From Flavobacterium sp. Root935 (GTDB lineage: Bacteria > Bacteroidota > Bacteroidia > Flavobacteriales > Flavobacteriaceae), in assembly GCF_001429295.1 (NCBI RefSeq), contig NZ_LMJL01000008.1, forward strand, positions 314,318-378,317: a stretch of DNA of 64,000 nucleotides. The letters are read 5' to 3'. The translations under genes and the position numbers were made by a program. Shown here piece by piece: positions 1 to 64,000 of this stretch; within the stretch, counting starts at the first letter, position 1; each line of letters opens with the position of its first letter. The notes under the pieces were generated by a model that was not told where the DNA came from, searched no databases, and saw only the letters and a list, made by a program, of their open reading frames with translations.

Positions 1-1422
1 TGCGTTTCTTTTCAATTTCGGAGCAGGAATTGCTTTACTGGCTGTTTTTGGTTTCGATGCAGGTGTTTTCTTTTTGCCAAATTTTTGTTTTCCCCACCAA
101 ATAATAAATCCGGTAATAGGTAAACTGGCAGAAATTAAACTAGCGAGAAACGCAATAATTTTACCTGTCAAACCAAGAACGCTTCCTACGTGAATATCAT
201 AATTCATTCTTCGGATTTTATCTGGAATATTGGCTTCCATATATTTCCCCGAGAAAGGTGTTTTAATAGAAATCTCTTTCAAAGTCTGCTGATCAAAACT
301 ATAGCGGTCCATATTATAAAAAGTATGTCTCTGCTTGTAAACAAATGCACCAATAGGATCTGCAGGTTTAGAAGGAATACTTATCATGATTCCCGCTGCC
401 TGAGGGTTTTCTTTTTTAATATTCAATAATACTTTATCGGCCGTTGTAATATTAAATGCCTTAATATTAGTTGTATCAGATTTTGGTGATTCGCGATTTT
501 CTGTCAATGGTGTTCCACCTGAAGTTACCCAGTACAACGATTTGCTCCACCAGCCAAAACTCCACACTAAACCGGTTACGGAAATAAAAAACAGAAAAAT
601 ACAGCTGTAAAATCCGAATACATTGTGTAAATCGTAATTGACGCGCTTAAAACTTGCGTCCCATTTTATTTTAAAACTTTTATCTATAATTGATTTTATC
701 CATTTTGTAGGCCACCACAAAACAATTCCAGAAATTAAAAGAAAAACAAAAATCAGAACCGCAACTCCTACAATTGGGCGTCCTATATCATACGGAAGCC
801 ATAATGCACGATGACCGTTTAAAATCCATCTGAAAAAATCTGGCGATTCTCCTCTAGAAAAGGTTTTAACATTCAGTATTTCCCCAGTATAAGGATTCAT
901 ATAAACACTTATAAAAGTCCCGCTTCTTCTTCCGCCTTTTCCTTTTTTACCTTTTTCTTTTCCTTTTTCATTCGGCTGCGCTTTTAAGTCCGACTTTGCT
1001 TTTACACTTTCATTTTTAGCAAAGTTTTTTCTCTTATCGTCTCGTTTGCGTTCACCTCTTTCTCTCTCGCTTTTGCTGCCTTCTTCTTTTTTCTCCACAA
1101 AATAACCTACAATAGCTGCTTCGTCTTTTTCGCCAAAAGTAACGCTGGCTGCATGTTTGTCTTTCATTTTCTTATCTGCAATTGTAACCAATTGAGATGG
1201 AAGCATAAATGCCTTTTCCTGTGGTTTTACAAAACGCCAGTCTTCAATAAAATCTTTAATTTCATTTTCGAAAACATATATACAGCCCGTAAGACTGACA
1301 ATCACTACAATAATTCCAGATGCCAGGCCAAGCCACAAATGGAGCCAGGCCATAACACGCTTAAAAAGCGATTTTTTACTTTTTTTCTTAGTATTGGGTT
1401 TTGGTTTTGAAGAAGAAAACAT
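1..1422 (-). CDS. PepSY-associated TM-helix protein, XusC-like (3' end outside window)
   Basis: The frame stays open from an ATG at 1422 to the window edge, giving 474 visible codons. After a Lys-rich start comes VMAWLHLWLGLASG, the first membrane helix of the PepSY-associated family, then a periplasmic PepSY-like segment. Its middle (about residues 120-165) is a very charged Lys/Glu/Arg-rich insert. Further helices include VAVLIFVFLLISGIVLWW, one near residues 290-310, and one before the basic, Pro/Lys/Ala-rich C-terminus. Family members are inner-membrane proteins thought to reduce ferric siderophores or help move them across the inner membrane. The gene lies downstream of a DUF4374 lipoprotein and a TonB receptor on the same strand, the order of Bacteroides xusABC, so iron uptake is the best inference. 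A hairpin separates it from the lipoprotein gene. Confidence 0.85.
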   Translation of the reverse strand, partial: MFSSSKPKPNTKKKSKKSLFKRVMAWLHLWLGLASGIIVVIVSLTGCIYVFENEIKDFIEDWRFVKPQEKAFMLPSQLVTIADKKMKDKHAASVTFGEKDEAAIVGYFVEKKEEGSKSERERGERKRDDKRKNFAKNESVKAKSDLKAQPNEKGKEKGKKGKGGRRSGTFISVYMNPYTGEILNVKTFSRGESPDFFRWILNGHRALWLPYDIGRPIVGVAVLIFVFLLISGIVLWWPTKWIKSIIDKSFKIKWDASFKRVNYDLHNVFGFYSCIFLFFISVTGLVWSFGWWSKSLYWVTSGGTPLTENRESPKSDTTNIKAFNITTADKVLLNIKKENPQAAGIMISIPSKPADPIGAFVYKQRHTFYNMDRYSFDQQTLKEISIKTPFSGKYMEANIPDKIRRMNYDIHVGSVLGLTGKIIAFLASLISASLPITGFIIWWGKQKFGKKKTPASKPKTASKAIPAPKLKRNA

Positions 1423-1453
1423 AATTGGATAGATAAATAGGATAAATAAAAAA

Positions 1454-1488
1454 ACCGCAAGTCCTCATAAAAAAGAAGGACTTACGGT
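1454..1488 (-). terminator. Hairpin with T-run between DUF4374 and PepSY genes
   Basis: ACCGCAAGTCCT (1454-1465) pairs with AGGACTTACGGT (1477-1488), with one mismatch and an 11-base loop. Read on the minus strand the stem is followed by a run of seven T. It sits after the stop of the DUF4374 gene and before the PepSY gene, so it could end or attenuate the receptor-lipoprotein transcript. Confidence 0.75.
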
Positions 1489-1497
1489 AAAAAAATA

Positions 1498-2730
1498 TTA
1501 GTATTTTAATTTCTGAATTGCAGTAATTTGTCCGCCTTCAACTTTCATTCCTTTTGTAGCAACAGCTGTTGAGCCGTTGATAGAATAAATCCAGTTTCCA
1601 TCAGGAGTGTTGATACCAACAATTGCAGAATTTCCGTCTTCAGAAGTAATATTATAACGGCTTGTAACAGAAGTTAATGTTGCAGGAGCATTTGTAACCC
1701 ATGTAAATGTCTGGTTGTACACATCGGCAATAGCCATTCTAACTGCACCATTGTTTTTTCCAACATTTCCGTACATTAACAATAAGAATTTACCTTTTGA
1801 AATGTAAGAGGTAGAAGAAATTTTATATCCTCCAGATTTTTCCTGAACGTTGAAGAAATAAGACTTATCAAATTCTGTAGTTCCTTTTTTGATTTTTACA
1901 ACCGCAGAAGGTTTTGTAGAAGTCAAAACAGCATTACTTGTAGCAATAGCTCCAGAGAACCCGTAAGCATCTCCATTTTCGTCTTGGAATAATCCGTTTG
2001 TAAAATAAGCTCCTAAGTAACTTGTACGGTTATCTTTGATTACTTTTTCTAATTTAAGTTCTGGATAGTTGTAAACTGCTACCCAAGTACTATCTGGATT
2101 TACAGTTCCGAAATTATCTACTCCATCACCTTTAATACTCATATATGGCATATAAACTTTGTCTCCAACCTGAGTTGCCCAAGTAAAGAAAGCTCTTTCA
2201 CCGTTTCCTGCCAATTTCTTAGTATCCTGCTGTGCTTCACCAATAATAAGTGATTTTTCAGCATCAATCTTGTACATCGAAGCAATTGAAGCACCACTTC
2301 TTGGAACCTTAATTGTTAGGATATCTTTGTTTACAGCAGCAAATACGTGTACAGTTTCTGCCTGGAAATCAGATTTCTTCACTAATTTTCCTTCAGCATT
2401 TAAATTGTAAGTTGTTACAGCTCCAGGATTTCCTTGTCCGTAAAGTAAACTGAAAAAGTTATTTTGTGCTGTAATATAGTAACGGTACGTTCCGTCTTGT
2501 TCCAATCCGTTTCCAGTAGTTGTGATAGATCCTGTAGTGACATCGTCTGCAGTTAGTAAATAATCTGCAATTCCTGCTGCTCCTGTTGTTGCAGTAATAA
2601 TATATTTAGTTTTTCCAGTATCTGTCCCTCCACCTGTTGTGTCGCCTGGTTTATCTGAATCACTGCTGCAAGAAAAAGCTGTAAAAGCTAATACAGCTGA
2701 TAATAACGCTAATTTGGTACTTTTTTTCAT
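1498..2730 (-). CDS. DUF4374 surface lipoprotein, XusB-like
   Basis: 410 residues. A lipoprotein signal peptide ends in the lipobox FTAFSC, followed by a Ser/Asp/Gly/Thr-rich linker (SSDSDKPGDTTGGG) typical of surface-exported Bacteroidota lipoproteins. The rest is a repetitive beta-rich chain, consistent with the beta-propeller expected for DUF4374. In Bacteroides thetaiotaomicron the comparable xus-locus lipoprotein captures ferric enterobactin at the cell surface. Here the gene follows the TonB receptor by 22 bases on the same strand, so it very likely delivers substrate to that receptor. The ligand cannot be told from sequence; a ferric siderophore is inferred from the neighbours (TonB receptor, PepSY protein, AraC regulator). 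Confidence 0.85.
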   Translation of the reverse strand: MKKSTKLALLSAVLAFTAFSCSSDSDKPGDTTGGGTDTGKTKYIITATTGAAGIADYLLTADDVTTGSITTTGNGLEQDGTYRYYITAQNNFFSLLYGQGNPGAVTTYNLNAEGKLVKKSDFQAETVHVFAAVNKDILTIKVPRSGASIASMYKIDAEKSLIIGEAQQDTKKLAGNGERAFFTWATQVGDKVYMPYMSIKGDGVDNFGTVNPDSTWVAVYNYPELKLEKVIKDNRTSYLGAYFTNGLFQDENGDAYGFSGAIATSNAVLTSTKPSAVVKIKKGTTEFDKSYFFNVQEKSGGYKISSTSYISKGKFLLLMYGNVGKNNGAVRMAIADVYNQTFTWVTNAPATLTSVTSRYNITSEDGNSAIVGINTPDGNWIYSINGSTAVATKGMKVEGGQITAIQKLKY

Positions 2731-2752
2731 TGTAATATGTGTTTGTATTAAA

Positions 2753-5146
2753 TTAATTATTTGATTTACTGAAGTAATATCTAAGTTTGATGTAAAAAGC
2801 TCTACTTGGTTTTTGCAATGAAAAGTTGTCGTAGAGTTTATTATCTAAGAAGTTTTTACATTCAAAAGCAATATTATATTTTCCGTTAGCAAGCGTATAA
2901 ACTGCATTCAAATCATGGCTGAACTGTTGCGGAATTTCTAATTTACTATCCTTGCTTCCCATACTTGGCCAAGACAAATAGTAAGTATGGACATATAGTA
3001 AATTGTAGCCAACGGATAAATTGTTTCCTTTTTTCCATAGATTATTGAAGAATACTGTTGCATCGGCATTTCCGAAAAGGAATGGCATATTTGGAATTCT
3101 GTCTTTGTAAAATGGAGAAACATAATTTTGATTTGGCTCATATTCAGTCATATTTCTAATATTCTGATACGTGGCATTAAATCCAGCCGTAAACCTGTTG
3201 CTGTACGAATATCTAACCTCCCCATCAATACCATAATTGGTTACTTTACCTTGGTTTACATTGGTATTCATGGTTTGATTATTATTCAAAGTAGGACGAA
3301 TAAAATCTGTTGCATTTCTATGTAAAAGATTCACATCAAATGACAGCGCATTTTTTACATTAAAACTCGTTTGATAACTTGCACCAATATTAAAATTGTT
3401 ACTAGTTTCTGGTTTTAAAGCCAGATTTCCTTCTAAATTATCATTTACATTTCCAAAGATTTCTTCAGGAGTTGGAAGTCTGTAACTCTTCTCAAAAGAA
3501 GCTTTTACCTGAAGATTACGCTTTATGTAATAACTCGTCGCGGCACCATAGCCTGTTGTAGAAGTATTATCAACATATTTTTGATAAGCAATATCGCCCG
3601 CATTTCCAGAAGGATTGTAACTTCTTGAATAAGTAGTTTTTAATGAGTAATCTTTTAAGAATAAAGAAGTACTCCACTTTTCATTATAATCCAGTTTATA
3701 CCCTAAACCTAAAACATTTTTTTGTGTCTTTTTAGGCTGTTTGTACACCAAAGATTCAGGAACTAGTTCGTCACTTTCTTTACGGTCAAAAGTATTAAAA
3801 GTGTTATTGATCATAAATGAATGTCTTTCATTCAGCGTATAAGTTGCATTTGCTGTCGCTACACCATTATTGTTATAAAATTTACGAAGTGTACGGCTTC
3901 TTTCTCCACCAGTACCTTCATATTGTTTATAATCTCCAAACCAATTGTATCTTCTAAAAACGGTATCTACATTTTGTTCGAATCCAAAATTGTAATTACC
4001 CGTAACATTAACATTAAGACCTTTGGTAAATAAATCTTTAACCTGATATTTTAAAGTCGGCATAACAATACTTCCTCTTCTGTAGATTTCTCCAAAAACG
4101 CTAACCATTCTTGCACCAGTTTGAATATCAGCTTTATTTTCTCCTCCAGTAAAACCAATCATTAATTTATCGGCATATTTTTTTCCTGTTACTCCAATAT
4201 TTACAATTACGGTTTCATTGCGGTATTTATCATGAAAACGTCTTACGCGCTGATTGGGGAAATAAGCTCCCGTATTTAAATCGGCAACGTCTACGTTGAC
4301 CCAATAATTATTGTCTGAATAGTTTTGAAAAGCATTGATTTCTGTTGTGAATCCGCTTTTTGCCGTATAGCCTGCGTTGATACTAGAACGATGCGTATTA
4401 AAAGATCCGAAAGAATAAGAAGCATCTACAAAAGTTCTTGGCTTGCTGTTAGTCACAATATTAATTGCACCTCCAAGAGCATCTCCGCCCAGCCAAATTG
4501 GTACAACTCCTTTGTAAACTTCGACACGATCGGCAAGATTGATTGGAATATTATTCATTTGAAATGAAGAACCAAAATTATCCATTGGCACTCCGTCAAT
4601 AAAAACTTTGATCTGATTACCCGAAAATCCGTTTATAGAAAGTTCCGATCTCGAACCAACTCCTCCTGCTTCGCGATTACGAACTCCAGAAACACGATCT
4701 AAGGCATGAGACAGATCCAATGTTGAATTGTGTAATTTTTTAGCATCAATTGCTGTTACGCTGTAAGCTTGTTTATTTACTTTTTCGGTTGGTGTTCTTC
4801 CAAGTACGGTTACGCTTTCTAACTCTTGTAATTCACTTTCTAACTGAACTGGAATATTTATGCTGACATCTGAAACTTCTATACTTTTTTTAAAGCTTGA
4901 AAACCCGATTGCAGAAATTTTTAATGTGTGTTTTCCCGGCTTAACATTATTAAAAATGAACTTCCCGTTTTCATCTGAAATCATACTTAAACCCGTTTTT
5001 TCTATAACTATTGTGGCAAATGGAATTGTTTGCCCAGATTTTTCAACAACTTGTCCAGATACGGTAACAGCTTGATTTTGCTGGGAAAATGATAAGAACG
5101 AAAAGAAGAAAAATGAAATAAAAAATAAAAATTTTTGAGTTGACAT
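2753..5146 (-). CDS. TonB-dependent outer-membrane receptor, XusA-like
   Basis: 797 residues. A signal peptide ends around FLSFSQQ and is followed by a carboxypeptidase-regulatory-like domain (about residues 28-108, with FATIVIEKTGLSMISDENGK). The plug domain follows (about 115-235, with SVTVLGRTPTEK and LSINGFSGNQIKVFIDGVPM), then a 22-strand-type barrel ending in aromatic residues (IKLRYYF). The length matches siderophore-type receptors rather than the ~1000-residue SusC type, and no SusD gene is adjacent. It is the first gene of the minus-strand operon and starts opposite an AraC regulator, the usual arrangement for siderophore receptors. A TACTTTTG -7 box lies upstream. Its role is active, TonB-driven uptake of a ferric chelate; the specific ligand is unknown. 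Confidence 0.9.
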   Translation of the reverse strand: MSTQKFLFFISFFFFSFLSFSQQNQAVTVSGQVVEKSGQTIPFATIVIEKTGLSMISDENGKFIFNNVKPGKHTLKISAIGFSSFKKSIEVSDVSINIPVQLESELQELESVTVLGRTPTEKVNKQAYSVTAIDAKKLHNSTLDLSHALDRVSGVRNREAGGVGSRSELSINGFSGNQIKVFIDGVPMDNFGSSFQMNNIPINLADRVEVYKGVVPIWLGGDALGGAINIVTNSKPRTFVDASYSFGSFNTHRSSINAGYTAKSGFTTEINAFQNYSDNNYWVNVDVADLNTGAYFPNQRVRRFHDKYRNETVIVNIGVTGKKYADKLMIGFTGGENKADIQTGARMVSVFGEIYRRGSIVMPTLKYQVKDLFTKGLNVNVTGNYNFGFEQNVDTVFRRYNWFGDYKQYEGTGGERSRTLRKFYNNNGVATANATYTLNERHSFMINNTFNTFDRKESDELVPESLVYKQPKKTQKNVLGLGYKLDYNEKWSTSLFLKDYSLKTTYSRSYNPSGNAGDIAYQKYVDNTSTTGYGAATSYYIKRNLQVKASFEKSYRLPTPEEIFGNVNDNLEGNLALKPETSNNFNIGASYQTSFNVKNALSFDVNLLHRNATDFIRPTLNNNQTMNTNVNQGKVTNYGIDGEVRYSYSNRFTAGFNATYQNIRNMTEYEPNQNYVSPFYKDRIPNMPFLFGNADATVFFNNLWKKGNNLSVGYNLLYVHTYYLSWPSMGSKDSKLEIPQQFSHDLNAVYTLANGKYNIAFECKNFLDNKLYDNFSLQKPSRAFYIKLRYYFSKSNN

Positions 5147-5181
5147 ATCTTTAATTAGACTAATTATAAATAACTTTGTCG

Positions 5182-5189
5182 CAAAAGTA
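5182..5189 (-). promoter_or_regulatory. -7 box (TACTTTTG) of the TonB receptor operon
   Basis: On the minus strand TACTTTTG matches the Bacteroidota -7 consensus TAnnTTTG, 36 bases before the receptor start codon. The -33 region is T-rich but no clear TTTG is present, as expected for an activator-dependent promoter. Confidence 0.6.
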
Positions 5190-5216
5190 CCATCAACAAC
5201 CTGAAAAAAGATAGGG

Positions 5217-5249
5217 AAAAACGGATTATTATTTTGTAAAAACGGATTA
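5217..5249. promoter_or_regulatory. Direct repeat AAAAACGGATTA x2, candidate AraC-family operator
   Basis: AAAAACGGATTA occurs at 5217-5228 and again, identical, at 5238-5249. The start-to-start distance is 21 bases, two helical turns. If the receptor transcript starts near 5175, the copies lie around -42 to -53 and -63 to -74, where AraC-type activators bind. The second copy ends 5 bases before the start of the divergent AraC gene, so the site could also control that gene. Confidence 0.6.
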
Positions 5250-5253
5250 AATT

Positions 5254-6285
5254 TTGAAAATCAAAGCCACACTTTTAACACCAGAAACGCCACTAATTAA
5301 AATTCAAATTGGAGATAAATATTGTCCAAAAAGCATTTTAACAGAGGAGAATATCAATATAGAAAACAACACTTCAGAGAAAATTAGCAGCCGGCATTTA
5401 ATTACAGAAGGCTTAGTTATACTCGATACCCAAATGTATTATTCGAGCTCAAAAACAGTCATTTTTGAAATAGATGAAGAATCTGTTATTATGAATTTTA
5501 TTTACAGCAGCAATGTAGAAACTCAAATAGACCAGTTAGAAGGCGAAAAGTTTTCTAAAGAAAATACACACAATATTTTTTATACCAGTAATTTTAAAGC
5601 TTCATTTACAATTCCACCTTTTAAACAAATAAATTACTTGTCTATTATTTTATCGAAGGAGTTTTATTACAATATCATTAATGAAGATTGGCAGCTACAT
5701 GAAAAATTTTCAAAAAACATTCTTAGAAAAGAATCCAGTTATTTAAACTCAAAATATCTTCCTTTTTCACCTGCAATTCAATGGGTTACACACGAAATAA
5801 AGAATTGTACGCGTCAAGGTGCACTCAAGAGAATTTATATTGAAAGCAAAATTAAAGAACTTCTAATTCACCAGCTCGAAGCAATAATTACCAAACCTCC
5901 ATTAAAAGAAAAAATTGACGAAGAAGAATACAACAAACTTTTAGAAGCAAAAAAAATACTAGACAACGATTATCGAAACACACCTACCCTGCCAGAACTT
6001 TCACGACTTATTTCGCTAAACGAATTCAAATTAAAAAAAGGTTTTAAAGCTTGTTTTGGCACAACTGTCAAAAGCTATATCATTAAACTTAGAATGGAAC
6101 ATGCGAAAGAGTTATTTCAAAGTAAAACAGCAACAGTAAGCGAAGCTGCTTACAAATGCGGCTATAAAGATGTCTCTCATTTTTCGGCTGCATTTAAAAG
6201 CTATTATGGCTTTTCTCCACAAAAATTTAAAATCAATACCGACATTATTCAATTTTGGTTAATTGGTTTTTCATTTTTGTGGTAA
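5254..6285 (+). CDS. AraC-family regulator, PchR/YbtA-like
   Basis: 343 residues from a TTG start. An in-frame stop lies at 5248-5250, and the first in-frame ATG is over 60 codons further in and would cut the sensor domain. The N-terminal half is a sensor region of the type seen in siderophore-responsive regulators. The C-terminal ~100 residues form a double helix-turn-helix (LPELSRLISLNEFKLKKGFK, then VSEAAYKCGYKDVSHFSAAF and GFSPQKF). It is divergent from a TonB receptor operon with a direct repeat between them, so the likely role is activating that operon when its ligand is present. The sensor ligand is inferred, not shown. Confidence 0.85.
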   Translation: MKIKATLLTPETPLIKIQIGDKYCPKSILTEENINIENNTSEKISSRHLITEGLVILDTQMYYSSSKTVIFEIDEESVIMNFIYSSNVETQIDQLEGEKFSKENTHNIFYTSNFKASFTIPPFKQINYLSIILSKEFYYNIINEDWQLHEKFSKNILRKESSYLNSKYLPFSPAIQWVTHEIKNCTRQGALKRIYIESKIKELLIHQLEAIITKPPLKEKIDEEEYNKLLEAKKILDNDYRNTPTLPELSRLISLNEFKLKKGFKACFGTTVKSYIIKLRMEHAKELFQSKTATVSEAAYKCGYKDVSHFSAAFKSYYGFSPQKFKINTDIIQFWLIGFSFLW

Positions 6286-6289
6286 AAAA

Positions 6290-6333
6290 AAGGGTCTTAA
6301 AATTATGTCCGTCGACTTAATCTTAAAACCCTT
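6290..6333 (+). terminator. Imperfect hairpin after the AraC gene
   Basis: A 16-base arm at 6290-6305 pairs with 6318-6333 with two imperfect positions and a 12-base loop. It begins 5 bases after the AraC stop codon. No strong T-run follows, so it may act as a 3' stabiliser rather than a classical terminator. Confidence 0.5.
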
Positions 6334-6690
6334 AAAAATTCGACATTAATGTATATTGCAAACTTATATACAAAACCCACGATCAAATGAATCTGTCAAT
6401 TAAATTCTAAAAACGTTTCTCCAAAAACAGTTTTTTATAAAAATTCTAAATGACATCTAAAAAGGTAAAGAGTGCCACTGTTTCAAATTTCTATATGTCA
6501 AAGTTATAATTCACAAAAGCAATTACCTTACGGTTTTCCTCATATTGAGAAAAAGCTAGGCGCTTCTTATCAATAAAACAAACTAACAAACTGTTTATCA
6601 ATAAAATAAATTTTAAAGTTTAACATTTTTTTTACACAACTCAAACTCATCTTCTTTTTTAAAATTGTGAAATCATACTTTAAAACACTT

Positions 6691-6973
6691 TCTTGTCCTA
6701 GATTAAGAGCTGTTTTTTTCTTCTTAAATTATCTTTGTAATGCAAATTATAAGTTCAATCAAAAACTGAAATCAAAAAGAGAAAAGGTATGAAAGCCTTA
6801 ATTTTTTTTCTTGTTCTAGATTAAGTTGAAGCAAGATAAGAACCAATAAATTTGCAAAGTAAATTACAAGTTCTGTCAAAAACTGAAATCGAAAACAAAG
6901 AGAAAATATTTGAAACATAAAATCTTTTCTTGTTCTAGATTAAGTCGAAACAAAAACGAAAGAAATAAATTTA
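6691..6973 (+). repeat. Three tandem ~118-bp repeats, each with a promoter-like box
   Basis: TCTTGTYCTAGATTAAG recurs at 6691-6707, 6809-6825 and 6928-6944, with periods of 118 and 119. A second shared stretch (CAAAAACTGAAATC with flanks) follows in units 1 and 2 and is degraded in unit 3. In every unit a -7-like octamer sits 38-39 bases after the box start: TATCTTTG at 6730, TAAATTTG at 6847 and TAAATTTA at 6966. The array occupies the 766-base gap between the AraC gene and the 104-residue gene at 7052. Just before that gene lies one copy of the CTTAGAACCTTAG-type intergenic repeat (about 7010-7046). The rest of the gap (6334-6690) shows no coding signal. Confidence 0.65.
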
Positions 6974-7051
6974 GAAGTTCTGCCCAAACTAATTTTTTAA
7001 GTAAAAAAAACTTAGAACCTTAGCCACTCAGAATCTCAGAAACTTAAAAAA

Positions 7052-7366
7052 ATGAAAACACTTGAATTCTTATTACTCGGAAAAAATGAAGCAATTCTGG
7101 CCATTTTACTTCGCCTTGTAAATGCTTATGAAGATTGGAACGCTGTTTCTTTCAACAATGAGAAAGAGGCTCAAGAATATTTTCAGAATCACAAAATCGA
7201 TGTTGTTCTATTGAGTTCCGGAATCGAAGATCATATCGAAAAAGAATTTACTTCATTTTGTTTAAAACATCAGCCAGATGTAGAAGTAATTGAACATTTT
7301 GGTGGAGGAAGCGGTTTACTAAAATCTGAAATTCTCCACAGATTACATCTAAAAGGAAAAATTTAG
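7052..7366 (+). CDS. Small receiver-like protein, probably non-phosphorylatable
   Basis: 104 residues. The pattern FLLLGKNEAILAILLRLV ... NHKIDVVLLSSGIED follows the beta1-alpha1 and beta3 layout of response-regulator receiver domains. The position of the phosphoacceptor Asp at the end of beta3 is Ser (VVLLSSG), and the acidic pair after beta1 is missing. No output domain is present. This suggests a degenerate receiver or a stand-alone protein of similar fold. It has no operon partner; the repeat array upstream is its only clear control region. Other flavobacteria appear to have similar orphan proteins (recollection, not searched). Function unknown. Confidence 0.6.
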   Translation: MKTLEFLLLGKNEAILAILLRLVNAYEDWNAVSFNNEKEAQEYFQNHKIDVVLLSSGIEDHIEKEFTSFCLKHQPDVEVIEHFGGGSGLLKSEILHRLHLKGKI

Positions 7367-7591
7367 GTGCCAGAATCTTCCTTTTAAAATTCATTAAAGC
7401 TTTAAAATAATTCATTCACGAAATATCCAATTTGATTGACGATATATCGTTAGGATAACTATTGCCTTTTCTGAAACACCTTTTAAAATCAATACATTAC
7501 AAACAAGGCATTTAATTTGAATGCAAAACACTGAAAATCAAATACTAAATAATTTTTAAAAACCATTTATTCACAACAAAATCAAATTATC

Positions 7592-8281
7592 ATGAAAAAA
7601 TTAATCCTTACCGCAGTTTTATTATTAGTTACATTTATCGGATTCGCTCAAAAGCCAAGTCCAGCATTATTAGATCCAACAAACCATACATTGGTACTGG
7701 TAGATTATGAAAGCCAAATGGCATTTGCAGTAAGCAACATTCCAATCGATCAACTTAGAAACAATACAGCCCTTGTTGCTGGAGCATCAAAAATATTCAA
7801 AGTGCCAAGTATCGTAACAACAGTTGCAGAAAAATCATTCAGCGGACCTGTTTTTAGAGAAATCGAAGAATTCTACCCGCAAAAAACTTCAAATTATATT
7901 GATCGTACCACAATGAACACTTGGGAGGATGCTCCTGCACGTAAAGCAATTATTGCAACAGGTAAAAAGAAAATTGTTTTTGGCGGATTATGGACAAGTG
8001 TTTGTATCGTTGGGCCAGCATTATCAGCAATCAACGAGGGCTATGATGTTTATGTAATTACAGATGCAAGCGGAGACGTTTCTAAAGAAGCGCACGAAAT
8101 GGCCGTAACACGTATGGTTCAAGCTGGCGCTCACCCAATAACTTCATTACAGTATTTATTAGAATTGCAACGCGATTGGGGTCGTCAGGAAACTTATGTA
8201 CCTGTAACAGATTTAGTTAAAAAATACGGTGGTGCTTATGGTGTAGGCGTACAATATGCTCACGAAATGTTGAAACACTAA
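7592..8281 (+). CDS. Exported isochorismatase-family hydrolase, YcaC-like
   Basis: 229 residues. A signal peptide (LTAVLLLVTFIGFAQ) precedes a cysteine-hydrolase fold. Asp38 in TLVLVDYE and Cys138 in GGLWTSVCIVGPALSA occupy the catalytic positions. The segment IDRTTMNTWEDA and the tail LLELQRDW match the YcaC branch more closely than true isochorismatases. YcaC itself is cytoplasmic and its substrate is unsettled, so the signal peptide is notable and predicts a periplasmic enzyme. The next gene encodes an exported amidohydrolase and the third a porin, suggesting an outer-compartment hydrolytic pathway for amide-type substrates. Substrate unknown. Confidence 0.85.
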   Translation: MKKLILTAVLLLVTFIGFAQKPSPALLDPTNHTLVLVDYESQMAFAVSNIPIDQLRNNTALVAGASKIFKVPSIVTTVAEKSFSGPVFREIEEFYPQKTSNYIDRTTMNTWEDAPARKAIIATGKKKIVFGGLWTSVCIVGPALSAINEGYDVYVITDASGDVSKEAHEMAVTRMVQAGAHPITSLQYLLELQRDWGRQETYVPVTDLVKKYGGAYGVGVQYAHEMLKH

Positions 8282-8286
8282 TTTTA

Positions 8287-8396
8287 TTTTAAATTAAAAA
8301 TTGAGAATTAAAAATTAAAAGATATTTAAAATCTATAGTTTATTTTTCCACGAAGATGAGCTGAAATTTAATTTTTAATTCTCAATTTTTAATTAA
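8287..8396. repeat. Inverted repeat of AAATTGAGAATTAAAA type
   Basis: AAATTAAAAATTGAGAATTAAAAATTAAA near 8287-8316 (described by position because of length) is the reverse complement, with few mismatches, of the segment at about 8368-8396. RNA from either strand could form a ~28-bp hairpin with a ~50-base loop. It lies between the YcaC-like and amidohydrolase genes and may separate their transcripts. Confidence 0.7.
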
Positions 8397-8431
8397 AACC
8401 CACTCTCCAAAACCACTTAAATACCACAACC

Positions 8432-10219
8432 ATGAAACTCATTTCTAAAATAACAGCCCTTCTTTTAATCATTTCTCTTCCCATTTTCGGGCAAAACAAA
8501 AAAGCCACACTAATTGTTCATCATGCAGTAATTCACACTCTGGACAATAAAAACACAATCGTTGAAGCGATGGCTGTTGCTGATGGAAAAATTCTTAAAA
8601 CGGGAAAAAACAGTGAAATATTAAAGTTAAAAGATAAAGCAACAACAATAATCGATGCCAAAGGAAAAGTAATTATTCCTGGAATATTTGATTCTCACAT
8701 GCACATTATCCGTGGCGGAAGATTCTACAATACCGAATTACGCTGGGACGGAGTGCGATCTTTAAAAAGAGCGTTAGCCATGCTGAAAGAACAAGCACAA
8801 AGAACTCCAAAAGGACAATGGGTGCGAGTTGTAGGCGGATGGAATGCTTACCAGTTCGAAGAAAAAAGACTGCCAACTTTGGCCGAAATTAACGAAGCAA
8901 GCGGCGATGTTCCGACATTTGTACTGCATTTATATGGACACGCTTATTTAAACAAAGCAGGTTTAGAAGCATTAAAAATTGATTCTAATACGCCAAATCC
9001 AAATGCGGGATTAATTGAAAAAGATGCTAACGGAAATCCAACCGGATTATTAATTGCTGAGCCGAATGCTTTTATCCTCTACTCTACTCTTGCCAAACTT
9101 CCAGAATTAACTCAGGATGAAAAATTTAATTCGACTAAGCAATTTATGACCGAAATGAATCGTCTTGGCGTAACCGCTATTATGGATGCAGGAGGCGGAT
9201 TTCAAAATTTTCCAGACGATTACGGCGTAACAAACGGTTTATGCAAAGACAGTGATTTGACCATCAGAATGCCTTATTATTTGTTTGCACAAAAAGCAGG
9301 AAGCGAATTAAACGATTACACCAAATGGATTAATACTGTTGAAATTGGTGAAGGCTGTGATGACGATCATCATTCGGACAAAGTAGAATATCACGTTCAG
9401 GGCGCCGGAGAAAACTTGGTTATGAGTGCAGGAGATTTTGAAAACTTCGACAAACCAAGACCTGAATTAAGCCCAGCGATGGAAGGACAATTGAAAGAAG
9501 TTTTATCATTATTAGTAAAAAACAAATGGCCATTTAGAATACATGCGACTTACAACGAAAGCATTACAAGATTTTTAAATGTCATCGAAGACATTAACAA
9601 GGAAACTCCTTTAAACGGCCTTTTATGGTTCTTTGATCATGGAGAAACGGTTTCTGTAGAAAATTTAAAACGAATAAAAGCCTTAAATGGCGGATTAGCA
9701 ATTCAGCACAGAATGGCGTATCAAGGAGAAAGCTTCATTAAAAGATATGGCAAAACCGCTGCTGCAAATACAGTTCCGCTTAAGAAAATTTTAGAATTGG
9801 GAATAAAAGTAGGAATGGGAACTGACGGAACCCGTGTGGCAAGTTACAATCCGTGGGTTGGTTTATACTGGTTAACTACTGGTAAAACACTTGGCGGTTT
9901 AAAATATATGAATGACGAAAATATCGTAGACAGAACAACCGCTTTAAAATTATTTACTTACGGAAGTGCCGAATTAATCAATATCGAAAAAGACCGAGGC
10001 ATGCTGACTGCAGATAAACTAGCCGATTTTGCGATTCTTTCTGACGATTATTTTTCAACTTCTGAAGAAAAAATCCTTAACATCGAATCCAAACTAACAG
10101 TCGTTAACGGAAAAATAGTATATGCCGATAATGACTTTAGAACCTTTGCCAAACAAACCCCAAAAGCAATTCCAGACTGGAGTCCGGTAAATTACTTTGG
10201 AGGTTACCAAAAAAATTAA
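8432..10219 (+). CDS. Exported amidohydrolase, YtcJ-like (amidohydrolase family 3)
   Basis: 595 residues with a signal peptide (ALLLIISLPIFGQ). The metal-binding HxH motif is His89 and His91 in GIFDSHMHIIRGG. Further family signatures are VVGGWNAYQFE, LLWFFDHGE, AIQHRMAYQGE and GMGTDGTRVASYNPW. The final segment, LADFAILSDDYFS ... LTVVNGKIVYAD, is the usual composite beta domain. YtcJ-type enzymes hydrolyse N-acyl or amide bonds with a divalent metal; the substrate here is unknown. The gene is 3 bases upstream of a porin gene and follows an exported YcaC-like hydrolase, so the three probably form one periplasmic degradative module. Confidence 0.88.
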   Translation: MKLISKITALLLIISLPIFGQNKKATLIVHHAVIHTLDNKNTIVEAMAVADGKILKTGKNSEILKLKDKATTIIDAKGKVIIPGIFDSHMHIIRGGRFYNTELRWDGVRSLKRALAMLKEQAQRTPKGQWVRVVGGWNAYQFEEKRLPTLAEINEASGDVPTFVLHLYGHAYLNKAGLEALKIDSNTPNPNAGLIEKDANGNPTGLLIAEPNAFILYSTLAKLPELTQDEKFNSTKQFMTEMNRLGVTAIMDAGGGFQNFPDDYGVTNGLCKDSDLTIRMPYYLFAQKAGSELNDYTKWINTVEIGEGCDDDHHSDKVEYHVQGAGENLVMSAGDFENFDKPRPELSPAMEGQLKEVLSLLVKNKWPFRIHATYNESITRFLNVIEDINKETPLNGLLWFFDHGETVSVENLKRIKALNGGLAIQHRMAYQGESFIKRYGKTAAANTVPLKKILELGIKVGMGTDGTRVASYNPWVGLYWLTTGKTLGGLKYMNDENIVDRTTALKLFTYGSAELINIEKDRGMLTADKLADFAILSDDYFSTSEEKILNIESKLTVVNGKIVYADNDFRTFAKQTPKAIPDWSPVNYFGGYQKN

Positions 10220-10222
10220 ATC

Positions 10223-11593
10223 ATGAAAAATACATTCTTACTATTGTTGCTTTTGGGAATCTTTTTTTCTGCAAATGCACAACAAAAACCAGTTTTTCAA
10301 AAGCTGCGATATGAGGATGATTTTCAATATCTAAAAGCCGATTCGACGAAAAGCTGGTACGAGAAAATCAAATATATTCCATTAGGTAAAAACGATAAAT
10401 ACTACGCCTCAATTGGCGGTGAAATCAGAGAACAATATTTTTATACCGTTAATGACAAATGGGGCGACGAAACAACTGGCGGAGACGGCTACTTACTTTC
10501 ACGTTATTTATTAAATGCCGATATACATTTTGGCAGATTCAGGACTTTTGTTGAATTCCAAAGCAGTCTTGCCAACAGCAAAATAGATCCAAGTCCAGTG
10601 GATGAGAACGAACTGGATTTTCATCAGGCTTTTTTAGATGTTGATTTCATTCAGAATAAAAATCAGCAGTTAACTCTTAGAGCTGGTCGACAAGAAATGG
10701 CTTACGGCTCACAGCGTTTAGTAAGCGTTCGCGAAAGACCAAATAACCGAATCGCCTTTGACGGAGTGAAACTATTTTATAAAAACAATAGCTGGCAGAC
10801 AGATGCTTTTTACTCTCATCCTGTTGCTAATAAACCTGGTGTTTTTAATGATGATTTCAATGACAATGCTAAACTTTGGGGAAGTTATACGGTGATTCAT
10901 AAAGTTCCTTTTATCCAAAATATCGATTTGTATTATTTAGGATTATGGAAAAACCGAGCTGTTTTTGATAATGCAGTTGGTGAAGAAACAAGACATTCGA
11001 TAGGAACCAGAATTTGGAAAACAAAAGGAAACTGGAAATACGATTTTGAAGGATTGTATCAATTTGGAAAAATAAATGCTCAAAATATTGCAGCATGGAC
11101 ACTTTCATCAAACACATCTTATACTTTTGAAAATGTAAAATTCAGTCCTGAAATTGGTTTAAAAACCGAGTTTATTTCTGGAGATAAAAACAATAGCGAC
11201 AATACATTACAAACGTTCAATCCCTTATATCCAAAAGGCGCTTATTTTGGCTTGGTTGGGTTAATAGGTCCAGCGAATTTAATTGACATTCACCCATCGA
11301 TTGCTTTCGATCTAACAAAAAATTTAGGCTTCGGGATAGATTATGATATTTTCTGGAAAAGTTCAATTCATGACGGTTTATATGCTCCAAACATGCAATT
11401 GTTATATTCTGGAGACAACACAACCGAGCGTTTTATAGGAACACAATTGATTGCTAATTTTGATTATAACGTAAATTCCTTTTTAACGCTTTCCGTTGAA
11501 GGCGCTTGGTTTAATGCCGGAGCTTTCCTAAAAGAAGCCGGTTCAGGAAAAGATTATTTTTATTCAGCTTTGACTGCTCAGTTTAAATTTTAA
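10223..11593 (+). CDS. Alginate-export-type outer-membrane porin
   Basis: 456 residues. The signal peptide ends at FFSANAQ. A beta-barrel follows with YYASIGGEIREQYFYTVND, RYLLNADIHFGRFRTFVEF and LRAGRQEMAYGSQRLVSVRE, characteristic of the alginate export / OprE-like barrel family. It ends with an aromatic residue (LTAQFKF), as outer-membrane proteins do. In this phylum such barrels often accompany small-molecule degradation genes, so alginate itself need not be the substrate. Only 3 bases separate it from the amidohydrolase stop, indicating co-translation. Confidence 0.82.
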   Translation: MKNTFLLLLLLGIFFSANAQQKPVFQKLRYEDDFQYLKADSTKSWYEKIKYIPLGKNDKYYASIGGEIREQYFYTVNDKWGDETTGGDGYLLSRYLLNADIHFGRFRTFVEFQSSLANSKIDPSPVDENELDFHQAFLDVDFIQNKNQQLTLRAGRQEMAYGSQRLVSVRERPNNRIAFDGVKLFYKNNSWQTDAFYSHPVANKPGVFNDDFNDNAKLWGSYTVIHKVPFIQNIDLYYLGLWKNRAVFDNAVGEETRHSIGTRIWKTKGNWKYDFEGLYQFGKINAQNIAAWTLSSNTSYTFENVKFSPEIGLKTEFISGDKNNSDNTLQTFNPLYPKGAYFGLVGLIGPANLIDIHPSIAFDLTKNLGFGIDYDIFWKSSIHDGLYAPNMQLLYSGDNTTERFIGTQLIANFDYNVNSFLTLSVEGAWFNAGAFLKEAGSGKDYFYSALTAQFKF

Positions 11594-11614
11594 ATTTGCA
11601 GAAAAGCTGATGCA

Positions 11615-12178
11615 ATGGAAAAGAAATATTCAGTTGTTTTTCATCCCTCACAAGATGGAATTGAGATAATCAAAAAACTAAAATTAGAATTATTCAATAA
11701 AATTGGATGGTATGGCAGCTGCAATTCTGTAGCACATATTACAATTGGTGGATTTAAAGCGAGTGAAAATCAGCTTGAAAAATTCATACAAAAGCTTTCT
11801 AAAATCGCTGACACTTTAATTCCAATACAAATTTATTTAGATCATTTTGATGCGTATGAGGAAAGTCGGGCTTTCTTTATATCTCCTAATGAAGATTCTA
11901 AAGTAAATTTAAAACCTATGATGAAAAAAATTCAGGAAACACTTCTGATTTCCAGTAAAGACAGAAGCGACGATCCTCATATTTCAATAGGACGAAATCT
12001 AACGCCTGAAAACATCAAAATTGCCCGTGATTTATTCACTACAATTAACATGGAATTTTTATGTGATGCTATTATACTAAGAGAATTTGATCCGATTAAA
12101 AAACAATATTTTATCTTAGAAATATTTCCTTTTGGCAGTAATCCTCAGCCAGAATTAATTCAGGGAAGTTTATTTTAA
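11615..12178 (+). CDS. 2'-5' RNA ligase / 2H phosphoesterase family protein
   Basis: 187 residues. Two HxT/S motifs mark the 2H phosphoesterase fold: AHITIGGF near residue 46 and DPHISIGR near residue 124. The length fits bacterial LigT/ThpR-like proteins and YjcG-like 2H proteins. These enzymes open 2',3'-cyclic phosphates or related RNA ends, although cellular substrates are usually unknown. It starts 22 bases after the porin gene and could be read through from it, but a shared role is not evident. A long inverted repeat follows immediately. Confidence 0.85.
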   Translation: MEKKYSVVFHPSQDGIEIIKKLKLELFNKIGWYGSCNSVAHITIGGFKASENQLEKFIQKLSKIADTLIPIQIYLDHFDAYEESRAFFISPNEDSKVNLKPMMKKIQETLLISSKDRSDDPHISIGRNLTPENIKIARDLFTTINMEFLCDAIILREFDPIKKQYFILEIFPFGSNPQPELIQGSLF

Positions 12179-12262
12179 CCGCAAGGTTCGGAATGATTTA
12201 CGCAAAGAACGCAAGTTTTCTTTTTGAACTTTACGAGAAAACCTTGCGTTCTTTGCGGTTAA
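12178..12262. repeat. Inverted intergenic repeat of the GCAAAG/CGC family
   Basis: ACCGCAAGGTTCGG ... GCAAAGAACGCAAG on the left and CTTGCGTTCTTTGCGGTTAA on the right can fold back on each other. The same word family (ACGCAAAG, GCGTTCTTTGCG) recurs around 62890-63005 and, shorter, at 37362-37395. It lies between the 2H phosphoesterase and AraC genes and could end transcription. Confidence 0.7.
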
Positions 12263-12355
12263 ATAAACACAAGCAAAGCAACATGAAACTAAAAAAACCT
12301 GAAACCTACAACTAAAAAAAATGTTTCGTATATTTGAATTTTACAATTCTAAAAT

Positions 12356-13279
12356 ATGAAATCCCTAGATTCATTTTATAAAGATATTACCGAAGGTTCA
12401 ACTGTAGAACCTAACTCCTTATTGCCAAATGACATTCAAAAAGAAATTGGTCATTTTAATGTATTTGATATCAAAGAGCTTTTGGAACGCATGAAAGAAA
12501 AGCCTGGAATGCCTTATGACAGAAGGGCTTACTACAAAATAAGTTTGATTCGCGGGAAAAACAGAGCCGAATATGCCGATAAAATAATCGATATAGAAAA
12601 GCAGGGATTATTATTTGCAACGCCAAAAATTCCGTACAACTATTTACCGCAGGACACCAACCAATCTGGACAGTTTTGTGTTTTTACCAGTGAATTTTTA
12701 TCTAAAAACAAAAGCGGAATCGATTTGGACGAACTTCCGATTTTCGCTTCAGACGGTTATCCTATATTTCAATTATCTGATGAAGAAGTTGAAGAAGTCG
12801 CTTTGATTTTCAACAAAATACAAAAAGAAATCAATTCTGATTATATCTATAAATACGATTTAATTCGAAATTATGTTGCAGAATTAATTCACTTCGGACA
12901 AAAATTACAGCCTATTACAGCGCTGTATTCTAAACACAATTCTGCTGCGAGAGTTTCTTCTTTATTTGCGGAATTACTTGAAAGACAATTCCCAATTGAA
13001 TCTCCAAATCAAAGATTAGAATTGCGCACTGCCAAAGATTTTGCATCTAGACTATCAGTTCATGTCAATCATTTAAATAAGGTTTTAAAGGAAAACACTG
13101 GAAAAACCACAACAGAATTAATCAGCAGCCGATTAACAAACGAAGCTAAAATCCTTTTGAAACAAACAGATTGGAATATTTCTGAAATTGCCTATTCACT
13201 TGGTTTTGAAGAATTAGCGCATTTTTCTAATTTCTTTAAGAAACAAACGTCGTTGACGCCTTTGGCTTTTAGATTGTAG
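12356..13279 (+). CDS. AraC-family transcriptional regulator
   Basis: 307 residues. The N-terminal ~180 residues contain FDIKELLERMKEKPGMPYDRR and SGQFCVFTSEFL, a cupin-like sensor typical of flavobacterial AraC regulators. The C-terminus has two helix-turn-helix units, DFASRLSVHVNHLNKVLKEN and NISEIAYSLGFEELAHFSNF, ending at the expected LTPLAFR. Two short-chain dehydrogenase genes follow on the same strand; regulators of this type often sit beside such oxidoreductases and may control them. No operator was identified. Confidence 0.87.
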   Translation: MKSLDSFYKDITEGSTVEPNSLLPNDIQKEIGHFNVFDIKELLERMKEKPGMPYDRRAYYKISLIRGKNRAEYADKIIDIEKQGLLFATPKIPYNYLPQDTNQSGQFCVFTSEFLSKNKSGIDLDELPIFASDGYPIFQLSDEEVEEVALIFNKIQKEINSDYIYKYDLIRNYVAELIHFGQKLQPITALYSKHNSAARVSSLFAELLERQFPIESPNQRLELRTAKDFASRLSVHVNHLNKVLKENTGKTTTELISSRLTNEAKILLKQTDWNISEIAYSLGFEELAHFSNFFKKQTSLTPLAFRL

Positions 13280-13321
13280 ATTGTTGATTTTAGATTTTAG
13301 ATTATACAATTACGCGCAATA

Positions 13322-13450
13322 CTTGTCATTGCGAGGAAACGAAGCAACCGCACTAGTATGAGTACCTGTAGCAAGTGAGATTGCTTCGTTCCTCGCAAAG
13401 ACCATGCTTTAAGTATATTCTGTGCGTGTCCTTCGACTTCGCTCAGGAAT
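13322..13450. repeat. Palindromic repeat TTGCGAGGAAACGAAGCAA family
   Basis: GTCATTGCGAGGAAACGAAG at 13326 is mirrored by GATTGCTTCGTTCCTCGCAA near 13380-13400, giving a ~20-bp stem around a ~35-base centre. It is followed by CCTTCGACTTCGCTCAGGAA (about 13431-13450), a second short element. A related copy lies at 37425-37500. This is the REP-like intergenic class common in Bacteroidota. The remainder of the 318-base gap (13280-13597) holds only short AT-rich words and a possible -7 box TACCTTTG at 13564. Confidence 0.75.
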
Positions 13451-13597
13451 ACATAAAATAAGAATTGGATTTTTGGAATTTAAAAAAAATGAATTTCAGG
13501 TATCTGATTTGAATTTCGCAAACATCGGTTTGATATTTACAATTCCCAAATCTACTTTGCTCCTACCTTTGTCTTATCAATTTAAAAGATCGAAAAG

Positions 13598-14323
13598 ATG
13601 AATTTATCAAACAACAAAATTTTAATTACAGGAGGTGCAAGCGGGATCGGACTTGGACTTACTGAACGATTTATTCAAGAAAACAATACCGTTATAATCT
13701 GCGGCAGAAGAGAATCTGTTTTAAACGAAGTAAAAGCAAAATTTCCATCGGTGATAACAAAAGTCTGCGATTTATCTTTAGAAGAAGAAAGAATCGAACT
13801 TTACAAATGGATTTCTGAAAATCATCCGGACTTAAACGTATTAATCAATAATGCTGGAATTCAAAAATGGATTTCTGTTACAGATGCTGGTTTTTACGAA
13901 AGTATGAAAGCTGAAATCGCAACGAATATCGAAGCTCCTTTACATTTAACTTCTTTATTTATTGAGTTGAAATCTTTACAAACAGTTATGAATGTAACTT
14001 CTGGATTGGCGTTTTCTCCTTTTGCAAAAGTTCCGGTTTACTCGGCTACGAAAGCGTTTTTCCGTTCGTTTACGATTTCACTTCGTCATTTATTAAAGGC
14101 TAAAAACATCGAAGTAATCGAAATTATTCCGCCGGCACTTAATACAGATTTGGGTGGAGTTGGTTTACACGATGCACATCCAAGCGTGAGCGATTTTATT
14201 GTTTCTATTTTTGAACAATTAAAAGAAGGCAGAACAGAACTTACTTTTGGAACAAGCGAAACCAGATTAAACGCAAGTGTGCCAGAATTGAAGGCATCAT
14301 TTGAGGCTTTGCATTCTAATTAA
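13598..14323 (+). CDS. Short-chain dehydrogenase, DltE-like
   Basis: 241 residues. The Rossmann motif is LITGGASGIGLGL (TGxxxGIG), LINNAGIQKW is the conserved NNAG, and the catalytic Tyr-x3-Lys is in VYSATKAFFRSF. Architecture and length match the DltE/YciK-like short-chain reductases of unknown substrate; the name does not imply a role in teichoic acid. A second short-chain reductase follows after 139 bases of repeat-rich DNA, and an AraC regulator precedes. The actual reaction is probably NAD(P)H-dependent reduction of a carbonyl. Confidence 0.88.
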   Translation: MNLSNNKILITGGASGIGLGLTERFIQENNTVIICGRRESVLNEVKAKFPSVITKVCDLSLEEERIELYKWISENHPDLNVLINNAGIQKWISVTDAGFYESMKAEIATNIEAPLHLTSLFIELKSLQTVMNVTSGLAFSPFAKVPVYSATKAFFRSFTISLRHLLKAKNIEVIEIIPPALNTDLGGVGLHDAHPSVSDFIVSIFEQLKEGRTELTFGTSETRLNASVPELKASFEALHSN

Positions 14324-14324
14324 G

Positions 14325-14450
14325 TAAAATGTTGAATGTGAGATGTGAGATGCAAAAAAGGAATCCTACCTTAAAAAAACATGACAAAAATTTCACATCC
14401 CATTTCACATCTTACAACTAACATTTTACATTTTACATTTCACAAATTAA
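14325..14450. repeat. Inverted repeat of GTGAGATG / CATCTTAC words
   Basis: TGTTGAATGTGAGATGTGAG at 14331 is complementary to CACATCTTACAACTAACA further right, with internal 7-base repetition (GTGAGAT, TTTTACA). A fold-back of about 25 bp is possible. It separates the two dehydrogenase genes and resembles the other word-like intergenic repeats of this window. Confidence 0.6.
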
Positions 14451-14462
14451 CAATTATAAAAA

Positions 14463-15227
14463 ATGGCAGTAAATACAAAAATAGCTCTGGTTACAGGAGG
14501 AAGCAGAGGTTTAGGAAAAAATATGGCAATTGCAATAGCAAAAAAAGGAATTGACGTAATTATCACTTACAACAGTAAAAAAGAAGAAGCTGATTTGGTG
14601 GTGAAAGAAATCGAAAATTTAGGTCAGAGAGCGGCTTCGCTTCAATTAAATGTGGCTGAGTCTAGTACTTTTGATTCATTTTTTACAGCAGTCGAATCAA
14701 CTTTAAAAAGTGTTTTCAATACTGATAAATTTGACTTTTTGGTTAACAACGCTGGAATCGGAATTCACAATTCATTCATTGGAACAACTGAAGCTGAGTT
14801 TGATCAATTGACTAATATTCAGTTCAAAGGTCCGTTTTTCTTAACTCAAAAAGGATTAAATATAATGAATGACGGCGGCGGAGTCGTAAATATTTCTACT
14901 GGTTTAGCTAGATTCTCGTTCCCTGGTTATGCTGCTTATGCTGCAATGAAAGGGGCAATTGAAACCTTAACTAAATATCAGGCAAAAGAATTAGGTGCTA
15001 GAAAAATCAAAGTAAATGTTGTTGCCCCAGGCGCAATCGAAACGGATTTTGGCGGCGGAGTGGTTCGCGATAATGAACAAATGAACCAACAAATAGCTTC
15101 TGTAACCGCTTTAGGAAGAGTTGGTTTACCTGACGATATTGGTGGTGTCGTAGCTTTTTTATGTACTGAAGAAGCTCGCTGGATAAATGCACAACGCATT
15201 GAAGTTTCTGGTGGGATGATGCTTTAA
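14463..15227 (+). CDS. Short-chain dehydrogenase/reductase
   Basis: 254 residues. The cofactor motif is LVTGGSRGLGKNMA, NNAGIGIH is the second signature, and YAAYAAMKGAIETL carries the catalytic Tyr-x3-Lys. The tail EARWINAQRIEVSGGMML is the classical SDR C-terminus. The Arg within TGGSRGLG favours NADP(H). Resemblance to FabG-type reductases is clear, but isolation from fatty-acid genes argues for an accessory or xenobiotic reductase. A long heptamer array begins directly after the stop codon. Confidence 0.9.
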   Translation: MAVNTKIALVTGGSRGLGKNMAIAIAKKGIDVIITYNSKKEEADLVVKEIENLGQRAASLQLNVAESSTFDSFFTAVESTLKSVFNTDKFDFLVNNAGIGIHNSFIGTTEAEFDQLTNIQFKGPFFLTQKGLNIMNDGGGVVNISTGLARFSFPGYAAYAAMKGAIETLTKYQAKELGARKIKVNVVAPGAIETDFGGGVVRDNEQMNQQIASVTALGRVGLPDDIGGVVAFLCTEEARWINAQRIEVSGGMML

Positions 15228-15362
15228 GTTAATGGTTAATGGTTGATGGTTAGTGGTTAATGGTTAATGGTTAATGGTTAATGGTTAATGGTTAATGGTT
15301 AGTGGTTGATGGTTAATGGTTGATGGTTAATGGTTGATGGTTAGTGGTTGATGGTTAGTGGT
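15228..15362. repeat. Tandem heptamer (TTAATGG)n array, about 19 copies
   Basis: Starting one base after the dehydrogenase stop codon, the heptamer TTAATGG with variants TTGATGG and TTAGTGG repeats without a break for ~134 bases. The copies vary at only two positions. It is followed by TTTTTAACTTTTAACTTTTA words. No gene fits here. Such an array is expected to vary in copy number by slippage. Confidence 0.9.
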
Positions 15363-15408
15363 AATTTTTTTAACTTTTAACTTTTAACTTCTTAACCCAT
15401 AAAAAACA

Positions 15409-15441
15409 AAACCCGATAAGCTTTAAAAACTTATCGGGTTT
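15409..15441 (-). terminator. Strong terminator between convergent genes
   Basis: AAACCCGATAAG (15409-15420) pairs perfectly with CTTATCGGGTTT (15430-15441) around a 9-base loop. On the minus strand the stem is followed by TGTTTTTTA, ending the transcript of the two PepSY-like genes. Confidence 0.85.
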
Positions 15442-15475
15442 GTCATTTCAAAATATATTTGAATTAGTAAGAAGT

Positions 15476-15928
15476 TTACCTAATTTGGATTCTTTTATAA
15501 AATTCACCGTCTTGATCGAAAACTAGATTATAAAACTTTGCATCTTTTACTACTCCGGCTTCATAACTTTTTATATTTAAATTATTTACGACAGCAAAAA
15601 ATTGCGTCAAAGACTTAACAGGATAATTTTCTTTCAGATAAGCTTGTGCTTTTTTCGGCAGTTTGGTTAATAATGTTTGTGTTTTGTAAGCTTTAAAATT
15701 TCCTTCTTTATCATATCGGGCAAAAGCAATTGTTTTTGCTGTTTCATTAAATTTTGCTTCAAAAATGATATCTTCATTTTTACCGTATTCAATATCCCAA
15801 ACTGGTTTCTTTTGCGGATATTGGTTTTCAAAAGCTGTTCTAATATTTTCTGGCGGCACTATAATCCCATTTTGGCCAATTAGAAAATTACTATAAATTA
15901 CAAAGGCGAATAAAATAATTTTTCTCAT
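15476..15928 (-). CDS. Secreted PepSY-like protein
   Basis: 150 residues with signal peptide LFAFVIYSNFLIGQ. The body has the PepSY-like (putative beta-lactamase-inhibitor-like) layout: VPPENIRTAFENQYPQKKPV, then YGKNEDIIFEAKF, LPKKAQAYLKENYPVK and KFYNLVFDQDGEFYKRI. It is a paralogue of the gene 59 bases upstream (15988-16461), sharing that order of segments. Family members are small periplasmic or surface proteins of unclear function. A perfect terminator follows. Confidence 0.8.
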   Translation of the reverse strand: MRKIILFAFVIYSNFLIGQNGIIVPPENIRTAFENQYPQKKPVWDIEYGKNEDIIFEAKFNETAKTIAFARYDKEGNFKAYKTQTLLTKLPKKAQAYLKENYPVKSLTQFFAVVNNLNIKSYEAGVVKDAKFYNLVFDQDGEFYKRIQIR

Positions 15929-15987
15929 GCTTAGATTTTAAATTAAAAATATAAAACTAAACAAATATTGATAATTTTCCTACAAAA

Positions 15988-16461
15988 TTAATTTTTCTCT
16001 ACTATCACATTAAAACCACCGTCTTTATCAAACTGGATATCATAGAATTTGGCGTCTATTTCAATTCCAACTTCATAGGTCGTTATTTTTTTATAATCTA
16101 CAACAACTGCAATTTCGCGAATAGCTTTGGCCGGGTAATTTTTCTTTAAATAGGCTTGTGCTTTTGGCGGCAGCTGGCTTAAAGGAATTTGTAATTCATA
16201 AGCTTTCATAGCACCCAAATTGTCGTAAACCGCTAATGCTTTGGTTGTGTTATTTACATTATATCGTGCTTCGTAACGAATTTCATCATTGTCATCTCCC
16301 ACATATTCTTCGGCCCAAACTGGCACTTTACCTGGATATTCCTTTTCAAAAGCAAGTCTCACAACTTCTGGAGGTGTAACTACTTTTTTCATATTCGTTC
16401 CTTCTTGTGCAATTAAAAAACTGCTGCATAAAAAAGTAAAAGTCAAAAACACGTTTTTCAT
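15988..16461 (-). CDS. Secreted PepSY-like protein (paralogue)
   Basis: 157 residues. The signal peptide ends near FLIAQEG. The mature part contains TPPEVVRLAFEKEYPGKVPV, ARYNVNNTTKALAVY, LPPKAQAYLKKNYPAK and KFYDIQFDKDGGFNVI, aligning along its length with the neighbour at 15476. The pair therefore arose by tandem duplication and is probably co-transcribed. Function unknown; the PepSY-like fold is inferred from the pattern of these segments. Confidence 0.8.
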   Translation of the reverse strand: MKNVFLTFTFLCSSFLIAQEGTNMKKVVTPPEVVRLAFEKEYPGKVPVWAEEYVGDDNDEIRYEARYNVNNTTKALAVYDNLGAMKAYELQIPLSQLPPKAQAYLKKNYPAKAIREIAVVVDYKKITTYEVGIEIDAKFYDIQFDKDGGFNVIVEKN

Positions 16462-16597
16462 GGCTTCATTTTTTAAATTAAACTTTAAATAACGTATTAA
16501 AAGTACTACTTTTTAATTAAGAACAAATGAAGTGAACAACATTTTTAACGAATGCAAATTAATCATCTTAAAAACAAACACTTAAACAGAAATCAAT

Positions 16598-17302
16598 TTA
16601 TAATTCCAGCTTTTTTAATCTATCGGTTAGTTCTCTTTTATAAGTAATTCCTATTGGAATTTTTTCATTTTTAATTACCACAAAATCTTTTTCAGTAACC
16701 TCAATTTTATCTAAGGCAACTATATACGATTTATGAATACGCATAAAACTTTTTTCTGGCAGGCATTTATCAAATTCAGTTGTTGTAATCGATGCCAGAT
16801 AAGTCCTTTTAATTGTATGCAGTTTTACATAGTTCCCAAAACTCTGCGCAAACAAAAGCTGATCTAATTCGATATTCATTAAGTAGCCGTCGACTTTCAC
16901 ATTAACCGAATTAATTGCTTCTTCTGGTTTTTGTTTTCCATTTTCTGTGGCAAAAAAACGATCAATTGCTTTTAAAAATCTTGGAAAATAAATCGGTTTC
17001 AGCAGATAATCAATCACGCCGTAATCGTAACTTTCTAAAGCAAATTCAGAATAAGCGGTTGTCAAAATAGTTTTTGGATGTGTTGGAAGAATCTTCAGCA
17101 GTTCCATTCCAGAGATTTCAGGCATATTAATATCCAAAAACATCAAATCAACAGTATTTTCTCTGAGATAATTCATTGCTTCAATACCATTATAACCCTG
17201 AAAAACCAATTCTAACTGCGGATTCTGTTTGATGTAATTCGCCAAAACATAATGCGCCGCTGGTTCGTCGTCTACAATAATGCATTTTTTTGCGTCTCTC
17301 AT
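16598..17302 (-). CDS. LytTR-family response regulator
   Basis: 234 residues. The receiver domain (about 6-120) has the acidic pair in CIIVDDEPAAHYVL, the phosphoacceptor Asp in DLMFLDINMPEISG and the conserved Lys in YLLKPIYFPRFLKA. The C-terminal LytTR DNA-binding domain contains LLFAQSFGNYVKLHT and FMRIHKSYIVALDKI. The start codon overlaps the last bases of the sensor kinase gene (ATGA), so the two are translationally coupled. The pair is divergent from an OMF-RND-MFP efflux operon, the most likely target. Confidence 0.92.
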   Translation of the reverse strand: MRDAKKCIIVDDEPAAHYVLANYIKQNPQLELVFQGYNGIEAMNYLRENTVDLMFLDINMPEISGMELLKILPTHPKTILTTAYSEFALESYDYGVIDYLLKPIYFPRFLKAIDRFFATENGKQKPEEAINSVNVKVDGYLMNIELDQLLFAQSFGNYVKLHTIKRTYLASITTTEFDKCLPEKSFMRIHKSYIVALDKIEVTEKDFVVIKNEKIPIGITYKRELTDRLKKLEL

Positions 17303-18336
17303 CCTACAAACTTTTTAAGTTGTATTTCCAAATCAACAATATAAGTCTGTTTATCGTCTTGAATATCTAATTTATAATCTTTCCCATAAATTAAATTCAA
17401 ACGTTCGATTGTGTTTTTTAAGCCGATTTTAGTCGAAATCACATCGTTTTTCTTCGGAATCGAATTGGTAACATGCAGATGTAGTAATCCTTCCTTTACC
17501 GTAATCGTAATTTTTACATAGCAGTTTTCTATTGCACAAGTTCCATGTTTAAAGGCATTTTCAACAAATGCAATTAAAAGCATTGGCGAAATTTTATAAG
17601 CATTTTCGTTGTCAATATCAGCATCAAATGTAATGTCACAGCGATAGCCAACTCTTTCTTTTTCAAGCTGTACATAACTGTTTATAAACTCCAATTCATC
17701 TTCCAGAGACACAAATTGCTTGCCGTTACTTTCCAGCTGATAACGCATGAGCTGCGAAACCTTCATAATCAAATCTGGTGTTCGGTCTGGAAATTGAAGA
17801 CTGATTCCGTAAAGTGTATTAAAAGTATTGAACAAAAAATGCGGATTCAATTGTCCTTTCAAAGAATTTAACTGCATTTGATTGAACAATAAAGCCGCAT
17901 CGGTTTGTTTTCTGTGAATACGATAAAATTTAAATACAATTATCGGACTCAGAATACAGACTAAAGTTCCTAGAACGCTGGCCAATTGATAAGCGTAACT
18001 TCTTTGATGCGAGTTTTGATACAAATGACATTTGGCAAACATATCCAGCATTGTGATTTCGTACAATACAACAGAAAATACAAAAACGCCAAACAATGTC
18101 AATATGATATACGTAAAAGGTTTGTTTGCTTTGAATAAAATGGGAAGGAGAAAGAAACGGTTAAATTGGGCGTGCATGTATAAAATACAATAGAAAAATA
18201 CCCCCATTAAAATAGAAATGAATGAACTAAATAACATCCAATCATTTTTTAAGGTATAAATTGTAAATGAAAAAAGGACAACGGCAACCTCCTGCCACCA
18301 TTTGTTATCCAATATGTTATCGACTTTTTTGTTCAT
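17299..18336 (-). CDS. LytS/YehU-type sensor histidine kinase
   Basis: 345 residues. Four predicted membrane helices occupy about residues 14-145. A linker leads to the His_kinase domain with its signature QLNSLKGQLNPHFLFNTFNT, whose His is the phosphorylation site. The ATPase part includes SPMLLIAFVENAFKHGT and KIGLKNTIERLNLIYG. There is no separate periplasmic sensor domain, so signal sensing is probably within the membrane. It is the upstream partner of the LytTR regulator and divergent from an efflux operon. Confidence 0.92.
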   Translation of the reverse strand: MNKKVDNILDNKWWQEVAVVLFSFTIYTLKNDWMLFSSFISILMGVFFYCILYMHAQFNRFFLLPILFKANKPFTYIILTLFGVFVFSVVLYEITMLDMFAKCHLYQNSHQRSYAYQLASVLGTLVCILSPIIVFKFYRIHRKQTDAALLFNQMQLNSLKGQLNPHFLFNTFNTLYGISLQFPDRTPDLIMKVSQLMRYQLESNGKQFVSLEDELEFINSYVQLEKERVGYRCDITFDADIDNENAYKISPMLLIAFVENAFKHGTCAIENCYVKITITVKEGLLHLHVTNSIPKKNDVISTKIGLKNTIERLNLIYGKDYKLDIQDDKQTYIVDLEIQLKKFVG

Positions 18337-18393
18337 TCTTAATTTGGAAATAGGTTACAAAGTACGAACAAATATTTAATTAATTTTTTCAAA

Positions 18394-18474
18394 AAATGAC
18401 AAATTCAATTCGTCATTTACTAGTGCAGTACATCACTTAACCTGACTTTTATCAGCGTAAGAGAAATAAATTTG
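18394..18474 (+). promoter_or_regulatory. Inverted repeat AAATGAC-N11-GTCATTT and -7 box before the efflux operon
   Basis: AAATGAC (18394-18400) and GTCATTT (18412-18418) form a perfect dyad with an 11-base spacer in the divergent region. A TAAATTTG -7 box lies at 18467-18474, 38 bases before the OMF start. The dyad is a candidate site for the adjacent LytTR regulator, although LytTR proteins more often use direct repeats. Confidence 0.45.
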
Positions 18475-18511
18475 TTTCATCAAAAAACATTTCATATCAC
18501 ACCTTGAGTTT

Positions 18512-19897
18512 ATGTATTTCAAAAAAATTACCATTTTATTTTTATTGATTTTTGCCTCAATCGGTTACTCTCAGACCCTTTCTTTAAAAGAAGCAATAAA
18601 AACTGGGCTTGAAAACTACGGTTCCATCCGAGCAAAAAACAATTACACCAATGCATCAAAAGAGACTCTAAAACAATCTCGTCGTGATTATCTGCCTAAC
18701 TTAAATTTGTCGGCGCAGCAAGATTACGGAACTGTAAATGGTCAAAACGGACCTCTTTATGGTTTTGGAGGACTTGGAGTTGCTTCATCAGGACTTCCGT
18801 TACCTGAACAAAACTGGAACTCAGCGTTTGGCGCGCTTTATCTGGTCAACATGAACTGGGATTTTTTCACATTTGGAAAAATGAAAGAAAAAATCAATTT
18901 GTCTAAGATTGATGTTCAGACCAAAGAAAAAGATTTAGAGCAGGAAAAATTCCAACAGGAAATCAAAATTTCTGCTGCTTATCTTAATTTATTAGCCAGC
19001 CAAAGATTATTGATTTCGCAGCAAAAAAATCTAGACCGCGCAGAAATTTTCAAAAAGACAGCTGTTGCCAGAGTTAAAAACGGATTATTAGCTGGCGTAG
19101 ATTCTACACTAGCAACTGCAGAAGTTTCTAAAGCTAAAATTGCTTTAAACTTAGCTAGAAATTTTGTCAAAGAACAAAACAACAAATTAGTTGATTTGAT
19201 GGGTGTTGCGCCTCAGGATTTTGTTACAGATACTCTTTTTGTAACTCAGATTCCAAAAGAACTAATTAAAGGAAATGTGGCAAATGACAGTCTGCATCCG
19301 TTATTGCAATTCTATAAAACGAGAATTGATTACAGCAACCAGCAGGTTAAATTATTCAAACGTTTTTATTACCCAACAATGAGTGCTTTTGGTGTTTTAC
19401 AAACCAGAGCTTCAGGATTTGAAAACAGCTATGCAACCGACCAAAATGCTTTCAGCAGAAATTATTGGGACGGCGTAAATCCAGATCGTACAAACTATTT
19501 GATTGGAGTTGGAATTACGTGGAATTTAACCACGCCGTTTAGATCCAGTAAACAAGTCAGCGCTCAGAAATTTGTTTCTCAGGCTTTACAGGAAGAATAC
19601 AATCAGGCGGATAGAGAATTGAAATCACAGCTCAATTTTGCCGAAGATAAGATCAGAATTACTTTAGAAAATTATGCCGAAGCGCCTATTCAGGTTGATG
19701 CGGCAAAAAGAGCTTATTTGCAAAAATCCACTTTATACAAAAACGGTTTAACCGACTTAACTGATTTAACACAAACAATGTATGTTTTGAATCGTGCGGA
19801 AATTGATCGTGATATTGTTAACAATAATGTATGGCAGTCGTTTTTGCTGAAAGTTGCAGCAACTGGCAATTTTGACTTATTTATAAATGAATTTTAA
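18512..19897 (+). CDS. TolC-like outer-membrane efflux protein
   Basis: 461 residues with signal peptide ILFLLIFASIGYSQ. Two TolC repeats of helix-rich sequence are visible: QTLSLKEAIKTGLENYGSIR at the start of the first and a second set including SQALQEEYNQADRELKSQLN. It forms the outer-membrane channel for the RND pump encoded 10 bases downstream. Placement first in the operon, before the pump, is typical of one Bacteroidota efflux family. Confidence 0.9.
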   Translation: MYFKKITILFLLIFASIGYSQTLSLKEAIKTGLENYGSIRAKNNYTNASKETLKQSRRDYLPNLNLSAQQDYGTVNGQNGPLYGFGGLGVASSGLPLPEQNWNSAFGALYLVNMNWDFFTFGKMKEKINLSKIDVQTKEKDLEQEKFQQEIKISAAYLNLLASQRLLISQQKNLDRAEIFKKTAVARVKNGLLAGVDSTLATAEVSKAKIALNLARNFVKEQNNKLVDLMGVAPQDFVTDTLFVTQIPKELIKGNVANDSLHPLLQFYKTRIDYSNQQVKLFKRFYYPTMSAFGVLQTRASGFENSYATDQNAFSRNYWDGVNPDRTNYLIGVGITWNLTTPFRSSKQVSAQKFVSQALQEEYNQADRELKSQLNFAEDKIRITLENYAEAPIQVDAAKRAYLQKSTLYKNGLTDLTDLTQTMYVLNRAEIDRDIVNNNVWQSFLLKVAATGNFDLFINEF

Positions 19898-19907
19898 TTA
19901 GATCCAA

Positions 19908-22900
19908 ATGAATTTAATACGTTTTGCACTCCGCAAGCCCATTTCCATATTAGTATTGGTTGCGGGTCTATTTTTCTTCGGAATTGGTGCCATCAAAGAC
20001 ATTAAGGTAGATATTTTACCGAAAATGAATTTGCCGGTTATCTATATTGCGCATCCTTTTGGAGGTTACACGCCAGACCAGATGGAAGCTTATTTTGCCA
20101 AGACTTATGTCAACATTCTGCCTTTTGCCAATGGTGTAAAATCGGTAGAAACTAAAAATATTCAGGGGTTAATGATCATGAAATTAACCTATTATGAAAA
20201 CACAAACATGGCGCAGGCAGCAGCCGAATTGAGTTCGCTTTCGAACAGAATTCAAGCGGCATTTCCACCGGGAACACAGCCTCCGTTTATCATTCGTTTT
20301 GATGCTTCTTCACTGCCGATCGGACAATTGGTTTTGAGCAGTAAAATACGTTCAAACAACGAATTACAGGATTTAGCCAACGTTTATGTCCGTGCTTCGT
20401 TTACTTCGATTCCAGGATTATTGTCTCCGGCACCTTTCGGCGGAAGCCCAAGAACAATCGAGGTTAACGTTGACCCAGATTTACTGCGTTCGCATAATAT
20501 GACACCAGATCAGGTTGTAGAAGCGATTCGTGTCAACAACCAAACGGCTCCGGGCGGAAACGTGCGAATGGGCGACAAAAATTATATCACGCCGACCAAC
20601 AATACAATTAAAGAAGTTAAGGATTTTGAAAACATTCCGTTATTCAAAGGAAGCGTTCAAAACTTAAAATTAGGCGATGTAGCGACTGTAAAAGATGGTG
20701 CCGATATTACTGCGGGTTATGCTTTGGTAAACGGAAAACGTTCAGTTTATATCAGTATTGCAAAAGCTGGAGATGCTTCGACTTGGGATGTGGTTCAGAA
20801 ATTAAAATCAGAACTTCCTAAAATTCAGAGTACATTACCAGAAGACGTAAAATTATCATACGAATTTGACCAGTCGGTTTATGTAATCAACTCGGTTAAA
20901 AGTTTAATTACCGAAGGAATTATCGGTGCGGTTTTAACGGGTTTAATGGTTTTATTATTCTTGGGAGATAGACGTGCAGCGTTAATCGTAATTTTAACGA
21001 TTCCGATTTCGATCATTTCGGGAGTTTTATTCCTGAAATTATTTGGGCAGACGATCAACTTAATGTCGCTATCAGGATTGGCTTTGGCAATTGGTATTTT
21101 GGTGGATGAAAGTACGGTTACGATCGAAAATATTCACCAGCATCTCGACATGGGAAAACCAAAGGCACTCGCCATTTGGGACGCCTGTCAGGAAATTGCT
21201 TTACCAAAATTATTGATTTTATTGTGTATTCTTGCCGTATTTGCACCAGCATTTACAATGGTTGGTATTCCGGGAGCGTTGTTTCTGCCTTTGGCTTTAG
21301 CAATCGGATTTTCAATGGTAATTTCGTTTTTACTTTCACAGACTTTTGTGCCTGTAATGGCCAACTGGTTAATGAAAGCGCATCCAAAACACGATCATAC
21401 GCCGGAAATTACAGACGATGAAGCTGAATTTAATGCCTGCGGCTTAACTCCAGAATCTGAAAGAGAGCTTATTACACAGAAAAAAAATTATGTAGAAAAA
21501 GACGATACAAACAGCGACGGAAAAATAGGTGCATTTGAGCGTTTTAGAATCCGCTTTATGAGAACGCTGGATCGATTATTCGTTCATAAAAAAGCAACTA
21601 GTATTGTATATCTGGTTTCTGCAACGGTTTTAGCAATTGTATTAATTACTTTTATAGGTAAAGATGTATTTCCTAAAACCAATTCAAGTCAGTTTCAACT
21701 GCGACTTCGTGCTCCAGACGGAACTCGTTTAGAAAGAACAGAAGAACAGGCTGTGATTACATTAAAAGAATTGAAGAAAATGGTTGGCCCGGAACATATA
21801 GGAATTTCTTCTGTGTATGTCGGACAGCACCCGTCTTTATTCTCCATCAACCCGATTTATTTGTTCATGGCAGGTTCGCATGAAGCTGTTTTCCAGGTAA
21901 GTTTAAAAGATTATCATGCCGATATGGATGAGTTTAAAGACGAGTTCAGAGCAAGATTGAAAAAAGTACTGCCAGACACTAAAGTTTCTTTTGAACCAAT
22001 TGAATTAACGGATAAGGTTTTAAGCCAAGGTTCTCCTACTCCAATCGAAATTCGAATTGCAGGAAAAGATAAAAAACGAAATGAATTATACGCCAATCAA
22101 ATTGTTGACAAATTAAAAGCAATTTCATATTTCAGAGACGTTCAAATAGGACAGCCGATTCATTATCCTGCAATGAATATTGATATTGATAGAACCCGTG
22201 CAGCAGAATTAGGCGTAGACATGAACGATATTTCACGTTCGCTTGTGGCTTCAACCTCATCATCAAGATACACCGAAAAAAATATGTGGGTTGATGAAAG
22301 AGCGGGATTATCATACAACGTTCAGGTTCAGGTTCCGTTGAACCAGATGAAAAGTAAAACCGATATTGGAGAAATTCCGTTATTGAGAAACTCGCTTCGT
22401 CCTGTTTTAAGTGACGTTGCTAAAATTACACCCGGATTTGTAAGCGGTGAAAATGACAATTTAGGGGCCATGCCGTACATTACCGTTACTGCAAACATCA
22501 ACCAAACCGATTTAGGTACGGCTACAAAAGATGTAGGCAAAACAATTAGTTCTCTTGGCGAATTACCACGTGGTTTGTTTATCACGCCAATTGGACTAAG
22601 TACTGTACTGACTGAAACATTAAGTAGTTTACAATCAGGATTATTGGTTGCCGTTTTTGTAATCTTCTTAATGTTGGCCGCTAATTTCCAGTCGTTCAAA
22701 GTTTCGTTAGTAATCTTAACGACAGTTCCTGCGGTAGTTTTAGGAGCCTTATTAATGCTGACTATTACAGGTTCTACACTAAACTTACAGTCGTATATGG
22801 GAATTATTATGTCGGTTGGGGTTTCGATTGCCAATGCCGTTTTATTGGTTACGAATGCCGAACAGCTTCGAAAAATAAATGGCAATGCCTTAGAATCTGC

Positions 22901-23192
22901 GCGTGAAGCTGCTGCACTGCGTTTGCGTCCAATTATCATGACTTCTGTTGCGATGATTGCGGGAATGCTGCCAATGGCAATTGGCCACGGCGAAGGAGGC
23001 GATCAGGTTTCTCCGTTAGGAAGAGCGGTTATCGGTGGACTTTTATTTTCTACTTTTGCCGTATTATTAATCCTTCCGCAGATTTTTGCCTGGGCACAAG
23101 AAAAAACAACGACACAATCTGTTTCTTTAGATCCCGAAGACGAAGAAAGTATCCATTATATCTCATCATTAAAACCAAAAAATGAACACTAA
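19908..23192 (+). CDS. RND efflux transporter with an EF-hand loop in the TM6-TM7 segment
   Basis: 1094 residues, the AcrB/HAE1 superfamily. An N-terminal helix (ISILVLVAGLFFFGIGAI) precedes the first porter domain. TM4 carries ALAIGILVDESTVTIEN, where the two AcrB-type proton-relay Asp positions read Asp-Glu. Between TM6 (ending near VPVMANWLM) and TM7 (VYLVSATVLAIVLITFI) lies a ~70-residue hydrophilic, cytoplasmic segment. It contains DTNSDGKIGAFE at residues 533-544, a textbook 12-residue EF-hand loop (Asp1, Asn3, Asp5, Gly6, Ile8, Glu12). The second porter domain and TM8-12 follow. The substrate is unknown. The next gene overlaps its end by 11 bases. Confidence 0.93.
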   Translation: MNLIRFALRKPISILVLVAGLFFFGIGAIKDIKVDILPKMNLPVIYIAHPFGGYTPDQMEAYFAKTYVNILPFANGVKSVETKNIQGLMIMKLTYYENTNMAQAAAELSSLSNRIQAAFPPGTQPPFIIRFDASSLPIGQLVLSSKIRSNNELQDLANVYVRASFTSIPGLLSPAPFGGSPRTIEVNVDPDLLRSHNMTPDQVVEAIRVNNQTAPGGNVRMGDKNYITPTNNTIKEVKDFENIPLFKGSVQNLKLGDVATVKDGADITAGYALVNGKRSVYISIAKAGDASTWDVVQKLKSELPKIQSTLPEDVKLSYEFDQSVYVINSVKSLITEGIIGAVLTGLMVLLFLGDRRAALIVILTIPISIISGVLFLKLFGQTINLMSLSGLALAIGILVDESTVTIENIHQHLDMGKPKALAIWDACQEIALPKLLILLCILAVFAPAFTMVGIPGALFLPLALAIGFSMVISFLLSQTFVPVMANWLMKAHPKHDHTPEITDDEAEFNACGLTPESERELITQKKNYVEKDDTNSDGKIGAFERFRIRFMRTLDRLFVHKKATSIVYLVSATVLAIVLITFIGKDVFPKTNSSQFQLRLRAPDGTRLERTEEQAVITLKELKKMVGPEHIGISSVYVGQHPSLFSINPIYLFMAGSHEAVFQVSLKDYHADMDEFKDEFRARLKKVLPDTKVSFEPIELTDKVLSQGSPTPIEIRIAGKDKKRNELYANQIVDKLKAISYFRDVQIGQPIHYPAMNIDIDRTRAAELGVDMNDISRSLVASTSSSRYTEKNMWVDERAGLSYNVQVQVPLNQMKSKTDIGEIPLLRNSLRPVLSDVAKITPGFVSGENDNLGAMPYITVTANINQTDLGTATKDVGKTISSLGELPRGLFITPIGLSTVLTETLSSLQSGLLVAVFVIFLMLAANFQSFKVSLVILTTVPAVVLGALLMLTITGSTLNLQSYMGIIMSVGVSIANAVLLVTNAEQLRKINGNALESAREAAALRLRPIIMTSVAMIAGMLPMAIGHGEGGDQVSPLGRAVIGGLLFSTFAVLLILPQIFAWAQEKTTTQSVSLDPEDEESIHYISSLKPKNEH

Positions 23193-24270
23193 AATTATAA
23201 AATACAGCCCGCTGTTTTTAGCAGCATTATTTTTTCTGAACAGCTGTAATTCAAAGAAAGAAGAAGTTGTTACGGCAGAAATTGAACCTAAAACAGAAAC
23301 GTTTCTTTTAGAAAAAGAAAAACTGACTACAGAATTGCGTTTACCAGCAGAATTAACGGGTTTCCAACAGGTAGATTTATACGCCAAAGTGAGCAGTTTC
23401 GTAAAATTATTAAAAGTTGATATTGGAACGAAAGTAAAAAAAGGACAGCTTTTGATTGTGTTAGAAGCGCCAGAAATCAGTTCGCAATTGGCTGCAGCCG
23501 AATCAAGATTGAAATCGATGGAAGCGATTTATGCAACAAGCAAAAGCACCTACAACCGTTTGTATGAAACAAGCAAGGTTGAAGGAACGATTTCTAAAAA
23601 CGATTTAGAAATGGCAAGCGGTAAAAAGAATTCTGATTACGCACAATATCAGGCTGCGGTTGCGGCACACAAAGAAGTGGGCATTATGAGAGGTTATCTA
23701 GAAATCCGCGCTCCTTTTGACGGTGTTGTAGCAGCTAGAAATGTGAATTTAGGAACTTACGTTGGTCCAGCCGGAAAAGGTTCTGATCTGCCTTTGTTGA
23801 CGATTCAACAGCAGGATAAATTGCGTTTGGCGGTTTCTATTCCAGAATTGTATACGGGATATTTACACAATGGCGACGAAATGAGTTTTAATGTAAAATC
23901 GCTGCCAGAAACTTTTAAAGCGAAAATTACCAGAATGTCTGGTGCTTTAGATTTAAAACTGCGTTCTGAGCGTGTTGAAATGGACGTTATCAATACCAAA
24001 AAAGATCTTTTACCTGGAATGGTTGCCGAAGTTTTATTGCCTTTAAACGCAAAAGACAGCACATTTGTAGTTCCGAAATCGGCGGTGGTGAATTCTGCTG
24101 AAGGTTTATTTGTGATCAAAGTTTTGAACCACAAAGCAACAAGAGTCAACATTAAAAAAGGAAGAGAAATCGACGATAAAATCGAAATATTCGGTGATTT
24201 AAACCCGAAAGATAAACTGGTAAAAATTGCCAGCGAAGAAACTAAGGAAGGCGATACAATAAACGAATAA
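23182..24270 (+). CDS. Periplasmic adaptor (membrane fusion) lipoprotein
   Basis: 362 residues. A lipoprotein signal ends in FFLNSC. The lipoyl-like half-motifs VDLYAKVSSFVKLLKVDIGT and YLEIRAPFDGVVAARNVNLG flank an alpha-hairpin (about residues 95-150); beta-barrel and membrane-proximal domains follow. It joins the RND pump to the TolC-like channel. The start codon lies inside the pump gene (11-base overlap), so translation is coupled. The operon ends here, followed by a strong terminator. Confidence 0.92.
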   Translation: MNTKIIKYSPLFLAALFFLNSCNSKKEEVVTAEIEPKTETFLLEKEKLTTELRLPAELTGFQQVDLYAKVSSFVKLLKVDIGTKVKKGQLLIVLEAPEISSQLAAAESRLKSMEAIYATSKSTYNRLYETSKVEGTISKNDLEMASGKKNSDYAQYQAAVAAHKEVGIMRGYLEIRAPFDGVVAARNVNLGTYVGPAGKGSDLPLLTIQQQDKLRLAVSIPELYTGYLHNGDEMSFNVKSLPETFKAKITRMSGALDLKLRSERVEMDVINTKKDLLPGMVAEVLLPLNAKDSTFVVPKSAVVNSAEGLFVIKVLNHKATRVNIKKGREIDDKIEIFGDLNPKDKLVKIASEETKEGDTINE

Positions 24271-24347
24271 CCTGCGTTTAAGTCTTCATTTTAGTGATTA
24301 TTAATTACTGTACGCATTTTTATGAATGCAAATTTAAAAATTTGCCT

Positions 24348-24384
24348 AAAAGGACGGCGCTGTTAAAGTGCCGTCCTTTTTTTA
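24348..24384 (+). terminator. Terminator of the OMF-RND-MFP operon
   Basis: AAAAGGACGGC (24348-24358) pairs with GCCGTCCTTTT (24370-24380) around an 11-base loop and runs into seven T. The rest of the 313-base gap up to 24585 is very AT-rich and shows no convincing TAnnTTTG box; it is the leader region of the next gene. Confidence 0.9.
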
Positions 24385-24584
24385 TTTTCACAATTCACAT
24401 AAGGTTTAAATGTTTTGTATTAACATATAAATAAACTTATTTTATTATTTTAATGTCTTTTAGTGGTAGCTTATTTAAAACATTTAAGAATATATTTACA
24501 AAACAAACTTATTTTCACCACAATATTTTACGACACCTACGTGGAAATTTAGATAGTGGAGAAAAACATTAACAGGAATCAATT

Positions 24585-26102
24585 ATGACAATTTATAGAA
24601 AATCTAAAGGCAATTATGAACAACATGAAGAAGTTGAAATTTTTACTAAAAAATACACTTCAAATGTTGGAGGAAAGGCATCAATGACAGCTAGTGGTCA
24701 AACTTATTTTGGAAAGCCAGAAATCTATTCGGGGTCTCAAAAATTAGATTTCGAACTAGATCTTAAATTAGATAAAGAAGAAGAAACAGTTGTTCCTTTT
24801 GGAATTTTAGATTTTAAAAACAATCCTGAAAATCCTTTTTTTAATTTTAAATACACCTTAAAAAACAGTGATATAGATTCTTTGGATTTTAAAATTACAG
24901 ATGAGAATAATGAGGTAATTTATCAGATGGGATATTTAAAACCAGTAATCATATTAGCACAAAAAAAGCCCCTTATTCTTTTTGAAGCAAAAAAAACAAC
25001 ACAAGGACCGCTTATTTCAAAAACATGGGGATATCAAAAACTTTTTGCGCCCTATGTTTTGTCAGAACCAGATTATACAAAAAGAGGCGAATATCACTTA
25101 AATTGGGATGGTTTTGACAATGACGAAATCTATGACAGTACAAAATTTGCGGGTAAAAAACTGAAAGCGCAGATTATAGCAACTAAGGAGGGCAAAGTAA
25201 AAACGAAAGAAATTGAATTTGAAGTCTCATACAAAGAGGTTGATTGGGTAGATGTAATAATTAATCGAAACACAAAACGTATAGATGTTACACTCAGAGT
25301 AAACCTTACTGATGGCGGAGAAAATGGATTAACATGCCAAACCATAAATGCAAATATGTATGGAACGCCTGCGAGGACAGTTTGCGATTGGGATAAAATT
25401 CCCCCTTCCGTTTTAAATCCAAATAATCCCGTTATTAAAAGCAGAACAAGAAGCTTTTCAGATTTAGAAAAATTAGCTTTAGATGGATTAAATTATCATT
25501 GGGGGCGAAATAGAAATCATGCAGTAGCAAAAAATATAAATATTAATGGAGATTTATTTGAATTATATATAAATACTTTCAATGTTAAAGAAAACACAAT
25601 GAATACCGTTAAGCTAACTTACAATACCAATAATGATTGGATGCGTTCAGGAAATCCAAGTAAAGTTAGAGATGTTGTATCAACTTTTGGAAAATTAGTA
25701 TCAGGCGAGAGAATAGCATATAATATTGGATATTTGAACAATGTTGACTGGTATGAAATATCTAAACAAAATTGGTATTATTCAGATGCAAAGAAATATA
25801 AAGTTGATGAAAATTTTTCAGATACATCAGCGCATGAGATAGGTCATACAATTCTCCAAGCGTATGGTGGAACTGAGTATTCTTATACTCATGCAGGAAC
25901 TTCTGATATAACACAAAGAGTTATCAAAATTAGCGATGGAGGAAAAAGTTATTTTAATGAATTGAGAACAAAAGGAGAAATAAATTTGATGTATTATTAT
26001 GAAGATGAACCATGGTCAGGAAATCGTGATTATGCAAAATACGCTGCATCCGAAGAAGATGTTTTAAGTTTACTGTGGTTAACAAAAATAAAAGTATCAT
26101 GA
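24585..26102 (+). CDS. Putative secreted zinc-metalloprotease effector
   Basis: 505 residues with no signal peptide. The first ~48 residues contain TSNVGGKASMTASGQTYFG, a Gly/Ser/Thr-rich leader that I recall from other putative flavobacterial effectors (unverified). Residues ~165-215 (GEYHLNWDGFDNDEIYD, KKLKAQIIATKEGK) look like a FlgD-type Ig fold. The C-terminal region has HEIGH at residues 417-421, a zincin HExxH motif, followed by GGTEYSYTH that could give a further metal ligand. The lack of a Sec signal suggests delivery by a contact-dependent system such as the Bacteroidota type VI system (inference). Its stop codon overlaps the start of a lipoprotein gene (ATGA), the arrangement of effector and immunity genes. 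Confidence 0.6.
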   Translation: MTIYRKSKGNYEQHEEVEIFTKKYTSNVGGKASMTASGQTYFGKPEIYSGSQKLDFELDLKLDKEEETVVPFGILDFKNNPENPFFNFKYTLKNSDIDSLDFKITDENNEVIYQMGYLKPVIILAQKKPLILFEAKKTTQGPLISKTWGYQKLFAPYVLSEPDYTKRGEYHLNWDGFDNDEIYDSTKFAGKKLKAQIIATKEGKVKTKEIEFEVSYKEVDWVDVIINRNTKRIDVTLRVNLTDGGENGLTCQTINANMYGTPARTVCDWDKIPPSVLNPNNPVIKSRTRSFSDLEKLALDGLNYHWGRNRNHAVAKNININGDLFELYINTFNVKENTMNTVKLTYNTNNDWMRSGNPSKVRDVVSTFGKLVSGERIAYNIGYLNNVDWYEISKQNWYYSDAKKYKVDENFSDTSAHEIGHTILQAYGGTEYSYTHAGTSDITQRVIKISDGGKSYFNELRTKGEINLMYYYEDEPWSGNRDYAKYAASEEDVLSLLWLTKIKVS

Positions 26103-26422
26103 AAAATTATTTAATTATTTTCATTATGAATATCTTTTTTATCTCATGTAATTATGAATCAAAATACGGCTTTGTATACAATACTACAAAGAATGTTCCA
26201 ATTGAAAATGTAAAAGTATATGATGTCGATAATAATATTACAACTTATACAGATAAAGATGGTTATTTTAAATTGCCATATACTAAAAATTATCCATCAA
26301 AGTTAGTTTTTATTGCAAAAGGCTATAAAATTGATACCCTGCCTTCTTATGGATGTAGTAATTCAGGAGAAACATCAAACAAATGTTTTAAAGGACAAAG
26401 AATTTATCTTTCGCAAGATTAA
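26099..26422 (+). CDS. Lipoprotein, candidate immunity protein 1
   Basis: 107 residues from the ATG at 26099, which overlaps the effector stop codon. A longer reading from 26075 would bury the signal peptide. The lipobox is IFFISC. The rest is a compact beta-rich domain resembling carboxypeptidase-regulatory-like folds: YGFVYNTTKNVPIENVKVYD, YTDKDGYFKLPY, SKLVFIAKGYKIDT. It is homologous to the 117-residue lipoprotein at 26599. A membrane-anchored periplasmic inhibitor of the adjacent protease is the natural inference, but no immunity family was recognised. Confidence 0.65.
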   Translation: MKNYLIIFIMNIFFISCNYESKYGFVYNTTKNVPIENVKVYDVDNNITTYTDKDGYFKLPYTKNYPSKLVFIAKGYKIDTLPSYGCSNSGETSNKCFKGQRIYLSQD

Positions 26423-26440
26423 AATAAAAGATAGTAATAA

Positions 26441-26602
26441 AATCCTAAATTTCCTCTATCAGGAGAAATAGACATCATGCCTTATCATTCTGATAACATA
26501 TTAGGAGGTAAATTTAAACAACCTAATTTTTATAAAAGAAGAGTGGCTTCTGAAAATGATGTATTGGGGTTAATATAGTTAACTAAATTAAATATATTAT
26601 GA
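26441..26602 (+). pseudogene. Orphan 3' fragment of a second metalloprotease effector
   Basis: In one frame from 26441 the translation includes SGEIDIMPYHSDNIL (26459 onward) and RRVASENDVLGLI, then a TAG, then LTKLNIL. This matches the C-terminus of the intact effector: KGEINLM, AASEEDVLSLLWLTKIKV. The TAG falls where the intact protein has Trp, a single TGG to TAG change. The fragment's own final stop, TGA at 26600-26602, overlaps the ATG of the following lipoprotein gene by the same ATGA arrangement as the intact pair. No 5' part of an effector gene is present. Confidence 0.75.
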
Positions 26603-26952
26603 TGAATAGGTATATTTTACTATTATTCTATTTAGTCTGTTCTTGTAAAAATGATAAATACAATGGATATGTTTATGATACTAATTGTAAACCTTTGAAA
26701 GATGTTACGATCTATAATATACACAGTAAGAAAGCAACGATCACAAATGAAGCAGGTTATTTTGAACTTGATAAAAATCATGATGTATCAAGTAAATTAA
26801 TTTTTAAAAAGGATGGATTTTCTATAGATACAATTGTGGCTATTGAGATACGAAATGGAGAACAACAAAAAGAACGCTTTACAGGCGAAGTTATATTTTT
26901 ACTTAGTGAAAAATACAAAGATTCAATCTATAAAATAAATGGGTCTAAATAG
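26599..26952 (+). CDS. Lipoprotein, candidate immunity protein 2
   Basis: 117 residues with lipobox FYLVCSC. The mature part aligns with the lipoprotein at 26099: KYNGYVYDTNCKPLKDVTIY, NEAGYFELD, SKLIFKKDGFSIDTI, then FTGEVIFL. It follows an orphan effector 3' end with an ATGA overlap. It looks like the immunity gene of a displaced or older effector variant, kept after loss of the toxin body. Function inferred from context and homology to its neighbour only. Confidence 0.65.
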   Translation: MMNRYILLLFYLVCSCKNDKYNGYVYDTNCKPLKDVTIYNIHSKKATITNEAGYFELDKNHDVSSKLIFKKDGFSIDTIVAIEIRNGEQQKERFTGEVIFLLSEKYKDSIYKINGSK

Positions 26953-27005
26953 AGGAGTAATATTTGAGAATGACGACTATGAGTAATATGATTAAACCAG
27001 ATAGC

Positions 27006-27022
27006 GCGGATTTGAAATCTGC
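27006..27022. repeat. Odd palindrome GCGGATTT-G-AAATCTGC
   Basis: A 17-base palindrome with one mismatch lies 54 bases after the second lipoprotein gene. Its GC-rich surroundings (GCGCGG, CACCCGCAAAG) contrast with the AT-rich neighbours. It may be a short mobile or recombination-related remnant at the edge of the effector locus; this is not proven. Confidence 0.4.
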
Positions 27023-27060
27023 ACCCGCAAAGTAATGAACACATTATATCCTTAAGAACT

Positions 27061-27092
27061 AAAACCTCGATCCTAAAAAAATCGAGGTTTTT
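27061..27092. terminator. Terminator AAAACCTCGAT / ATCGAGGTTTT
   Basis: A perfect 11-bp stem (27061-27071 with 27081-27091) and 9-base loop lie between the effector locus and the convergent gene at 27107. T-rich flanks on both strands make it a plausible bidirectional terminator. Confidence 0.85.
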
Positions 27093-27106
27093 CCATTTTA
27101 TCAACC

Positions 27107-27343
27107 TTAGTCCTCACTCAAATAAGGATTCAAAATCTCCGCCAATTCATTGAGCCAATAATAATTGTCTTCAAAATTTAAAAGTCCAATTTGGAGTGTT
27201 TCGTGTTGTCGCGTTACGCCGAGAGCTAAAATGCAATTTACTTGTCTTAATATTTTAGCCATATCTTCGGGATCTATAATATGGTTAAAAAAATCAATCA
27301 GCCTTGTTTCGGCTTCTTTGGAAAGGGTGTTTTTTGTACTCAT
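27107..27343 (-). CDS. Small hypothetical protein, 78 residues
   Basis: No domain was recognised. The protein is acidic and mostly helical in pattern (LSKEAETRLIDFFNHIIDPE, YYWLNELAEILNPYLSE), with no signal peptide or membrane segment. Its length and start are supported by a plausible leader, a terminator after the stop and a possible structured RNA upstream. Similar small proteins are common as hypotheticals in flavobacteria. Function unknown. Confidence 0.65.
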   Translation of the reverse strand: MSTKNTLSKEAETRLIDFFNHIIDPEDMAKILRQVNCILALGVTRQHETLQIGLLNFEDNYYWLNELAEILNPYLSED

Positions 27344-27371
27344 AATGTCGTAGTATTAGGAATATAAAAAA

Positions 27372-27447
27372 CCCTTGCATTTTAGTGTTCCTAACGCCTA
27401 CGACAGCGTTTACGGTCGTTTCCGATACCGTACACATAATACAAGGG
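27372..27447 (-). ncRNA. Candidate structured RNA or leader with three-way junction
   Basis: Four nested helices can be drawn: CCCTTG (27372-27377) with CAAGGG (27442-27447); GTGT (27385-27388) with ACAC (27432-27435); AACGC (27393-27397) with GCGTT (27406-27410); ACGGT (27412-27416) with ACCGT (27427-27431). Read on the minus strand, the closing helix is followed by TTTTTTAT, like an intrinsic terminator. It lies upstream of the 78-residue gene, with a TACATTTG -7 box (27488-27495, minus strand) further upstream. It could be a small RNA or a riboswitch-like leader. Confidence 0.45.
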
Positions 27448-27594
27448 CAAATCTTGTTCTAATTTAAAGTCGTAATTATAGGAACTTCAAATGTAAGAAA
27501 ACTTTTTAAAAAGAAAGATTTTTCTTTCAATTAATATATTACTATTATCAAATATAAGAAATCTATATTTCAGCAGGCATTTATCGCATTTTTG

Positions 27595-27725
27595 TCATTT
27601 CGATCCCGAGGCTTCGGGAGAGAAATCTTAGCGAGAAACTCTACAAAGATTGGCGATCTAGATTGCGGAGCTACTTGTGGAGATTTGCTTCGCCTGTGCA
27701 CTATGACTTAGGTCAAAATAACAAG
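27595..27725. repeat. Intergenic repeat with CCCGAGGCTTCGGGA hairpin
   Basis: GTCATTTCGATCCCGAGGCT begins a repeat of a type widespread in Bacteroidota (TTTCGATCCCGAGGCTTCGGG ... GAGAAATCTTAGCGAG ... CTCTACAAAGATTGG). The CCCGAGGCTTCGGG core is a perfect hairpin and recurs at about 39030-39044. A fragment of a related element (CCTTCGTCCCTCAGGATGAC) lies near 28551-28570. Confidence 0.7.
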
Positions 27726-27794
27726 ATTGTAAAAAAACACAAACAATTCCAAAGCCAAAATCTCTAAAAATATTCCTATTTTTGAATACAAAAT

Positions 27795-28427
27795 ATGACA
27801 AACTTTAATATGATTAACAACATTAGTGATTGGGAAGAAAAACAAAAAGGTTATTTAGTTGTATCTGTATTGTGTCTCATTTTCGGAACTTATTTTTTTA
27901 TCAAAGTCATTAGTGGAAGTTATGTCATAGAACAATCAGATCTTGAAGTTTATGAAAACCTGATCATTTCAAACGCTCCTAAATTCAAAGAAAGAAAAGG
28001 AAAAAGAAGCAGAAAATGGATAGAATTTAATTGCATTAATAATCAAAGTACTTTTGAGATTGCTGGTTATGACTATAGTTGTGTTAATGATCAAGAAGTT
28101 ATAAATGAAATAAAAACTGGAGATACCATCTCCATTGCTATTTTAAAAGATGATTTGAATGATTTCAACACACAAAATTCTTGTGAAATTCATTCGCTGG
28201 TAAAAAATGATAAAGAATACCTCGATCTTAGATGCAGAAATGAAGTAGACACTGGAGGAGGAAAAAGAATTTTTCTGATTTTGTTTTCGATCTCTATTTT
28301 GACAGCCATTGTATATTCTCTTCCTAAAAAACCTAAACTTTTTGATATAGTCGATCCTATACTGATAGTTGGAATTGGATCAATAATACTTGCTTTCATT
28401 ATTTATTTGATTACATTAGAATTATAG
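27795..28427 (+). CDS. Membrane protein of unknown function
   Basis: 210 residues. One N-terminal membrane helix (GYLVVSVLCLIFGTYFFIKV) is followed by a ~115-residue soluble region with four Cys (FNCINN, DYSCVND, NSCEIHS, LRCRNE), and two C-terminal helices (FLILFSISILTAIVY and ILIVGIGSIILAFIIYLITL). The Cys pattern suggests disulfides in an extracytoplasmic domain. No family was recognised. The flanks are repeat-rich, and codon use is similar to the rest. Confidence 0.6.
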   Translation: MTNFNMINNISDWEEKQKGYLVVSVLCLIFGTYFFIKVISGSYVIEQSDLEVYENLIISNAPKFKERKGKRSRKWIEFNCINNQSTFEIAGYDYSCVNDQEVINEIKTGDTISIAILKDDLNDFNTQNSCEIHSLVKNDKEYLDLRCRNEVDTGGGKRIFLILFSISILTAIVYSLPKKPKLFDIVDPILIVGIGSIILAFIIYLITLEL

Positions 28428-28630
28428 ATAACGCATTGAAAAACCAAAAACATTGAAACAAATCCTTGATCCATAAGATCGAGGTTTTTCATGCAGTAGT
28501 TAGAAAAAATAAGCTAAGTCGTCAATCCTTGTCGATATGCGCGTGCGATCCTTCGTCCCTCAGGATGACAAACCGCATGTAAACATTTGTCTGACAGATC
28601 GAAGTCAAAGCACCACAATTTTATCACAAA

Positions 28631-28664
28631 AAAAATGCAAGACCAATTTTGGTCTTGCATTTTT
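28631..28664. terminator. Strong terminator between convergent genes
   Basis: A perfect 14-bp stem, AAAAATGCAAGACC with GGTCTTGCATTTTT, around loop AATTTT. It has A/T-runs on both sides and sits 23 bases after the end of the DJ-1/PfpI gene, so it serves that minus-strand gene and could also stop plus-strand transcripts. Confidence 0.9.
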
Positions 28665-28687
28665 GTTACTTAAGAAATAAAAAAAAA

Positions 28688-29236
28688 TTACACTGTCTGA
28701 CGCTCGTGTTTTCCTTCTTTAATTTCTTCTACCATTTTTTTATTAAAAGCAGGTAAATCATCAGGGTTTCGGCTGGTTACTAAACCATTGTCTACCACCA
28801 CTTCTGAGTCTTCCCATTGTGCTCCGGCATTTTTCAAATCATTTTTAACTGAAAAGAACGAAGTTACTTTTCGACCTTGTAAAACATCCGCATCTACCAG
28901 AATTTGAGGACCATGGCAAATAGCGGCTACTGGTTTTTTACTTTCAAAAAATGAACGGACAAAATTTACTGCAGCTTCTTCTCTTCTTAATAAATCAGGG
29001 TTTATAACTCCTCCCGGAAGAACCAAAGCATCGTAATCGGCTTCATTTGTCTGATCTAATACCACATCGACATTATATTCTTTGCTCCAATTTCCGTCTT
29101 TCCAAGATTTAATAGTTCCTGATTTCAAACTTACAATATCTGCATTCCAACCTTGCTCTTCCAGATAGGCTTTAGGAGATGCTAATTCTGATTCTTCAAA
29201 ACCGTTTGTTGCTAATATGGCTATATTCTTTTTCAT
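28688..29236 (-). CDS. DJ-1/PfpI family protein (general stress / deglycase-like)
   Basis: 182 residues, the usual length of PfpI/YhbO-type single-domain proteins. Glu15 or Glu16 in NGFEESELASP and the nucleophile elbow AICHGPQ (Cys107, His108) form the expected catalytic site. DYDALVLPGGVINPD and KVTSFFSVKNDLKNAGAQW are family signatures. Members act in protection from reactive aldehydes or as cysteine peptidases; sequence alone does not decide between these. It is a single gene with its own terminator. Confidence 0.92.
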   Translation of the reverse strand: MKKNIAILATNGFEESELASPKAYLEEQGWNADIVSLKSGTIKSWKDGNWSKEYNVDVVLDQTNEADYDALVLPGGVINPDLLRREEAAVNFVRSFFESKKPVAAICHGPQILVDADVLQGRKVTSFFSVKNDLKNAGAQWEDSEVVVDNGLVTSRNPDDLPAFNKKMVEEIKEGKHERQTV

Positions 29237-29464
29237 AATTTTAAATATTTAAAATGTGATTAATTTTGATTTACCTAAAATTACTTATTTGAAACAGCCA
29301 GAGAAAGCGGACAGTGTTAAACCTTTCTTTAATAAAAGTTAATTAATTGAAATCCAGATTTTTATTAAAAATTAAAATGAAATTATATAAAATAACTGTC
29401 ATGTTAGTTCCCTATTTTATAGGATGACAAACTTAGAGAACGATTAAAAATCATATTAAAGGAA

Positions 29465-29899
29465 TTACCTCAAATCCTTTTTAATAACCAAATATTTTAA
29501 ATCGGTAGTTCCAGCATTTTTGATTCCGTGTTCCATATTTGAGGGGCAGTAAAAACTCGTGTTCGGACCTGCGATTTTGGTTTTTCCGTCAAGGTAGAAT
29601 TCGGCTGTGCCTTCGAGGATATAGAAAAATTCTTCTTCGACGTGATGGTGTGGCGCGTGTGTAGATTTGCCAGGTTCTACTATACTCATTTTGAGTGTGT
29701 TTTCCTGAGTGAAGTTTTTATCGCCAAACCAATATTGATAACCTACCTTGGTTTTTGTTGCTTTTTCTAATTCGAAATGATTGACACAGTTTTCAATTGT
29801 GTATTGCGGCTGTGCGGTTTCTTTTTTGGTTTCCTGAGAAAAAGTCTGCTGGAAAAATAAAAGAGTAATTGTGGTTTTTAGGATGGTTAGTGGTTTCAT
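29465..29899 (-). CDS. Secreted cupin-domain protein
   Basis: 144 residues. A signal peptide (ITLLFFQQTFSQ) precedes a single cupin. Metal-ligand motif 1 is THAPHHHVEEEFFYILEG and motif 2 is NTSFYCPSNMEHGIKNAG. The His-rich motif argues for a bound metal. Being exported, it may be a periplasmic enzyme or binding protein of unknown substrate. It is not in an obvious operon, and its promoter side faces a repeat-rich gap. Confidence 0.82.
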   Translation of the reverse strand: MKPLTILKTTITLLFFQQTFSQETKKETAQPQYTIENCVNHFELEKATKTKVGYQYWFGDKNFTQENTLKMSIVEPGKSTHAPHHHVEEEFFYILEGTAEFYLDGKTKIAGPNTSFYCPSNMEHGIKNAGTTDLKYLVIKKDLR

Positions 29900-29974
29900 T
29901 TTTTTTATTGTAATGTTACGAAAAAAATTAATACAGGTGGTTTTGCTCAGTCCGACAAAAGAAACAATTACTAT

Positions 29975-30150
29975 TTCATTAAAAGTCCCAGCGGGACGAA
30001 ATATTATAGAAACAATTAATTACATTTTGATAGAGCCCCAGTGGGGCGAAATATCTCTGTTGATTTTGATAATTATTATATCGCTCCGCTGGAGCTTTTG
30101 TAAACCGCTATTTAACAATCTATAAATATTTCATTCCTCTGGAATTTTAC
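29975..30150. repeat. Palindromic AGTCCCAGCGGGACGAAATATT repeat cluster
   Basis: Three short palindromes in a row: TCCCAGCGGGA near 29986, GCCCCAGTGGGGC near 30034 and GCTCCGCTGGAGC near 30082. The first two are each followed by GAAATAT, and ATTCCTCTGGAAT lies near 30132. The series is a common Bacteroidota intergenic repeat. An open frame of 84 codons across it is not a real gene. Confidence 0.75.
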
Positions 30151-30210
30151 CTTCGAGAAAATCATTGATGGTAAAATTTGAAAAGTTCTAATGAAAAAGA
30201 TACGTTCTCG

Positions 30211-30290
30211 TCTAGCCCCGATCGAAATGGTATCTTTTTGTGGTCTCGTTTCTTTAACGAGACTACAAAAAATATAATGGAGAGCGGGAC
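30211..30290. ncRNA. Candidate structured element with long hairpin
   Basis: GTCTCGTT (30243-30250) pairs with AACGAGAC (30256-30263) around TCTTT. The stem extends through TTTTTGT (30235-30241) with ACAAAAA (30265-30271) past one opposed mismatch. Outer segments CCCG (30217-30220) and CGGG (30285-30288) can close the structure. From memory, TAGCCCCGAT...GCGGGA elements with such a central stem recur in flavobacterial genomes, possibly as a structured RNA; this was not checked. The remaining gap to 30424 shows no gene. Confidence 0.4.
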
Positions 30291-30423
30291 AAATGGTCTT
30301 AAAAACTAAAAAATGTCTGCTCCTTAAAATAATCAGCCAGACAAAAACTTGAATAAAATAAGGGCTTTCCGAAGTTTTTTAAATCAATCTATGACACGAT
30401 AAGAAAATATTATGATAAAAATA

Positions 30424-30467
30424 TTTCATAATTAGAAAAACCGCCATACATTTGCCTAACAGTGTTA
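30424..30467 (+). promoter_or_regulatory. Promoter and operator of the TetR gene
   Basis: TTTC (30424-30427), 19-base spacer and TACATTTG (30447-30454) fit the Bacteroidota promoter with one mismatch. Immediately downstream is the palindrome TAACAGTGTTA (30457-30467), which would cover the transcription start. The same box recurs four times before the efflux operon, so the regulator probably represses itself. Confidence 0.75.
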
Positions 30468-30489
30468 AACAATTTAATACTCGAATATA

Positions 30490-31083
30490 ATGGCTAGTAA
30501 AGATCGAATTTTAAGACAAAAAGAAGAGACAAGGAACAACATCCTTGGGGCTGCTTATGATATCGTGAAAGACGAAGGCTGGAATGGTTTGAGTATGCGT
30601 AAAATTGCCGATAGGATCGAATATACTGCTCCTATTATTTATGAATATTTCTCAAATAAGGAAGCAATACTAGAAGAACTGACTGGCAAAGGTTTTATGA
30701 AACTGGCGAAAGAGTTACAAACTGCTAAAGCCAAATTTGAAAAACCCGAAGATCAGTTAGAAGCCATGTGGATGACTTACTGGGACTTCGCTTTTACTAA
30801 TACTGAAATGTATCAGTTAATGTTTGGTGTTCAAATGACCTGCTGCGCACAGCGATGTTCGGCTCAGGAAGCACCTTACAAATTGTTCACAGGTGTTATT
30901 GCTGAAATCATGAAGGACAGCAACCCTAGTGAAGATATCATCAAACAAAAATATTTTACTTTCTTTTCTGTTATTCATGGTTTAATCGCCATCAATATCA
31001 TCAATAAAAGTGATATTTTAGAAACAATAAATGCTCAGATTTTGAAAGATGCCATTGGCGGTATCATCAAATCTATACAGTAA
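30490..31083 (+). CDS. TetR-family repressor of the downstream RND pump
   Basis: 197 residues. The N-terminal HTH is typical of TetR: ILGAAYDIVKDEGWNGLSMR then KIADRIEYTAPIIYEYFSNK. The C-terminal ligand domain contains a Cys cluster, GVQMTCCAQRCSAQE (four Cys with an adjacent Met), which might sense thiol-reactive compounds or metals; this is inference. An operator-like palindrome overlaps its own promoter, and four related boxes lie between it and the MFP gene. Confidence 0.9.
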   Translation: MASKDRILRQKEETRNNILGAAYDIVKDEGWNGLSMRKIADRIEYTAPIIYEYFSNKEAILEELTGKGFMKLAKELQTAKAKFEKPEDQLEAMWMTYWDFAFTNTEMYQLMFGVQMTCCAQRCSAQEAPYKLFTGVIAEIMKDSNPSEDIIKQKYFTFFSVIHGLIAINIINKSDILETINAQILKDAIGGIIKSIQ

Positions 31084-31102
31084 AAAAATTTTCAATTTTA
31101 CT

Positions 31103-31309
31103 TAACGGTGTAAAATGATTTAAACAGGATAATATAAAATCCTTTTTTTTATAACATTCGCTTAACACTGTTAGAAAATTTAATAAAGGTAGTAAAAGCT
31201 CTTTTTTAGACTCTTACTTAACAATGTTAGATAATTTAATACCGATTTAGAATAGAATTGGAAAGGGCTTGCTGTATAAAAATTTGTGCAATTTTACTTA
31301 ACAACGTTA
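31103..31309 (+). promoter_or_regulatory. Four TAACANNGTTA operator boxes before the efflux operon
   Basis: Boxes at 31103-31113 (TAACGGTGTAA, degenerate), 31163-31173 (TAACACTGTTA), 31219-31229 (TAACAATGTTA) and 31299-31309 (TAACAACGTTA). Each has CT before it, and all but the first are followed by G(A/T)(A/T)AATTTAAT. Together with the box at 30457 they form a family of five. They are best read as TetR binding sites. The remainder of this 316-base gap is AT-rich leader. Confidence 0.75.
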
Positions 31310-31399
31310 GATAATTTAATTCAATTAAATATGAATCCCGAGAATGCCAGAATACCAAAGAATTTAATCCGAGAAAATGTTCAACCAATTAAAACCACT

Positions 31400-32548
31400 A
31401 TGAAAATGAAAAATGTAATTATAACCAGTTTTATTCTGGCCCTAGTATTAAGCAGCTGTGCCGATAAAAATCAGGCGCCTACTGCTCCGCCTCCACCGGT
31501 TTTACCTGTGCTGGCTATTACAAGTGCAAACACTACAACTGACGCTGAATATCCTGCTGCAATACAAGGAACTGTTGATGTTGAAATTCGCCCGCAAGTA
31601 AGCGGAAACCTTGACAGAATTTTTGTTGACGAAGGTGCGTATGTAAGCAAAGGACAAACTTTATTCAAAATCAATGAGCGTCCGTTTCGTGAGCAGTTAA
31701 ACAATGCTTTGGCAAGTCTTCACGCTGCAGAAGCGGCTTTAATCAACGCTAATTTAGAAGTAGATAAACTTACTCCGCTGGTTCAAAACAAAGTAGTTTC
31801 TGACTATCAATTGAAAACGGCTAAAGCTTCTCAAAAAATTGCTGCTGCGAATATCGAGCAGGCAAAAGCAATGGTTGGTTCTGCTAAAATTAATTTAGGA
31901 TACACAAATGTGACAGCTCCGGTAAGTGGTTACATTGGAAGACTGCCTAAAAAACAAGGAAGTTTAGTTTCTGCTGCTGATGTTGAGCCTTTAACGACTT
32001 TATCTGACGTTCATGAAGTATTTGCTTATTTCTCTTTAGGGGAAACAGATTTCATCAACTTTAAATCACAATACGCAGGAAGTTCTTTAGGTGATAAAAT
32101 CAAAAAACTGCCTCCGGTTACTTTGATTTTGGCTGATAATAACGCTTATCCTCAAACTGGAAAAATCGATATGGTTGACGGTCAGTTTGATAAAACTACA
32201 GGAGCGATCACCATTAGAGCAACTTTCCCCAATGCAAACGGAACTTTACGTTCTGGAAACACAGGAAGAATTCGTTTAGGGTTACAACACGACGATGCGA
32301 TTTTAGTACCGCAAGCCGCTACGATTGAAATGCAGGATAAAGTATTTGTTTTCACCGTAGGCAAAGACAACAAAGTAACCAAAATGCCAATTACAGTTGT
32401 AGGTAAAAATGGTACCAATTATTTAATTAAAGATGGTGTAAAAACGGGTGATCAAATCGTAATGAGCGGTATTGACAAACTTCAGGACGGACAGGCGATT
32501 CAACCTGAAAAAGCTGCAAAAGTTGCCCAAGTAACTAATAAAAAATAA
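31400..32548 (+). CDS. Periplasmic adaptor (MFP) lipoprotein, AcrA/MexA family
   Basis: 382 residues from the ATG at 31400, which begins a lipoprotein signal (VIITSFILALVLSSC). An in-frame ATG at 31286 lies upstream of the last operator box and adds no signal sequence, so it was not chosen. The lipoyl motifs VEIRPQVSGNLDRIFVDEGA and LGYTNVTAPVSGYIGRLPKK flank the hairpin. The C-terminal part GNTGRIRLGLQHDDAILVPQ is typical. A Pro-rich stretch (TAPPPPVLPVL) follows the anchor. The pump gene starts 12 bases downstream. Confidence 0.93.
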   Translation: MKMKNVIITSFILALVLSSCADKNQAPTAPPPPVLPVLAITSANTTTDAEYPAAIQGTVDVEIRPQVSGNLDRIFVDEGAYVSKGQTLFKINERPFREQLNNALASLHAAEAALINANLEVDKLTPLVQNKVVSDYQLKTAKASQKIAAANIEQAKAMVGSAKINLGYTNVTAPVSGYIGRLPKKQGSLVSAADVEPLTTLSDVHEVFAYFSLGETDFINFKSQYAGSSLGDKIKKLPPVTLILADNNAYPQTGKIDMVDGQFDKTTGAITIRATFPNANGTLRSGNTGRIRLGLQHDDAILVPQAATIEMQDKVFVFTVGKDNKVTKMPITVVGKNGTNYLIKDGVKTGDQIVMSGIDKLQDGQAIQPEKAAKVAQVTNKK

Positions 32549-32560
32549 TTCTAAAAGACA

Positions 32561-35500
32561 ATGTTCAAAATATTTATACAAAGACCTGTACTGGCAACCG
32601 TAATTTCCATTTTATTGGTAATTCTGGGGGTATTGGGTTTAACTAAACTGCCTTTACAACAGTTTCCTGATATTGCGCCTCCATCGGTTTTGGTAACGGC
32701 GGTATATCCTGGAGCCAACGCAGAAACGGTTTTACGTTCTGTGGCACCTTCTATCGAAGAATCAATAAATGGTGTAGAAAACATGACTTATATGAGTTCT
32801 ACAGCCAGTAACGACGGTACTTTAGCGATTACGGTTTTCTTTAAGCTTGGAACAGATGCCGATCAGGCTGCGGTAAACGTACAAAACAGAGTTGCTCAGG
32901 CAACGAGCCAGCTTCCTGCGGAGGTTGTACAGCAAGGTATTGTTACGGCGAAACAGCAAAACAGTTTCATCATGGCGATTGGTATGTACACAGAAGATGA
33001 ATCGAAATATGATCAGACTTTTGTGGCCAACTATGCGCAGATTAATATTATTCCGGAACTAAAACGTATCCCGGGTGTAGGTTCTGCTAGTATTTTTGGT
33101 GGTGTAAAAGATTATTCTATGCGTGTTTGGTTGAATCCAACGCAAATGTCGACTTACAAAGTAACGCCAAGCGAAGTTATGGGAGCGATTCAGGACAAAA
33201 GTTTGGAAGCGGCTCCAGGGAAATTTGGAGAGCGAAGCAAAGAGGTTTTTGAATACGTTATTAAATACAAAGGAAAATTAACCAAACCAGAAGATTATGA
33301 AAATATTGCTATACGTTCTAATGCAGATGGCTCAGTACTTCGCTTAAAAGATGTAGCGAGAGTTGAACTTGGTGCTTACTCTTACAACAGTTTAACTCGT
33401 TTAAATGGTAAAAAAGGAATTGTAATTGGTGTTATTCAGTTAGCGGGTTCTAACTCGAATGATATTCAGATTGCTATTAACAAAATGATGGAAAAGGCTT
33501 CTAAAGATTTTCCAAAAGGCATTAAACACAATATTTTCTATAGTACAAAAGTATCTCTTGACCAATCTATCGAACAGGTTGAGCATACGTTAATAGAAGC
33601 TTTTATACTGGTATTTATTGTGGTATTTATCTTCTTGCAAGATTTTAGATCAACATTAATTCCGGCTATTGCTGTACCTGTAGCAATTTTAGGAACGTTC
33701 TTCTTCATGCAGTTATTCGGATTTTCGATCAACCTTTTAACGCTTTTCGCATTAATTCTGGCGATTGGTATTGTGGTCGATGATGCCATTGTGGTAGTCG
33801 AAGCGGTGCATGCGAAAATGGAGCACAAACGTTTGTCTCCAAAAATCGCAACCCATGAAGCAATGCACGAAATAACGGGTGCTATTATCTCGATTACGCT
33901 GGTAATGGCTGCTGTATTCCTGCCGGTTGGTTTTATGGAAGGCTCAACAGGAGTTTTCTATCGTCAGTTTGCCTTTACGATGGCAATCGCAATTGTAATT
34001 TCGGCTGTTAATGCCTTAACATTGAGTCCGGCGCTTGCTGCTTTATTCTTAAAGGATAATCATGGATCTCACGATCATGGCGCGCCTTATGAGAAAAAAG
34101 GATTTAAAGAAAAATTCTTTACCGCTTTCAACAGCAGTTTTGAATCGTTGACAAACCGTTACGTTGGCGGATTGAAATTCTTAATCAGAAGAAAATGGTT
34201 GAGCTTAGGCGGATTAGCTTTAATTACTGTTGCAACAGTAATTATGGTGAAAACAACTCCAGCAGGATTTATCCCAACAGAAGATCAAGGATTTATTGCT
34301 ATTGCAGTAAATACACCTTCTGGAACATCATTAGACGGAACTCAAAAAGTAATGACTGAAGCTGAGAATACTTTAAGAGGTTTAGATGCTTCTCGATTTG
34401 TAACAGCGATTTCAGGTTTCAACTTATTGACAAATTCAACAAGTCCATCTTCTGCAGTAGTTTTCGTATTGCTTAAACCAAATGAGGAACGAGGCGAAGT
34501 GAAAAATATTGACGAAATCATGAATCAGGTTCGTGGTAAACTGGGCGCTATTTCTGGCGGAAGTTTCTTCGTATTCAGTTTCCCAACTGTTCCTGGATTT
34601 AGTAACGTTGAGGCTTTAGATTTGGTTCTTCAAGATAAAACGGGAGGAAAACTGGATAAATTCTCTGGAATCTCTCAAAACTTTATCGGCGAATTAATGA
34701 AACGTCCAGAAATTGCTGTTGCTTTTACCTCTTTCAAAGCAGATTATCCGCAATTACAATTGGAAGTTAATGACGAAAAAGCAAATCAGTTAGGCGTTAA
34801 TGTAAAAGACATTTTACAAACGATGCAGGCTTACTTTGGTAGCGCTCAGGCCTCTGATTTCAACCGATTTGGTAAATATTACCGTGTGGTTGTTCAAGCC
34901 GATATCGAAGACAGAGCTGATCCAACTGCTATTGACAGAGTTTTTGTCAAAAACAAAACAGGCGAAATGGTGCCAATAAATACTTTAGTGAAACTAACCC
35001 GTATTTATGGTTCTGAAACCGCTTCTAGATACAATTTATTTAATTCAATTTCGATTAATGCGATTCCGAAACCAGGATTTAGTTCGGGAGATGCCATTAA
35101 AGCCATTGAAGAAGTAGCAGCACAACAATTACCTGCAGGTTACGGGTTTGAATTCTCGGGCCAGACTCGTGAGGAGATTTCTTCCGGAGGACAGTCTGCA
35201 ACTATATTCTTACTGTGTTTGATATTCATTTATTTCTTACTTGCTGCACAGTATGAAAGTTACATTTTGCCTTTGGCTGTAATCTTGTCAATCCCTGCAG
35301 GTATTTTTGGAGTATTCGTAGCGATTGGTTTAACTGGAATCGAAAATAACATTTACGTACAAGTTGCGCTCGTCATGCTGATTGGACTTCTTGCTAAAAA
35401 TGCGATTTTGATTGTCGAGTTTGCCGTTCAAAAACGAAAATCGGGACAAGCTTTAGTCAGAGCTTCAATCGATGCAGCAAAATTACGTTTGCGACCAATT

Positions 35501-35725
35501 ATCATGACGTCTCTTGCTTTTGTAGTAGGTTTAGTGCCAATGATGAGTGCCAAAGGTCCATCTGCACAAGGTAACCACTCTATCAGTATCGGGGCAGCTG
35601 GAGGGATGCTTTCAGGAGTAATTCTAGGTTTGTTTATCATTCCGGTGCTCTTCATCATCTTCCAGCATTTACAAGAAAAGGTTTCTGGAAAACCAGTTGC
35701 CGTAATTCATAATGAAGAAAAATAA
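32561..35725 (+). CDS. RND multidrug efflux transporter, AcrB/HAE1 family
   Basis: 1054 residues, the normal AcrB length. N-terminus MFKIFIQRPVLATVISILLV. TM4 carries the standard proton-relay pair in LAIGIVVDDAIVVVEAVHAK. Porter motifs such as TPAGFIPTEDQGFIAIAV, and the final helices, are intact. It is the inner-membrane pump of the TetR-controlled system. Unlike the pump at 19.9 kb it has the Asp-Asp pair and no EF-hand insert, so the two pumps belong to different branches. Confidence 0.95.
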   Translation: MFKIFIQRPVLATVISILLVILGVLGLTKLPLQQFPDIAPPSVLVTAVYPGANAETVLRSVAPSIEESINGVENMTYMSSTASNDGTLAITVFFKLGTDADQAAVNVQNRVAQATSQLPAEVVQQGIVTAKQQNSFIMAIGMYTEDESKYDQTFVANYAQINIIPELKRIPGVGSASIFGGVKDYSMRVWLNPTQMSTYKVTPSEVMGAIQDKSLEAAPGKFGERSKEVFEYVIKYKGKLTKPEDYENIAIRSNADGSVLRLKDVARVELGAYSYNSLTRLNGKKGIVIGVIQLAGSNSNDIQIAINKMMEKASKDFPKGIKHNIFYSTKVSLDQSIEQVEHTLIEAFILVFIVVFIFLQDFRSTLIPAIAVPVAILGTFFFMQLFGFSINLLTLFALILAIGIVVDDAIVVVEAVHAKMEHKRLSPKIATHEAMHEITGAIISITLVMAAVFLPVGFMEGSTGVFYRQFAFTMAIAIVISAVNALTLSPALAALFLKDNHGSHDHGAPYEKKGFKEKFFTAFNSSFESLTNRYVGGLKFLIRRKWLSLGGLALITVATVIMVKTTPAGFIPTEDQGFIAIAVNTPSGTSLDGTQKVMTEAENTLRGLDASRFVTAISGFNLLTNSTSPSSAVVFVLLKPNEERGEVKNIDEIMNQVRGKLGAISGGSFFVFSFPTVPGFSNVEALDLVLQDKTGGKLDKFSGISQNFIGELMKRPEIAVAFTSFKADYPQLQLEVNDEKANQLGVNVKDILQTMQAYFGSAQASDFNRFGKYYRVVVQADIEDRADPTAIDRVFVKNKTGEMVPINTLVKLTRIYGSETASRYNLFNSISINAIPKPGFSSGDAIKAIEEVAAQQLPAGYGFEFSGQTREEISSGGQSATIFLLCLIFIYFLLAAQYESYILPLAVILSIPAGIFGVFVAIGLTGIENNIYVQVALVMLIGLLAKNAILIVEFAVQKRKSGQALVRASIDAAKLRLRPIIMTSLAFVVGLVPMMSAKGPSAQGNHSISIGAAGGMLSGVILGLFIIPVLFIIFQHLQEKVSGKPVAVIHNEEK

Positions 35726-35728
35726 AAT

Positions 35729-35842
35729 ATGGAAAACTATATAACAACAGCTTTAGTAGCCATTATCATTGGCATCGCTTATATATCGTACAGAATCTCA
35801 AAAGATCTTGAAACCAGAAAAGATACTTGTACAGAAATCTAA
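35729..35842 (+). CDS. 37-residue single-helix membrane protein in the efflux operon
   Basis: A complete small frame starts 3 bases after the pump gene's stop. It reads MENYITTALVAIIIGIAYIS then YRISKDLETRKDTCTEI: one hydrophobic helix (residues 5-20) with a charged C-terminal tail. It ends 10 bases before the chosen OMF start. Position and tight spacing suggest a real gene, perhaps a pump-associated helix comparable in concept to AcrZ of E. coli, although no sequence similarity to AcrZ is claimed. Confidence 0.65.
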   Translation: MENYITTALVAIIIGIAYISYRISKDLETRKDTCTEI

Positions 35843-35852
35843 TAACAAAACA

Positions 35853-37271
35853 ATGAAAAATCATATAACCAAAATCGTGACCTTCGCCATTCTGATCACG
35901 ACCTTAATATCCTGTAAAGTTTCGAAGGATATTGAAACTCCAAAAGATGCATTTCCTGAGAATTTCAGGAATGCATCGGTTTCGAGTGATACAACCAGTA
36001 TTGCCGATTTGGAGTGGAAAAATTTCTTTACAGAAAAAGATATTATTAAACTAATTGACAGTGCCGTTGCGAGAAACAACGATCTTCAGATTGCCGAAAA
36101 AAACATCGAAATTGCGCAATACAGATTTACACAATCTAAATGGGGAAATGTACCTCAGGTTAATTTATTTGTAAATGCAAGCACAAGTAATCCGTCTGAC
36201 AATAGTTTTACTGGATTGAATTTAAACCAAGCAATTGGTGCCAAACATATTGACGACTATTCTGCTGGAGCTTCTCTTTCTTGGGAAGCTGATATTTGGG
36301 GAAAGATCAGAAACCAAAAGAAAGGTGCTTACGCAGGATATCTTCAATCTGAAGAAGTAAAAAAAGCTTTGCAGACGAATATTGTAGCAAACGTTTCAAG
36401 AGGATATTACAATCTTTTGATGCTGGACGCACAATTGGAAATTGCCAGACAAAATCTAAAATTAAACGATAGTACAACAAATATTATCAAATTAAAATAC
36501 GATGCTGGTCAGGTAACGACATTGGCTATTCAACAATCTGAAGCACAGAAATTAAACTCAGCGCAATTGATTCCGTTATTAGAACAAAATATTGCGATTC
36601 AGGAAAATGCTTTGAGTGTTTTAACGGGATCTTTTCCAAATTCAAAAGAAAGAACAATTCGTTTAAGTACTATTGATGTCAAACACAATACAGCAATCGG
36701 AATTCCGTCTTCATTAGTAAGCAGAAGACCCGACGTTAAAAGTGCTGAATTAGCTCTGAAAGTTGCCAACGCAAACGTAGGAATCACAAAAGCCGATTTA
36801 TATCCAGCTTTAAGAATCACTGCGCAAGGCGGATTAAATTCTTTCGAAACCAGCAATTGGTTCAACATTCCAGCTTCTTTATTCGGAACGGTTGCGGGAG
36901 GTTTAACACAACCGCTTTTGAACAATAAAAGAGTAAGAACGCAATATAATATCGCTGTAGCGGAAAGAGAAAAAGCAGTTTTAAATTTCAGACAATCGGT
37001 TTTGGTTGCCGTAAGCGAAGTTTCTGACGCTTTGGTGAAAGTAGAGAAATTACAACAGCAGGAAACTTTCTTAAAAGAAAAAGTAAAAACATTACAGCTG
37101 GCTATTAAAAATGCCAACCTATTATTCAAAAATGGTATGGCAGAATATCTGGAAGTTTTAACAGCACAGGCAAATCTTTTGCAAAGCGAACTAGAACTTG
37201 CTGATATTAAAAGACAACAGCTTACAGCCAATACAGATTTGTACCGCGCTCTGGGCGGAGGCTGGAAATAA
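35853..37271 (+). CDS. Outer-membrane efflux lipoprotein, NodT family
   Basis: 472 residues from the ATG at 35853. The 84 bases of open frame upstream belong to the small-protein gene in another frame, and only the chosen start gives a lipoprotein signal (FAILITTLISC). The family pattern is clear: LEWKNFFTEKDIIKLIDSAV, SAGASLSWEADIWGKIRNQK, SSLVSRRPDVKSAELALK and NLLFKNGMAEYLEVLTAQAN. It forms the outer-membrane channel of the TetR-controlled pump and is last in the operon. Confidence 0.92.
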   Translation: MKNHITKIVTFAILITTLISCKVSKDIETPKDAFPENFRNASVSSDTTSIADLEWKNFFTEKDIIKLIDSAVARNNDLQIAEKNIEIAQYRFTQSKWGNVPQVNLFVNASTSNPSDNSFTGLNLNQAIGAKHIDDYSAGASLSWEADIWGKIRNQKKGAYAGYLQSEEVKKALQTNIVANVSRGYYNLLMLDAQLEIARQNLKLNDSTTNIIKLKYDAGQVTTLAIQQSEAQKLNSAQLIPLLEQNIAIQENALSVLTGSFPNSKERTIRLSTIDVKHNTAIGIPSSLVSRRPDVKSAELALKVANANVGITKADLYPALRITAQGGLNSFETSNWFNIPASLFGTVAGGLTQPLLNNKRVRTQYNIAVAEREKAVLNFRQSVLVAVSEVSDALVKVEKLQQQETFLKEKVKTLQLAIKNANLLFKNGMAEYLEVLTAQANLLQSELELADIKRQQLTANTDLYRALGGGWK

Positions 37272-37307
37272 TACCCGTTACCCGTTAATTATTTATTTTT
37301 TGAGATG

Positions 37308-37346
37308 AAAACGCTATGAGACCTTTGGGTTTCATGGCGTTTTTTA
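37308..37346 (+). terminator. Terminator of the MFP-RND-OMF operon
   Basis: AAAACGCTATGAGACC (37308-37323) and GGTTTCATGGCGTTTT (37328-37343) form a 16-bp stem with one G-T pair and one mismatch, followed by T. It begins 36 bases after the OMF stop. Confidence 0.85.
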
Positions 37347-37424
37347 GTTTTTTTAATTTGCCACGAAGGCGCTAAGGCACGAAGTTTTTTTAAGCCTCTC
37401 GCTGATTTTATTTTATCTCATTTT

Positions 37425-37500
37425 ATGTCATTGCGAGAAACGAAGCAACCACACTAGCATTAGTGATTCAGCAAATGAGTTTGCTTCCTTGAAATGACAA
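37425..37500. repeat. Second copy of the TTGCGAGAAACGAAGCAA palindromic element
   Basis: TGTCATTGCGAGAAACGAAG at about 37425 is mirrored, less perfectly than the copy at 13322, by GAGTTTGCTTCCTTGAAATG near 37479-37498. It is preceded by GCCACGAAGGCGCTAAGGCA (37362), a fragment of another intergenic family. No gene is present between 37346 and 37548. Confidence 0.65.
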
Positions 37501-37547
37501 ATCTGACTCAAAATTTAGCTATTTTTGGTAAGCTTAAAAATTATATA

Positions 37548-38153
37548 ATGATTTCTAACCACCAGATATACCTCAATAACTTAAAACAAACCATTGAAAG
37601 CTACTATCCTCTTTCTGAAAACTCATGGCAATTGATTGAGGGCATTGCAGCATTTCAAACCCTTAAAAAAGGAGAAACGTTATTGCAAAACGGAGAAATC
37701 GCTAAAAATCTTCATTTTATTGCGAAAGGTGTTTTAAGAGCTTTTATCACAGATCAACAGGGAAATTTCTATAACAAAAATCTCTTTCTTGAAAATTATT
37801 TTGCAGGTTCTAAGGTTTCATTAATGCTGCAATCACCTTCTAATTTTACAATTGAAGCTTTGGAAGACAGCATTATCATCAATCTTAATTATAAAAAATA
37901 CATCTCGTTAATTAATAAAAACGATGATCTCAAAAACTTTTATATCGCTCATTTAGAGAAAAACTGAATTATAGATAAAGAGCAGAGAGAAGTCGCTTTG
38001 GTCATGCAAAACGCAACCGAGCGATATGTAAGTCTTTTACAAAAACATCCAAGTATTGCAGATCGGGTTCCGTTATTGCATATTGCATCGCATTTAGGTA
38101 TTACGCCAACGCAGTTAAGCCGAATTAGAAAAAGTCTGGAAAAAGATTTGTAA
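37548..38153 (+). pseudogene. Crp/Fnr-family regulator interrupted by one in-frame TGA
   Basis: The first 139 codons from ATG 37548 form a cyclic-nucleotide-binding-type domain: QLIEGIAAFQTLKKGETLLQ, HFIAKGVLRAFITDQQGNFY, FTIEALEDSIIINLNYK. A TGA occurs at 37965-37967 in HLEKN-stop-IIDKEQREVALVMQNATERY. After it the same frame continues for a further 61 codons with the expected helix-turn-helix HIASHLGITPTQLSRIRKSL. Relatives have Trp at this place, so a single TGG to TGA change is sufficient. This may be a true nonsense mutation, a sequencing error or readthrough. Without the C-terminal part the protein cannot bind DNA. Confidence 0.8.
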
Positions 38154-38224
38154 ATCAACATATGTAAAGGCTTTTCTAAAAGACTGGTTTTATCTTTGCT
38201 CTATAATTCAAACTTGTTATTACA

Positions 38225-38956
38225 ATGACCAATAGAAACCTTATTAAAGACAATATTGACAATCTTACAGCACTTTGGAGAACTGTTGCCACTCCTCTCC
38301 TTTCCTATCATAAATTCGATCCTTTTGAATTCAGCCAAATAAAAAACTCAGGCTGGCCAAACCGCTTATGGTTTCGTGAAGATATTAAAGAAGAAAATCT
38401 TCCGCAGATTATGGAAATTATGGAAAAAAATCCGGGATTAGTTATTCCGTATTGGGATATTTTTGGAAGTAACTCCAGTGAATTTTTTGAAAATAAAGGA
38501 TTTAAAATTCGAATTCAACTGATGGCTATGGCCTTAAAACTGAATAAAAAATTCACACTTCAAAATAAGTTGAATTTTAAAAGAGTTCTAAATGAAGAAG
38601 ATGCCAAAACTTGGTCTGATATTTATCCATTATCTTTTAGCTATGTAATCAGTAAAGAAACGCTGGTGCATAATTACGAAAATGTGAAGTTTTATCTGGT
38701 TCATTTTGAAGAAAAACCAATTGGAACACTGACCCTTTTTCAAACTGGAAATATAATGGGAATTCATGGCGTCGGAGTAATTCCAGAAATGCGTAAAAAG
38801 GGTTTTGCAGAAGAAATTATGAAATTTGCCCTCAACGAAGCAATAGATGCCGGCTGTGAATATGCCCAGTTACAAGCTTCAGCTTTAGGAAAAGGGATTT
38901 ATACAAGATTAGGTTTTGAAGATTTGTTTTTGATTACTAATTACCAACTGAAGTAA
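38225..38956 (+). CDS. GNAT-family acetyltransferase
   Basis: 243 residues. The C-terminal half has the acetyl-CoA-binding pattern of GNAT enzymes: IMGIHGVGVIPEMRKKGFAE (the V-x-P-x-x-R-x-x-G motif), EEIMKFALNEAIDAGCEYAQ and LGKGIYTRLGFEDL. The N-terminal half (TPLLSYHKFDPFEFSQIKN, PNRLWFREDI) is a substrate-side domain. The target is unknown. It is transcribed alone, with a possible -7 box TATCTTTG at 38191-38198 just upstream. Confidence 0.85.
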   Translation: MTNRNLIKDNIDNLTALWRTVATPLLSYHKFDPFEFSQIKNSGWPNRLWFREDIKEENLPQIMEIMEKNPGLVIPYWDIFGSNSSEFFENKGFKIRIQLMAMALKLNKKFTLQNKLNFKRVLNEEDAKTWSDIYPLSFSYVISKETLVHNYENVKFYLVHFEEKPIGTLTLFQTGNIMGIHGVGVIPEMRKKGFAEEIMKFALNEAIDAGCEYAQLQASALGKGIYTRLGFEDLFLITNYQLK

Positions 38957-39122
38957 ATTTTAAAATCAAAAAATCCAAATTTCTCATTTTCTGTCATTGC
39001 GGTTAAAAATCTAAAGTCTAAAATCTATCCCGAGGCTTCGGGACTAAAATCTAAAATCAACAATGTCCCAAATGCCCCTAAAATAGTCGCAAATGCGTAT
39101 TCGTTAAAAAGCAAAACATTAT

Positions 39123-39130
39123 TAGATTTG
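39123..39130 (+). promoter_or_regulatory. -7 box TAGATTTG before the DoxX-like gene
   Basis: TAGATTTG fits TAnnTTTG and lies 38 bases before the DoxX-like start. The -33 region reads TTCG at the right 19-base spacing, a partial match to TTTG. The preceding stretch (38957-39122) contains a CCCGAGGCTTCGGG hairpin (about 39031) within CTAAAATCTAAAATC words. Confidence 0.5.
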
Positions 39131-39167
39131 TAATACATTAACTAATAACCTTTTAAAACAATACCCA

Positions 39168-39548
39168 ATGAAAAAAGCAAAAATTATTTTTTGGATTACG
39201 ACTATTATTATTTTTCTATTTGAAGGCGTTATGCCCGCTTTATTTTCACAAAGCCAGGAAGCTAAAGAAGGAATCAGACATTTAGGTTACCCTGAATATT
39301 TTGGAGTTGCCTTGGTAATTTTTAAAATTCTAGGTGTTTTGGCTTTGGTAATTCCACAAGTTCCTAAAAATGTAAAAGAATGGGCATATGCTGGATTTGG
39401 TTTCGATTTTATCTTTGCTTCTATCAGTCATTTTGCGGTTGACGGAGTGAATTTTCAAAGTTTTTTTCCATTGATCTTTTTAGTGATTCTGGCGATTTCT
39501 TATATCTATTACCATAAAATAGAGCGATACAAAAATATCGCGCTGTAA
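39168..39548 (+). CDS. DoxX-like membrane protein
   Basis: 126 residues with four membrane helices: IIFWITTIIIFLFEGVMPAL, YFGVALVIFKILGVLALVIP, EWAYAGFGFDFIFASISHFA and FFPLIFLVILAISYIYYH. This matches the DoxX-like family of small inner-membrane proteins (length 110-140). The conserved Glu near the end of helix 1 and the Pro after helix 2 are present. Some relatives act in redox or quinone-related processes; here the role is unknown. The next gene follows after 12 bases. Confidence 0.8.
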   Translation: MKKAKIIFWITTIIIFLFEGVMPALFSQSQEAKEGIRHLGYPEYFGVALVIFKILGVLALVIPQVPKNVKEWAYAGFGFDFIFASISHFAVDGVNFQSFFPLIFLVILAISYIYYHKIERYKNIAL

Positions 39549-39560
39549 ATTCAAAACTTT

Positions 39561-39770
39561 ATGATTGAAGTTTTTAAAACAAATGTTCAAGAAGAATCTC
39601 AATGTAAAATTATTATTGAGAAACTTCTTGAACACTATCCTAACAGCGCTATTAATTTTGACCTTGAAGACTGCGATAAAATTTTACGAATTCATGCTGC
39701 GGGAATTTCAAATAATATAATAATTGAGCTTCTGAATGCACATGGTTTTCATTGTGAGGTTCTTTTATAA
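39561..39770 (+). CDS. Small protein, ferredoxin-like (HMA-like) fold without metal motif
   Basis: 69 residues. The order of segments, MIEVFKTNVQEESQCKIIIE, NFDLEDCDKILRIHAAGIS and IIELLNAHGFHCEVLL, suggests a beta-alpha-beta-beta-alpha-beta fold like heavy-metal-associated domains, but the CxxC metal motif is absent. It lies 12 bases after the DoxX-like gene and is probably co-transcribed. No function is known; the fold is inferred. Confidence 0.65.
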   Translation: MIEVFKTNVQEESQCKIIIEKLLEHYPNSAINFDLEDCDKILRIHAAGISNNIIIELLNAHGFHCEVLL

Positions 39771-39844
39771 AAACATAATTTATTGATTTACAAATAGTAA
39801 AATAAAAATCGTAATTTTAGAATACTAATTTTAAAATATCGAAA

Positions 39845-40222
39845 ATGAATATTCCGGCAGAACATCAAACCATAATGCCTTATTTAATTTTACAAGGCGC
39901 AGCAAAATTTATCGATTTTACAAAAGTTGTTTTTGGAGCATCTGAAACTAACACAAAATCAATCCGCGCAGACGGAAGTATAATGCATGCTGAAGTTACC
40001 CTTAACGGAAGCACCATTATGATTACGGATGAAATTACGGATTGGGCAAAACAAACTTCACACCTATTTGTTTATGTTCCCAATGCCGATGAAACATATA
40101 AAAAAGCTATAGAAAACGGAGCTGTTTCTTTAATGGAGTTAAGCGACCAAGATTATGGCAGAACCTGCGGTGTTACAGATCCGTTTGGAAATGTGTGGTG
40201 GATTACCTCTGTAAATAATTAA
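39845..40222 (+). CDS. VOC-family (glyoxalase-like, PhnB-like) protein
   Basis: 125 residues, one pair of vicinal-oxygen-chelate modules: LILQGAAKFIDFTKVVFGAS, MHAEVTLNGSTIMITDE and RTCGVTDPFGNVWWITSV. The ending DPFGNVWWI is a strong PhnB/YdcF-type signature. Members include dioxygenases, glyoxalases and antibiotic-binding proteins; the small size and the retained His and Glu metal positions do not decide which. Single gene. Confidence 0.88.
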   Translation: MNIPAEHQTIMPYLILQGAAKFIDFTKVVFGASETNTKSIRADGSIMHAEVTLNGSTIMITDEITDWAKQTSHLFVYVPNADETYKKAIENGAVSLMELSDQDYGRTCGVTDPFGNVWWITSVNN

Positions 40223-40400
40223 AGCAGAAAACCGAAATTCAAAATACTGATTATTAGAATTTTATTTTTTTTTATCGTATATTTGAAGTACTATCATTCC
40301 CCTAATTCTATAAATTTAATTGAACAAAATGCACTGGCAGGTTTTCTTAAAACCCATCGGTTCACAGCTGTTATTGATCTAATTCTAAAATTAAAATAAG

Positions 40401-40907
40401 ATGAAAAGCGGTATCCAAAATACTATTATAGAAACTTACAGTAAATTGAATGATACTATTTCTTCTTTTTCGGAGGAAGAAATTAATATTGTACCATTTG
40501 AAGGAAGCTGGACAGCCGGACAGACTGCACAGCATATTATTTTAGCTTGTGCTGATATTCCAAAGCTGTTTGCTGGAAAAACAGAGAAAACAAACCGTGA
40601 GGCTGATGAAAACGTTAAAAATCTGGATGCGGTTTTTTTAGATTTTAATATCAAATACCAATCTCCCGAAAATATAAAACCTGCTGAAATTGATTATGAT
40701 AAAAGCAAATTACTGGCTTCATTAAATAAAATACAAAAAGATTTATTTGAAGCTGCTGAAACCTATGATTTAACGCTAACGTGTCTTGATGCCAAAATAC
40801 CAGGTTTTGAAAATTTCACTATTTACGAATGGATTTATTTTGCAATTGTTCATACACAAAGACATACACATCAATTGAAATTGATTTATGAAAATATCAA
40901 AAAATAA
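40401..40907 (+). CDS. DinB-family protein
   Basis: 168 residues, a four-helix DinB/YfiT bundle. The three metal-binding His positions are visible: His50 in TAGQTAQHIILACAD and the pair in VHTQRHTHQLKL. EEEINIVPFEGSWTAGQTA is the typical N-terminal signature. Family members are often thiol-dependent transferases or are induced by DNA damage; the exact role is unknown. A possible -7 box TATATTTG lies at 40279-40286, giving a ~115-base leader. Confidence 0.88.
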   Translation: MKSGIQNTIIETYSKLNDTISSFSEEEINIVPFEGSWTAGQTAQHIILACADIPKLFAGKTEKTNREADENVKNLDAVFLDFNIKYQSPENIKPAEIDYDKSKLLASLNKIQKDLFEAAETYDLTLTCLDAKIPGFENFTIYEWIYFAIVHTQRHTHQLKLIYENIKK

Positions 40908-40934
40908 TAAATAGTTAAACCAAAATTTATTTTT

Positions 40935-41402
40935 ATGAGATCAAAAGTTAAGACTATTGTTTCTTCTGGTTTGGTAGCTGGCACATTAGATATTACTGCA
41001 GCTATTTTAATTTATGCCGTGATCCTTCATAAAACAACAGCCGAAAAAATCCTGCAGTCTATCGCAAGCGGTGTTTTTAAAAAAGAAGCTTATACAGCTG
41101 GAACAGAAATGACTTTTGCGGGTTTAGGTTTACATTTCTTAATCACTTTTATATTTGCCTGGTTTTATTTTAAGATCTTTCCGTACATTCCTTTTTTCAA
41201 AATAAACACCCTTTTATCTGGAGTTTCTTATGGCTTCTTTATCTGGGTTGTAATGAATCTTATTGTACTTCCAATTGTTTTTCCTGTTTTACCAGAAAAG
41301 AAATTAGACTTTGCTCTCCTATTGTCAATTTTAATCGTAATTTGCTGCGTAGGGATACCAATAGCTTTCATAACGCGGAAATATTATGCTAAATGGTATT
41401 AG
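40935..41402 (+). CDS. Four-helix membrane protein (DUF1440/YagU-like)
   Basis: 155 residues. It opens with VKTIVSSGLVAGTLDITAAI, the conserved start of this family, and has four membrane helices (about 8-30, 60-85, 93-115, 125-147). LQSIASGVFKKEAYTAGTEM is the typical loop after helix 1. It is 27 bases after the DinB gene and may be co-transcribed. Relatives are linked to acid stress in E. coli (YagU), but function here is unknown. Confidence 0.7.
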   Translation: MRSKVKTIVSSGLVAGTLDITAAILIYAVILHKTTAEKILQSIASGVFKKEAYTAGTEMTFAGLGLHFLITFIFAWFYFKIFPYIPFFKINTLLSGVSYGFFIWVVMNLIVLPIVFPVLPEKKLDFALLLSILIVICCVGIPIAFITRKYYAKWY

Positions 41403-41513
41403 AAAAAAGGTCCAAAGGTTTAAGGTTCAGAGTGGCAGAGGTTGAATTTAGCTGCTTTATACTTTTTACATTTTTGATTTCTGAAAATAATCTCAAATGG
41501 TCTAAAAACAAAA

Positions 41514-41547
41514 AAGTAATTCAAGTTCCGTAGAACCCGAATTACTT
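41514..41547 (-). terminator. Terminator of the DUF1328 gene
   Basis: AAGTAATTC (41514-41522) pairs with GAATTACTT (41539-41547), and an inner TTC/GAA pair tightens the loop. On the minus strand it is followed by TTTTGTTTTTAG. It starts 34 bases after the DUF1328 stop codon. The region 41403-41513 on the other side holds only short repeat words. Confidence 0.8.
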
Positions 41548-41580
41548 ATATGTTAAAAAAAAATATCTTCTTAAAAGTGC

Positions 41581-41742
41581 TTAAACCTTTGTTCTACCTG
41601 TAATTAGTGAAATAATAAATAACACTATAAAGATAAAGAACAAAACTTTTGCAATACCTGCAGCTCCAGCGGCAATACCACCAAAACCAAAAATTCCGGC
41701 TATAATAGCAAGAATTATAAAAATGACTGTCCAGCGTAACAT
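41581..41742 (-). CDS. DUF1328 (YtjA-like) small membrane protein
   Basis: 53 residues, a complete small gene on the minus strand. The sequence begins [20 protein letters not shown] and continues [20 protein letters not shown], the hallmark of DUF1328: two short hydrophobic helices joined by a Gly/Ala-rich turn. Family members are inner-membrane proteins of ~50-60 residues, often stress-linked. It has its own promoter-like box and terminator, so it is an independent unit. Confidence 0.9.
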
Positions 41743-41801
41743 AATTTTAGATTTTTTAGTTCGTAAATACGACTATTCAATAGTCTGTTTTGTTTGTTAT
41801 T

Positions 41802-41809
41802 CAAATTTA
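41802..41809 (-). promoter_or_regulatory. -7 box TAAATTTG of the DUF1328 gene
   Basis: TAAATTTG on the minus strand matches TAnnTTTG, 60 bases before the DUF1328 start. The leader also contains a 7-bp dyad GACTATT-C-AATAGTC at 41771-41785. No clear -33 TTTG was found at 19 bases. Confidence 0.5.
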
Positions 41810-42012
41810 TTTTATTCCTACAAATCTTGTTAACTCAAAACGCTTTTTAAATTAACTCAATAAACTAAAAAACAAGTATTTACCGCAGGTTTTCATTATT
41901 ATTTTTTAGTCTTACAGAATTACCATGTTTAAGCTTTTGAGTTAATTTTTTAATGGATTGGATTAATCGCTGCTCCTATCCCAAGGTAATTTTATCAAAA
42001 ATAATTACAGTA

Positions 42013-43071
42013 ATGGAAGAAGCTAAAAAGCATGGTGTTCTTTTAGAAAAAACAGAAAGAAATTTTGAAGAATTGGGTGTTTTAAATCCAGCCATTTATC
42101 AAGATGGAAATACTGTTCACATGTTTTACAGAGCTGCCAAAAAAGGAAATTTCTCCACTATAGGTTATTGTCGTTTTGAAGGACCGACAACTTTAGTAGA
42201 AAGACGTTCAAATCCGATTTTTCTTCCAGAGTATATTTATGAAATTCATGGAGTTGAAGACCCAAGAATTACTAAAATAGATGACCTGTATTATATGACT
42301 TATGTCACGTATGACGGATTAAATGCCTGCGGTGCCTTTGCTGTTTCTAAAGATTTAGTAAAGTTTAAAAAGAAAGGAATAATTACACCGCGATTTATTT
42401 TAAATGAATTTACTAATCTAATTAGAAACCATTTACAAAATCCGAGTATTGCAAAGATATTAGCTTTTAATACCGAAAGAAACTATCCGCTTACGGAGAC
42501 CATGAAAGAGCACTTATACGTGTGGGATAAAAATGTGGTTCTTTTTCCGAAAAAAATTAATGGAAAATTTGTCGCATTGCACAGGCTCTTCCCGTCTATT
42601 CAGATTGTTACATTCGAAAAAAAATCTGAGCTGACTGAAGACTTTTGGAAAAATTATTTAAAAGATCTTCCGAGTCATATTGTAATGGAACCCAAGTTTG
42701 ACCATGAAACAAGTCATATTGGACCAGGAGCTCCGCCGATCGAAACAGCAGACGGCTGGCTTTTAATTTATCATGCTGCTGAAAGAAGAGAAAAAGGATT
42801 GGTTTATCATGCCTGTGCCGTTTTACTGGACTTAAAAAATCCAGCTAAAGTAATCGGCAGACTGCCAAAACCAATTATTACTCCTTCTGAATATTACGAA
42901 AGACATGGTTATGTAAATTATGTAGTTTTCCCGACTGGAACTGCAATTTTTGATGACCGATTATATATTTATTATGGCGCTGCCGATGACAAAATTGCGG
43001 TGGCATCTTTGAACCTGAACGAGTTATTAACCGAACTAAAAATGAATTCTCATGAAAACAATATCAAATAA
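42013..43071 (+). CDS. GH130-family glycoside phosphorylase/hydrolase
   Basis: 352 residues from ATG 42013; an earlier in-frame ATG at 41953 would add 20 residues without homology, so the later start is preferred but not certain. The five-bladed propeller signature is present: FEELGVLNPAIYQDGNTVHM, HGVEDPRITKIDDLYYMTYV, SHIGPGAPPIETADGWLLIY and YHACAVLLDLKNP. The Asp in VEDPRI is the expected catalytic residue. GH130 enzymes act on beta-mannosides by phosphorolysis or hydrolysis. No signal peptide, so it is cytoplasmic. Its end overlaps the glycosyltransferase start by 20 bases, so the two work on the same glycan. Confidence 0.85.
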   Translation: MEEAKKHGVLLEKTERNFEELGVLNPAIYQDGNTVHMFYRAAKKGNFSTIGYCRFEGPTTLVERRSNPIFLPEYIYEIHGVEDPRITKIDDLYYMTYVTYDGLNACGAFAVSKDLVKFKKKGIITPRFILNEFTNLIRNHLQNPSIAKILAFNTERNYPLTETMKEHLYVWDKNVVLFPKKINGKFVALHRLFPSIQIVTFEKKSELTEDFWKNYLKDLPSHIVMEPKFDHETSHIGPGAPPIETADGWLLIYHAAERREKGLVYHACAVLLDLKNPAKVIGRLPKPIITPSEYYERHGYVNYVVFPTGTAIFDDRLYIYYGAADDKIAVASLNLNELLTELKMNSHENNIK

Positions 43072-45322
43072 ATCAAAAATAGTTTTTCTATCTACTTTTC
43101 CGCCAACACAATGCGGCATAGCAACTTATACTCAAGATACAATTAAAGGAATCACCGATGTATACGGTAAATCTATCACATGCGAAATATGTGAGCTTGT
43201 GGATACACCAAAAGAAAAACCAACACAGGCATTTACCTTAAACACAAAAAACAGAGAAGAGTACGCAAAAGTAGCAGAAGAAATCAATCAGGATGGAGCT
43301 GTAAAATTAGTTCACATTCAACATGAGTTTGGTTTGTTTTCAGGAAATTACGGAGATCATCTATTAGATTTTTTAAATGTAATTAAGGTACCTGTGACAT
43401 ACACTTTCCATAGTGTAATACCAAACCCAAACAACGAATTAAAAACTTTTGTAAAACTGTTATTGAGTTACAGCAATTCGGTTTTTGTAATGACTAACAA
43501 ATCAAAAGAAATACTAATTAAAGACTATGACATCAATGAAGAAATAATTACTTGCGTACCTCATGGAACTCATATCGTAGTTTATGAAGCTCCTCAAAAT
43601 GCAAAGGAAAAATTAAACATTGGAGATCGTATCGTATTATCAACTTTTGGACTTTTAGGCGAAGGAAAAAATATCGAAACTGGATTGCAGGCACTTCCAA
43701 AAATTGTTGAGAAAGCACCAAATGCATTGTATTTAATTATTGGAAAAACACATCCAAATTTAATTAAAGATGGTGTAGATACTTATAGAGAAAAATTAGA
43801 GTCAATTGTAGAAGAATTAAATCTGCAGAATAATGTACGTTTTATAAACAAATATTTAGACACTGATGAACTTTTAGAATACCTAAAAGCTACAGATATT
43901 TATATGTTTACATCTAAAGATCCAAATCAGGCTGTAAGCGGTACTTTTGCTTATGCAATGAGCTGTGCGTGTCCTATAGTGGCTTCTAAAATTCCTCATA
44001 CAAAAGAAGTATTAACTCCAGATTCAGGAATATTAGTAGATATCGGAGATGTAGATCAGTTTGCAGATGCGGCAATTAAATTAATCGCTGATGAAAACTT
44101 AAGAAATGAAATGGGTATAAACTCGTTTACAAAAATGCGTGCTTCTTCTTGGGAAAATGCTGCCATTACCCACATGAATACATATAAAAACTTAATGGAA
44201 AATTCTTCAGAGATTAAATACAGTTATCCGGAAATTCAACTAAGACATATTAAAAGATTAACTACCGAACTTGGTATTATTCAATTTAGTAAAATTTCAA
44301 TTCCAGATTTAGATTCTGGATATACATTAGACGATAACGCAAGAGCATTGATTGCTTTCTGTATGCATTACAAACTGACTCAAGATAAAGATGATTTAGC
44401 TTATATCCTAATCTACTTAGATTTTATCCAGCGTTGTCAAAAACCAAAAGGAGATTTCATCAATTATGTAGATCAGGAAAATCGTGAACATGTTGAACAA
44501 AATGCAGAAGTTAACTTAGAAGATTCAAATGCAAGAGCAATTTGGGCATTAGGAACTGTGGTTTCGCTTTCAGATATTCTTCCAGAAGCTATTACTAAAA
44601 AAGCAACTAGATGTTTATTGAATTCATTAAAATGGACTGAAACTATTCAATCGCCACGTTCTATTGGTTTTGCAACAAAAGGTTTGTACTTGTATCACTC
44701 AACAATTCCTAATTTATATGTAGCGGCAATTATTAATAAATTGAATGCAAAACTGCTTAAAAATTACGAAGATACAGCTACAGAAGACTGGAAATGGTTT
44801 GAAAATTATTTAACATACGGAAATGGTGTTTTACCAGAATCAATGCTGTATGCTTACTTAATTACTAATAAGCCAATTTACAAAAAGGTTGCTTTAGATT
44901 CTTTAGATTTCTTGATTTCTAAAACATTCGTAAATGGTGATTTTAAAGCAATTTCTAATAGAAGCTGGCACCATAAAGGTTCAGAACCACAACAATATGG
45001 AGAACAGCCAATAGATGTTACTTACACGATACAGACTTTAAATGCTTTTTATGATGCATTTAAAACTCCAGAATATAAAAAGAAAATGAGAATTGCATTT
45101 AATTGGTTCTTAGGTAAAAACCACTTGAATCAAATTATGTACAACCCAGTAAGCGGCGGTGGTTATGACGGACTTGAAAAAGAAAATGTAAACTTAAATC
45201 AAGGCGCAGAATCTACAGTATGTTTTTTAACAGCAAGATTATTAATGGAAAAATTAGCTCAGACACAGTCTAAAGTTATTCCGTTAATGAAATCCCGCAC
45301 TGGAATCGCAATTAATTCATAA
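43052..45322 (+). CDS. GT4-type glycosyltransferase fused to an alpha/alpha-toroid domain
   Basis: 756 residues, roughly twice a usual GT4 enzyme. Residues ~1-375 are a GT-B glycosyltransferase: VFLSTFPPTQCGIATYTQ, VHIQHEFGLFSGNYGD, STFGLLGEGKNIETGL and the C-terminal-lobe stretch SGTFAYAMSCACPIVASKIP. Residues ~395-745 are helix-rich with repeated motifs of six-hairpin glycosidases: DSGYTLDDNARALIAF, NLEDSNARAIWALGTVV and DVTYTIQTLNAFYDAF. The protein could make and trim, or sense, a mannose- or glucose-containing glycan. It overlaps the GH130 gene, and a terminator follows. Cytoplasmic. Confidence 0.8.
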   Translation: MKTISNKSKIVFLSTFPPTQCGIATYTQDTIKGITDVYGKSITCEICELVDTPKEKPTQAFTLNTKNREEYAKVAEEINQDGAVKLVHIQHEFGLFSGNYGDHLLDFLNVIKVPVTYTFHSVIPNPNNELKTFVKLLLSYSNSVFVMTNKSKEILIKDYDINEEIITCVPHGTHIVVYEAPQNAKEKLNIGDRIVLSTFGLLGEGKNIETGLQALPKIVEKAPNALYLIIGKTHPNLIKDGVDTYREKLESIVEELNLQNNVRFINKYLDTDELLEYLKATDIYMFTSKDPNQAVSGTFAYAMSCACPIVASKIPHTKEVLTPDSGILVDIGDVDQFADAAIKLIADENLRNEMGINSFTKMRASSWENAAITHMNTYKNLMENSSEIKYSYPEIQLRHIKRLTTELGIIQFSKISIPDLDSGYTLDDNARALIAFCMHYKLTQDKDDLAYILIYLDFIQRCQKPKGDFINYVDQENREHVEQNAEVNLEDSNARAIWALGTVVSLSDILPEAITKKATRCLLNSLKWTETIQSPRSIGFATKGLYLYHSTIPNLYVAAIINKLNAKLLKNYEDTATEDWKWFENYLTYGNGVLPESMLYAYLITNKPIYKKVALDSLDFLISKTFVNGDFKAISNRSWHHKGSEPQQYGEQPIDVTYTIQTLNAFYDAFKTPEYKKKMRIAFNWFLGKNHLNQIMYNPVSGGGYDGLEKENVNLNQGAESTVCFLTARLLMEKLAQTQSKVIPLMKSRTGIAINS

Positions 45323-45367
45323 AAATAAGGTAGAAGCTAACCAAATACTTCTCTTTTAAAACCCTGA

Positions 45368-45398
45368 AAATCCCTTTCTAAATGAAAGGGATTTTTTG
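45368..45398 (+). terminator. Terminator of the GH130-GT operon
   Basis: AAATCCCTTTC stem arm at 45368-45378 pairs with GAAAGGGAT starting at 45384, followed by TTTTTTG. Nearly the same hairpin ends the fabF gene at 47345. Confidence 0.85.
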
Positions 45399-45458
45399 TT
45401 TTTTGCTATTTCGTCAAAATCATCAAAATCTTCACTAAATAAAAAACTGTTTAAATAA

Positions 45459-45489
45459 TTTGCCTATCTACTAATAGGTAGTATATTTG
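45459..45489 (+). promoter_or_regulatory. Consensus promoter with spacer-filling palindrome (TetR-FabF operon)
   Basis: TTTG (45459-45462), exactly 19 bases, then TATATTTG (45482-45489): a full match to the Bacteroidota sigma-ABfr promoter. The 19-base spacer (45463-45481) is itself the near-palindrome CCTATCTACTAATAGGTAG. A repressor bound there would block the polymerase, so autoregulation by the TetR protein is likely. Confidence 0.85.
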
Positions 45490-45505
45490 TATAAAAATTA
45501 TTGCC

Positions 45506-46063
45506 ATGACAACACGAGAATCTATTATTGAAAAAGCAGATCAATTAATAAGGGATAAAGGTTATAACGCTTTTAGTTTTAAAGACATCTCTAATGATAT
45601 AGGAATAAAAACAGCATCGATACATTATCATTTCCCTACAAAATCAAATTTGGGTGTAGCGACAATAAAAGAACATATCGAAAGAGTTGAAATTTTAAAG
45701 GAAAAAGTGGCTAACGAGTCACCATTAACAAAACTGCAAGCTTTCTTAGAAGTACAGGCTAAAATTAAAAAAGAGAATAAAGTGTGTATTGTAGGCTCAT
45801 TAGCTACAGATTTAAACACCTTAGATGATTCCATAAAAACAGAATTACAACAATTTGCTCAATTGGTAATTACATGGCTTACTGGAATTTTAATTGAAGG
45901 AAAAGAACAAAACATATTTGATTTTGATATGGCACCAAGAACAAAAGCAATAATGATTATAACAAATATGGTAGCCATTGTACAGCTTTCGAGGCTTACA
46001 ACCGACGATGATTTTGAATTGGTAAGAGAAACAATATTAACAGAATTAAGACCTAAAAAATAA
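45506..46063 (+). CDS. TetR-family regulator of the fabF-like gene
   Basis: 185 residues. The N-terminal HTH (IIEKADQLIRDKGYNAFSFK, DISNDIGIKTASIHYHFPTK) is typical; the C-terminal domain is a ligand-binding bundle with VCIVGSLATDLNTL. The stop codon shares its last base with the start of the fabF-like gene (TAATG), so the genes are one translational unit. A palindrome fills its promoter spacer. The partner gene suggests a fatty-acid or acyl-CoA type inducer, which is inference. Confidence 0.9.
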   Translation: MTTRESIIEKADQLIRDKGYNAFSFKDISNDIGIKTASIHYHFPTKSNLGVATIKEHIERVEILKEKVANESPLTKLQAFLEVQAKIKKENKVCIVGSLATDLNTLDDSIKTELQQFAQLVITWLTGILIEGKEQNIFDFDMAPRTKAIMIITNMVAIVQLSRLTTDDDFELVRETILTELRPKK

Positions 46064-47307
46064 TGAAAAGAGTAGTTATAACAGGATTAGGAGCTGTAAC
46101 TCCCATTGGAAATAATGTGTCAGAATACTGGCATTCCTTAATTAATGGAGTCAGCGGTGCAGCACCAATAACAAGATTCGACACCTCACAATTCAAAACT
46201 AAATTTGCATGTGAAGTTAAAAACTTTAATCCGCAGCACATTTTTGAGAAAAATGAAATTAGGAAATATGATCTTTTCACGCAATATGCTCTATATGCAG
46301 CAGACGAAGCAATAACAAATGCAAATATTGATTTTGATACCTTAAATAAAAACCGAATTGGTGTTATATGGGGTTGTGGAGACGGCGGTATTTCTACTTT
46401 TGAGGAACAATTTGGAGAATACAAATTAGGAAACGGCACACCAAGATTTAGTCCGTTTTTTATTCCAAAGAGAATTGTCAATATAGCTTCGGGAGCCATT
46501 TCTATTAAATATGGATTACGCGGCATTAATTATACCACAGCTGCGGCTTGTTCTGCAAGTAATACAGCAATCATAGATGCTTTCAATTACATTCGCTGGG
46601 GTAAAGCAGATATGATTATCAGCGGCGGGTCTGAGGCTTCTGTTTCAGAATCTTCAATTGGCGGCTTTAATGCTTCAAAAGCATTGTCAACATTAAATGA
46701 TGATTACACTAAAGCGTCACGTCCTTTTGATGTTACAAGAGACGGATTTGTTTTGGGCGAAGGTGCCGGCGTTGTCATATTGGAAAGCTATGAACATGCC
46801 ATCAAAAGAAATGCGGTAATTTATGCCGAAATTGTTGGCGGCGGACTGGCGGCAGACGCTTATCATTTAACAGGAACACATCCTGAAGGCGAAGGTGCAG
46901 TTTTAGGAATGGAACTTGCTCTTGAAGAAGCGGAGATTACTCCAGACAAAATTGACTATATCAACGCACATGCTACCTCTACTCCAACTGGTGATTTAAG
47001 CGAACTTAAAGCATTGGAAAAAGTTTTTGGAATAAATCCGAATGCAAATGTTAGTGCTACAAAATCTATGACTGGACATCTGCTTGGCGGCGCTGGAGCT
47101 ATTGAAGCAATTGCCTGTATAAAAGCACTTCAGGAAAACATTGTACCGCCCACTATAAATACAGAAACTGTTGAAGAAGAGTATGCCGGCAAATTTAATC
47201 TTACTCTCGGAAAAGCACAATCGCGAATAGTTGATTATGCTATGAGTAATACTTTCGGTTTTGGAGGTCATGTTGCCAGCTCAATCTTTAAAAAATTTAA
47301 AGAATAA
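46063..47307 (+). CDS. fabF: Beta-ketoacyl-ACP synthase II (KAS II)
   Basis: 414 residues, the FabF length. It catalyses condensation of malonyl-ACP with acyl-ACP in the cytoplasm. The catalytic Cys lies in TTAAACSASNTAI, and the His residues in NAHATSTPTGD and SMTGHLLGGAGAIE complete the Cys-His-His triad. MKRVVITGLGAVTPIGNNVS is the classic N-terminus. It is not beside the core fab genes but coupled to a TetR regulator, so it may be a second, regulated KAS adjusting chain length or a special lipid, rather than the housekeeping copy. Confidence 0.9.
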   Translation: MKRVVITGLGAVTPIGNNVSEYWHSLINGVSGAAPITRFDTSQFKTKFACEVKNFNPQHIFEKNEIRKYDLFTQYALYAADEAITNANIDFDTLNKNRIGVIWGCGDGGISTFEEQFGEYKLGNGTPRFSPFFIPKRIVNIASGAISIKYGLRGINYTTAAACSASNTAIIDAFNYIRWGKADMIISGGSEASVSESSIGGFNASKALSTLNDDYTKASRPFDVTRDGFVLGEGAGVVILESYEHAIKRNAVIYAEIVGGGLAADAYHLTGTHPEGEGAVLGMELALEEAEITPDKIDYINAHATSTPTGDLSELKALEKVFGINPNANVSATKSMTGHLLGGAGAIEAIACIKALQENIVPPTINTETVEEEYAGKFNLTLGKAQSRIVDYAMSNTFGFGGHVASSIFKKFKE

Positions 47308-47344
47308 CGATATACGCCAAAATTTAAAAGTTTTTCATTTTTAT

Positions 47345-47376
47345 AAATCCCTTTCCTAAACGAAAGGGATTTTTTA
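47345..47376 (+). terminator. Terminator of the TetR-fabF operon
   Basis: AATCCCTTTC (47346-47355) pairs with GAAAGGGATT (47362-47371) around CTAAAC, followed by T. The region up to 47568 is AT-rich leader of the next operon with no further gene. Confidence 0.85.
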
Positions 47377-47567
47377 TTTGCAAAAACGGCAACGGAAATT
47401 TATTTCAAATATTGTGAGCCTATGAAAATTATATAAGGCTCGAAAAAAGTTGTGTAATATATTTTAACAAGTATCGGGCTAACTTTCATATATAATTTAA
47501 TCAGTAGAAAAAACTGTTAAATAATTGATTCTCATTTTATATCATTCATATTAAAAACAAAAACATT

Positions 47568-48326
47568 TTGATTCTCAACCTAAAAAATACATTTGCTGAA
47601 ATTGGAGAAACAACATTGTTCGCCAAAAAGTTTTTTAAGGAGGTATTTATTCCGCCTTATGAGACGAAGGAGTTTTTAAAACAATGTTATGTCATTGGCT
47701 ACAAATCGCTGCCTTTAGTTGCCATTACAGGTTTTATTATGGGTTTGGTACTTACACTCCAGTCAAGACCAACCTTGGTAAAATTTGGTGCCGAAAGCTG
47801 GCTTCCAGGAATGGTTGCACTTTCGTTAATTAGAGAAATTGCACCAGTAATTACAGCTTTGATTTGCGCCGGAAAAATTTCATCTGGAATTGGAGCCGAA
47901 TTAGGATCTATGAAAGTGACAGAGCAAATCGACGCAATGGAAGTTTCGGCAGTAAACCCTTATAACTATTTGGTTGTAACGAGAGTATTAGCCTGTACTT
48001 TAATGGTGCCGATTTTAGTCTTTTTTGCCGACGCAATCGGAATTATGGGCGGATATGTAGGAATTAATATTCACGGAGATGTGAACTTTTACAGATATCT
48101 AACTCAAATCATTCAATCATTAGAGTTTTTAGACTTGTTTCCTGCTACTATTAAAACTTTCTTCTTCGGATTTCTTATTGGAATGATTGGGTGTTATAAA
48201 GGTTTTAACGCATCAAATGGAACAGAAAGTGTTGGACAAGCTGCCAATTCAGCCGTTGTAACAGCATCATTAAGCATTTTTATTATTGATATGGTTGCCG
48301 TTCAAATAACCGATTTATTCTTTTAA
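47568..48326 (+). CDS. mlaE: MlaE-family lipid ABC transporter permease
   Basis: 252 residues from a TTG codon, the only start that retains the conserved amphipathic N-terminus (FKQCYVIGYKSLPLVAITGF). Five or six membrane helices and the family motifs LREIAPVITALICAGKISSG and ELGSMKVTEQIDAMEVSAVN are intact. It forms the inner-membrane permease of an MCE/Mla-type phospholipid transporter. The ATPase gene starts 3 bases downstream and the MCE protein follows. Direction of lipid transport is not evident from sequence. Confidence 0.9.
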   Translation: MILNLKNTFAEIGETTLFAKKFFKEVFIPPYETKEFLKQCYVIGYKSLPLVAITGFIMGLVLTLQSRPTLVKFGAESWLPGMVALSLIREIAPVITALICAGKISSGIGAELGSMKVTEQIDAMEVSAVNPYNYLVVTRVLACTLMVPILVFFADAIGIMGGYVGINIHGDVNFYRYLTQIIQSLEFLDLFPATIKTFFFGFLIGMIGCYKGFNASNGTESVGQAANSAVVTASLSIFIIDMVAVQITDLFF

Positions 48327-48328
48327 AA

Positions 48329-49108
48329 ATGACCAAAGAAAAACTACATAAAGAACCCAAAACGAAAGAAAAAGATCAAGCTCCAATTATAGAGATTAAA
48401 GATCTGCACAAAACTTTTGGAAAAGATAATAAAGTATTAAAAGGCGTAAATCTTACTTTGAATAAAGGAGAAGATTTGGTGGTTTTAGGACGTTCAGGAT
48501 CTGGAAAATCGGTAACGATAAAATGCATCGTTGGATTGATTGAACCTGACAAAGGTGAAATTAAAGTTTTTGACGAAAATGTACTGAACATTTCCAAAAA
48601 AGAACTGAATGAGATTAGAGTCCGAATCGGATTTTTATTTCAAAGTGGTGCACTTTACGATTCAATGTCGGTTAGAGAAAACCTCTCTTTTACACTGACC
48701 AAACACAAACGTGATTTAAGTGCCGAAGAAATTGAAAGTGAAGTTATGGAAGCTCTTGAAAGTGTTGGTTTATCAGAAGCAATTGACAAAATGCCTTCTG
48801 AATTATCTGGAGGAATGAAAAAAAGAATTGGTCTGGCCCGCACCTTAATTTTAAAGCCTGAAATTATTTTATACGACGAACCTACAACAGGTTTAGATAC
48901 GATAACATCGAGAGAAATTAGTGAATTGATTCTTGATATTAAACACAAACAAAAAACATCCTCGATCATTATCACACATGATATGGCTTGTGCGAAATTA
49001 ACTGCCGATAGAATTATTGTTTTAAAAGAAGGAGTAATTCACGCCGAAGGAACATACGAAGAATTAGAAAAAAACGAAGACGAATGGGTACGCTCATTTT
49101 TTGAATAA
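48329..49108 (+). CDS. mlaF: MlaF-family ABC transporter ATPase
   Basis: 259 residues. Walker A is VVLGRSGSGKSVTIK, the signature is ELSGGMKKRIGLART, Walker B is EIILYDEPTTGLD and the switch His is in IIITHDMACAKL. The FQSGALYDSMSVRENLSF Q-loop stretch is characteristic of Mla/Ttg2A ATPases. It drives the MlaE permease. Both flanking genes are within 25 bases, so all three are one operon. Confidence 0.95.
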   Translation: MTKEKLHKEPKTKEKDQAPIIEIKDLHKTFGKDNKVLKGVNLTLNKGEDLVVLGRSGSGKSVTIKCIVGLIEPDKGEIKVFDENVLNISKKELNEIRVRIGFLFQSGALYDSMSVRENLSFTLTKHKRDLSAEEIESEVMEALESVGLSEAIDKMPSELSGGMKKRIGLARTLILKPEIILYDEPTTGLDTITSREISELILDIKHKQKTSSIIITHDMACAKLTADRIIVLKEGVIHAEGTYEELEKNEDEWVRSFFE

Positions 49109-49130
49109 AGCAAAATAAATAATAGAAATC

Positions 49131-49970
49131 ATGGAAAAGCAATCGGGATATACTTGGAAATTAGGAATGTTTGTAACAATAGGTTTACTGCTTTTTATAA
49201 TGGCCGTATATTTTATCGGAAAACAAAAAAACCTATTCGGTTCAACCTTTCATATTACTTCTCAGTTTAAAACTGTAAGCGGTTTAGAAGTTGGAAATAA
49301 TGTTCGTTTTTCGGGTATTAATGTCGGAACTGTAGAACAAATTCAATTAATAAACGATTCATCTGTAGTTGTTGTTTTAGTAATGAAAGAAGATGTTCGA
49401 AAATTTATTAAAACAGATGCAACGGCCAGCATTGGTTCTGACGGATTAATGGGCGACAAAGTATTGACAATTACTCCAGGGCAAAAGTCCCAAAAAGTTA
49501 TTCAAGACAATGGGCAGATTGCTTCTGTCGACGGAATAGAAATGCACGATATTATGAAAAGCGTTAAGAAAAGCGTGGATAATATTGGTGTAATTTCAGA
49601 TGAAATAGCCATTTTCAGCCACAGTATGAACAACGGAAACGGTGCGCTAGCTAGATTGGTTAGAGATGATAAAATGGCGAACAGCGTTTCGAACACGCTT
49701 TCTAATTTAGAAAGTGGAACAAAGGGTTTCAGCGAAAATATGGAAGCTGCAAAAAGCAATTTCCTGTTTAGAGGTTATTTCAAGAAAAAAGAGAAACAAA
49801 AGGAAAAACAAAAAGAAGAAGCAAAAGAGAAAAAAGAAGAACAGCAAGAGAAAGCTCAAAAAGAAAAAGAGCAAAAAGAAAAAGAACAAAAGGAGAAAGA
49901 GCAGAAAGAGAAAGAACAAAAGGAAAAAGAAGAAGATGCTAAAAAAGCTGAAGCTGAAAAGAAAAAATAA
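49131..49970 (+). CDS. MlaD-like MCE protein with Lys/Glu-rich tail
   Basis: 279 residues. One N-terminal helix (LGMFVTIGLLLFIMAVYFIG) anchors the protein; the MCE domain follows (FKTVSGLEVGNNVRFSGINV, VGTVEQIQLI, ATASIGSDGLMGDKVLTI). The region ~140-205 is a coiled-coil-like helix. From about residue 217 to the end almost every residue is Lys, Glu, Gln or Ala in KEKEQ-type repeats, a ~63-residue low-complexity tail not found in MlaD of E. coli. It is the periplasmic lipid-binding ring of the transporter. Open frames on both strands in this region are by-products of the low complexity. Confidence 0.88.
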   Translation: MEKQSGYTWKLGMFVTIGLLLFIMAVYFIGKQKNLFGSTFHITSQFKTVSGLEVGNNVRFSGINVGTVEQIQLINDSSVVVVLVMKEDVRKFIKTDATASIGSDGLMGDKVLTITPGQKSQKVIQDNGQIASVDGIEMHDIMKSVKKSVDNIGVISDEIAIFSHSMNNGNGALARLVRDDKMANSVSNTLSNLESGTKGFSENMEAAKSNFLFRGYFKKKEKQKEKQKEEAKEKKEEQQEKAQKEKEQKEKEQKEKEQKEKEQKEKEEDAKKAEAEKKK

Positions 49971-50102
49971 ATTGAGAAAATTTGAAATTGAAAATTCAGA
50001 ATCTCTTTAAATCATAATTCTTTATTACAACTTTAAGTTCTAATTTCTAACACTTTAAATCTAAATTCATTTCAGTTTTTAAACAACAAAAACGTATTGT
50101 AC

Positions 50103-52922
50103 ATGCCAACTTCATTTAAACATACCGCCTTAAAAGTCTTAAAAATTACCGGAATTACGATTGCGGTGATTTTGTTTTTATTGTTTATAATTCCGTTGCT
50201 GTTTCCTGGTAAAATTGCTTCTGAAGTAAAAAAGATTGCCAATGAACGTTTAGATACCAAACTAGATTTTAGCAAATCAAGACTTTCATTTTTCACTCAT
50301 TTTCCATCTTTGACAGTTTCTTTAGACGATTTATCTCTTACCGGTTCTAAACCGTTTAGCAATGATACTTTGTTAAAAGCAGATCAAGTTGCTTTTGGTA
50401 TAAACTTAAAACGTTTGATTTTTGATAATGAAGTAAAAATCAACAAGCTGTATATTTCAGATGCGTTAATCAATGTAATGGTTAATGAAAAAGGTCAGGC
50501 GAACTATAATATTTATGTGGCACCCAAAGACGAGAAAAACGATCCAAACGCTCCAGAAGAAGGAACAGCAATTCGATTAGAGCGCATTGATTTAGAAAAT
50601 TGTCATGTTAAATATAACGATCGTTCGGCCAAAATTTTGGTCGATGCTCAAGGTTTTAATTATGTTGGAAAAGGAAACTTAAGCGAAGATATTTTTGATC
50701 TTGCAACCGATGCCAGAATTGAAAATCTGGATTTCTATTATAACCGAACAGCTTATCTTAGAAAAAAAGAGGTTCGCGCCGATTTAATTACCCGAATTAA
50801 CACACATGCGCTTTCGTTTATTCTTCAAAAGAATGAACTTAATATCAATAAATTACCCTTAAAATTTACTGGCCTTTTTTCCATTCTTAGAGATGGTTAT
50901 AAGATAAATATAAAAGCCGCTTCAGAGAATACAACTGTTAAAGATTTATTGTCTGTTATGCCTCCAGAATATTTAACATGGTTAGAAAAAACGGATATTT
51001 CTGGCCGAAGTGATTTGGTATTTACTTTTAAAGGCGATTATAATGTCGCTAAAAAGCAAAAACCAAATCTAGCTTTCAACTTAAAAATAAATGAAGGTTC
51101 GGTAAATTACCAAAATGCCCCTGTTCCATTAACCGATTTCCAAGTGGATTTGAATGCAATACTTCCGTCATTGGATCCTGAACAATTATTGATTAATCTG
51201 CGAACATTAAAATTTAAAGTAGGCGAAAAAGATTATTTCAACGCTTATCTGCATAGTAAAGGTCTGAGCGAAATGGATATCAATGCAAGTGTCAAAGGCG
51301 CTTTGGATTTGGCTGTCGTTGATGCCGCTTTAGGTTTAACCAGTGTTGACGTAAAAGGAATTTTAAAAACCGATATTCAGGCACGCGGTACTTTCAGCAC
51401 GTCTAAAAAACTTTTTCCAAAAACTATCGGTGGTATTTCATTACGAAACGGATGGCTTAAAACAGAATATTATCCAAATCCAATCACTAATATCACTTTT
51501 GTTGCCAATATGCTTAACAAAGCAGGAACCTATCAAGATTTGATTGTTGCAGTTGCTCCAGCCTCTTTTGTTTTTGAAGGAAATCCTGTTTACGTAAATG
51601 CAACTGTATCAGATTTTAATGATTTGGCTTATAATGCAAAAATAAAAGGTGAATTGAATGTTGGTAGAATCTATCAGGTTTTCTCTCAAAAAGGTCTCGA
51701 TTTAACGGGTTATGCAAAAGCAGATCTTTCATTGAAAGGAAAACAAAGTTACGCTACAACTGGACAATATGACAAACTAGATAATAAAGGAACTTTAATC
51801 CTTAAAAATATAAAAGCAACATCTGAGTTGTTTCCGAAAGCTTTTTTTATCAAGCAGGGAAATTTCCGTTTTCAAAACGAGAAAATGTGGTTTGAGAAAT
51901 TTAATGCGTCTTACGGTAAATCAGATTTTGATATTAACGGTTACCTCTTAAATACAATAAATTATTTCTTAGAATCGCACGGAACTTTGAGCGGTAATTT
52001 CAACTTAAAATCAAAATTGATAAATGTTGACGAATTTATGGCACTTGAAAAAGGCGAAAATAAAGATCGAAATATTGAGGTAGAATATGCCAAAGAAGAT
52101 CATCCGAAAATGAGCGGTGTAGTTATAATTCCGAAAAACTTAAATGTCAGTTTAAATGCAAGTGCAGACAAGGTAGAATATAACGGACTGGTCTTCAACA
52201 AACTTAACGGAAAAACGGGTATTACGAAAGGTGGGTTTTATTTAGAAAATACAACCTTTAACATCATTGACTGTATTTTAGGAATTGATGCAACTTACAA
52301 AGATGAATCACCTACAGCAGCACATTTTGATGCTCACTTCCGTGCGAAAGATTTTGATGTACAAAGAGCTTACAAAGAAATTCCGATGTTTCATGATATG
52401 GTTACCGCAGCTGAAAAAGCTTACGGAATAATTTCCGTAGATTATAACATCAAAGGAGATTTAAACGGTAATATGGGACCTATATATGAATCTCTTCAGG
52501 GAGGCGGTACATTGAATTTAAGAGACGTAAAAATTAAAGGACTAAAACTTTTTGATGGAATTAGTTCTAAAACAGGACAAAATGGTTTGAATAATCCTGA
52601 TATGCAAGGAATTGAAGTCAAATCTACAATAAATAAAAATCTTATTCATATTGAACCATTCACCTTTACTGTAGCCGGTTTTAAACCAACTATAAAAGGA
52701 ACTACAAGCTTTGACGGACTATTGGATCTTAGAATGCGTTTGGGTCTTCCCCTTTTCGGACTTATCGGATTTCCGATTGTTATTACTGGTACGCATGACG
52801 CTCCAAAAATTAAAATATTCAGCAAAACGGGACAAGAAATTGATCCTGCTGTTTATGACGAAAAAAACAATAAAGTTATAAAGGAAGAAAAAGTAAGTAA
52901 ATCTAAAACAAAAAAATCGTAA
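50103..52922 (+). CDS. AsmA-family membrane-anchored protein
   Basis: 939 residues from ATG 50103; a TTG two codons earlier is less likely. One N-terminal helix (ITGITIAVILFLLFIIPLLF) precedes a long beta-rich periplasmic chain. The AsmA pattern is clear in KLDFSKSRLSFFTHFPSLTV and in the C-terminal part (LQGGGTLNLRDVKIKGLKLF ... TFTVAGFKPTIKGTTSFDG). AsmA-like proteins are now thought to carry phospholipids between membranes. Its place after an MlaEFD-type operon fits a lipid-trafficking role. The C-terminus is Lys/Ser-rich (KEEKVSKSKTKKS). Confidence 0.87.
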   Translation: MPTSFKHTALKVLKITGITIAVILFLLFIIPLLFPGKIASEVKKIANERLDTKLDFSKSRLSFFTHFPSLTVSLDDLSLTGSKPFSNDTLLKADQVAFGINLKRLIFDNEVKINKLYISDALINVMVNEKGQANYNIYVAPKDEKNDPNAPEEGTAIRLERIDLENCHVKYNDRSAKILVDAQGFNYVGKGNLSEDIFDLATDARIENLDFYYNRTAYLRKKEVRADLITRINTHALSFILQKNELNINKLPLKFTGLFSILRDGYKINIKAASENTTVKDLLSVMPPEYLTWLEKTDISGRSDLVFTFKGDYNVAKKQKPNLAFNLKINEGSVNYQNAPVPLTDFQVDLNAILPSLDPEQLLINLRTLKFKVGEKDYFNAYLHSKGLSEMDINASVKGALDLAVVDAALGLTSVDVKGILKTDIQARGTFSTSKKLFPKTIGGISLRNGWLKTEYYPNPITNITFVANMLNKAGTYQDLIVAVAPASFVFEGNPVYVNATVSDFNDLAYNAKIKGELNVGRIYQVFSQKGLDLTGYAKADLSLKGKQSYATTGQYDKLDNKGTLILKNIKATSELFPKAFFIKQGNFRFQNEKMWFEKFNASYGKSDFDINGYLLNTINYFLESHGTLSGNFNLKSKLINVDEFMALEKGENKDRNIEVEYAKEDHPKMSGVVIIPKNLNVSLNASADKVEYNGLVFNKLNGKTGITKGGFYLENTTFNIIDCILGIDATYKDESPTAAHFDAHFRAKDFDVQRAYKEIPMFHDMVTAAEKAYGIISVDYNIKGDLNGNMGPIYESLQGGGTLNLRDVKIKGLKLFDGISSKTGQNGLNNPDMQGIEVKSTINKNLIHIEPFTFTVAGFKPTIKGTTSFDGLLDLRMRLGLPLFGLIGFPIVITGTHDAPKIKIFSKTGQEIDPAVYDEKNNKVIKEEKVSKSKTKKS

Positions 52923-53464
52923 TGAATTCTAAATCTCCACATAGTCAAAGTGCATTTGAGAAATTTGCTACAAAAGTTTCCAAAGCAGCAGGAAGTACCA
53001 CTGCCTTTATTGGCGCATTTATTATCGTTGTTGCGTGGGCCGTTTCGGGACCAATTTTCGATTATTCAGAAACTTGGCAGCTGGTCATTAATACTGGAAC
53101 TACAATTATTACTTTTTTGATGGTTTTCTTAATTCAAAAAGCTCAAAATAAAGATTCGCTCGCCATTCAATTAAAATTAAATGAGCTTGTTGCTTCTAAT
53201 GATTTATCCAGCAATAGTTTGGTTGATATTGAAAGCATGACTGAAGAAGAAATGATTATTGTTCAAAAATACTATCATCGATTGAGTGAACTGGCCAAAA
53301 AAGACGAAAGCATAAGAACTTCACATTCTATTGCAGAGGCACATGAGCTGCACAATCGAAAACAACAAAAAAATAAACCATTAGATAAAACAACCATAAA
53401 GAAAACGGGCAAAACCACTCCGAAGAATACCAAAAACACTACCAAAAACGCATCTAAAAAATGA
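52922..53464 (+). CDS. Low-affinity iron permease family protein
   Basis: 180 residues. The N-terminal ~95 residues (FEKFATKVSKAAGSTTAFIG, two membrane helices, QLVINTGTTIITFLMVFLIQ, KAQNKDSLAIQLKLNELVAS) define the Iron_permease (Fet4-like) family. These bacterial proteins are half the length of yeast Fet4, and transport has not been shown for them. The last ~40 residues are a Lys/Thr-rich tail. The start overlaps the AsmA stop by one base (TAATG), and its own stop overlaps the next gene (ATGA), so it is part of a tightly packed operon. Confidence 0.85.
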   Translation: MNSKSPHSQSAFEKFATKVSKAAGSTTAFIGAFIIVVAWAVSGPIFDYSETWQLVINTGTTIITFLMVFLIQKAQNKDSLAIQLKLNELVASNDLSSNSLVDIESMTEEEMIIVQKYYHRLSELAKKDESIRTSHSIAEAHELHNRKQQKNKPLDKTTIKKTGKTTPKNTKNTTKNASKK

Positions 53465-54660
53465 AATTAAGCTCTACAGAAACTTACTGGCCATTAAAAA
53501 ATGCCATAAAACATAGTTATCCCTCGATCGATTCTGATATCAATACCGATATTTTAATTATTGGAGGAGGTATTACTGGAGCCCTTACCGCTTACAAATT
53601 AATTAACGAAGGAAAAAAAATTGTTTTGATAGACCGTCGTGATGTCTGCGGAGGCAGTACATCAGGCAGCACTGCTTTACTGCAATACGAAATTGATGTA
53701 CCGTTACATCAGCTTATTAAACTTAGAGGGGTAAAATGTGCCGTAGAAAGTTATCAAAATGGAAAAAAAGCCATTTTTGATCTTCGTAATATTATTGACA
53801 CGGTAGGGTGTGACTGTGATTTTGAATTTAAAAAAAGCATCTATTTTACTACATTAAAAAAGGATGTCCCATATTTAAAAAACGAATTTAAAGCCCGCAA
53901 ACAGCATGGTTTTGAAGTTAGCTGGCTCAATCGGTCTGAATTACAGAAAATGGGATTAAATGCCATTGCAGCAATAGAATCTAAAACTGCAGCCGTAATG
54001 GATCCGTTCAAATTAGCTACTGATCTTTTATTTCATTGCCATGAAAAAGGCATGCAGATTTTTGATCGAACAAATGTTGCTTCAATACAACACCAAAAAG
54101 GTAAAATAATTGCTGAAACTGATTCAAAGCACTCCATAACCGCTTCACATATAATTCATTGCACAGGTTATGAAAGTACAGAAACCTTAACCGAAAAGGT
54201 TGTCGAATTAAAAAGCACTTATGTTATTGCATCTGAAAGTCAGCCAGATCTTCCTGAAAGTTTTAAACATGCTATATTTTGGGATACCGCTTCTCCTTAC
54301 CATTACGTTAGGACTACAGAAGATAACCGAATTATTATGGGTGGCGGCGACGAAGATTTTAAAGATGCTGTAAAACGCGATAAATTACTGCCTAAAAAAG
54401 AGCAGTATCTTTTGAAGAATTTTTTTAAACGATTTCCAGACTTAAATTTCAAAATTGATTATTCCTGGGCAGGTACTTTTGGAGAAACCAAAGACGGACT
54501 CCCCTATTTTGGAAAACCAAATCCGAGAAAAAACGAACATTATATTCTAGGTTTTGGAGGAAACGGCATAACCTTCAGCGTGATCGGAATGAATTCTATA
54601 TTAGATTCTCTTCACAATAAAAAAAATACAGATTTGGAGTATTATCGATTTGGAAGATGA
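53461..54660 (+). CDS. FAD-dependent oxidoreductase (DAO family)
   Basis: 399 residues. The FAD-binding motif is ILIIGGGITGALTAYKL (GxGxxG) and GGSTSGSTALLQYEIDVP is the DadA/GlpD-type second motif. The C-terminal GFGGNGITFSVIGM is the usual FAD contact. Relatives oxidise amino acids or similar amines, passing electrons to O2 or a quinone. The substrate is unknown. It ends the AsmA-iron permease-DAO chain (ATGA overlap), followed by a strong hairpin. Confidence 0.88.
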   Translation: MKLSSTETYWPLKNAIKHSYPSIDSDINTDILIIGGGITGALTAYKLINEGKKIVLIDRRDVCGGSTSGSTALLQYEIDVPLHQLIKLRGVKCAVESYQNGKKAIFDLRNIIDTVGCDCDFEFKKSIYFTTLKKDVPYLKNEFKARKQHGFEVSWLNRSELQKMGLNAIAAIESKTAAVMDPFKLATDLLFHCHEKGMQIFDRTNVASIQHQKGKIIAETDSKHSITASHIIHCTGYESTETLTEKVVELKSTYVIASESQPDLPESFKHAIFWDTASPYHYVRTTEDNRIIMGGGDEDFKDAVKRDKLLPKKEQYLLKNFFKRFPDLNFKIDYSWAGTFGETKDGLPYFGKPNPRKNEHYILGFGGNGITFSVIGMNSILDSLHNKKNTDLEYYRFGR

Positions 54661-54663
54661 GAA

Positions 54664-54737
54664 AAAGGTTCTAAGAGACTAAGATTCTGAGATACTAAGT
54701 TTTTTCTTAGAGTCTTAGTATCTCAGAACCTTAGCAA
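54664..54737. terminator. Bidirectional hairpin built from CTAAGATNCTGAG repeats
   Basis: GGTTCTAAGAGACTAAG plus GATTCTGAGATACTAAG (54666-54699) fold back on CTTAGAGTCTTAGTATCTCAG plus AACCTTAGC (54706-54734) around TTTTTT. It lies exactly between two converging genes (stops at 54660 and 54740). The 11-base word recurs at five other places in the window. Confidence 0.8.
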
Positions 54738-54739
54738 CT

Positions 54740-55690
54740 TTATAAAACTAACTCCATTTGGATATTGCATCTTTTATAGGGGGTTGAGAGTCCGAAAACT
54801 TTTTCAAAACCCAATTTGTAATACAAGTTTATTGCAGGTTTTAAGATCGTGTTACTTTCTAAATATATCTTTTTTGCACCAAGTTCCTTTGCGGCATCTA
54901 CTATTGCTTTTCCTAAGAGCCAGCCAATATTTTTACCTTGTGCTTTTGGCGAAACGGCCATTTTAGCCATTTCGAAATCATATTCAGGATTTTGAGTTTT
55001 TATAAGTGCGCAGACTCCAACAGGTTCATTTTTATACAAAGCCACTAAAATTTTTCCGCCTTTATTCAAAATATAATCTTCTGGATTATCCAAGGCTTTA
55101 TAGTCAGCTTCTTCCATTTCAAAATAAGTCGAAATCCATTCTTCATTTAAAGATTTAAATGCTTCTTTATATTCTGGTTTATACTCTACAATTTCAACAT
55201 CTTTACTTTCTCGAATTTTTTTCTGGTCGCTTACTCTCTTAAATAATGATTTTTGCTGCAACAAGAATTCCCATTCTTCAATTGCTGCCCAAAGATTATG
55301 TTTTGCTTCAGAAATCAAGCCTTCAACAGCCACATCGATGTCTAATAATTGATTTTTGATTTTGTTCGAAATCAAAAGTCCTTTCTCGGTTAAAACAACA
55401 TTATTCTTGCGTTTATCATCGGTCTTCGCCCCTTCTTCAAGTATTCCGGCACCAATCATTTCCTGAATAATTTTGCTTACGGAAGGCTGAGAATGTCCAA
55501 TTTCATTTGCGATCTCCGTAATTGTCCTTTCTCTATCTTCTGCAATCGTATAAAACACAGGAAACCACTTCGGATTAAAATCTATTCCGTATAATTCATA
55601 AATTTTAGCAGCATCATCTGTAAAACTTGCCGTCATTAAACGTAAACGACTTCCCAAAGCCACTTTACCAACTTTATTAAAAAATTCCAT
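54740..55690 (-). CDS. MarR regulator fused to a GNAT acetyltransferase
   Basis: 316 residues. Residues ~1-140 are a MarR winged helix: RERTITEIANEIGHSQPSVS, KIIQEMIGAGILEEGAKTDD and NNVVLTEKGLLISNKIKNQL. Residues ~160-316 are a GNAT domain with GVCALIKTQNPEYDFEMAKM, AVSPKAQGKNIGWLLGKAIV (acetyl-CoA loop) and ILKPAINLYYKLGFEKVFGL. This MarR-GNAT architecture is a known bacterial fusion. It could couple DNA binding to acetylation of a ligand or antibiotic. A repeat-built terminator follows. Confidence 0.88.
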   Translation of the reverse strand: MEFFNKVGKVALGSRLRLMTASFTDDAAKIYELYGIDFNPKWFPVFYTIAEDRERTITEIANEIGHSQPSVSKIIQEMIGAGILEEGAKTDDKRKNNVVLTEKGLLISNKIKNQLLDIDVAVEGLISEAKHNLWAAIEEWEFLLQQKSLFKRVSDQKKIRESKDVEIVEYKPEYKEAFKSLNEEWISTYFEMEEADYKALDNPEDYILNKGGKILVALYKNEPVGVCALIKTQNPEYDFEMAKMAVSPKAQGKNIGWLLGKAIVDAAKELGAKKIYLESNTILKPAINLYYKLGFEKVFGLSTPYKRCNIQMELVL

Positions 55691-55733
55691 AACAATAATT
55701 AATTATATAACTAGTTATGCAAATGTATGATTT

Positions 55734-55922
55734 TTTTAGATACTAAGAAACTAAGGTTCTAAGATTCTAAGTTTTTTTTATCGGAAAACTTAGAATTTTA
55801 GAACCTTAGCGTTTATATATTGTGCTTTAGAGCTAGCGACTTTATTTTCTTAATACTAAGTTCTGAAGTTATATGTTTATCTAAAAGCTTAGTATCTTAG
55901 CATCTCAGAACCTTAGCAACTT
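55734..55922. repeat. Array of CTAAGATTCTAAG words with internal inverted copies
   Basis: GATACTAAGAAACTAAGGTTCTAAGATTCTAAG on the left (described from 55739) and TTAGAATTTTAGAACCTTAG, CTTAGTATCTTAGCATCTCAGAACCTTAG on the right can pair as two hairpins. The block fills most of the gap between the MarR-GNAT and AraC genes. It belongs to the same family as 54664 and 62831. Confidence 0.75.
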
Positions 55923-55928
55923 CGGCGG

Positions 55929-56954
55929 TTACGCCGTTATAGCCAACGAATTCAAATTGAATTTATATTCTTTTGGGCTGCAGTTGAATTTTTGTTTAAA
56001 GATTTTTGAAAAATAACTTCTGCTTGTAAAACCAATGCAATACACTATTTCTGAAATATTTAGATCTGAAGTTCGTATCAATATCTCAGCTTTTAATACA
56101 CGCATATGTGTGATATAATCATTAACAGTACGATTGTGTATCATTTTAAAGCCCTCTTGAAGTTTATTTGGAGATAAACCTGATCTTTTGCTTAAAGATT
56201 TAATAGAAAAAGCTTCTTCTGGACTTGCTTTAATAAACTCTGAAAGTTCTTTAATTTCTTCCATTTCTCTTAAAGTCAATCCGTTTGACTCATTTGCGAA
56301 AGCGTGCAAGTCGTCTGAATGTTGTTGAATTTCCATTGCAAGGATAATTCTCATAATACCTTCTTTCAATAAATTACGAACAATTCCCGTTTGTGTAATA
56401 GAATTAAGCTGTTCGATTTTTTCTGCAATTTGTAAATTATAAGAACCTATATAAAAGAAATCCTGAACTAAATTATTTTCAAAAAAGGTATCTTTTACTC
56501 TTTGGTTTAAAGAATGTAATTGAGTTTTAGCATCAACTTGAGTTCCCACAATAATTAAAGTCAGTTTAGTTTTTTTCCCTTTTTCAAAAAATAAAACATT
56601 ATCCTGATTTTGTTTTGAAGTTACAATGGCTGTCTGAAAAGTTTTTAGTTTTCGCTCTTCCCCATTTAATCCAAAACTATGCGACAAACTTCCTTTAGAA
56701 CAGTATGCAAAATAAATTGGTGATGATTTTACATTTAGAATATCTAGTCTGACATCGCTTGAAAATGTCATATCAAACTGAACATACGAAATATTATCAT
56801 TAAAAGAAGCTCCTATAATTGAACCTTCTGCAAAACTATTTTCTACTTCAAGTGTATATTCGTCTAAGTCAAAAGTCACTTTTCCGCCAAAATTAGTATG
56901 AAGTTCATCAAATATATTTTGTGTTTTTTCTGTATTTATAGTAACAATTTTCAT
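55929..56954 (-). CDS. AraC-family transcriptional regulator
   Basis: 341 residues. The N-terminal ~200 residues are a sensor (GGKVTFDLDEYTLEVENSFA, FAYCSKGSLSHSFGLNGEER). The HTH units are FSIKSLSKRSGLSPNKLQEG and LNISEIVYCIGFTSRSYFSK, ending FNCSPKEYKFN. It resembles other flavobacterial PchR-type regulators. Both neighbouring gaps are repeat-rich, and no partner gene points to its target. The protein is single-copy here and unrelated in position to the two earlier AraC genes. Confidence 0.87.
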   Translation of the reverse strand: MKIVTINTEKTQNIFDELHTNFGGKVTFDLDEYTLEVENSFAEGSIIGASFNDNISYVQFDMTFSSDVRLDILNVKSSPIYFAYCSKGSLSHSFGLNGEERKLKTFQTAIVTSKQNQDNVLFFEKGKKTKLTLIIVGTQVDAKTQLHSLNQRVKDTFFENNLVQDFFYIGSYNLQIAEKIEQLNSITQTGIVRNLLKEGIMRIILAMEIQQHSDDLHAFANESNGLTLREMEEIKELSEFIKASPEEAFSIKSLSKRSGLSPNKLQEGFKMIHNRTVNDYITHMRVLKAEILIRTSDLNISEIVYCIGFTSRSYFSKIFKQKFNCSPKEYKFNLNSLAITA

Positions 56955-57118
56955 GGTGACTGGATTTAAATTCTATAATTTGCTAAATAGATCTTTGCTA
57001 AAAATCTGAAGTCAAAGTTCGTGTAAACACAAGCGAAACGTGTTATATAATTTTATCGTTTTGTTTTATAATTCCTTATAAATGATTATTTTAACAGATA
57101 TAAATTCAACTCTTAAAT

Positions 57119-57604
57119 ATGAAAAGTTTCTCTTTTGCTCCCATTAGTTCTCCAGATTCTAAAATCCTGATTTTAGGCACAATGCCCGGAACAAAATCTT
57201 TAGAACTCAATCAATATTATGGTCATAAGCAGAATAACTTTTGGAAATTTCTCTTTGAAATATTAGGAGAAGAATTTTCGCCTGATTATGAAACTAGAAA
57301 AAATTTATTGATTAAAAACCATATTGCTCTTTGGGATGTCTTACAATTTTGCGACCGTGTTGGAAGTCTCGACAGCGCAATTAAAAATGAAATTGCAAAT
57401 GATTTTGAAGATTTTCTAGAAAAACATCCTCAAATAGAATACATTCTTTTTAACGGACAGAAAGCTGCTGCTTTTTTTAAAAAATATGTTCACTTAAAAA
57501 AAGAATATAAAAAATTTACGCTTCCTTCTACCAGTCCCGCCAACGCCAGTAAGACTTCTCAAGACAAATTAAAAGAATGGAGTATTATTCAAACCTTATT
57601 ATAG
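57119..57604 (+). CDS. DNA glycosylase, family 6-type (hypoxanthine-DNA glycosylase-like)
   Basis: 161 residues. The active-site segment ILGTMPGTKSLELNQYYGHK then QNNFWKFLFE and the C-terminal LPSTSPANAS match UDG family 6. These enzymes remove hypoxanthine (deaminated adenine) from DNA; family members lack uracil activity. The Asn in QNNFW is the residue expected in place of the UDG Asp. It acts in base-excision repair in the cytoplasm. Single gene, no partner. Confidence 0.85.
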   Translation: MKSFSFAPISSPDSKILILGTMPGTKSLELNQYYGHKQNNFWKFLFEILGEEFSPDYETRKNLLIKNHIALWDVLQFCDRVGSLDSAIKNEIANDFEDFLEKHPQIEYILFNGQKAAAFFKKYVHLKKEYKKFTLPSTSPANASKTSQDKLKEWSIIQTLL

Positions 57605-57849
57605 GAGCAATAATTTTATACAATTAAAATCCAAATATTGGAATCATGTAACTTTTTCCTTTTAAAATATAACAAATTATAGCCACTCTAAATCTAATTT
57701 TACATCGTAGAAAACAAAGAAAAATAAGCCCTGTTGAAAATGTGATGAACGAAATGGAAAGGCTTTCTTCTTACTAAAATTACTTAACAAACTTTAAAAA
57801 AGTTTAGATTATAAAGAGAACATTGGTTATGTTAGTTTATTTTTGGGAA

Positions 57850-57888
57850 AAAGCTGCTCTATAATTTTATAGAGCAGCTTTGTTTTTT
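57850..57888 (+). terminator. Strong hairpin AAAGCTGCTCTATAA / TTATAGAGCAGCTTT
   Basis: A 15-base arm at 57850-57864 pairs perfectly with 57867-57881, then T-run TGTTTTTTTA. It lies 245 bases after the glycosylase stop and 26 bases before the next start. The DNA between 57605 and 57850 shows no ORF or clear promoter; it could be a long 3' UTR or a small RNA ending here. Confidence 0.85.
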
Positions 57889-57913
57889 TAGAGTACCTTT
57901 AAAAAAGAAAAAC

Positions 57914-58348
57914 ATGAAAATTCAAACCTATTACAATCATATACGGTTTTATACCCCACACCATTTTGTATATTATCCAATTCTAGTTCTATTTTTAATT
58001 GCAAGCATTTATTTTGCTGCAACGACAGAAGATTATCTTATCTGGGGATTCATAAGCGTTATTTTTGTCTTTTTGTTCGCTTTAGCATTTATGCTGCGCC
58101 AGCATTATGCACTTACATTACAAAACAGAATCGTGCGTTTAGAAATGCGTTACCGCTATTTCTCTTTGACAGGCAAAAGATTTGAAGAATTTGAATACAA
58201 GCTTACAGACGATCAAATATTTGCATTACGCTTTGCTCCCGACAGCGAATTGATTCCGCTTGTAGAAGATGTTTTAAAGAACAATTTAAGCGGAGACTCA
58301 ATCAAAAAAGCAATCGTGCACTGGAAAGCAGATTATCACAGGGTTTAG
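57914..58348 (+). CDS. DUF6526-family membrane protein
   Basis: 144 residues. Two adjacent membrane helices (FVYYPILVLFLIASIYFAAT, WGFISVIFVFLFALAFMLRQ) are followed by a soluble domain with RIVRLEMRYRYFSLTGKRFE and DQIFALRFAPDSELIPLVED. The length and the LEMRYRY ... ALRFA order are typical of this Bacteroidota/Acidobacteria family. Function unknown. Confidence 0.8.
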   Translation: MKIQTYYNHIRFYTPHHFVYYPILVLFLIASIYFAATTEDYLIWGFISVIFVFLFALAFMLRQHYALTLQNRIVRLEMRYRYFSLTGKRFEEFEYKLTDDQIFALRFAPDSELIPLVEDVLKNNLSGDSIKKAIVHWKADYHRV

Positions 58349-58364
58349 CAAAGAATAACAATTA

Positions 58365-58460
58365 CAAAAATCAATTTCAATATCAAGGATCAATGACAAT
58401 CAAAAGAATTATTTCAATTTTAAATTGACATAGATTTTTGATATTGATTTTGATATTGAA
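58365..58460. repeat. Inverted repeat of ATCAATTTCAATATCAA words
   Basis: CAAAAATCAATTTCAATATC at 58365 is matched by GATATTGATTTTGATATTGA near 58439-58458 in reverse complement, with the loop between. It separates converging genes at 58348 and 58461 and could stop both transcripts. Confidence 0.65.
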
Positions 58461-59624
58461 CTATTCCTTTTTTTTATTAAAAGCTAAATAAAATAGTGAT
58501 AATATTATCCAAACCGATACAATTACAATGAAATATATTCCGATAATATTCGGATGCAGGTAATTTGGTTCGTAAAAAAGTTTATCTAAAGTGTTGAACT
58601 TTTCTGCTAGAGCTTTTCTTTCAAAATTATTTCGAATTCCATTCAACGGTTCCCCATGATTATCTCTATAATGATAAACATCTTGGGTTAATTGTTTCGG
58701 AATCAAATTGGTTTCTATATTGTATTTTCTAAGAATTGTGTCTAATTTTTGAAATTCATACGTTAAAGAATCTTTCTTAGATTTATACAATATTTTATAA
58801 CGTTCTACTGCAGATTGATACTTTTGTTTGTCGATCGAATCACCATGTACAGCATTAAATAATGAGTTGTTTTGCAAAAATATGCAGATATCTTCATCAT
58901 GTTCTGGATGCACAGGAAGCCCTTTAAAAATAATCTGTGTACTATCTTTTATAACTTTTTTAGAGATAATTCTTTTATACAATTCTTCTTTATCTAAACC
59001 AATAATATCCAGAATACTGTCAGCTTTATTTTTAGTTTTGTCAAAAGTACTTGTGAGGGCTTTTATGGTATCGATACTATAATAATTGGTTTCAATTATT
59101 GGGTATTCTCCTGCAGAAATGGTATCTTCCTGCTTAATTACAGGATACGGCTTTGGATATAAGATGTTCTCATAATTAAAAAGTTTCTCCGAACTGTAAG
59201 ATGTATAACCATATAAAAACGGATTTAGAACATTAAGTAGTTTTTTGTCTTTATTAAAATCATTTTCAGATAATTCTGTTTTCAGTTTCGCATTCATTCC
59301 GAAGCTGTAACTAACAAAAAATGAAAAAGTTAAAAACGAAATCAGCAATAAACAGGCAGTAATTTTAAGCAAACTTCCTCCTTTATAATTTTCTCTAGAA
59401 TGATTTCGAACTAAGAAAATGAGGAAGAAAAGTAAAAACAAACCGCTCACAAAAAAATGCGATATAGAAACATCATCGTAAAACTTAAAACGATAAAATT
59501 CAGTATAGATATTAATTTTAGCGATTCCCTCAAAAGTAAAATAACCGTATAAAAAATAGGCTAAATGAATTAAGGCTAGTACAATTACAGATTTTACGAA
59601 ATAACGTTTTAGATTTTTGGTCAT
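58461..59624 (-). CDS. Membrane protein of unknown function
   Basis: 387 residues from ATG 59624 (MTKNLKRYFVKSVIVLALIH). A frame starting further out at 59714 would begin within the repeat and terminator block, so it was not used. Membrane helices: VIVLALIHLAYFLYGYF, ISHFFVSGLFLLFFLIFLV, ITACLLLISFLTFSFFVSYS and, at the C-terminus, IIGIYFIVIVSVWIILSLFY. Between helices 3 and 4 lies a ~240-residue soluble segment. The pattern suggests a transport or envelope role, but no family was recognised. Confidence 0.6.
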   Translation of the reverse strand: MTKNLKRYFVKSVIVLALIHLAYFLYGYFTFEGIAKINIYTEFYRFKFYDDVSISHFFVSGLFLLFFLIFLVRNHSRENYKGGSLLKITACLLLISFLTFSFFVSYSFGMNAKLKTELSENDFNKDKKLLNVLNPFLYGYTSYSSEKLFNYENILYPKPYPVIKQEDTISAGEYPIIETNYYSIDTIKALTSTFDKTKNKADSILDIIGLDKEELYKRIISKKVIKDSTQIIFKGLPVHPEHDEDICIFLQNNSLFNAVHGDSIDKQKYQSAVERYKILYKSKKDSLTYEFQKLDTILRKYNIETNLIPKQLTQDVYHYRDNHGEPLNGIRNNFERKALAEKFNTLDKLFYEPNYLHPNIIGIYFIVIVSVWIILSLFYLAFNKKKE

Positions 59625-59702
59625 TTTTAAAAAGGTGCTAAGGTTCTGAGATACTAATGTTCTAAGATAATTAAATTTTTCTTTTGCATTTAGCATAAAA
59701 TT

Positions 59703-59730
59703 AAAAAGACGCACAACTGTGCGTCTTTTT
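59703..59730 (-). terminator. Terminator AAAAAGACGCACA / TGTGCGTCTTTTT
   Basis: A perfect 13-bp stem with a 2-base nominal loop, followed by T on either strand. It lies 42 bases after the MATE stop and ends that transcript before the unknown membrane-protein gene. Copies of the CTAAGATTCTGAG repeat flank it on both sides (59633-59670, 59736-59766). Confidence 0.9.
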
Positions 59731-59771
59731 ATTAATCTCAGAACCTTAGTATCTCAGAATCTTAGACCCTT

Positions 59772-61193
59772 TTATTTCGAAATATCAAACCCCTCTTTCA
59801 CAATTTCGCTTTCTACTTTACCGATTAATTTATTGGTTTTACCAGTTAATCTTTCTTTTTTCCAGTCACCTTTTATGTAGAGAACTAAGGTAATTAATGC
59901 TGTCACTACCGAAGAAATCGGGAAAGCCCACCAAATTCCGATTTTTCCTAGTGGTGTATTATGAGATAAAATAAAAGCCAGCGGAAATTGAATTACCCAT
60001 TGCGAAACCAAAGTTAAAATCATTGGCAATTTTGTATTTCCAACGGCACGGAACACGCCCGTTAAGCAAAGTTGTAAACCTAAAAATCCCCAGGAAAGGC
60101 AGGTAATTCTAAGAAATTCTGTTCCACCTTCTATAACCGCTTGATCTTTTGGAACAAAAAACGCAATTAAATATGGCGCAAGAATAAACGCTATTATTCC
60201 CAATCCTGTTAACAATCCGAAACCGAGATAAGCACCTAGTTTTGAAATTTGAGCAGCACGGTCAATATTTCCTGCACCAATATTTTGCCCAACAAGAGTA
60301 GCAATCGCCATCGATAAACCTAAAGCTGGAATTAAAATCAGCTGAATTAAATTGGAACCTGCTCCATAAGAAGCAACCGTTGTTGTACCAAAACGTACAA
60401 TTAAAAACGTAATCGCCATCATACCCAGAGCACGCATAGATTGCTCTATAGAAGATGGAAATCCGATTTCAAAAGCTCTTTTAATGTGATTATAGTCAGG
60501 TTTAAAATCTTGAATGCGAAGATGAATTCCGTGTTTTCCTCTAAATAAAATCACAAATCCAATGATAATAGCCAAAAGCTGTGTAGACAAAGTTGCCAAT
60601 GCAGCACCTTTTACGCCCATTGCTGGAATAAAATTCCACCCGAAAATAAACAAAGGATCCAGCGCAAAGTTCAAAATTACTGTTCCTAAAACAATATAAA
60701 CAGGAAGCGTTACACGACCAACCCCGCGCATAATAGATTGGAAAATCATAAATCCGAAACTAAAAACCAAACCTACAAAGGCGACTCTCATAAATCCTAA
60801 AGCATCTGCATAAACCTCAGACGTTACTTTTAAAAGATATAAAAAATATGGACTCAAAATATATCCAATAATAGATAAAACTATAGAAACTATAATTACC
60901 ATTGACAATGTCTGCGCCGCCACATGATTGACCATTGTTTGATTTCCCGCACCAAAATATTGCGCAATTAAAATAGATCCTGCAATCGCCAGTCCAGTTC
61001 CTAAAGCAATGGTTAAGAATATTACTGGCGTACTTATTGAAACTGCGGCAACAGCATCTCCGCCGAGGCGACCTACCCAAAAAGCATCAACCAATTGGTA
61101 AGCAGCTTGTAAGAGATTGGCAATCATGATTGGAACTGCCAGCTTTAATAATGAAGAAAGAATTGGTCCTTCTAATAATTCGTTTTTTTTCAT
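59772..61193 (-). CDS. MATE-family efflux transporter
   Basis: 473 residues with twelve predicted helices. Family signatures: LLKLAVPIMIANLLQAAYQL, VDAFWVGRLGGDAVAAVSIS, ATLVGQNIGAGNIDRAAQIS. The protein exports cationic drugs or toxins in exchange for H+ or Na+. It lies 64 bases after a MarR gene with a palindromic box in between, so its expression is likely controlled by that regulator. A terminator follows. Confidence 0.92.
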   Translation of the reverse strand: MKKNELLEGPILSSLLKLAVPIMIANLLQAAYQLVDAFWVGRLGGDAVAAVSISTPVIFLTIALGTGLAIAGSILIAQYFGAGNQTMVNHVAAQTLSMVIIVSIVLSIIGYILSPYFLYLLKVTSEVYADALGFMRVAFVGLVFSFGFMIFQSIMRGVGRVTLPVYIVLGTVILNFALDPLFIFGWNFIPAMGVKGAALATLSTQLLAIIIGFVILFRGKHGIHLRIQDFKPDYNHIKRAFEIGFPSSIEQSMRALGMMAITFLIVRFGTTTVASYGAGSNLIQLILIPALGLSMAIATLVGQNIGAGNIDRAAQISKLGAYLGFGLLTGLGIIAFILAPYLIAFFVPKDQAVIEGGTEFLRITCLSWGFLGLQLCLTGVFRAVGNTKLPMILTLVSQWVIQFPLAFILSHNTPLGKIGIWWAFPISSVVTALITLVLYIKGDWKKERLTGKTNKLIGKVESEIVKEGFDISK

Positions 61194-61222
61194 TTTTTAT
61201 TTCAAATAATTATTTAAAAAAT

Positions 61223-61240
61223 AAGTTGACATATCAACTT
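61223..61240. promoter_or_regulatory. MarR operator-like box AAGTTGACATATCAACTT
   Basis: An 18-base near-palindrome (AAGTTGA / TCAACTT around CATA) in the gap between the MarR and MATE genes. It is the same motif as the box upstream of marR at 61754 and is a likely MarR-binding site. Confidence 0.6.
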
Positions 61241-61257
61241 TTAAAGTTTAAAAAAAA

Positions 61258-61734
61258 TTAAAGTATTTCTAATTTATCTGCATAAGATTTTACCGCATTT
61301 AAAGCTTCTATTCTTTCCTTTGGAGAAAATACAGACATTACTTCTTCTTCTGCCCTTTTCATTAGCGATCGAATATTTTTTGCCATAGCAACTCCATCAG
61401 AGGTAAGACTTACAATATTCTTTCTTTTATCTGTTTTATCTTTTACAACCTCAACTAAATTCTTCTTTTCAAGCGCTGTAATACTTCTTAAAATCGAAGA
61501 TTTATCGCGCATTGTTTTGTCTGATAATTCTCTTTGCGAAAGGCTTTTATAATTCAAAATCATCAGCAATGGCAATTGTTCTAACTGCAATGTAATTCCT
61601 GCTTCTGTCATTAACGCATTGGTGCGTCTAAAAATTGCACGTTTAATACGGTGAATCTGAAAGAAGAAACTATCGGATATTTCCTCTTTCCAAAAATTTG
61701 AAAAACTTTCTTTATCTGTATTTGCTTTTTCCAT
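61258..61734 (-). CDS. MarR-family regulator of the MATE gene
   Basis: 158 residues. The winged helix is QLPLLMILNYKSLSQRELSD, KTMRDKSSILRSITALEKKN and the wing VKDKTDKRKNIVSLTSDG. The protein lacks extra domains. Matching palindromes lie upstream of its own start (61754) and before the MATE gene (61223), as expected for a self-regulating repressor of an efflux gene. Confidence 0.9.
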   Translation of the reverse strand: MEKANTDKESFSNFWKEEISDSFFFQIHRIKRAIFRRTNALMTEAGITLQLEQLPLLMILNYKSLSQRELSDKTMRDKSSILRSITALEKKNLVEVVKDKTDKRKNIVSLTSDGVAMAKNIRSLMKRAEEEVMSVFSPKERIEALNAVKSYADKLEIL

Positions 61735-61753
61735 GAGGCAAAGTTATAAAAAA

Positions 61754-61769
61754 AGATGACATGTCAACT
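61754..61769. promoter_or_regulatory. MarR operator-like box AGATGACATGTCAACT
   Basis: TGACATGTCA (61757-61766) is a perfect 10-base palindrome within AGATGACATGTCAACT, matching the box at 61223 in its GACATRTCAACT core. It is 20 bases before the MarR start codon, a position suited to autorepression. Confidence 0.6.
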
Positions 61770-61908
61770 AATTTTAAATAAGACCCATATTTTACTGATA
61801 ACCAAATACTTCAATTTAACAATTCAATATAAAAAATAAAAATGAACGATAATTTTTACTAACTTTAATGTTAAATATTACCTAATCAAAATCTAAAAAC
61901 TAAATCTG

Positions 61909-62823
61909 ATGAAAAAAATATTTGTTTTTTTGGTAATGACGCTCTTATGGATTCCGCTAAAAGCTCAAACTATCGCAGAAAATAATTCTAGTGAAAGTTT
62001 AACAACTTTTAAAACTGAAACTGAAGATTTTCAGGACAGTTATTCAGATGATCTTCCGTGGCATGCGAGAAGATTCAAGGTAACGGCGGGTGCTTTTTTT
62101 CCTGTAAATAATACCGAAGTTGAAGTAGGAAGTAATAATGGAAGTTTTGGCAATTTAATTGATTTTGAAAAAGATCTCGGCTTTAATAAAAGCTCTGTTT
62201 CATTTATGGGAACTTTTGAATGGAGAATCTCAAGAAGATCAAGACTTGGAGCCGAATATTACTATTTGAGCAGAAGTGCCACTAAAACACTTCAGAAGGA
62301 AATTGAATTTGGTGATCACGTTTATCCGGTAGATGCTACTGTTTCTGCCTTTATGGACAATCATATTGCAAGAATTACATACAGTTATGCTTTCATATCA
62401 AAACCAAAATACGAAATTGGAGCGCTTATTGGTGCACACGTTCTATTTGGAGATGTAGGTATGAGATTAGAAGGAGCAACAATCGAGGCAGAATATAAAG
62501 ATAATTTTGACTTTACTGCCCCTCTGCCAGATATTGGTCTCTTTGGAGAATTTGTATTAGGTAGAAAAGTTGGTCTTTATGCTAATATCAATTATTTTGC
62601 TATTAAAATTAATGATTTTGACGGACGCTTGTTAAGTTACAATTTATCGGTGTTGTACAATGTTTATCAAAATTTTAGTTTAACAGCTGGATATACTGGT
62701 CTTAATATCAGAGTAGATGTTGAAAAAGAAAGATTAAATGGATTTTTTAAATGGGGATATAACGGTCCGACTATAACAGCTACTTATAGCTTTGGAAATC
62801 ATGTTAAGCTTTATAAACATTGA
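61909..62823 (+). CDS. Outer-membrane beta-barrel protein
   Basis: 304 residues. The signal peptide ends near LWIPLKAQT. After an acidic N-terminal stretch (TETEDFQDSYSDDLPWHARR) the sequence is a series of alternating beta-strands: FKVTAGAFFPVNNTEVEVGS, RRSRLGAEYYYLSRSA, ARITYSYAFISKPKYEIGAL, FGEFVLGRKVGLYANINYF and ATYSFGNHVKLYKH. The pattern fits an 8- to 12-strand outer-membrane barrel. No transport partner was seen. Function unknown. Confidence 0.78.
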   Translation: MKKIFVFLVMTLLWIPLKAQTIAENNSSESLTTFKTETEDFQDSYSDDLPWHARRFKVTAGAFFPVNNTEVEVGSNNGSFGNLIDFEKDLGFNKSSVSFMGTFEWRISRRSRLGAEYYYLSRSATKTLQKEIEFGDHVYPVDATVSAFMDNHIARITYSYAFISKPKYEIGALIGAHVLFGDVGMRLEGATIEAEYKDNFDFTAPLPDIGLFGEFVLGRKVGLYANINYFAIKINDFDGRLLSYNLSVLYNVYQNFSLTAGYTGLNIRVDVEKERLNGFFKWGYNGPTITATYSFGNHVKLYKH

Positions 62824-62830
62824 TTTTTTT

Positions 62831-63005
62831 TAAGGGGCTAAGGTTCTGAGGTGCTAAGGTGCTAAGGTGCTAAGGTGCTAAGTTTTTTTAACGCAAAGAC
62901 GCTAAGATTTACGCAAAGTTCGCAAAGTTTTTTTCTCAAAGCTTTGCGAACTTTTGAGTTTTTGCAAAACCTGGCTTGTTAAAAAACTTAGCGTGCTTTG
63001 CGGTA
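62831..63005. repeat. Mixed intergenic repeat: CTAAGGTGCTAAG tandem and GCAAAGTTCGCAAAG dyad
   Basis: The left part repeats GGTGCTAA four times (about 62850-62882). The right part is a dyad: ACGCAAAGTTCGCAAAG with CTTTGCGAACTTTTGAG, plus CTTAGCGTGCTTTGCGGTAA. These join two of the window's repeat families in one block. The rest of the 335-base gap is accounted for by the heptamer array and terminator listed separately. Confidence 0.75.
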
Positions 63006-63029
63006 AAATTATACTCAAAGCAAAGAAAA

Positions 63030-63072
63030 CCTGAAACTTGAAACTTGAAACCTGAAACTTGAAACTTGAAAC
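63030..63072. repeat. Tandem heptamer CYTGAAA, six copies
   Basis: CCTGAAA CTTGAAA CTTGAAA CCTGAAA CTTGAAA CTTGAAA, six uninterrupted units in the order C, T, T, C, T, T at the second base, so the array is really two copies of a 21-base unit. It precedes the GH97 terminator. Confidence 0.85.
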
Positions 63073-63081
63073 AAAAAAAAA

Positions 63082-63112
63082 CAAACCCGATAACTCTCCA
63101 GTATCGGGTTTG
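63082..63112 (-). terminator. Terminator of the GH97 gene
   Basis: CAAACCCGATA (63082-63092) pairs with TATCGGGTTTG (63102-63112) around a 9-base loop. On the minus strand T-rich DNA follows. Its stem is almost the same as that of the terminator at 15409. Confidence 0.88.
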
Positions 63113-63158
63113 CATTACTAAACTTAACTTAATTAACTCAAAATAAAACTCAACTAAT

Positions 63159-64000
63159 TTATTTCTCTAGTGGAGTGAATTTTACTGCTGTTCCTCCTCC
63201 AGCGCCCAACTTAATATTTAATACAGTTTTATTATTTACTTTTTGTTTAGAGATTGTAACAGGATACGGATTGGTTTTATAATTTGCTCCAGGTCCGTCT
63301 GCATAGATTTCTGCTTCGTATTCTTTGTCTTTATCTAAAAATGAAAGTGCTACTTTTAAATCTCTTGCATTTCTATTGGTGATTGAACCTAAATACCAGT
63401 TTTTCTCTTCCCAATCTTTACGAGCGATTGTAGTGTATTCACCAATTTTAGAATCTAAAACTTTAGTGTCAGACCAAGTACAAGGAACGTCTTTTACGAA
63501 TTGAAATTCTGGTTTTCCCTCATAATTCTCAGGTAAATCTGAAGCCATTTGCAGCGGACTAAAAATAATAACATATAATGCCAATTGATTGGCTAAAGTA
63601 GTCTGTACTTTTGCCCCAGAAGGCGTTTTGTAATCAAAATTGAAATTCCCCGGCGTGTAATCAAAAGGTCCAGAAAGCATTCTGGTAAAAGGAAGCGTAG
63701 TTAAATGCTCTGGCGTATTTCCTCCATCTACAGACCACGCATTGTATTCCTGCCCTCTTCCGCCTTCCTGCGACATAAAGTTGGGATAAGTACGCTGTAA
63801 GCCCGTTCCTTTCATTGGTTCGTGGTTATCGATCATGATATGATATTTGGCAGCAGTCTCAATTACTTTTCTGTAATGACGTGCTCCGTACTGGCTGTCA
63901 TGCCATTCTTTTTTATCCAGGAATTTGTTTACATAACCCGTTTTAACCGAATTCACACCCATTTTTTGATACAATTTGAATGCATCTTCCAGCTGGCTTT
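63159..64000 (-). CDS. Glycoside hydrolase family 97 (C-terminal part; 5' end outside window)
   Basis: The frame stays open to the window edge, so only the last ~280 residues are seen; an internal TTG at 63974 is not a start. GH97 signatures: QKMGVNSVKTGYVNKF, YHIMIDNHEPMKGTGLQRTY and NFMSQEGGRGQEYNAW, then the C-terminal beta domain ending TAVKFTPLEK. The Gly in KTGY occupies a position that is Asp in some retaining members, so an inverting (SusB-like alpha-glucosidase) type is suggested, with low certainty. It cleaves alpha-glycosides, probably in the periplasm. Confidence 0.88.
   Translation of the reverse strand, partial: SQLEDAFKLYQKMGVNSVKTGYVNKFLDKKEWHDSQYGARHYRKVIETAAKYHIMIDNHEPMKGTGLQRTYPNFMSQEGGRGQEYNAWSVDGGNTPEHLTTLPFTRMLSGPFDYTPGNFNFDYKTPSGAKVQTTLANQLALYVIIFSPLQMASDLPENYEGKPEFQFVKDVPCTWSDTKVLDSKIGEYTTIARKDWEEKNWYLGSITNRNARDLKVALSFLDKDKEYEAEIYADGPGANYKTNPYPVTISKQKVNNKTVLNIKLGAGGGTAVKFTPLEK

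Follow-up and report, generated by a model that had tools for sequence, protein, structure and literature searches.

A conserved EF-hand-like loop ahead of the I-alpha helix in an RND efflux pump of Flavobacterium

The stretch of DNA analysed here, referred to as the window, comprises 64,000 nucleotides from Flavobacterium sp. Root935 (contig NZ_LMJL01000008.1) and contains an apparent operon for a tripartite efflux system. Its genes, all on the + strand, encode a TolC-like outer-membrane factor (18512–19897; Pfam OEP), an RND permease of 1094 aa (19908–23192; Pfam ACR_tran with 612.5 bits over residues 4–1061, cut-off 28), and a periplasmic adaptor (23182–24270; Pfam HlyD_D23, NCBIfam TIGR01730 with 178.4 bits, cut-off 94.9). 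On the − strand lie a divergently oriented sensor kinase gene (17299–18336; His_kinase PF06580), whose product is a possible regulator of the operon, and the adjoining gene of a LytTR response regulator (16598–17302). Among the best 80 of 318 relatives from named genomes (75 of the 80 locus titles say Flavobacterium, as counted by hand), the kinase, the LytTR regulator, the outer-membrane factor, and the RND permease are each present at all 80 loci, and the adaptor is present at 79. Six window genes were tested as neighbors, of which none outside the operon and the kinase/regulator pair is a recurrent feature of these loci. A protein of 505 aa encoded at 24585–26102 (+) has no Pfam or NCBIfam match; it contains the sequence HEIGH, a zincin-type metalloprotease motif, and its gene is located beside the operon in just one of the 80 loci (tblastn).

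The RND fold of the permease is apparent from the comparison of its model with MtrD (Foldseek E 3.6e-42). For each of the 16 listed NCBIfam families, the protein falls short of the cut-off, HAE-1 (TIGR00915; 303.7 against a cut-off of 940.35) and HME (TIGR00914; 339.6 against 701.45) included. Its set of proton-relay residues, at positions 400–401 (21105–21110) and 975 (22830–22832), is unusual. Asp400 is found in all 173 rows of the tree described below and is followed by Glu in 156 of them, and the position of AcrB Lys940 in TM10 (numbering as in PMC8277102, in excerpt) is occupied by Ala in 147 rows and Ser in 26; the other RND permease of the window has DD and K at the corresponding positions. 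Four related RND sequences (L169, L170, L171, and L177) lie in open frames of ∼1470–1490 residues and are perhaps fused to another pump component.

Codons 533–544 of the permease (21504–21539, + strand) encode the 12-residue calcium-type loop DTNSDGKIGAFE, exactly where the sequence-only reading had placed an EF-type loop. Its ligand positions are 1, 3, 5, 9, and 12, with position 9 expected to act through a water molecule by analogy with EF-hands. In a low-confidence model, the loop is placed between TM6 (helix 454–478) and TM7 (helix 561–582), and by analogy with the topology of RND pumps this side of the membrane is cytoplasmic; the model helices and this topology fit the earlier assignment of the loop to a hydrophilic, cytoplasm-facing segment. 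The loop-bearing linker adjoins the amphipathic I-alpha helix ahead of TM7. The hydrophilic stretch before I-alpha (residues ∼495–541; 21390–21530, +) varies in length except for the loop, and it is ∼42 residues longer than that of ZneA and ∼25 residues longer than that of the window's other RND permease. The alignment of ZneA to the permease stops at residue 501 and restarts at 549, and the loop segment is covered by neither of the two solved relatives with a displayed alignment, ZneA included.

The loop is predicted to be flanked by two helices. The first (residues 515–530; 21450–21497, +), predicted with middling to low pLDDT, is a candidate 'E helix' with a conserved QKK and hydrophobic residues at positions −4/−5. 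The second (residues 542–558; 21531–21581, +) runs from loop position 10 onward and is taken, from the model, as the equivalent of the amphipathic I-alpha or alpha6-7 helix of AcrB. A full-length AlphaFold2 model with an overall pLDDT of 55.9 comprised a helix at 521–529, coil at 530–541, and a helix at 542–558; built from 48 similar sequences (the window's two RND permeases plus 46 close orthologues), too few for the purpose, this model is too weak for a verdict on the loop, and the mean pLDDT over residues 491–540 was 42–46. When the segment was modeled in isolation, helices were obtained at 515–530 and 542–557 with coil in between, and the block of ten residues covering most of the loop had a mean pLDDT of 53. 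In both of these low-confidence AlphaFold2 models, the second helix starts at loop position 10, in EF-hand fashion. Searches with the segment model returned no significant match with Foldseek, for which the best match was an EF-hand protein (2opo) at E 3.7, and nothing significant with VIA-align (Z under 2).

The loop has the oxygen ligands of an EF-hand at positions 1, 3, 5, and 12, glycine at position 6, and a hydrophobic residue at position 8, and DTNSDGKIGAFE also conforms to the Dx[DN]xDG motif with a further acidic ligand. When the 49 window ORFs with 150 aa or more were compared with positions 1–12 of the PROSITE EF-hand pattern PS00018, this loop was the only match. Shuffling of the ORFs yields 0.16 such 12-position matches per window, and shuffling of the 72-aa linker produces one in 0.16% of cases. 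The RND ORF has one EF-type motif only. Unpaired EF-hands are usually weak binders, and the loop may pair with another copy across the RND trimer. The other RND permease of the window lacks such an element in the alignment, as the sequence-only reading had stated, and the loop was absent from all nine linkers read among the ten other RND genes of the same genome, that permease included. The genome also contains no match to Pfam EF-hand_5 at E ≤0.001.

Conservation of the ligands was analyzed in two overlapping sets of orthologues, one of 50 genomes of the genus and one of the best 80 of 318 relatives from named genomes, a choice by which the second set favors close relatives. Among 199 genomes from the genus, 50 encode an orthologue with at least 79% identity, and the loop with its four ligands is retained in every one of these. 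Together, the 130 loci, in which species overlap between the sets, all retain Asp at position 1, Asp or Asn at positions 3 and 5, and Glu at position 12; the script used for this scoring passed over 46 of the loci L162–L264, in which its anchor motif was absent. Loss of the ligands in close homologues, which the sequence-only reading had named as evidence against its proposal, was found in none of the 130, and the exceptions lie outside both sets. Two of these have altered ligands, with Ser at position 3 and Asp at position 12 in L219 (80% identity) and Glu at position 3 and Asp at position 12 in L220 (79% identity), and three have no loop at all (L238, L239, and L164, with 80, 78, and 75% identity, respectively).

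A wider collection of 117 loop-bearing rows (116 distinct sequences, as the window sequence is present twice, as Q and L001) contains 64 different 12-mers. The rows were selected by a pattern that fixes Asp at position 1 and limits positions 3, 5, and 12, and with this selection Asp is present at position 1 in 117/117 rows, position 3 is Asn in 73, Asp in 42, Ser in one, and Glu in one, position 5 is Asn in 63 and Asp in 54, and position 12 is Glu in 115 and Asp in two. Position 6 is glycine in 111 of the 117 rows, position 8 is Ile, Val, or Leu in every row, and position 9 is mostly Ser (71) or Gly (38), with Asp (3), Asn (3), Val (1), and Thr (1) in the others. Positions 2, 4, and 10, which do not contribute side-chain ligands, take 8, 10, and 11 different residues. 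Among the 116 sequences, the number of acidic ligands per loop is two in 30, three in 73, and four in 13. Conservation extends to the helix ahead of the loop, with Lys at position −8 in 116 and Gln at position −9 in 110 of the 117 rows. The first 12 positions of PS00018 are matched in 114 of the 117 rows (the misses being L016, L044, and L220). Residue 13, where an EF-hand has a hydrophobic residue, is Arg in 90 rows, including that of the window, and Lys in 27, and since it is basic throughout, the full 13-position pattern fails in the window and in all 117 rows.

Because the selection pattern carries a risk of circularity, all 57 non-matching rows were printed and scored. One of them, L220 with its Glu at position 3 and Asp at position 12, was moved into the loop set, leaving 56. 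Ligand-type residues at all four positions were found in two of the 56, both with Glu at position 1. The first, L061 (66% identity), contains ENDPNHKLSLFE, a decayed loop within the loop clade with Pro at position 4, and the second, L168 (47% identity), contains the Lys-rich sequence EKNKNKKISRLD and lies outside that clade. The remaining 54 rows score at most three of the four ligands, even with a generous anchor.

The manner in which the ligands vary was analyzed on a tree of relatives with more than 880 bits and more than 940 residues (195 rows kept, 172 distinct sequences plus the query); relatives below these thresholds were read by eye only. According to Fitch parsimony on one FastTree tree built without the linker columns, which for such related sequences gives approximate counts, there were 22 changes at position 3 and 26 at position 5. 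Of the changes at these positions that started from Asp or Asn, 46/47 ended in Asp or Asn, and the corresponding value for two other Asp/Asn-rich positions of this linker, used as controls (position 4 of the loop and position −13), was 14/37 (Fisher p 4.5e-10). On this substitution pattern, we rejected the readings of the loop as a chance match and as ordinary linker. Asp at both positions 3 and 5 appeared to be avoided (DD 9, DN 33, ND 43, and NN 29 of 116 sequences; p 8e-5), a suggestive bias of which no use was made, since it had no significance in the 27 loop representatives (p 0.15).

Outside Flavobacterium, the loop is present at eight loci in five other genera with 66–80% identity. Two of these (L162 and L190) belong to one other genus of the same family, and six (L219–L224) to four further families. 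The stretch ahead of the loop has remained similar in L219 and L220; in L221, L223, and L224 and, within the genus, in L057–L060, it is shorter or differs for the most part. Between the end of TM6 and the loop there are 21–52 residues, and 43 in 105 of 116 sequences. A segment profile searched against 395 genomes of the phylum matched 25 of them. The loop was read in all 17 genomes with E below 1e-23, many of which were already in the earlier sets, and the eight weaker matches, with G974 left out, proved loop-less in 7/7 cases read. A scan of viral contigs with one of the alignments gave 109 pattern matches with no relative among them, and so added no depth to the alignment for structure prediction.

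A quick tree was made from 69 representatives; the 27 that have the loop all fall into one clade of 36 (SH-aLRT 100), and the distribution of the loop requires seven changes, which are explained most simply by one gain and about six losses. The extracted stretch measures 45–53 residues in the loop-less members of the clade and 64–95 in those with the loop. Exceptions to this shrinkage are L061 (G102) and L225 (G611), and likewise L282 (G1205), in which the preceding helix (WTEKE or WEQKE) is kept and the loop has decayed, with the ligands at positions 1, 3, and 5 lost in L225 and L282; these three are natural variants usable for tests. Two loop-less relatives with ∼50% identity, L163 and L191, have two FFEK/LFEK stretches in the linker and seem to carry the region of the I-alpha start twice. 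Since the relatives with 75–80% identity (L164, L238, and L239) lack the loop, pumping does not need this module.

The similarity to EF-hands was also assessed with a profile of 24 diverse loop segments, which was searched against all PDB chains at E ≤10. It gave 22 matches, and 21 of these were identified by their names as EF-hand proteins (one of them, the calcineurin fusion 7u0u, was assigned by inference), among them calcium-dependent protein kinase, polcalcin, calcineurin B, hippocalcin, and Asr1131/CSE. The loop is aligned in register, and the alignments cover it together with much of the preceding helix. These matches are partly redundant and none is significant singly, the best E being 0.029. 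When twelve sister linkers without the loop were made into a control profile, none of its five PDB matches was an EF-hand protein, and because its best match, to an unrelated protein, reached E 0.0098 by chance, it is only the uniformity of the EF-hand matches that counts. The window segment alone retrieved a single, unrelated PDB chain with phmmer. In Pfam, EF-hand_5 matched six of the 24 segments at E ≤1 (best 0.0014, below the cut-off), and the EF-hand families PF00036/PF13202 missed their cut-off (best 18.7 bits in five segments, against 25.9); the window's own segment had no Pfam EF-hand match whatever.

The description of the loop as a canonical EF-hand therefore stands for the ligand positions and fails for the basic residue 13, the Pfam EF-hand scores below cut-off, and the single motif. 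Because of these three features, the low confidence of the loop in the models, and the lack of a structural match, we do not assign it to the EF-hand family and call it an EF-hand-like, putative calcium loop of the Dx[DN]x[DN]G type.

The loop is a real, conserved, and unusual feature of this RND pump. Judging from its sequence, it very probably binds a divalent metal. Glutamate at position 12 of an EF loop favors Ca2+ over Mg2+, and from its presence here we infer that the bound metal would be Ca2+. If the metal is bound, the chance that binding regulates the pump, beyond stiffening the linker, appears a little over even. The place of the loop beside I-alpha makes calcium gating of the pump plausible.

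The link between TM6 and TM7 of RND pumps includes I-alpha, a horizontal amphipathic helix on the cytoplasmic side that, as the pump cycles, moves rigidly with respect to the second membrane repeat (PMC8277102, in excerpt). In AcrB, replacement of I-alpha by Gly-Ser repeats abolished drug resistance, disturbance of its amphipathicity reduced or abolished resistance, and the helix has been proposed to act as the pivot for a tilt after protonation (PMC5546932, in excerpt). On this basis, we propose, with about even confidence, that an EF-hand-like Ca2+ loop on the cytoplasmic face, before I-alpha, tunes the energy coupling of the pump. Among the points against this are the nanomolar Ca2+ level of the bacterial cytosol (PMC5615198, in excerpt), the weak binding usual for unpaired EF-hands, and the 30 of 116 sequences that have no more than two acidic ligands. 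The loop would become occupied when cytosolic Ca2+ increases, as might happen upon envelope damage. Asp533, Asn535, Asp537, a backbone carbonyl, the position-9 water, and Glu544 would hold the ion, and Glu544 would reside within I-alpha, as loop positions 10–12 form the first turn of the helix predicted there. Binding would order the linker and join the helix before the loop to the beginning of I-alpha; the mobility of I-alpha would change, and so would the way in which proton entry is coupled to drug transport. A bolder form of this proposal, which we hold tentatively and rate somewhat short of even, is a cytoplasmic calcium switch, in which Ca2+ acting through the loop on I-alpha would alter energy coupling and raise or lower export in a matter of seconds, with no need for new transcription. 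Calcium influx caused by envelope damage or by an antibiotic would be its trigger, and the differing numbers of acidic ligands (two, three, or four) would set different thresholds across species.

An alternative, which we regard as possible but rather unlikely, is a structural Ca2+ (or Mg2+) site, at which a near-permanent ion folds the long linker and fixes the start of I-alpha without any sensing. Conservation of the ligands is equally expected for such a site, and structural Dx[DN]xDG loops, often in longer loops that set homologues apart, are described in PMC3123361 (in excerpt). However, given the low cytosolic Ca2+, permanent occupancy of a lone loop would require unusual affinity, only the EF-hand and the calcium blade are common inside cells according to the same excerpt, and the loop-less relatives at 75–80% identity suggest a fold that is independent of the site. 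The loop has the character of an add-on, and as it is absent from close relatives, regulation fits somewhat better than folding.

It is improbable that no metal is bound and that the segment is an Asx/Gly-rich helix-capping turn in an acidic linker, a mere look-alike of an EF loop. The basic residue 13, the lack of a Pfam match above cut-off, and the low-confidence models would agree with such a turn, and Ser or Gly at position 9 could cap I-alpha. However, capping needs one or two residues, whereas position 1 is invariant, exchange at positions 3 and 5 is strictly between Asp and Asn (46/47), and Ile/Val/Leu at position 8 (117/117), Gly at position 6 (111/117), and Glu at position 12 (115/117) are conserved; the retrieval of EF-hand proteins (21/22, against 0/5 in the control) also speaks against it. 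Still less probable is Ca2+-dependent docking, in which the loop and the preceding helix bind a cytoplasmic partner or an acidic lipid and serve assembly or localization instead of the transport cycle. The conservation of that helix (Lys −8 in 116/117, Gln −9 in 110/117) exceeds the needs of a bare loop and would be in line with docking, but among the six window genes tested, none beyond the operon and the kinase/regulator pair recurs at the 80 loci. Finally, although the 12-residue pattern does arise randomly (0.16 expected over the window ORFs), a chance match is refuted by conservation, as the ligands are kept across 116 distinct sequences, whose 117 rows contain 64 different 12-mers, and in five genera outside Flavobacterium.

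Tuning of the pump by a calcium loop would matter because RND pumps are mostly studied as proton-driven machines that are controlled through gene expression. A calcium-type loop on a helix that is essential in AcrB would be a direct, post-translational control point and would offer bacterial calcium signaling, a long-standing open question, a concrete intracellular target accessible to point mutation. The loop-less relatives with 75–80% identity are ready-made controls. Regulation of the RND pumps of P. aeruginosa by calcium is reportedly the subject of a 2017 study by Khanam. Among the papers listed in literature searches, judged by their titles and the opening lines of their abstracts, none described an RND pump with an EF-hand or calcium site. 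Calcium raises efflux by LmrS of S. aureus (PMC7642317, in excerpt); like the effect proposed here, this is an action of Ca2+ on efflux, but LmrS is an MFS pump, and no binding site is named in that excerpt.

The pump shares its fold, the TM6–TM7 helix, and the tripartite operon with AcrB, MtrD, and other HAE-1 RND pumps. Its identity in the structural matches shown is 19–22%, and its linker is longer; in comparison with AcrB, the Lys of TM10 is replaced by Ala or Ser and the pair in TM4 is Asp-Glu. Among calcium-binding loops, a close counterpart is the Dx[DN]xDG loop of Rigden et al. (PMC3123361, in excerpt), who discuss the structural roles and the origin of such loops. The DTNSDG of the pump fits this motif, and its position within a longer loop that is absent from homologues is a situation which the same source calls common. 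Unlike in the Dx[DN]xDG motif, position 5 is Asn in 63 of the 117 pump rows, and the cytoplasmic location assigned to the pump loop is one for which few contexts are reported in that excerpt, where only the EF-hand and the calcium blade are numerous inside cells. The twelve positions of canonical EF-hand loops (calmodulin, polcalcin, CDPK, and calcineurin B, and the bacterial CSE/Asr1131 and EfhP) fit those of the pump loop. Unlike them, the pump loop is unpaired, has a basic residue 13, is located in the linker of a membrane transporter, and scores below the Pfam cut-offs. Like them, it has a predicted helix before it and another from position 10 on, and Asr1131, the cyanobacterial Ca2+ sensor CSE, is among the proteins that its profile matches in register.
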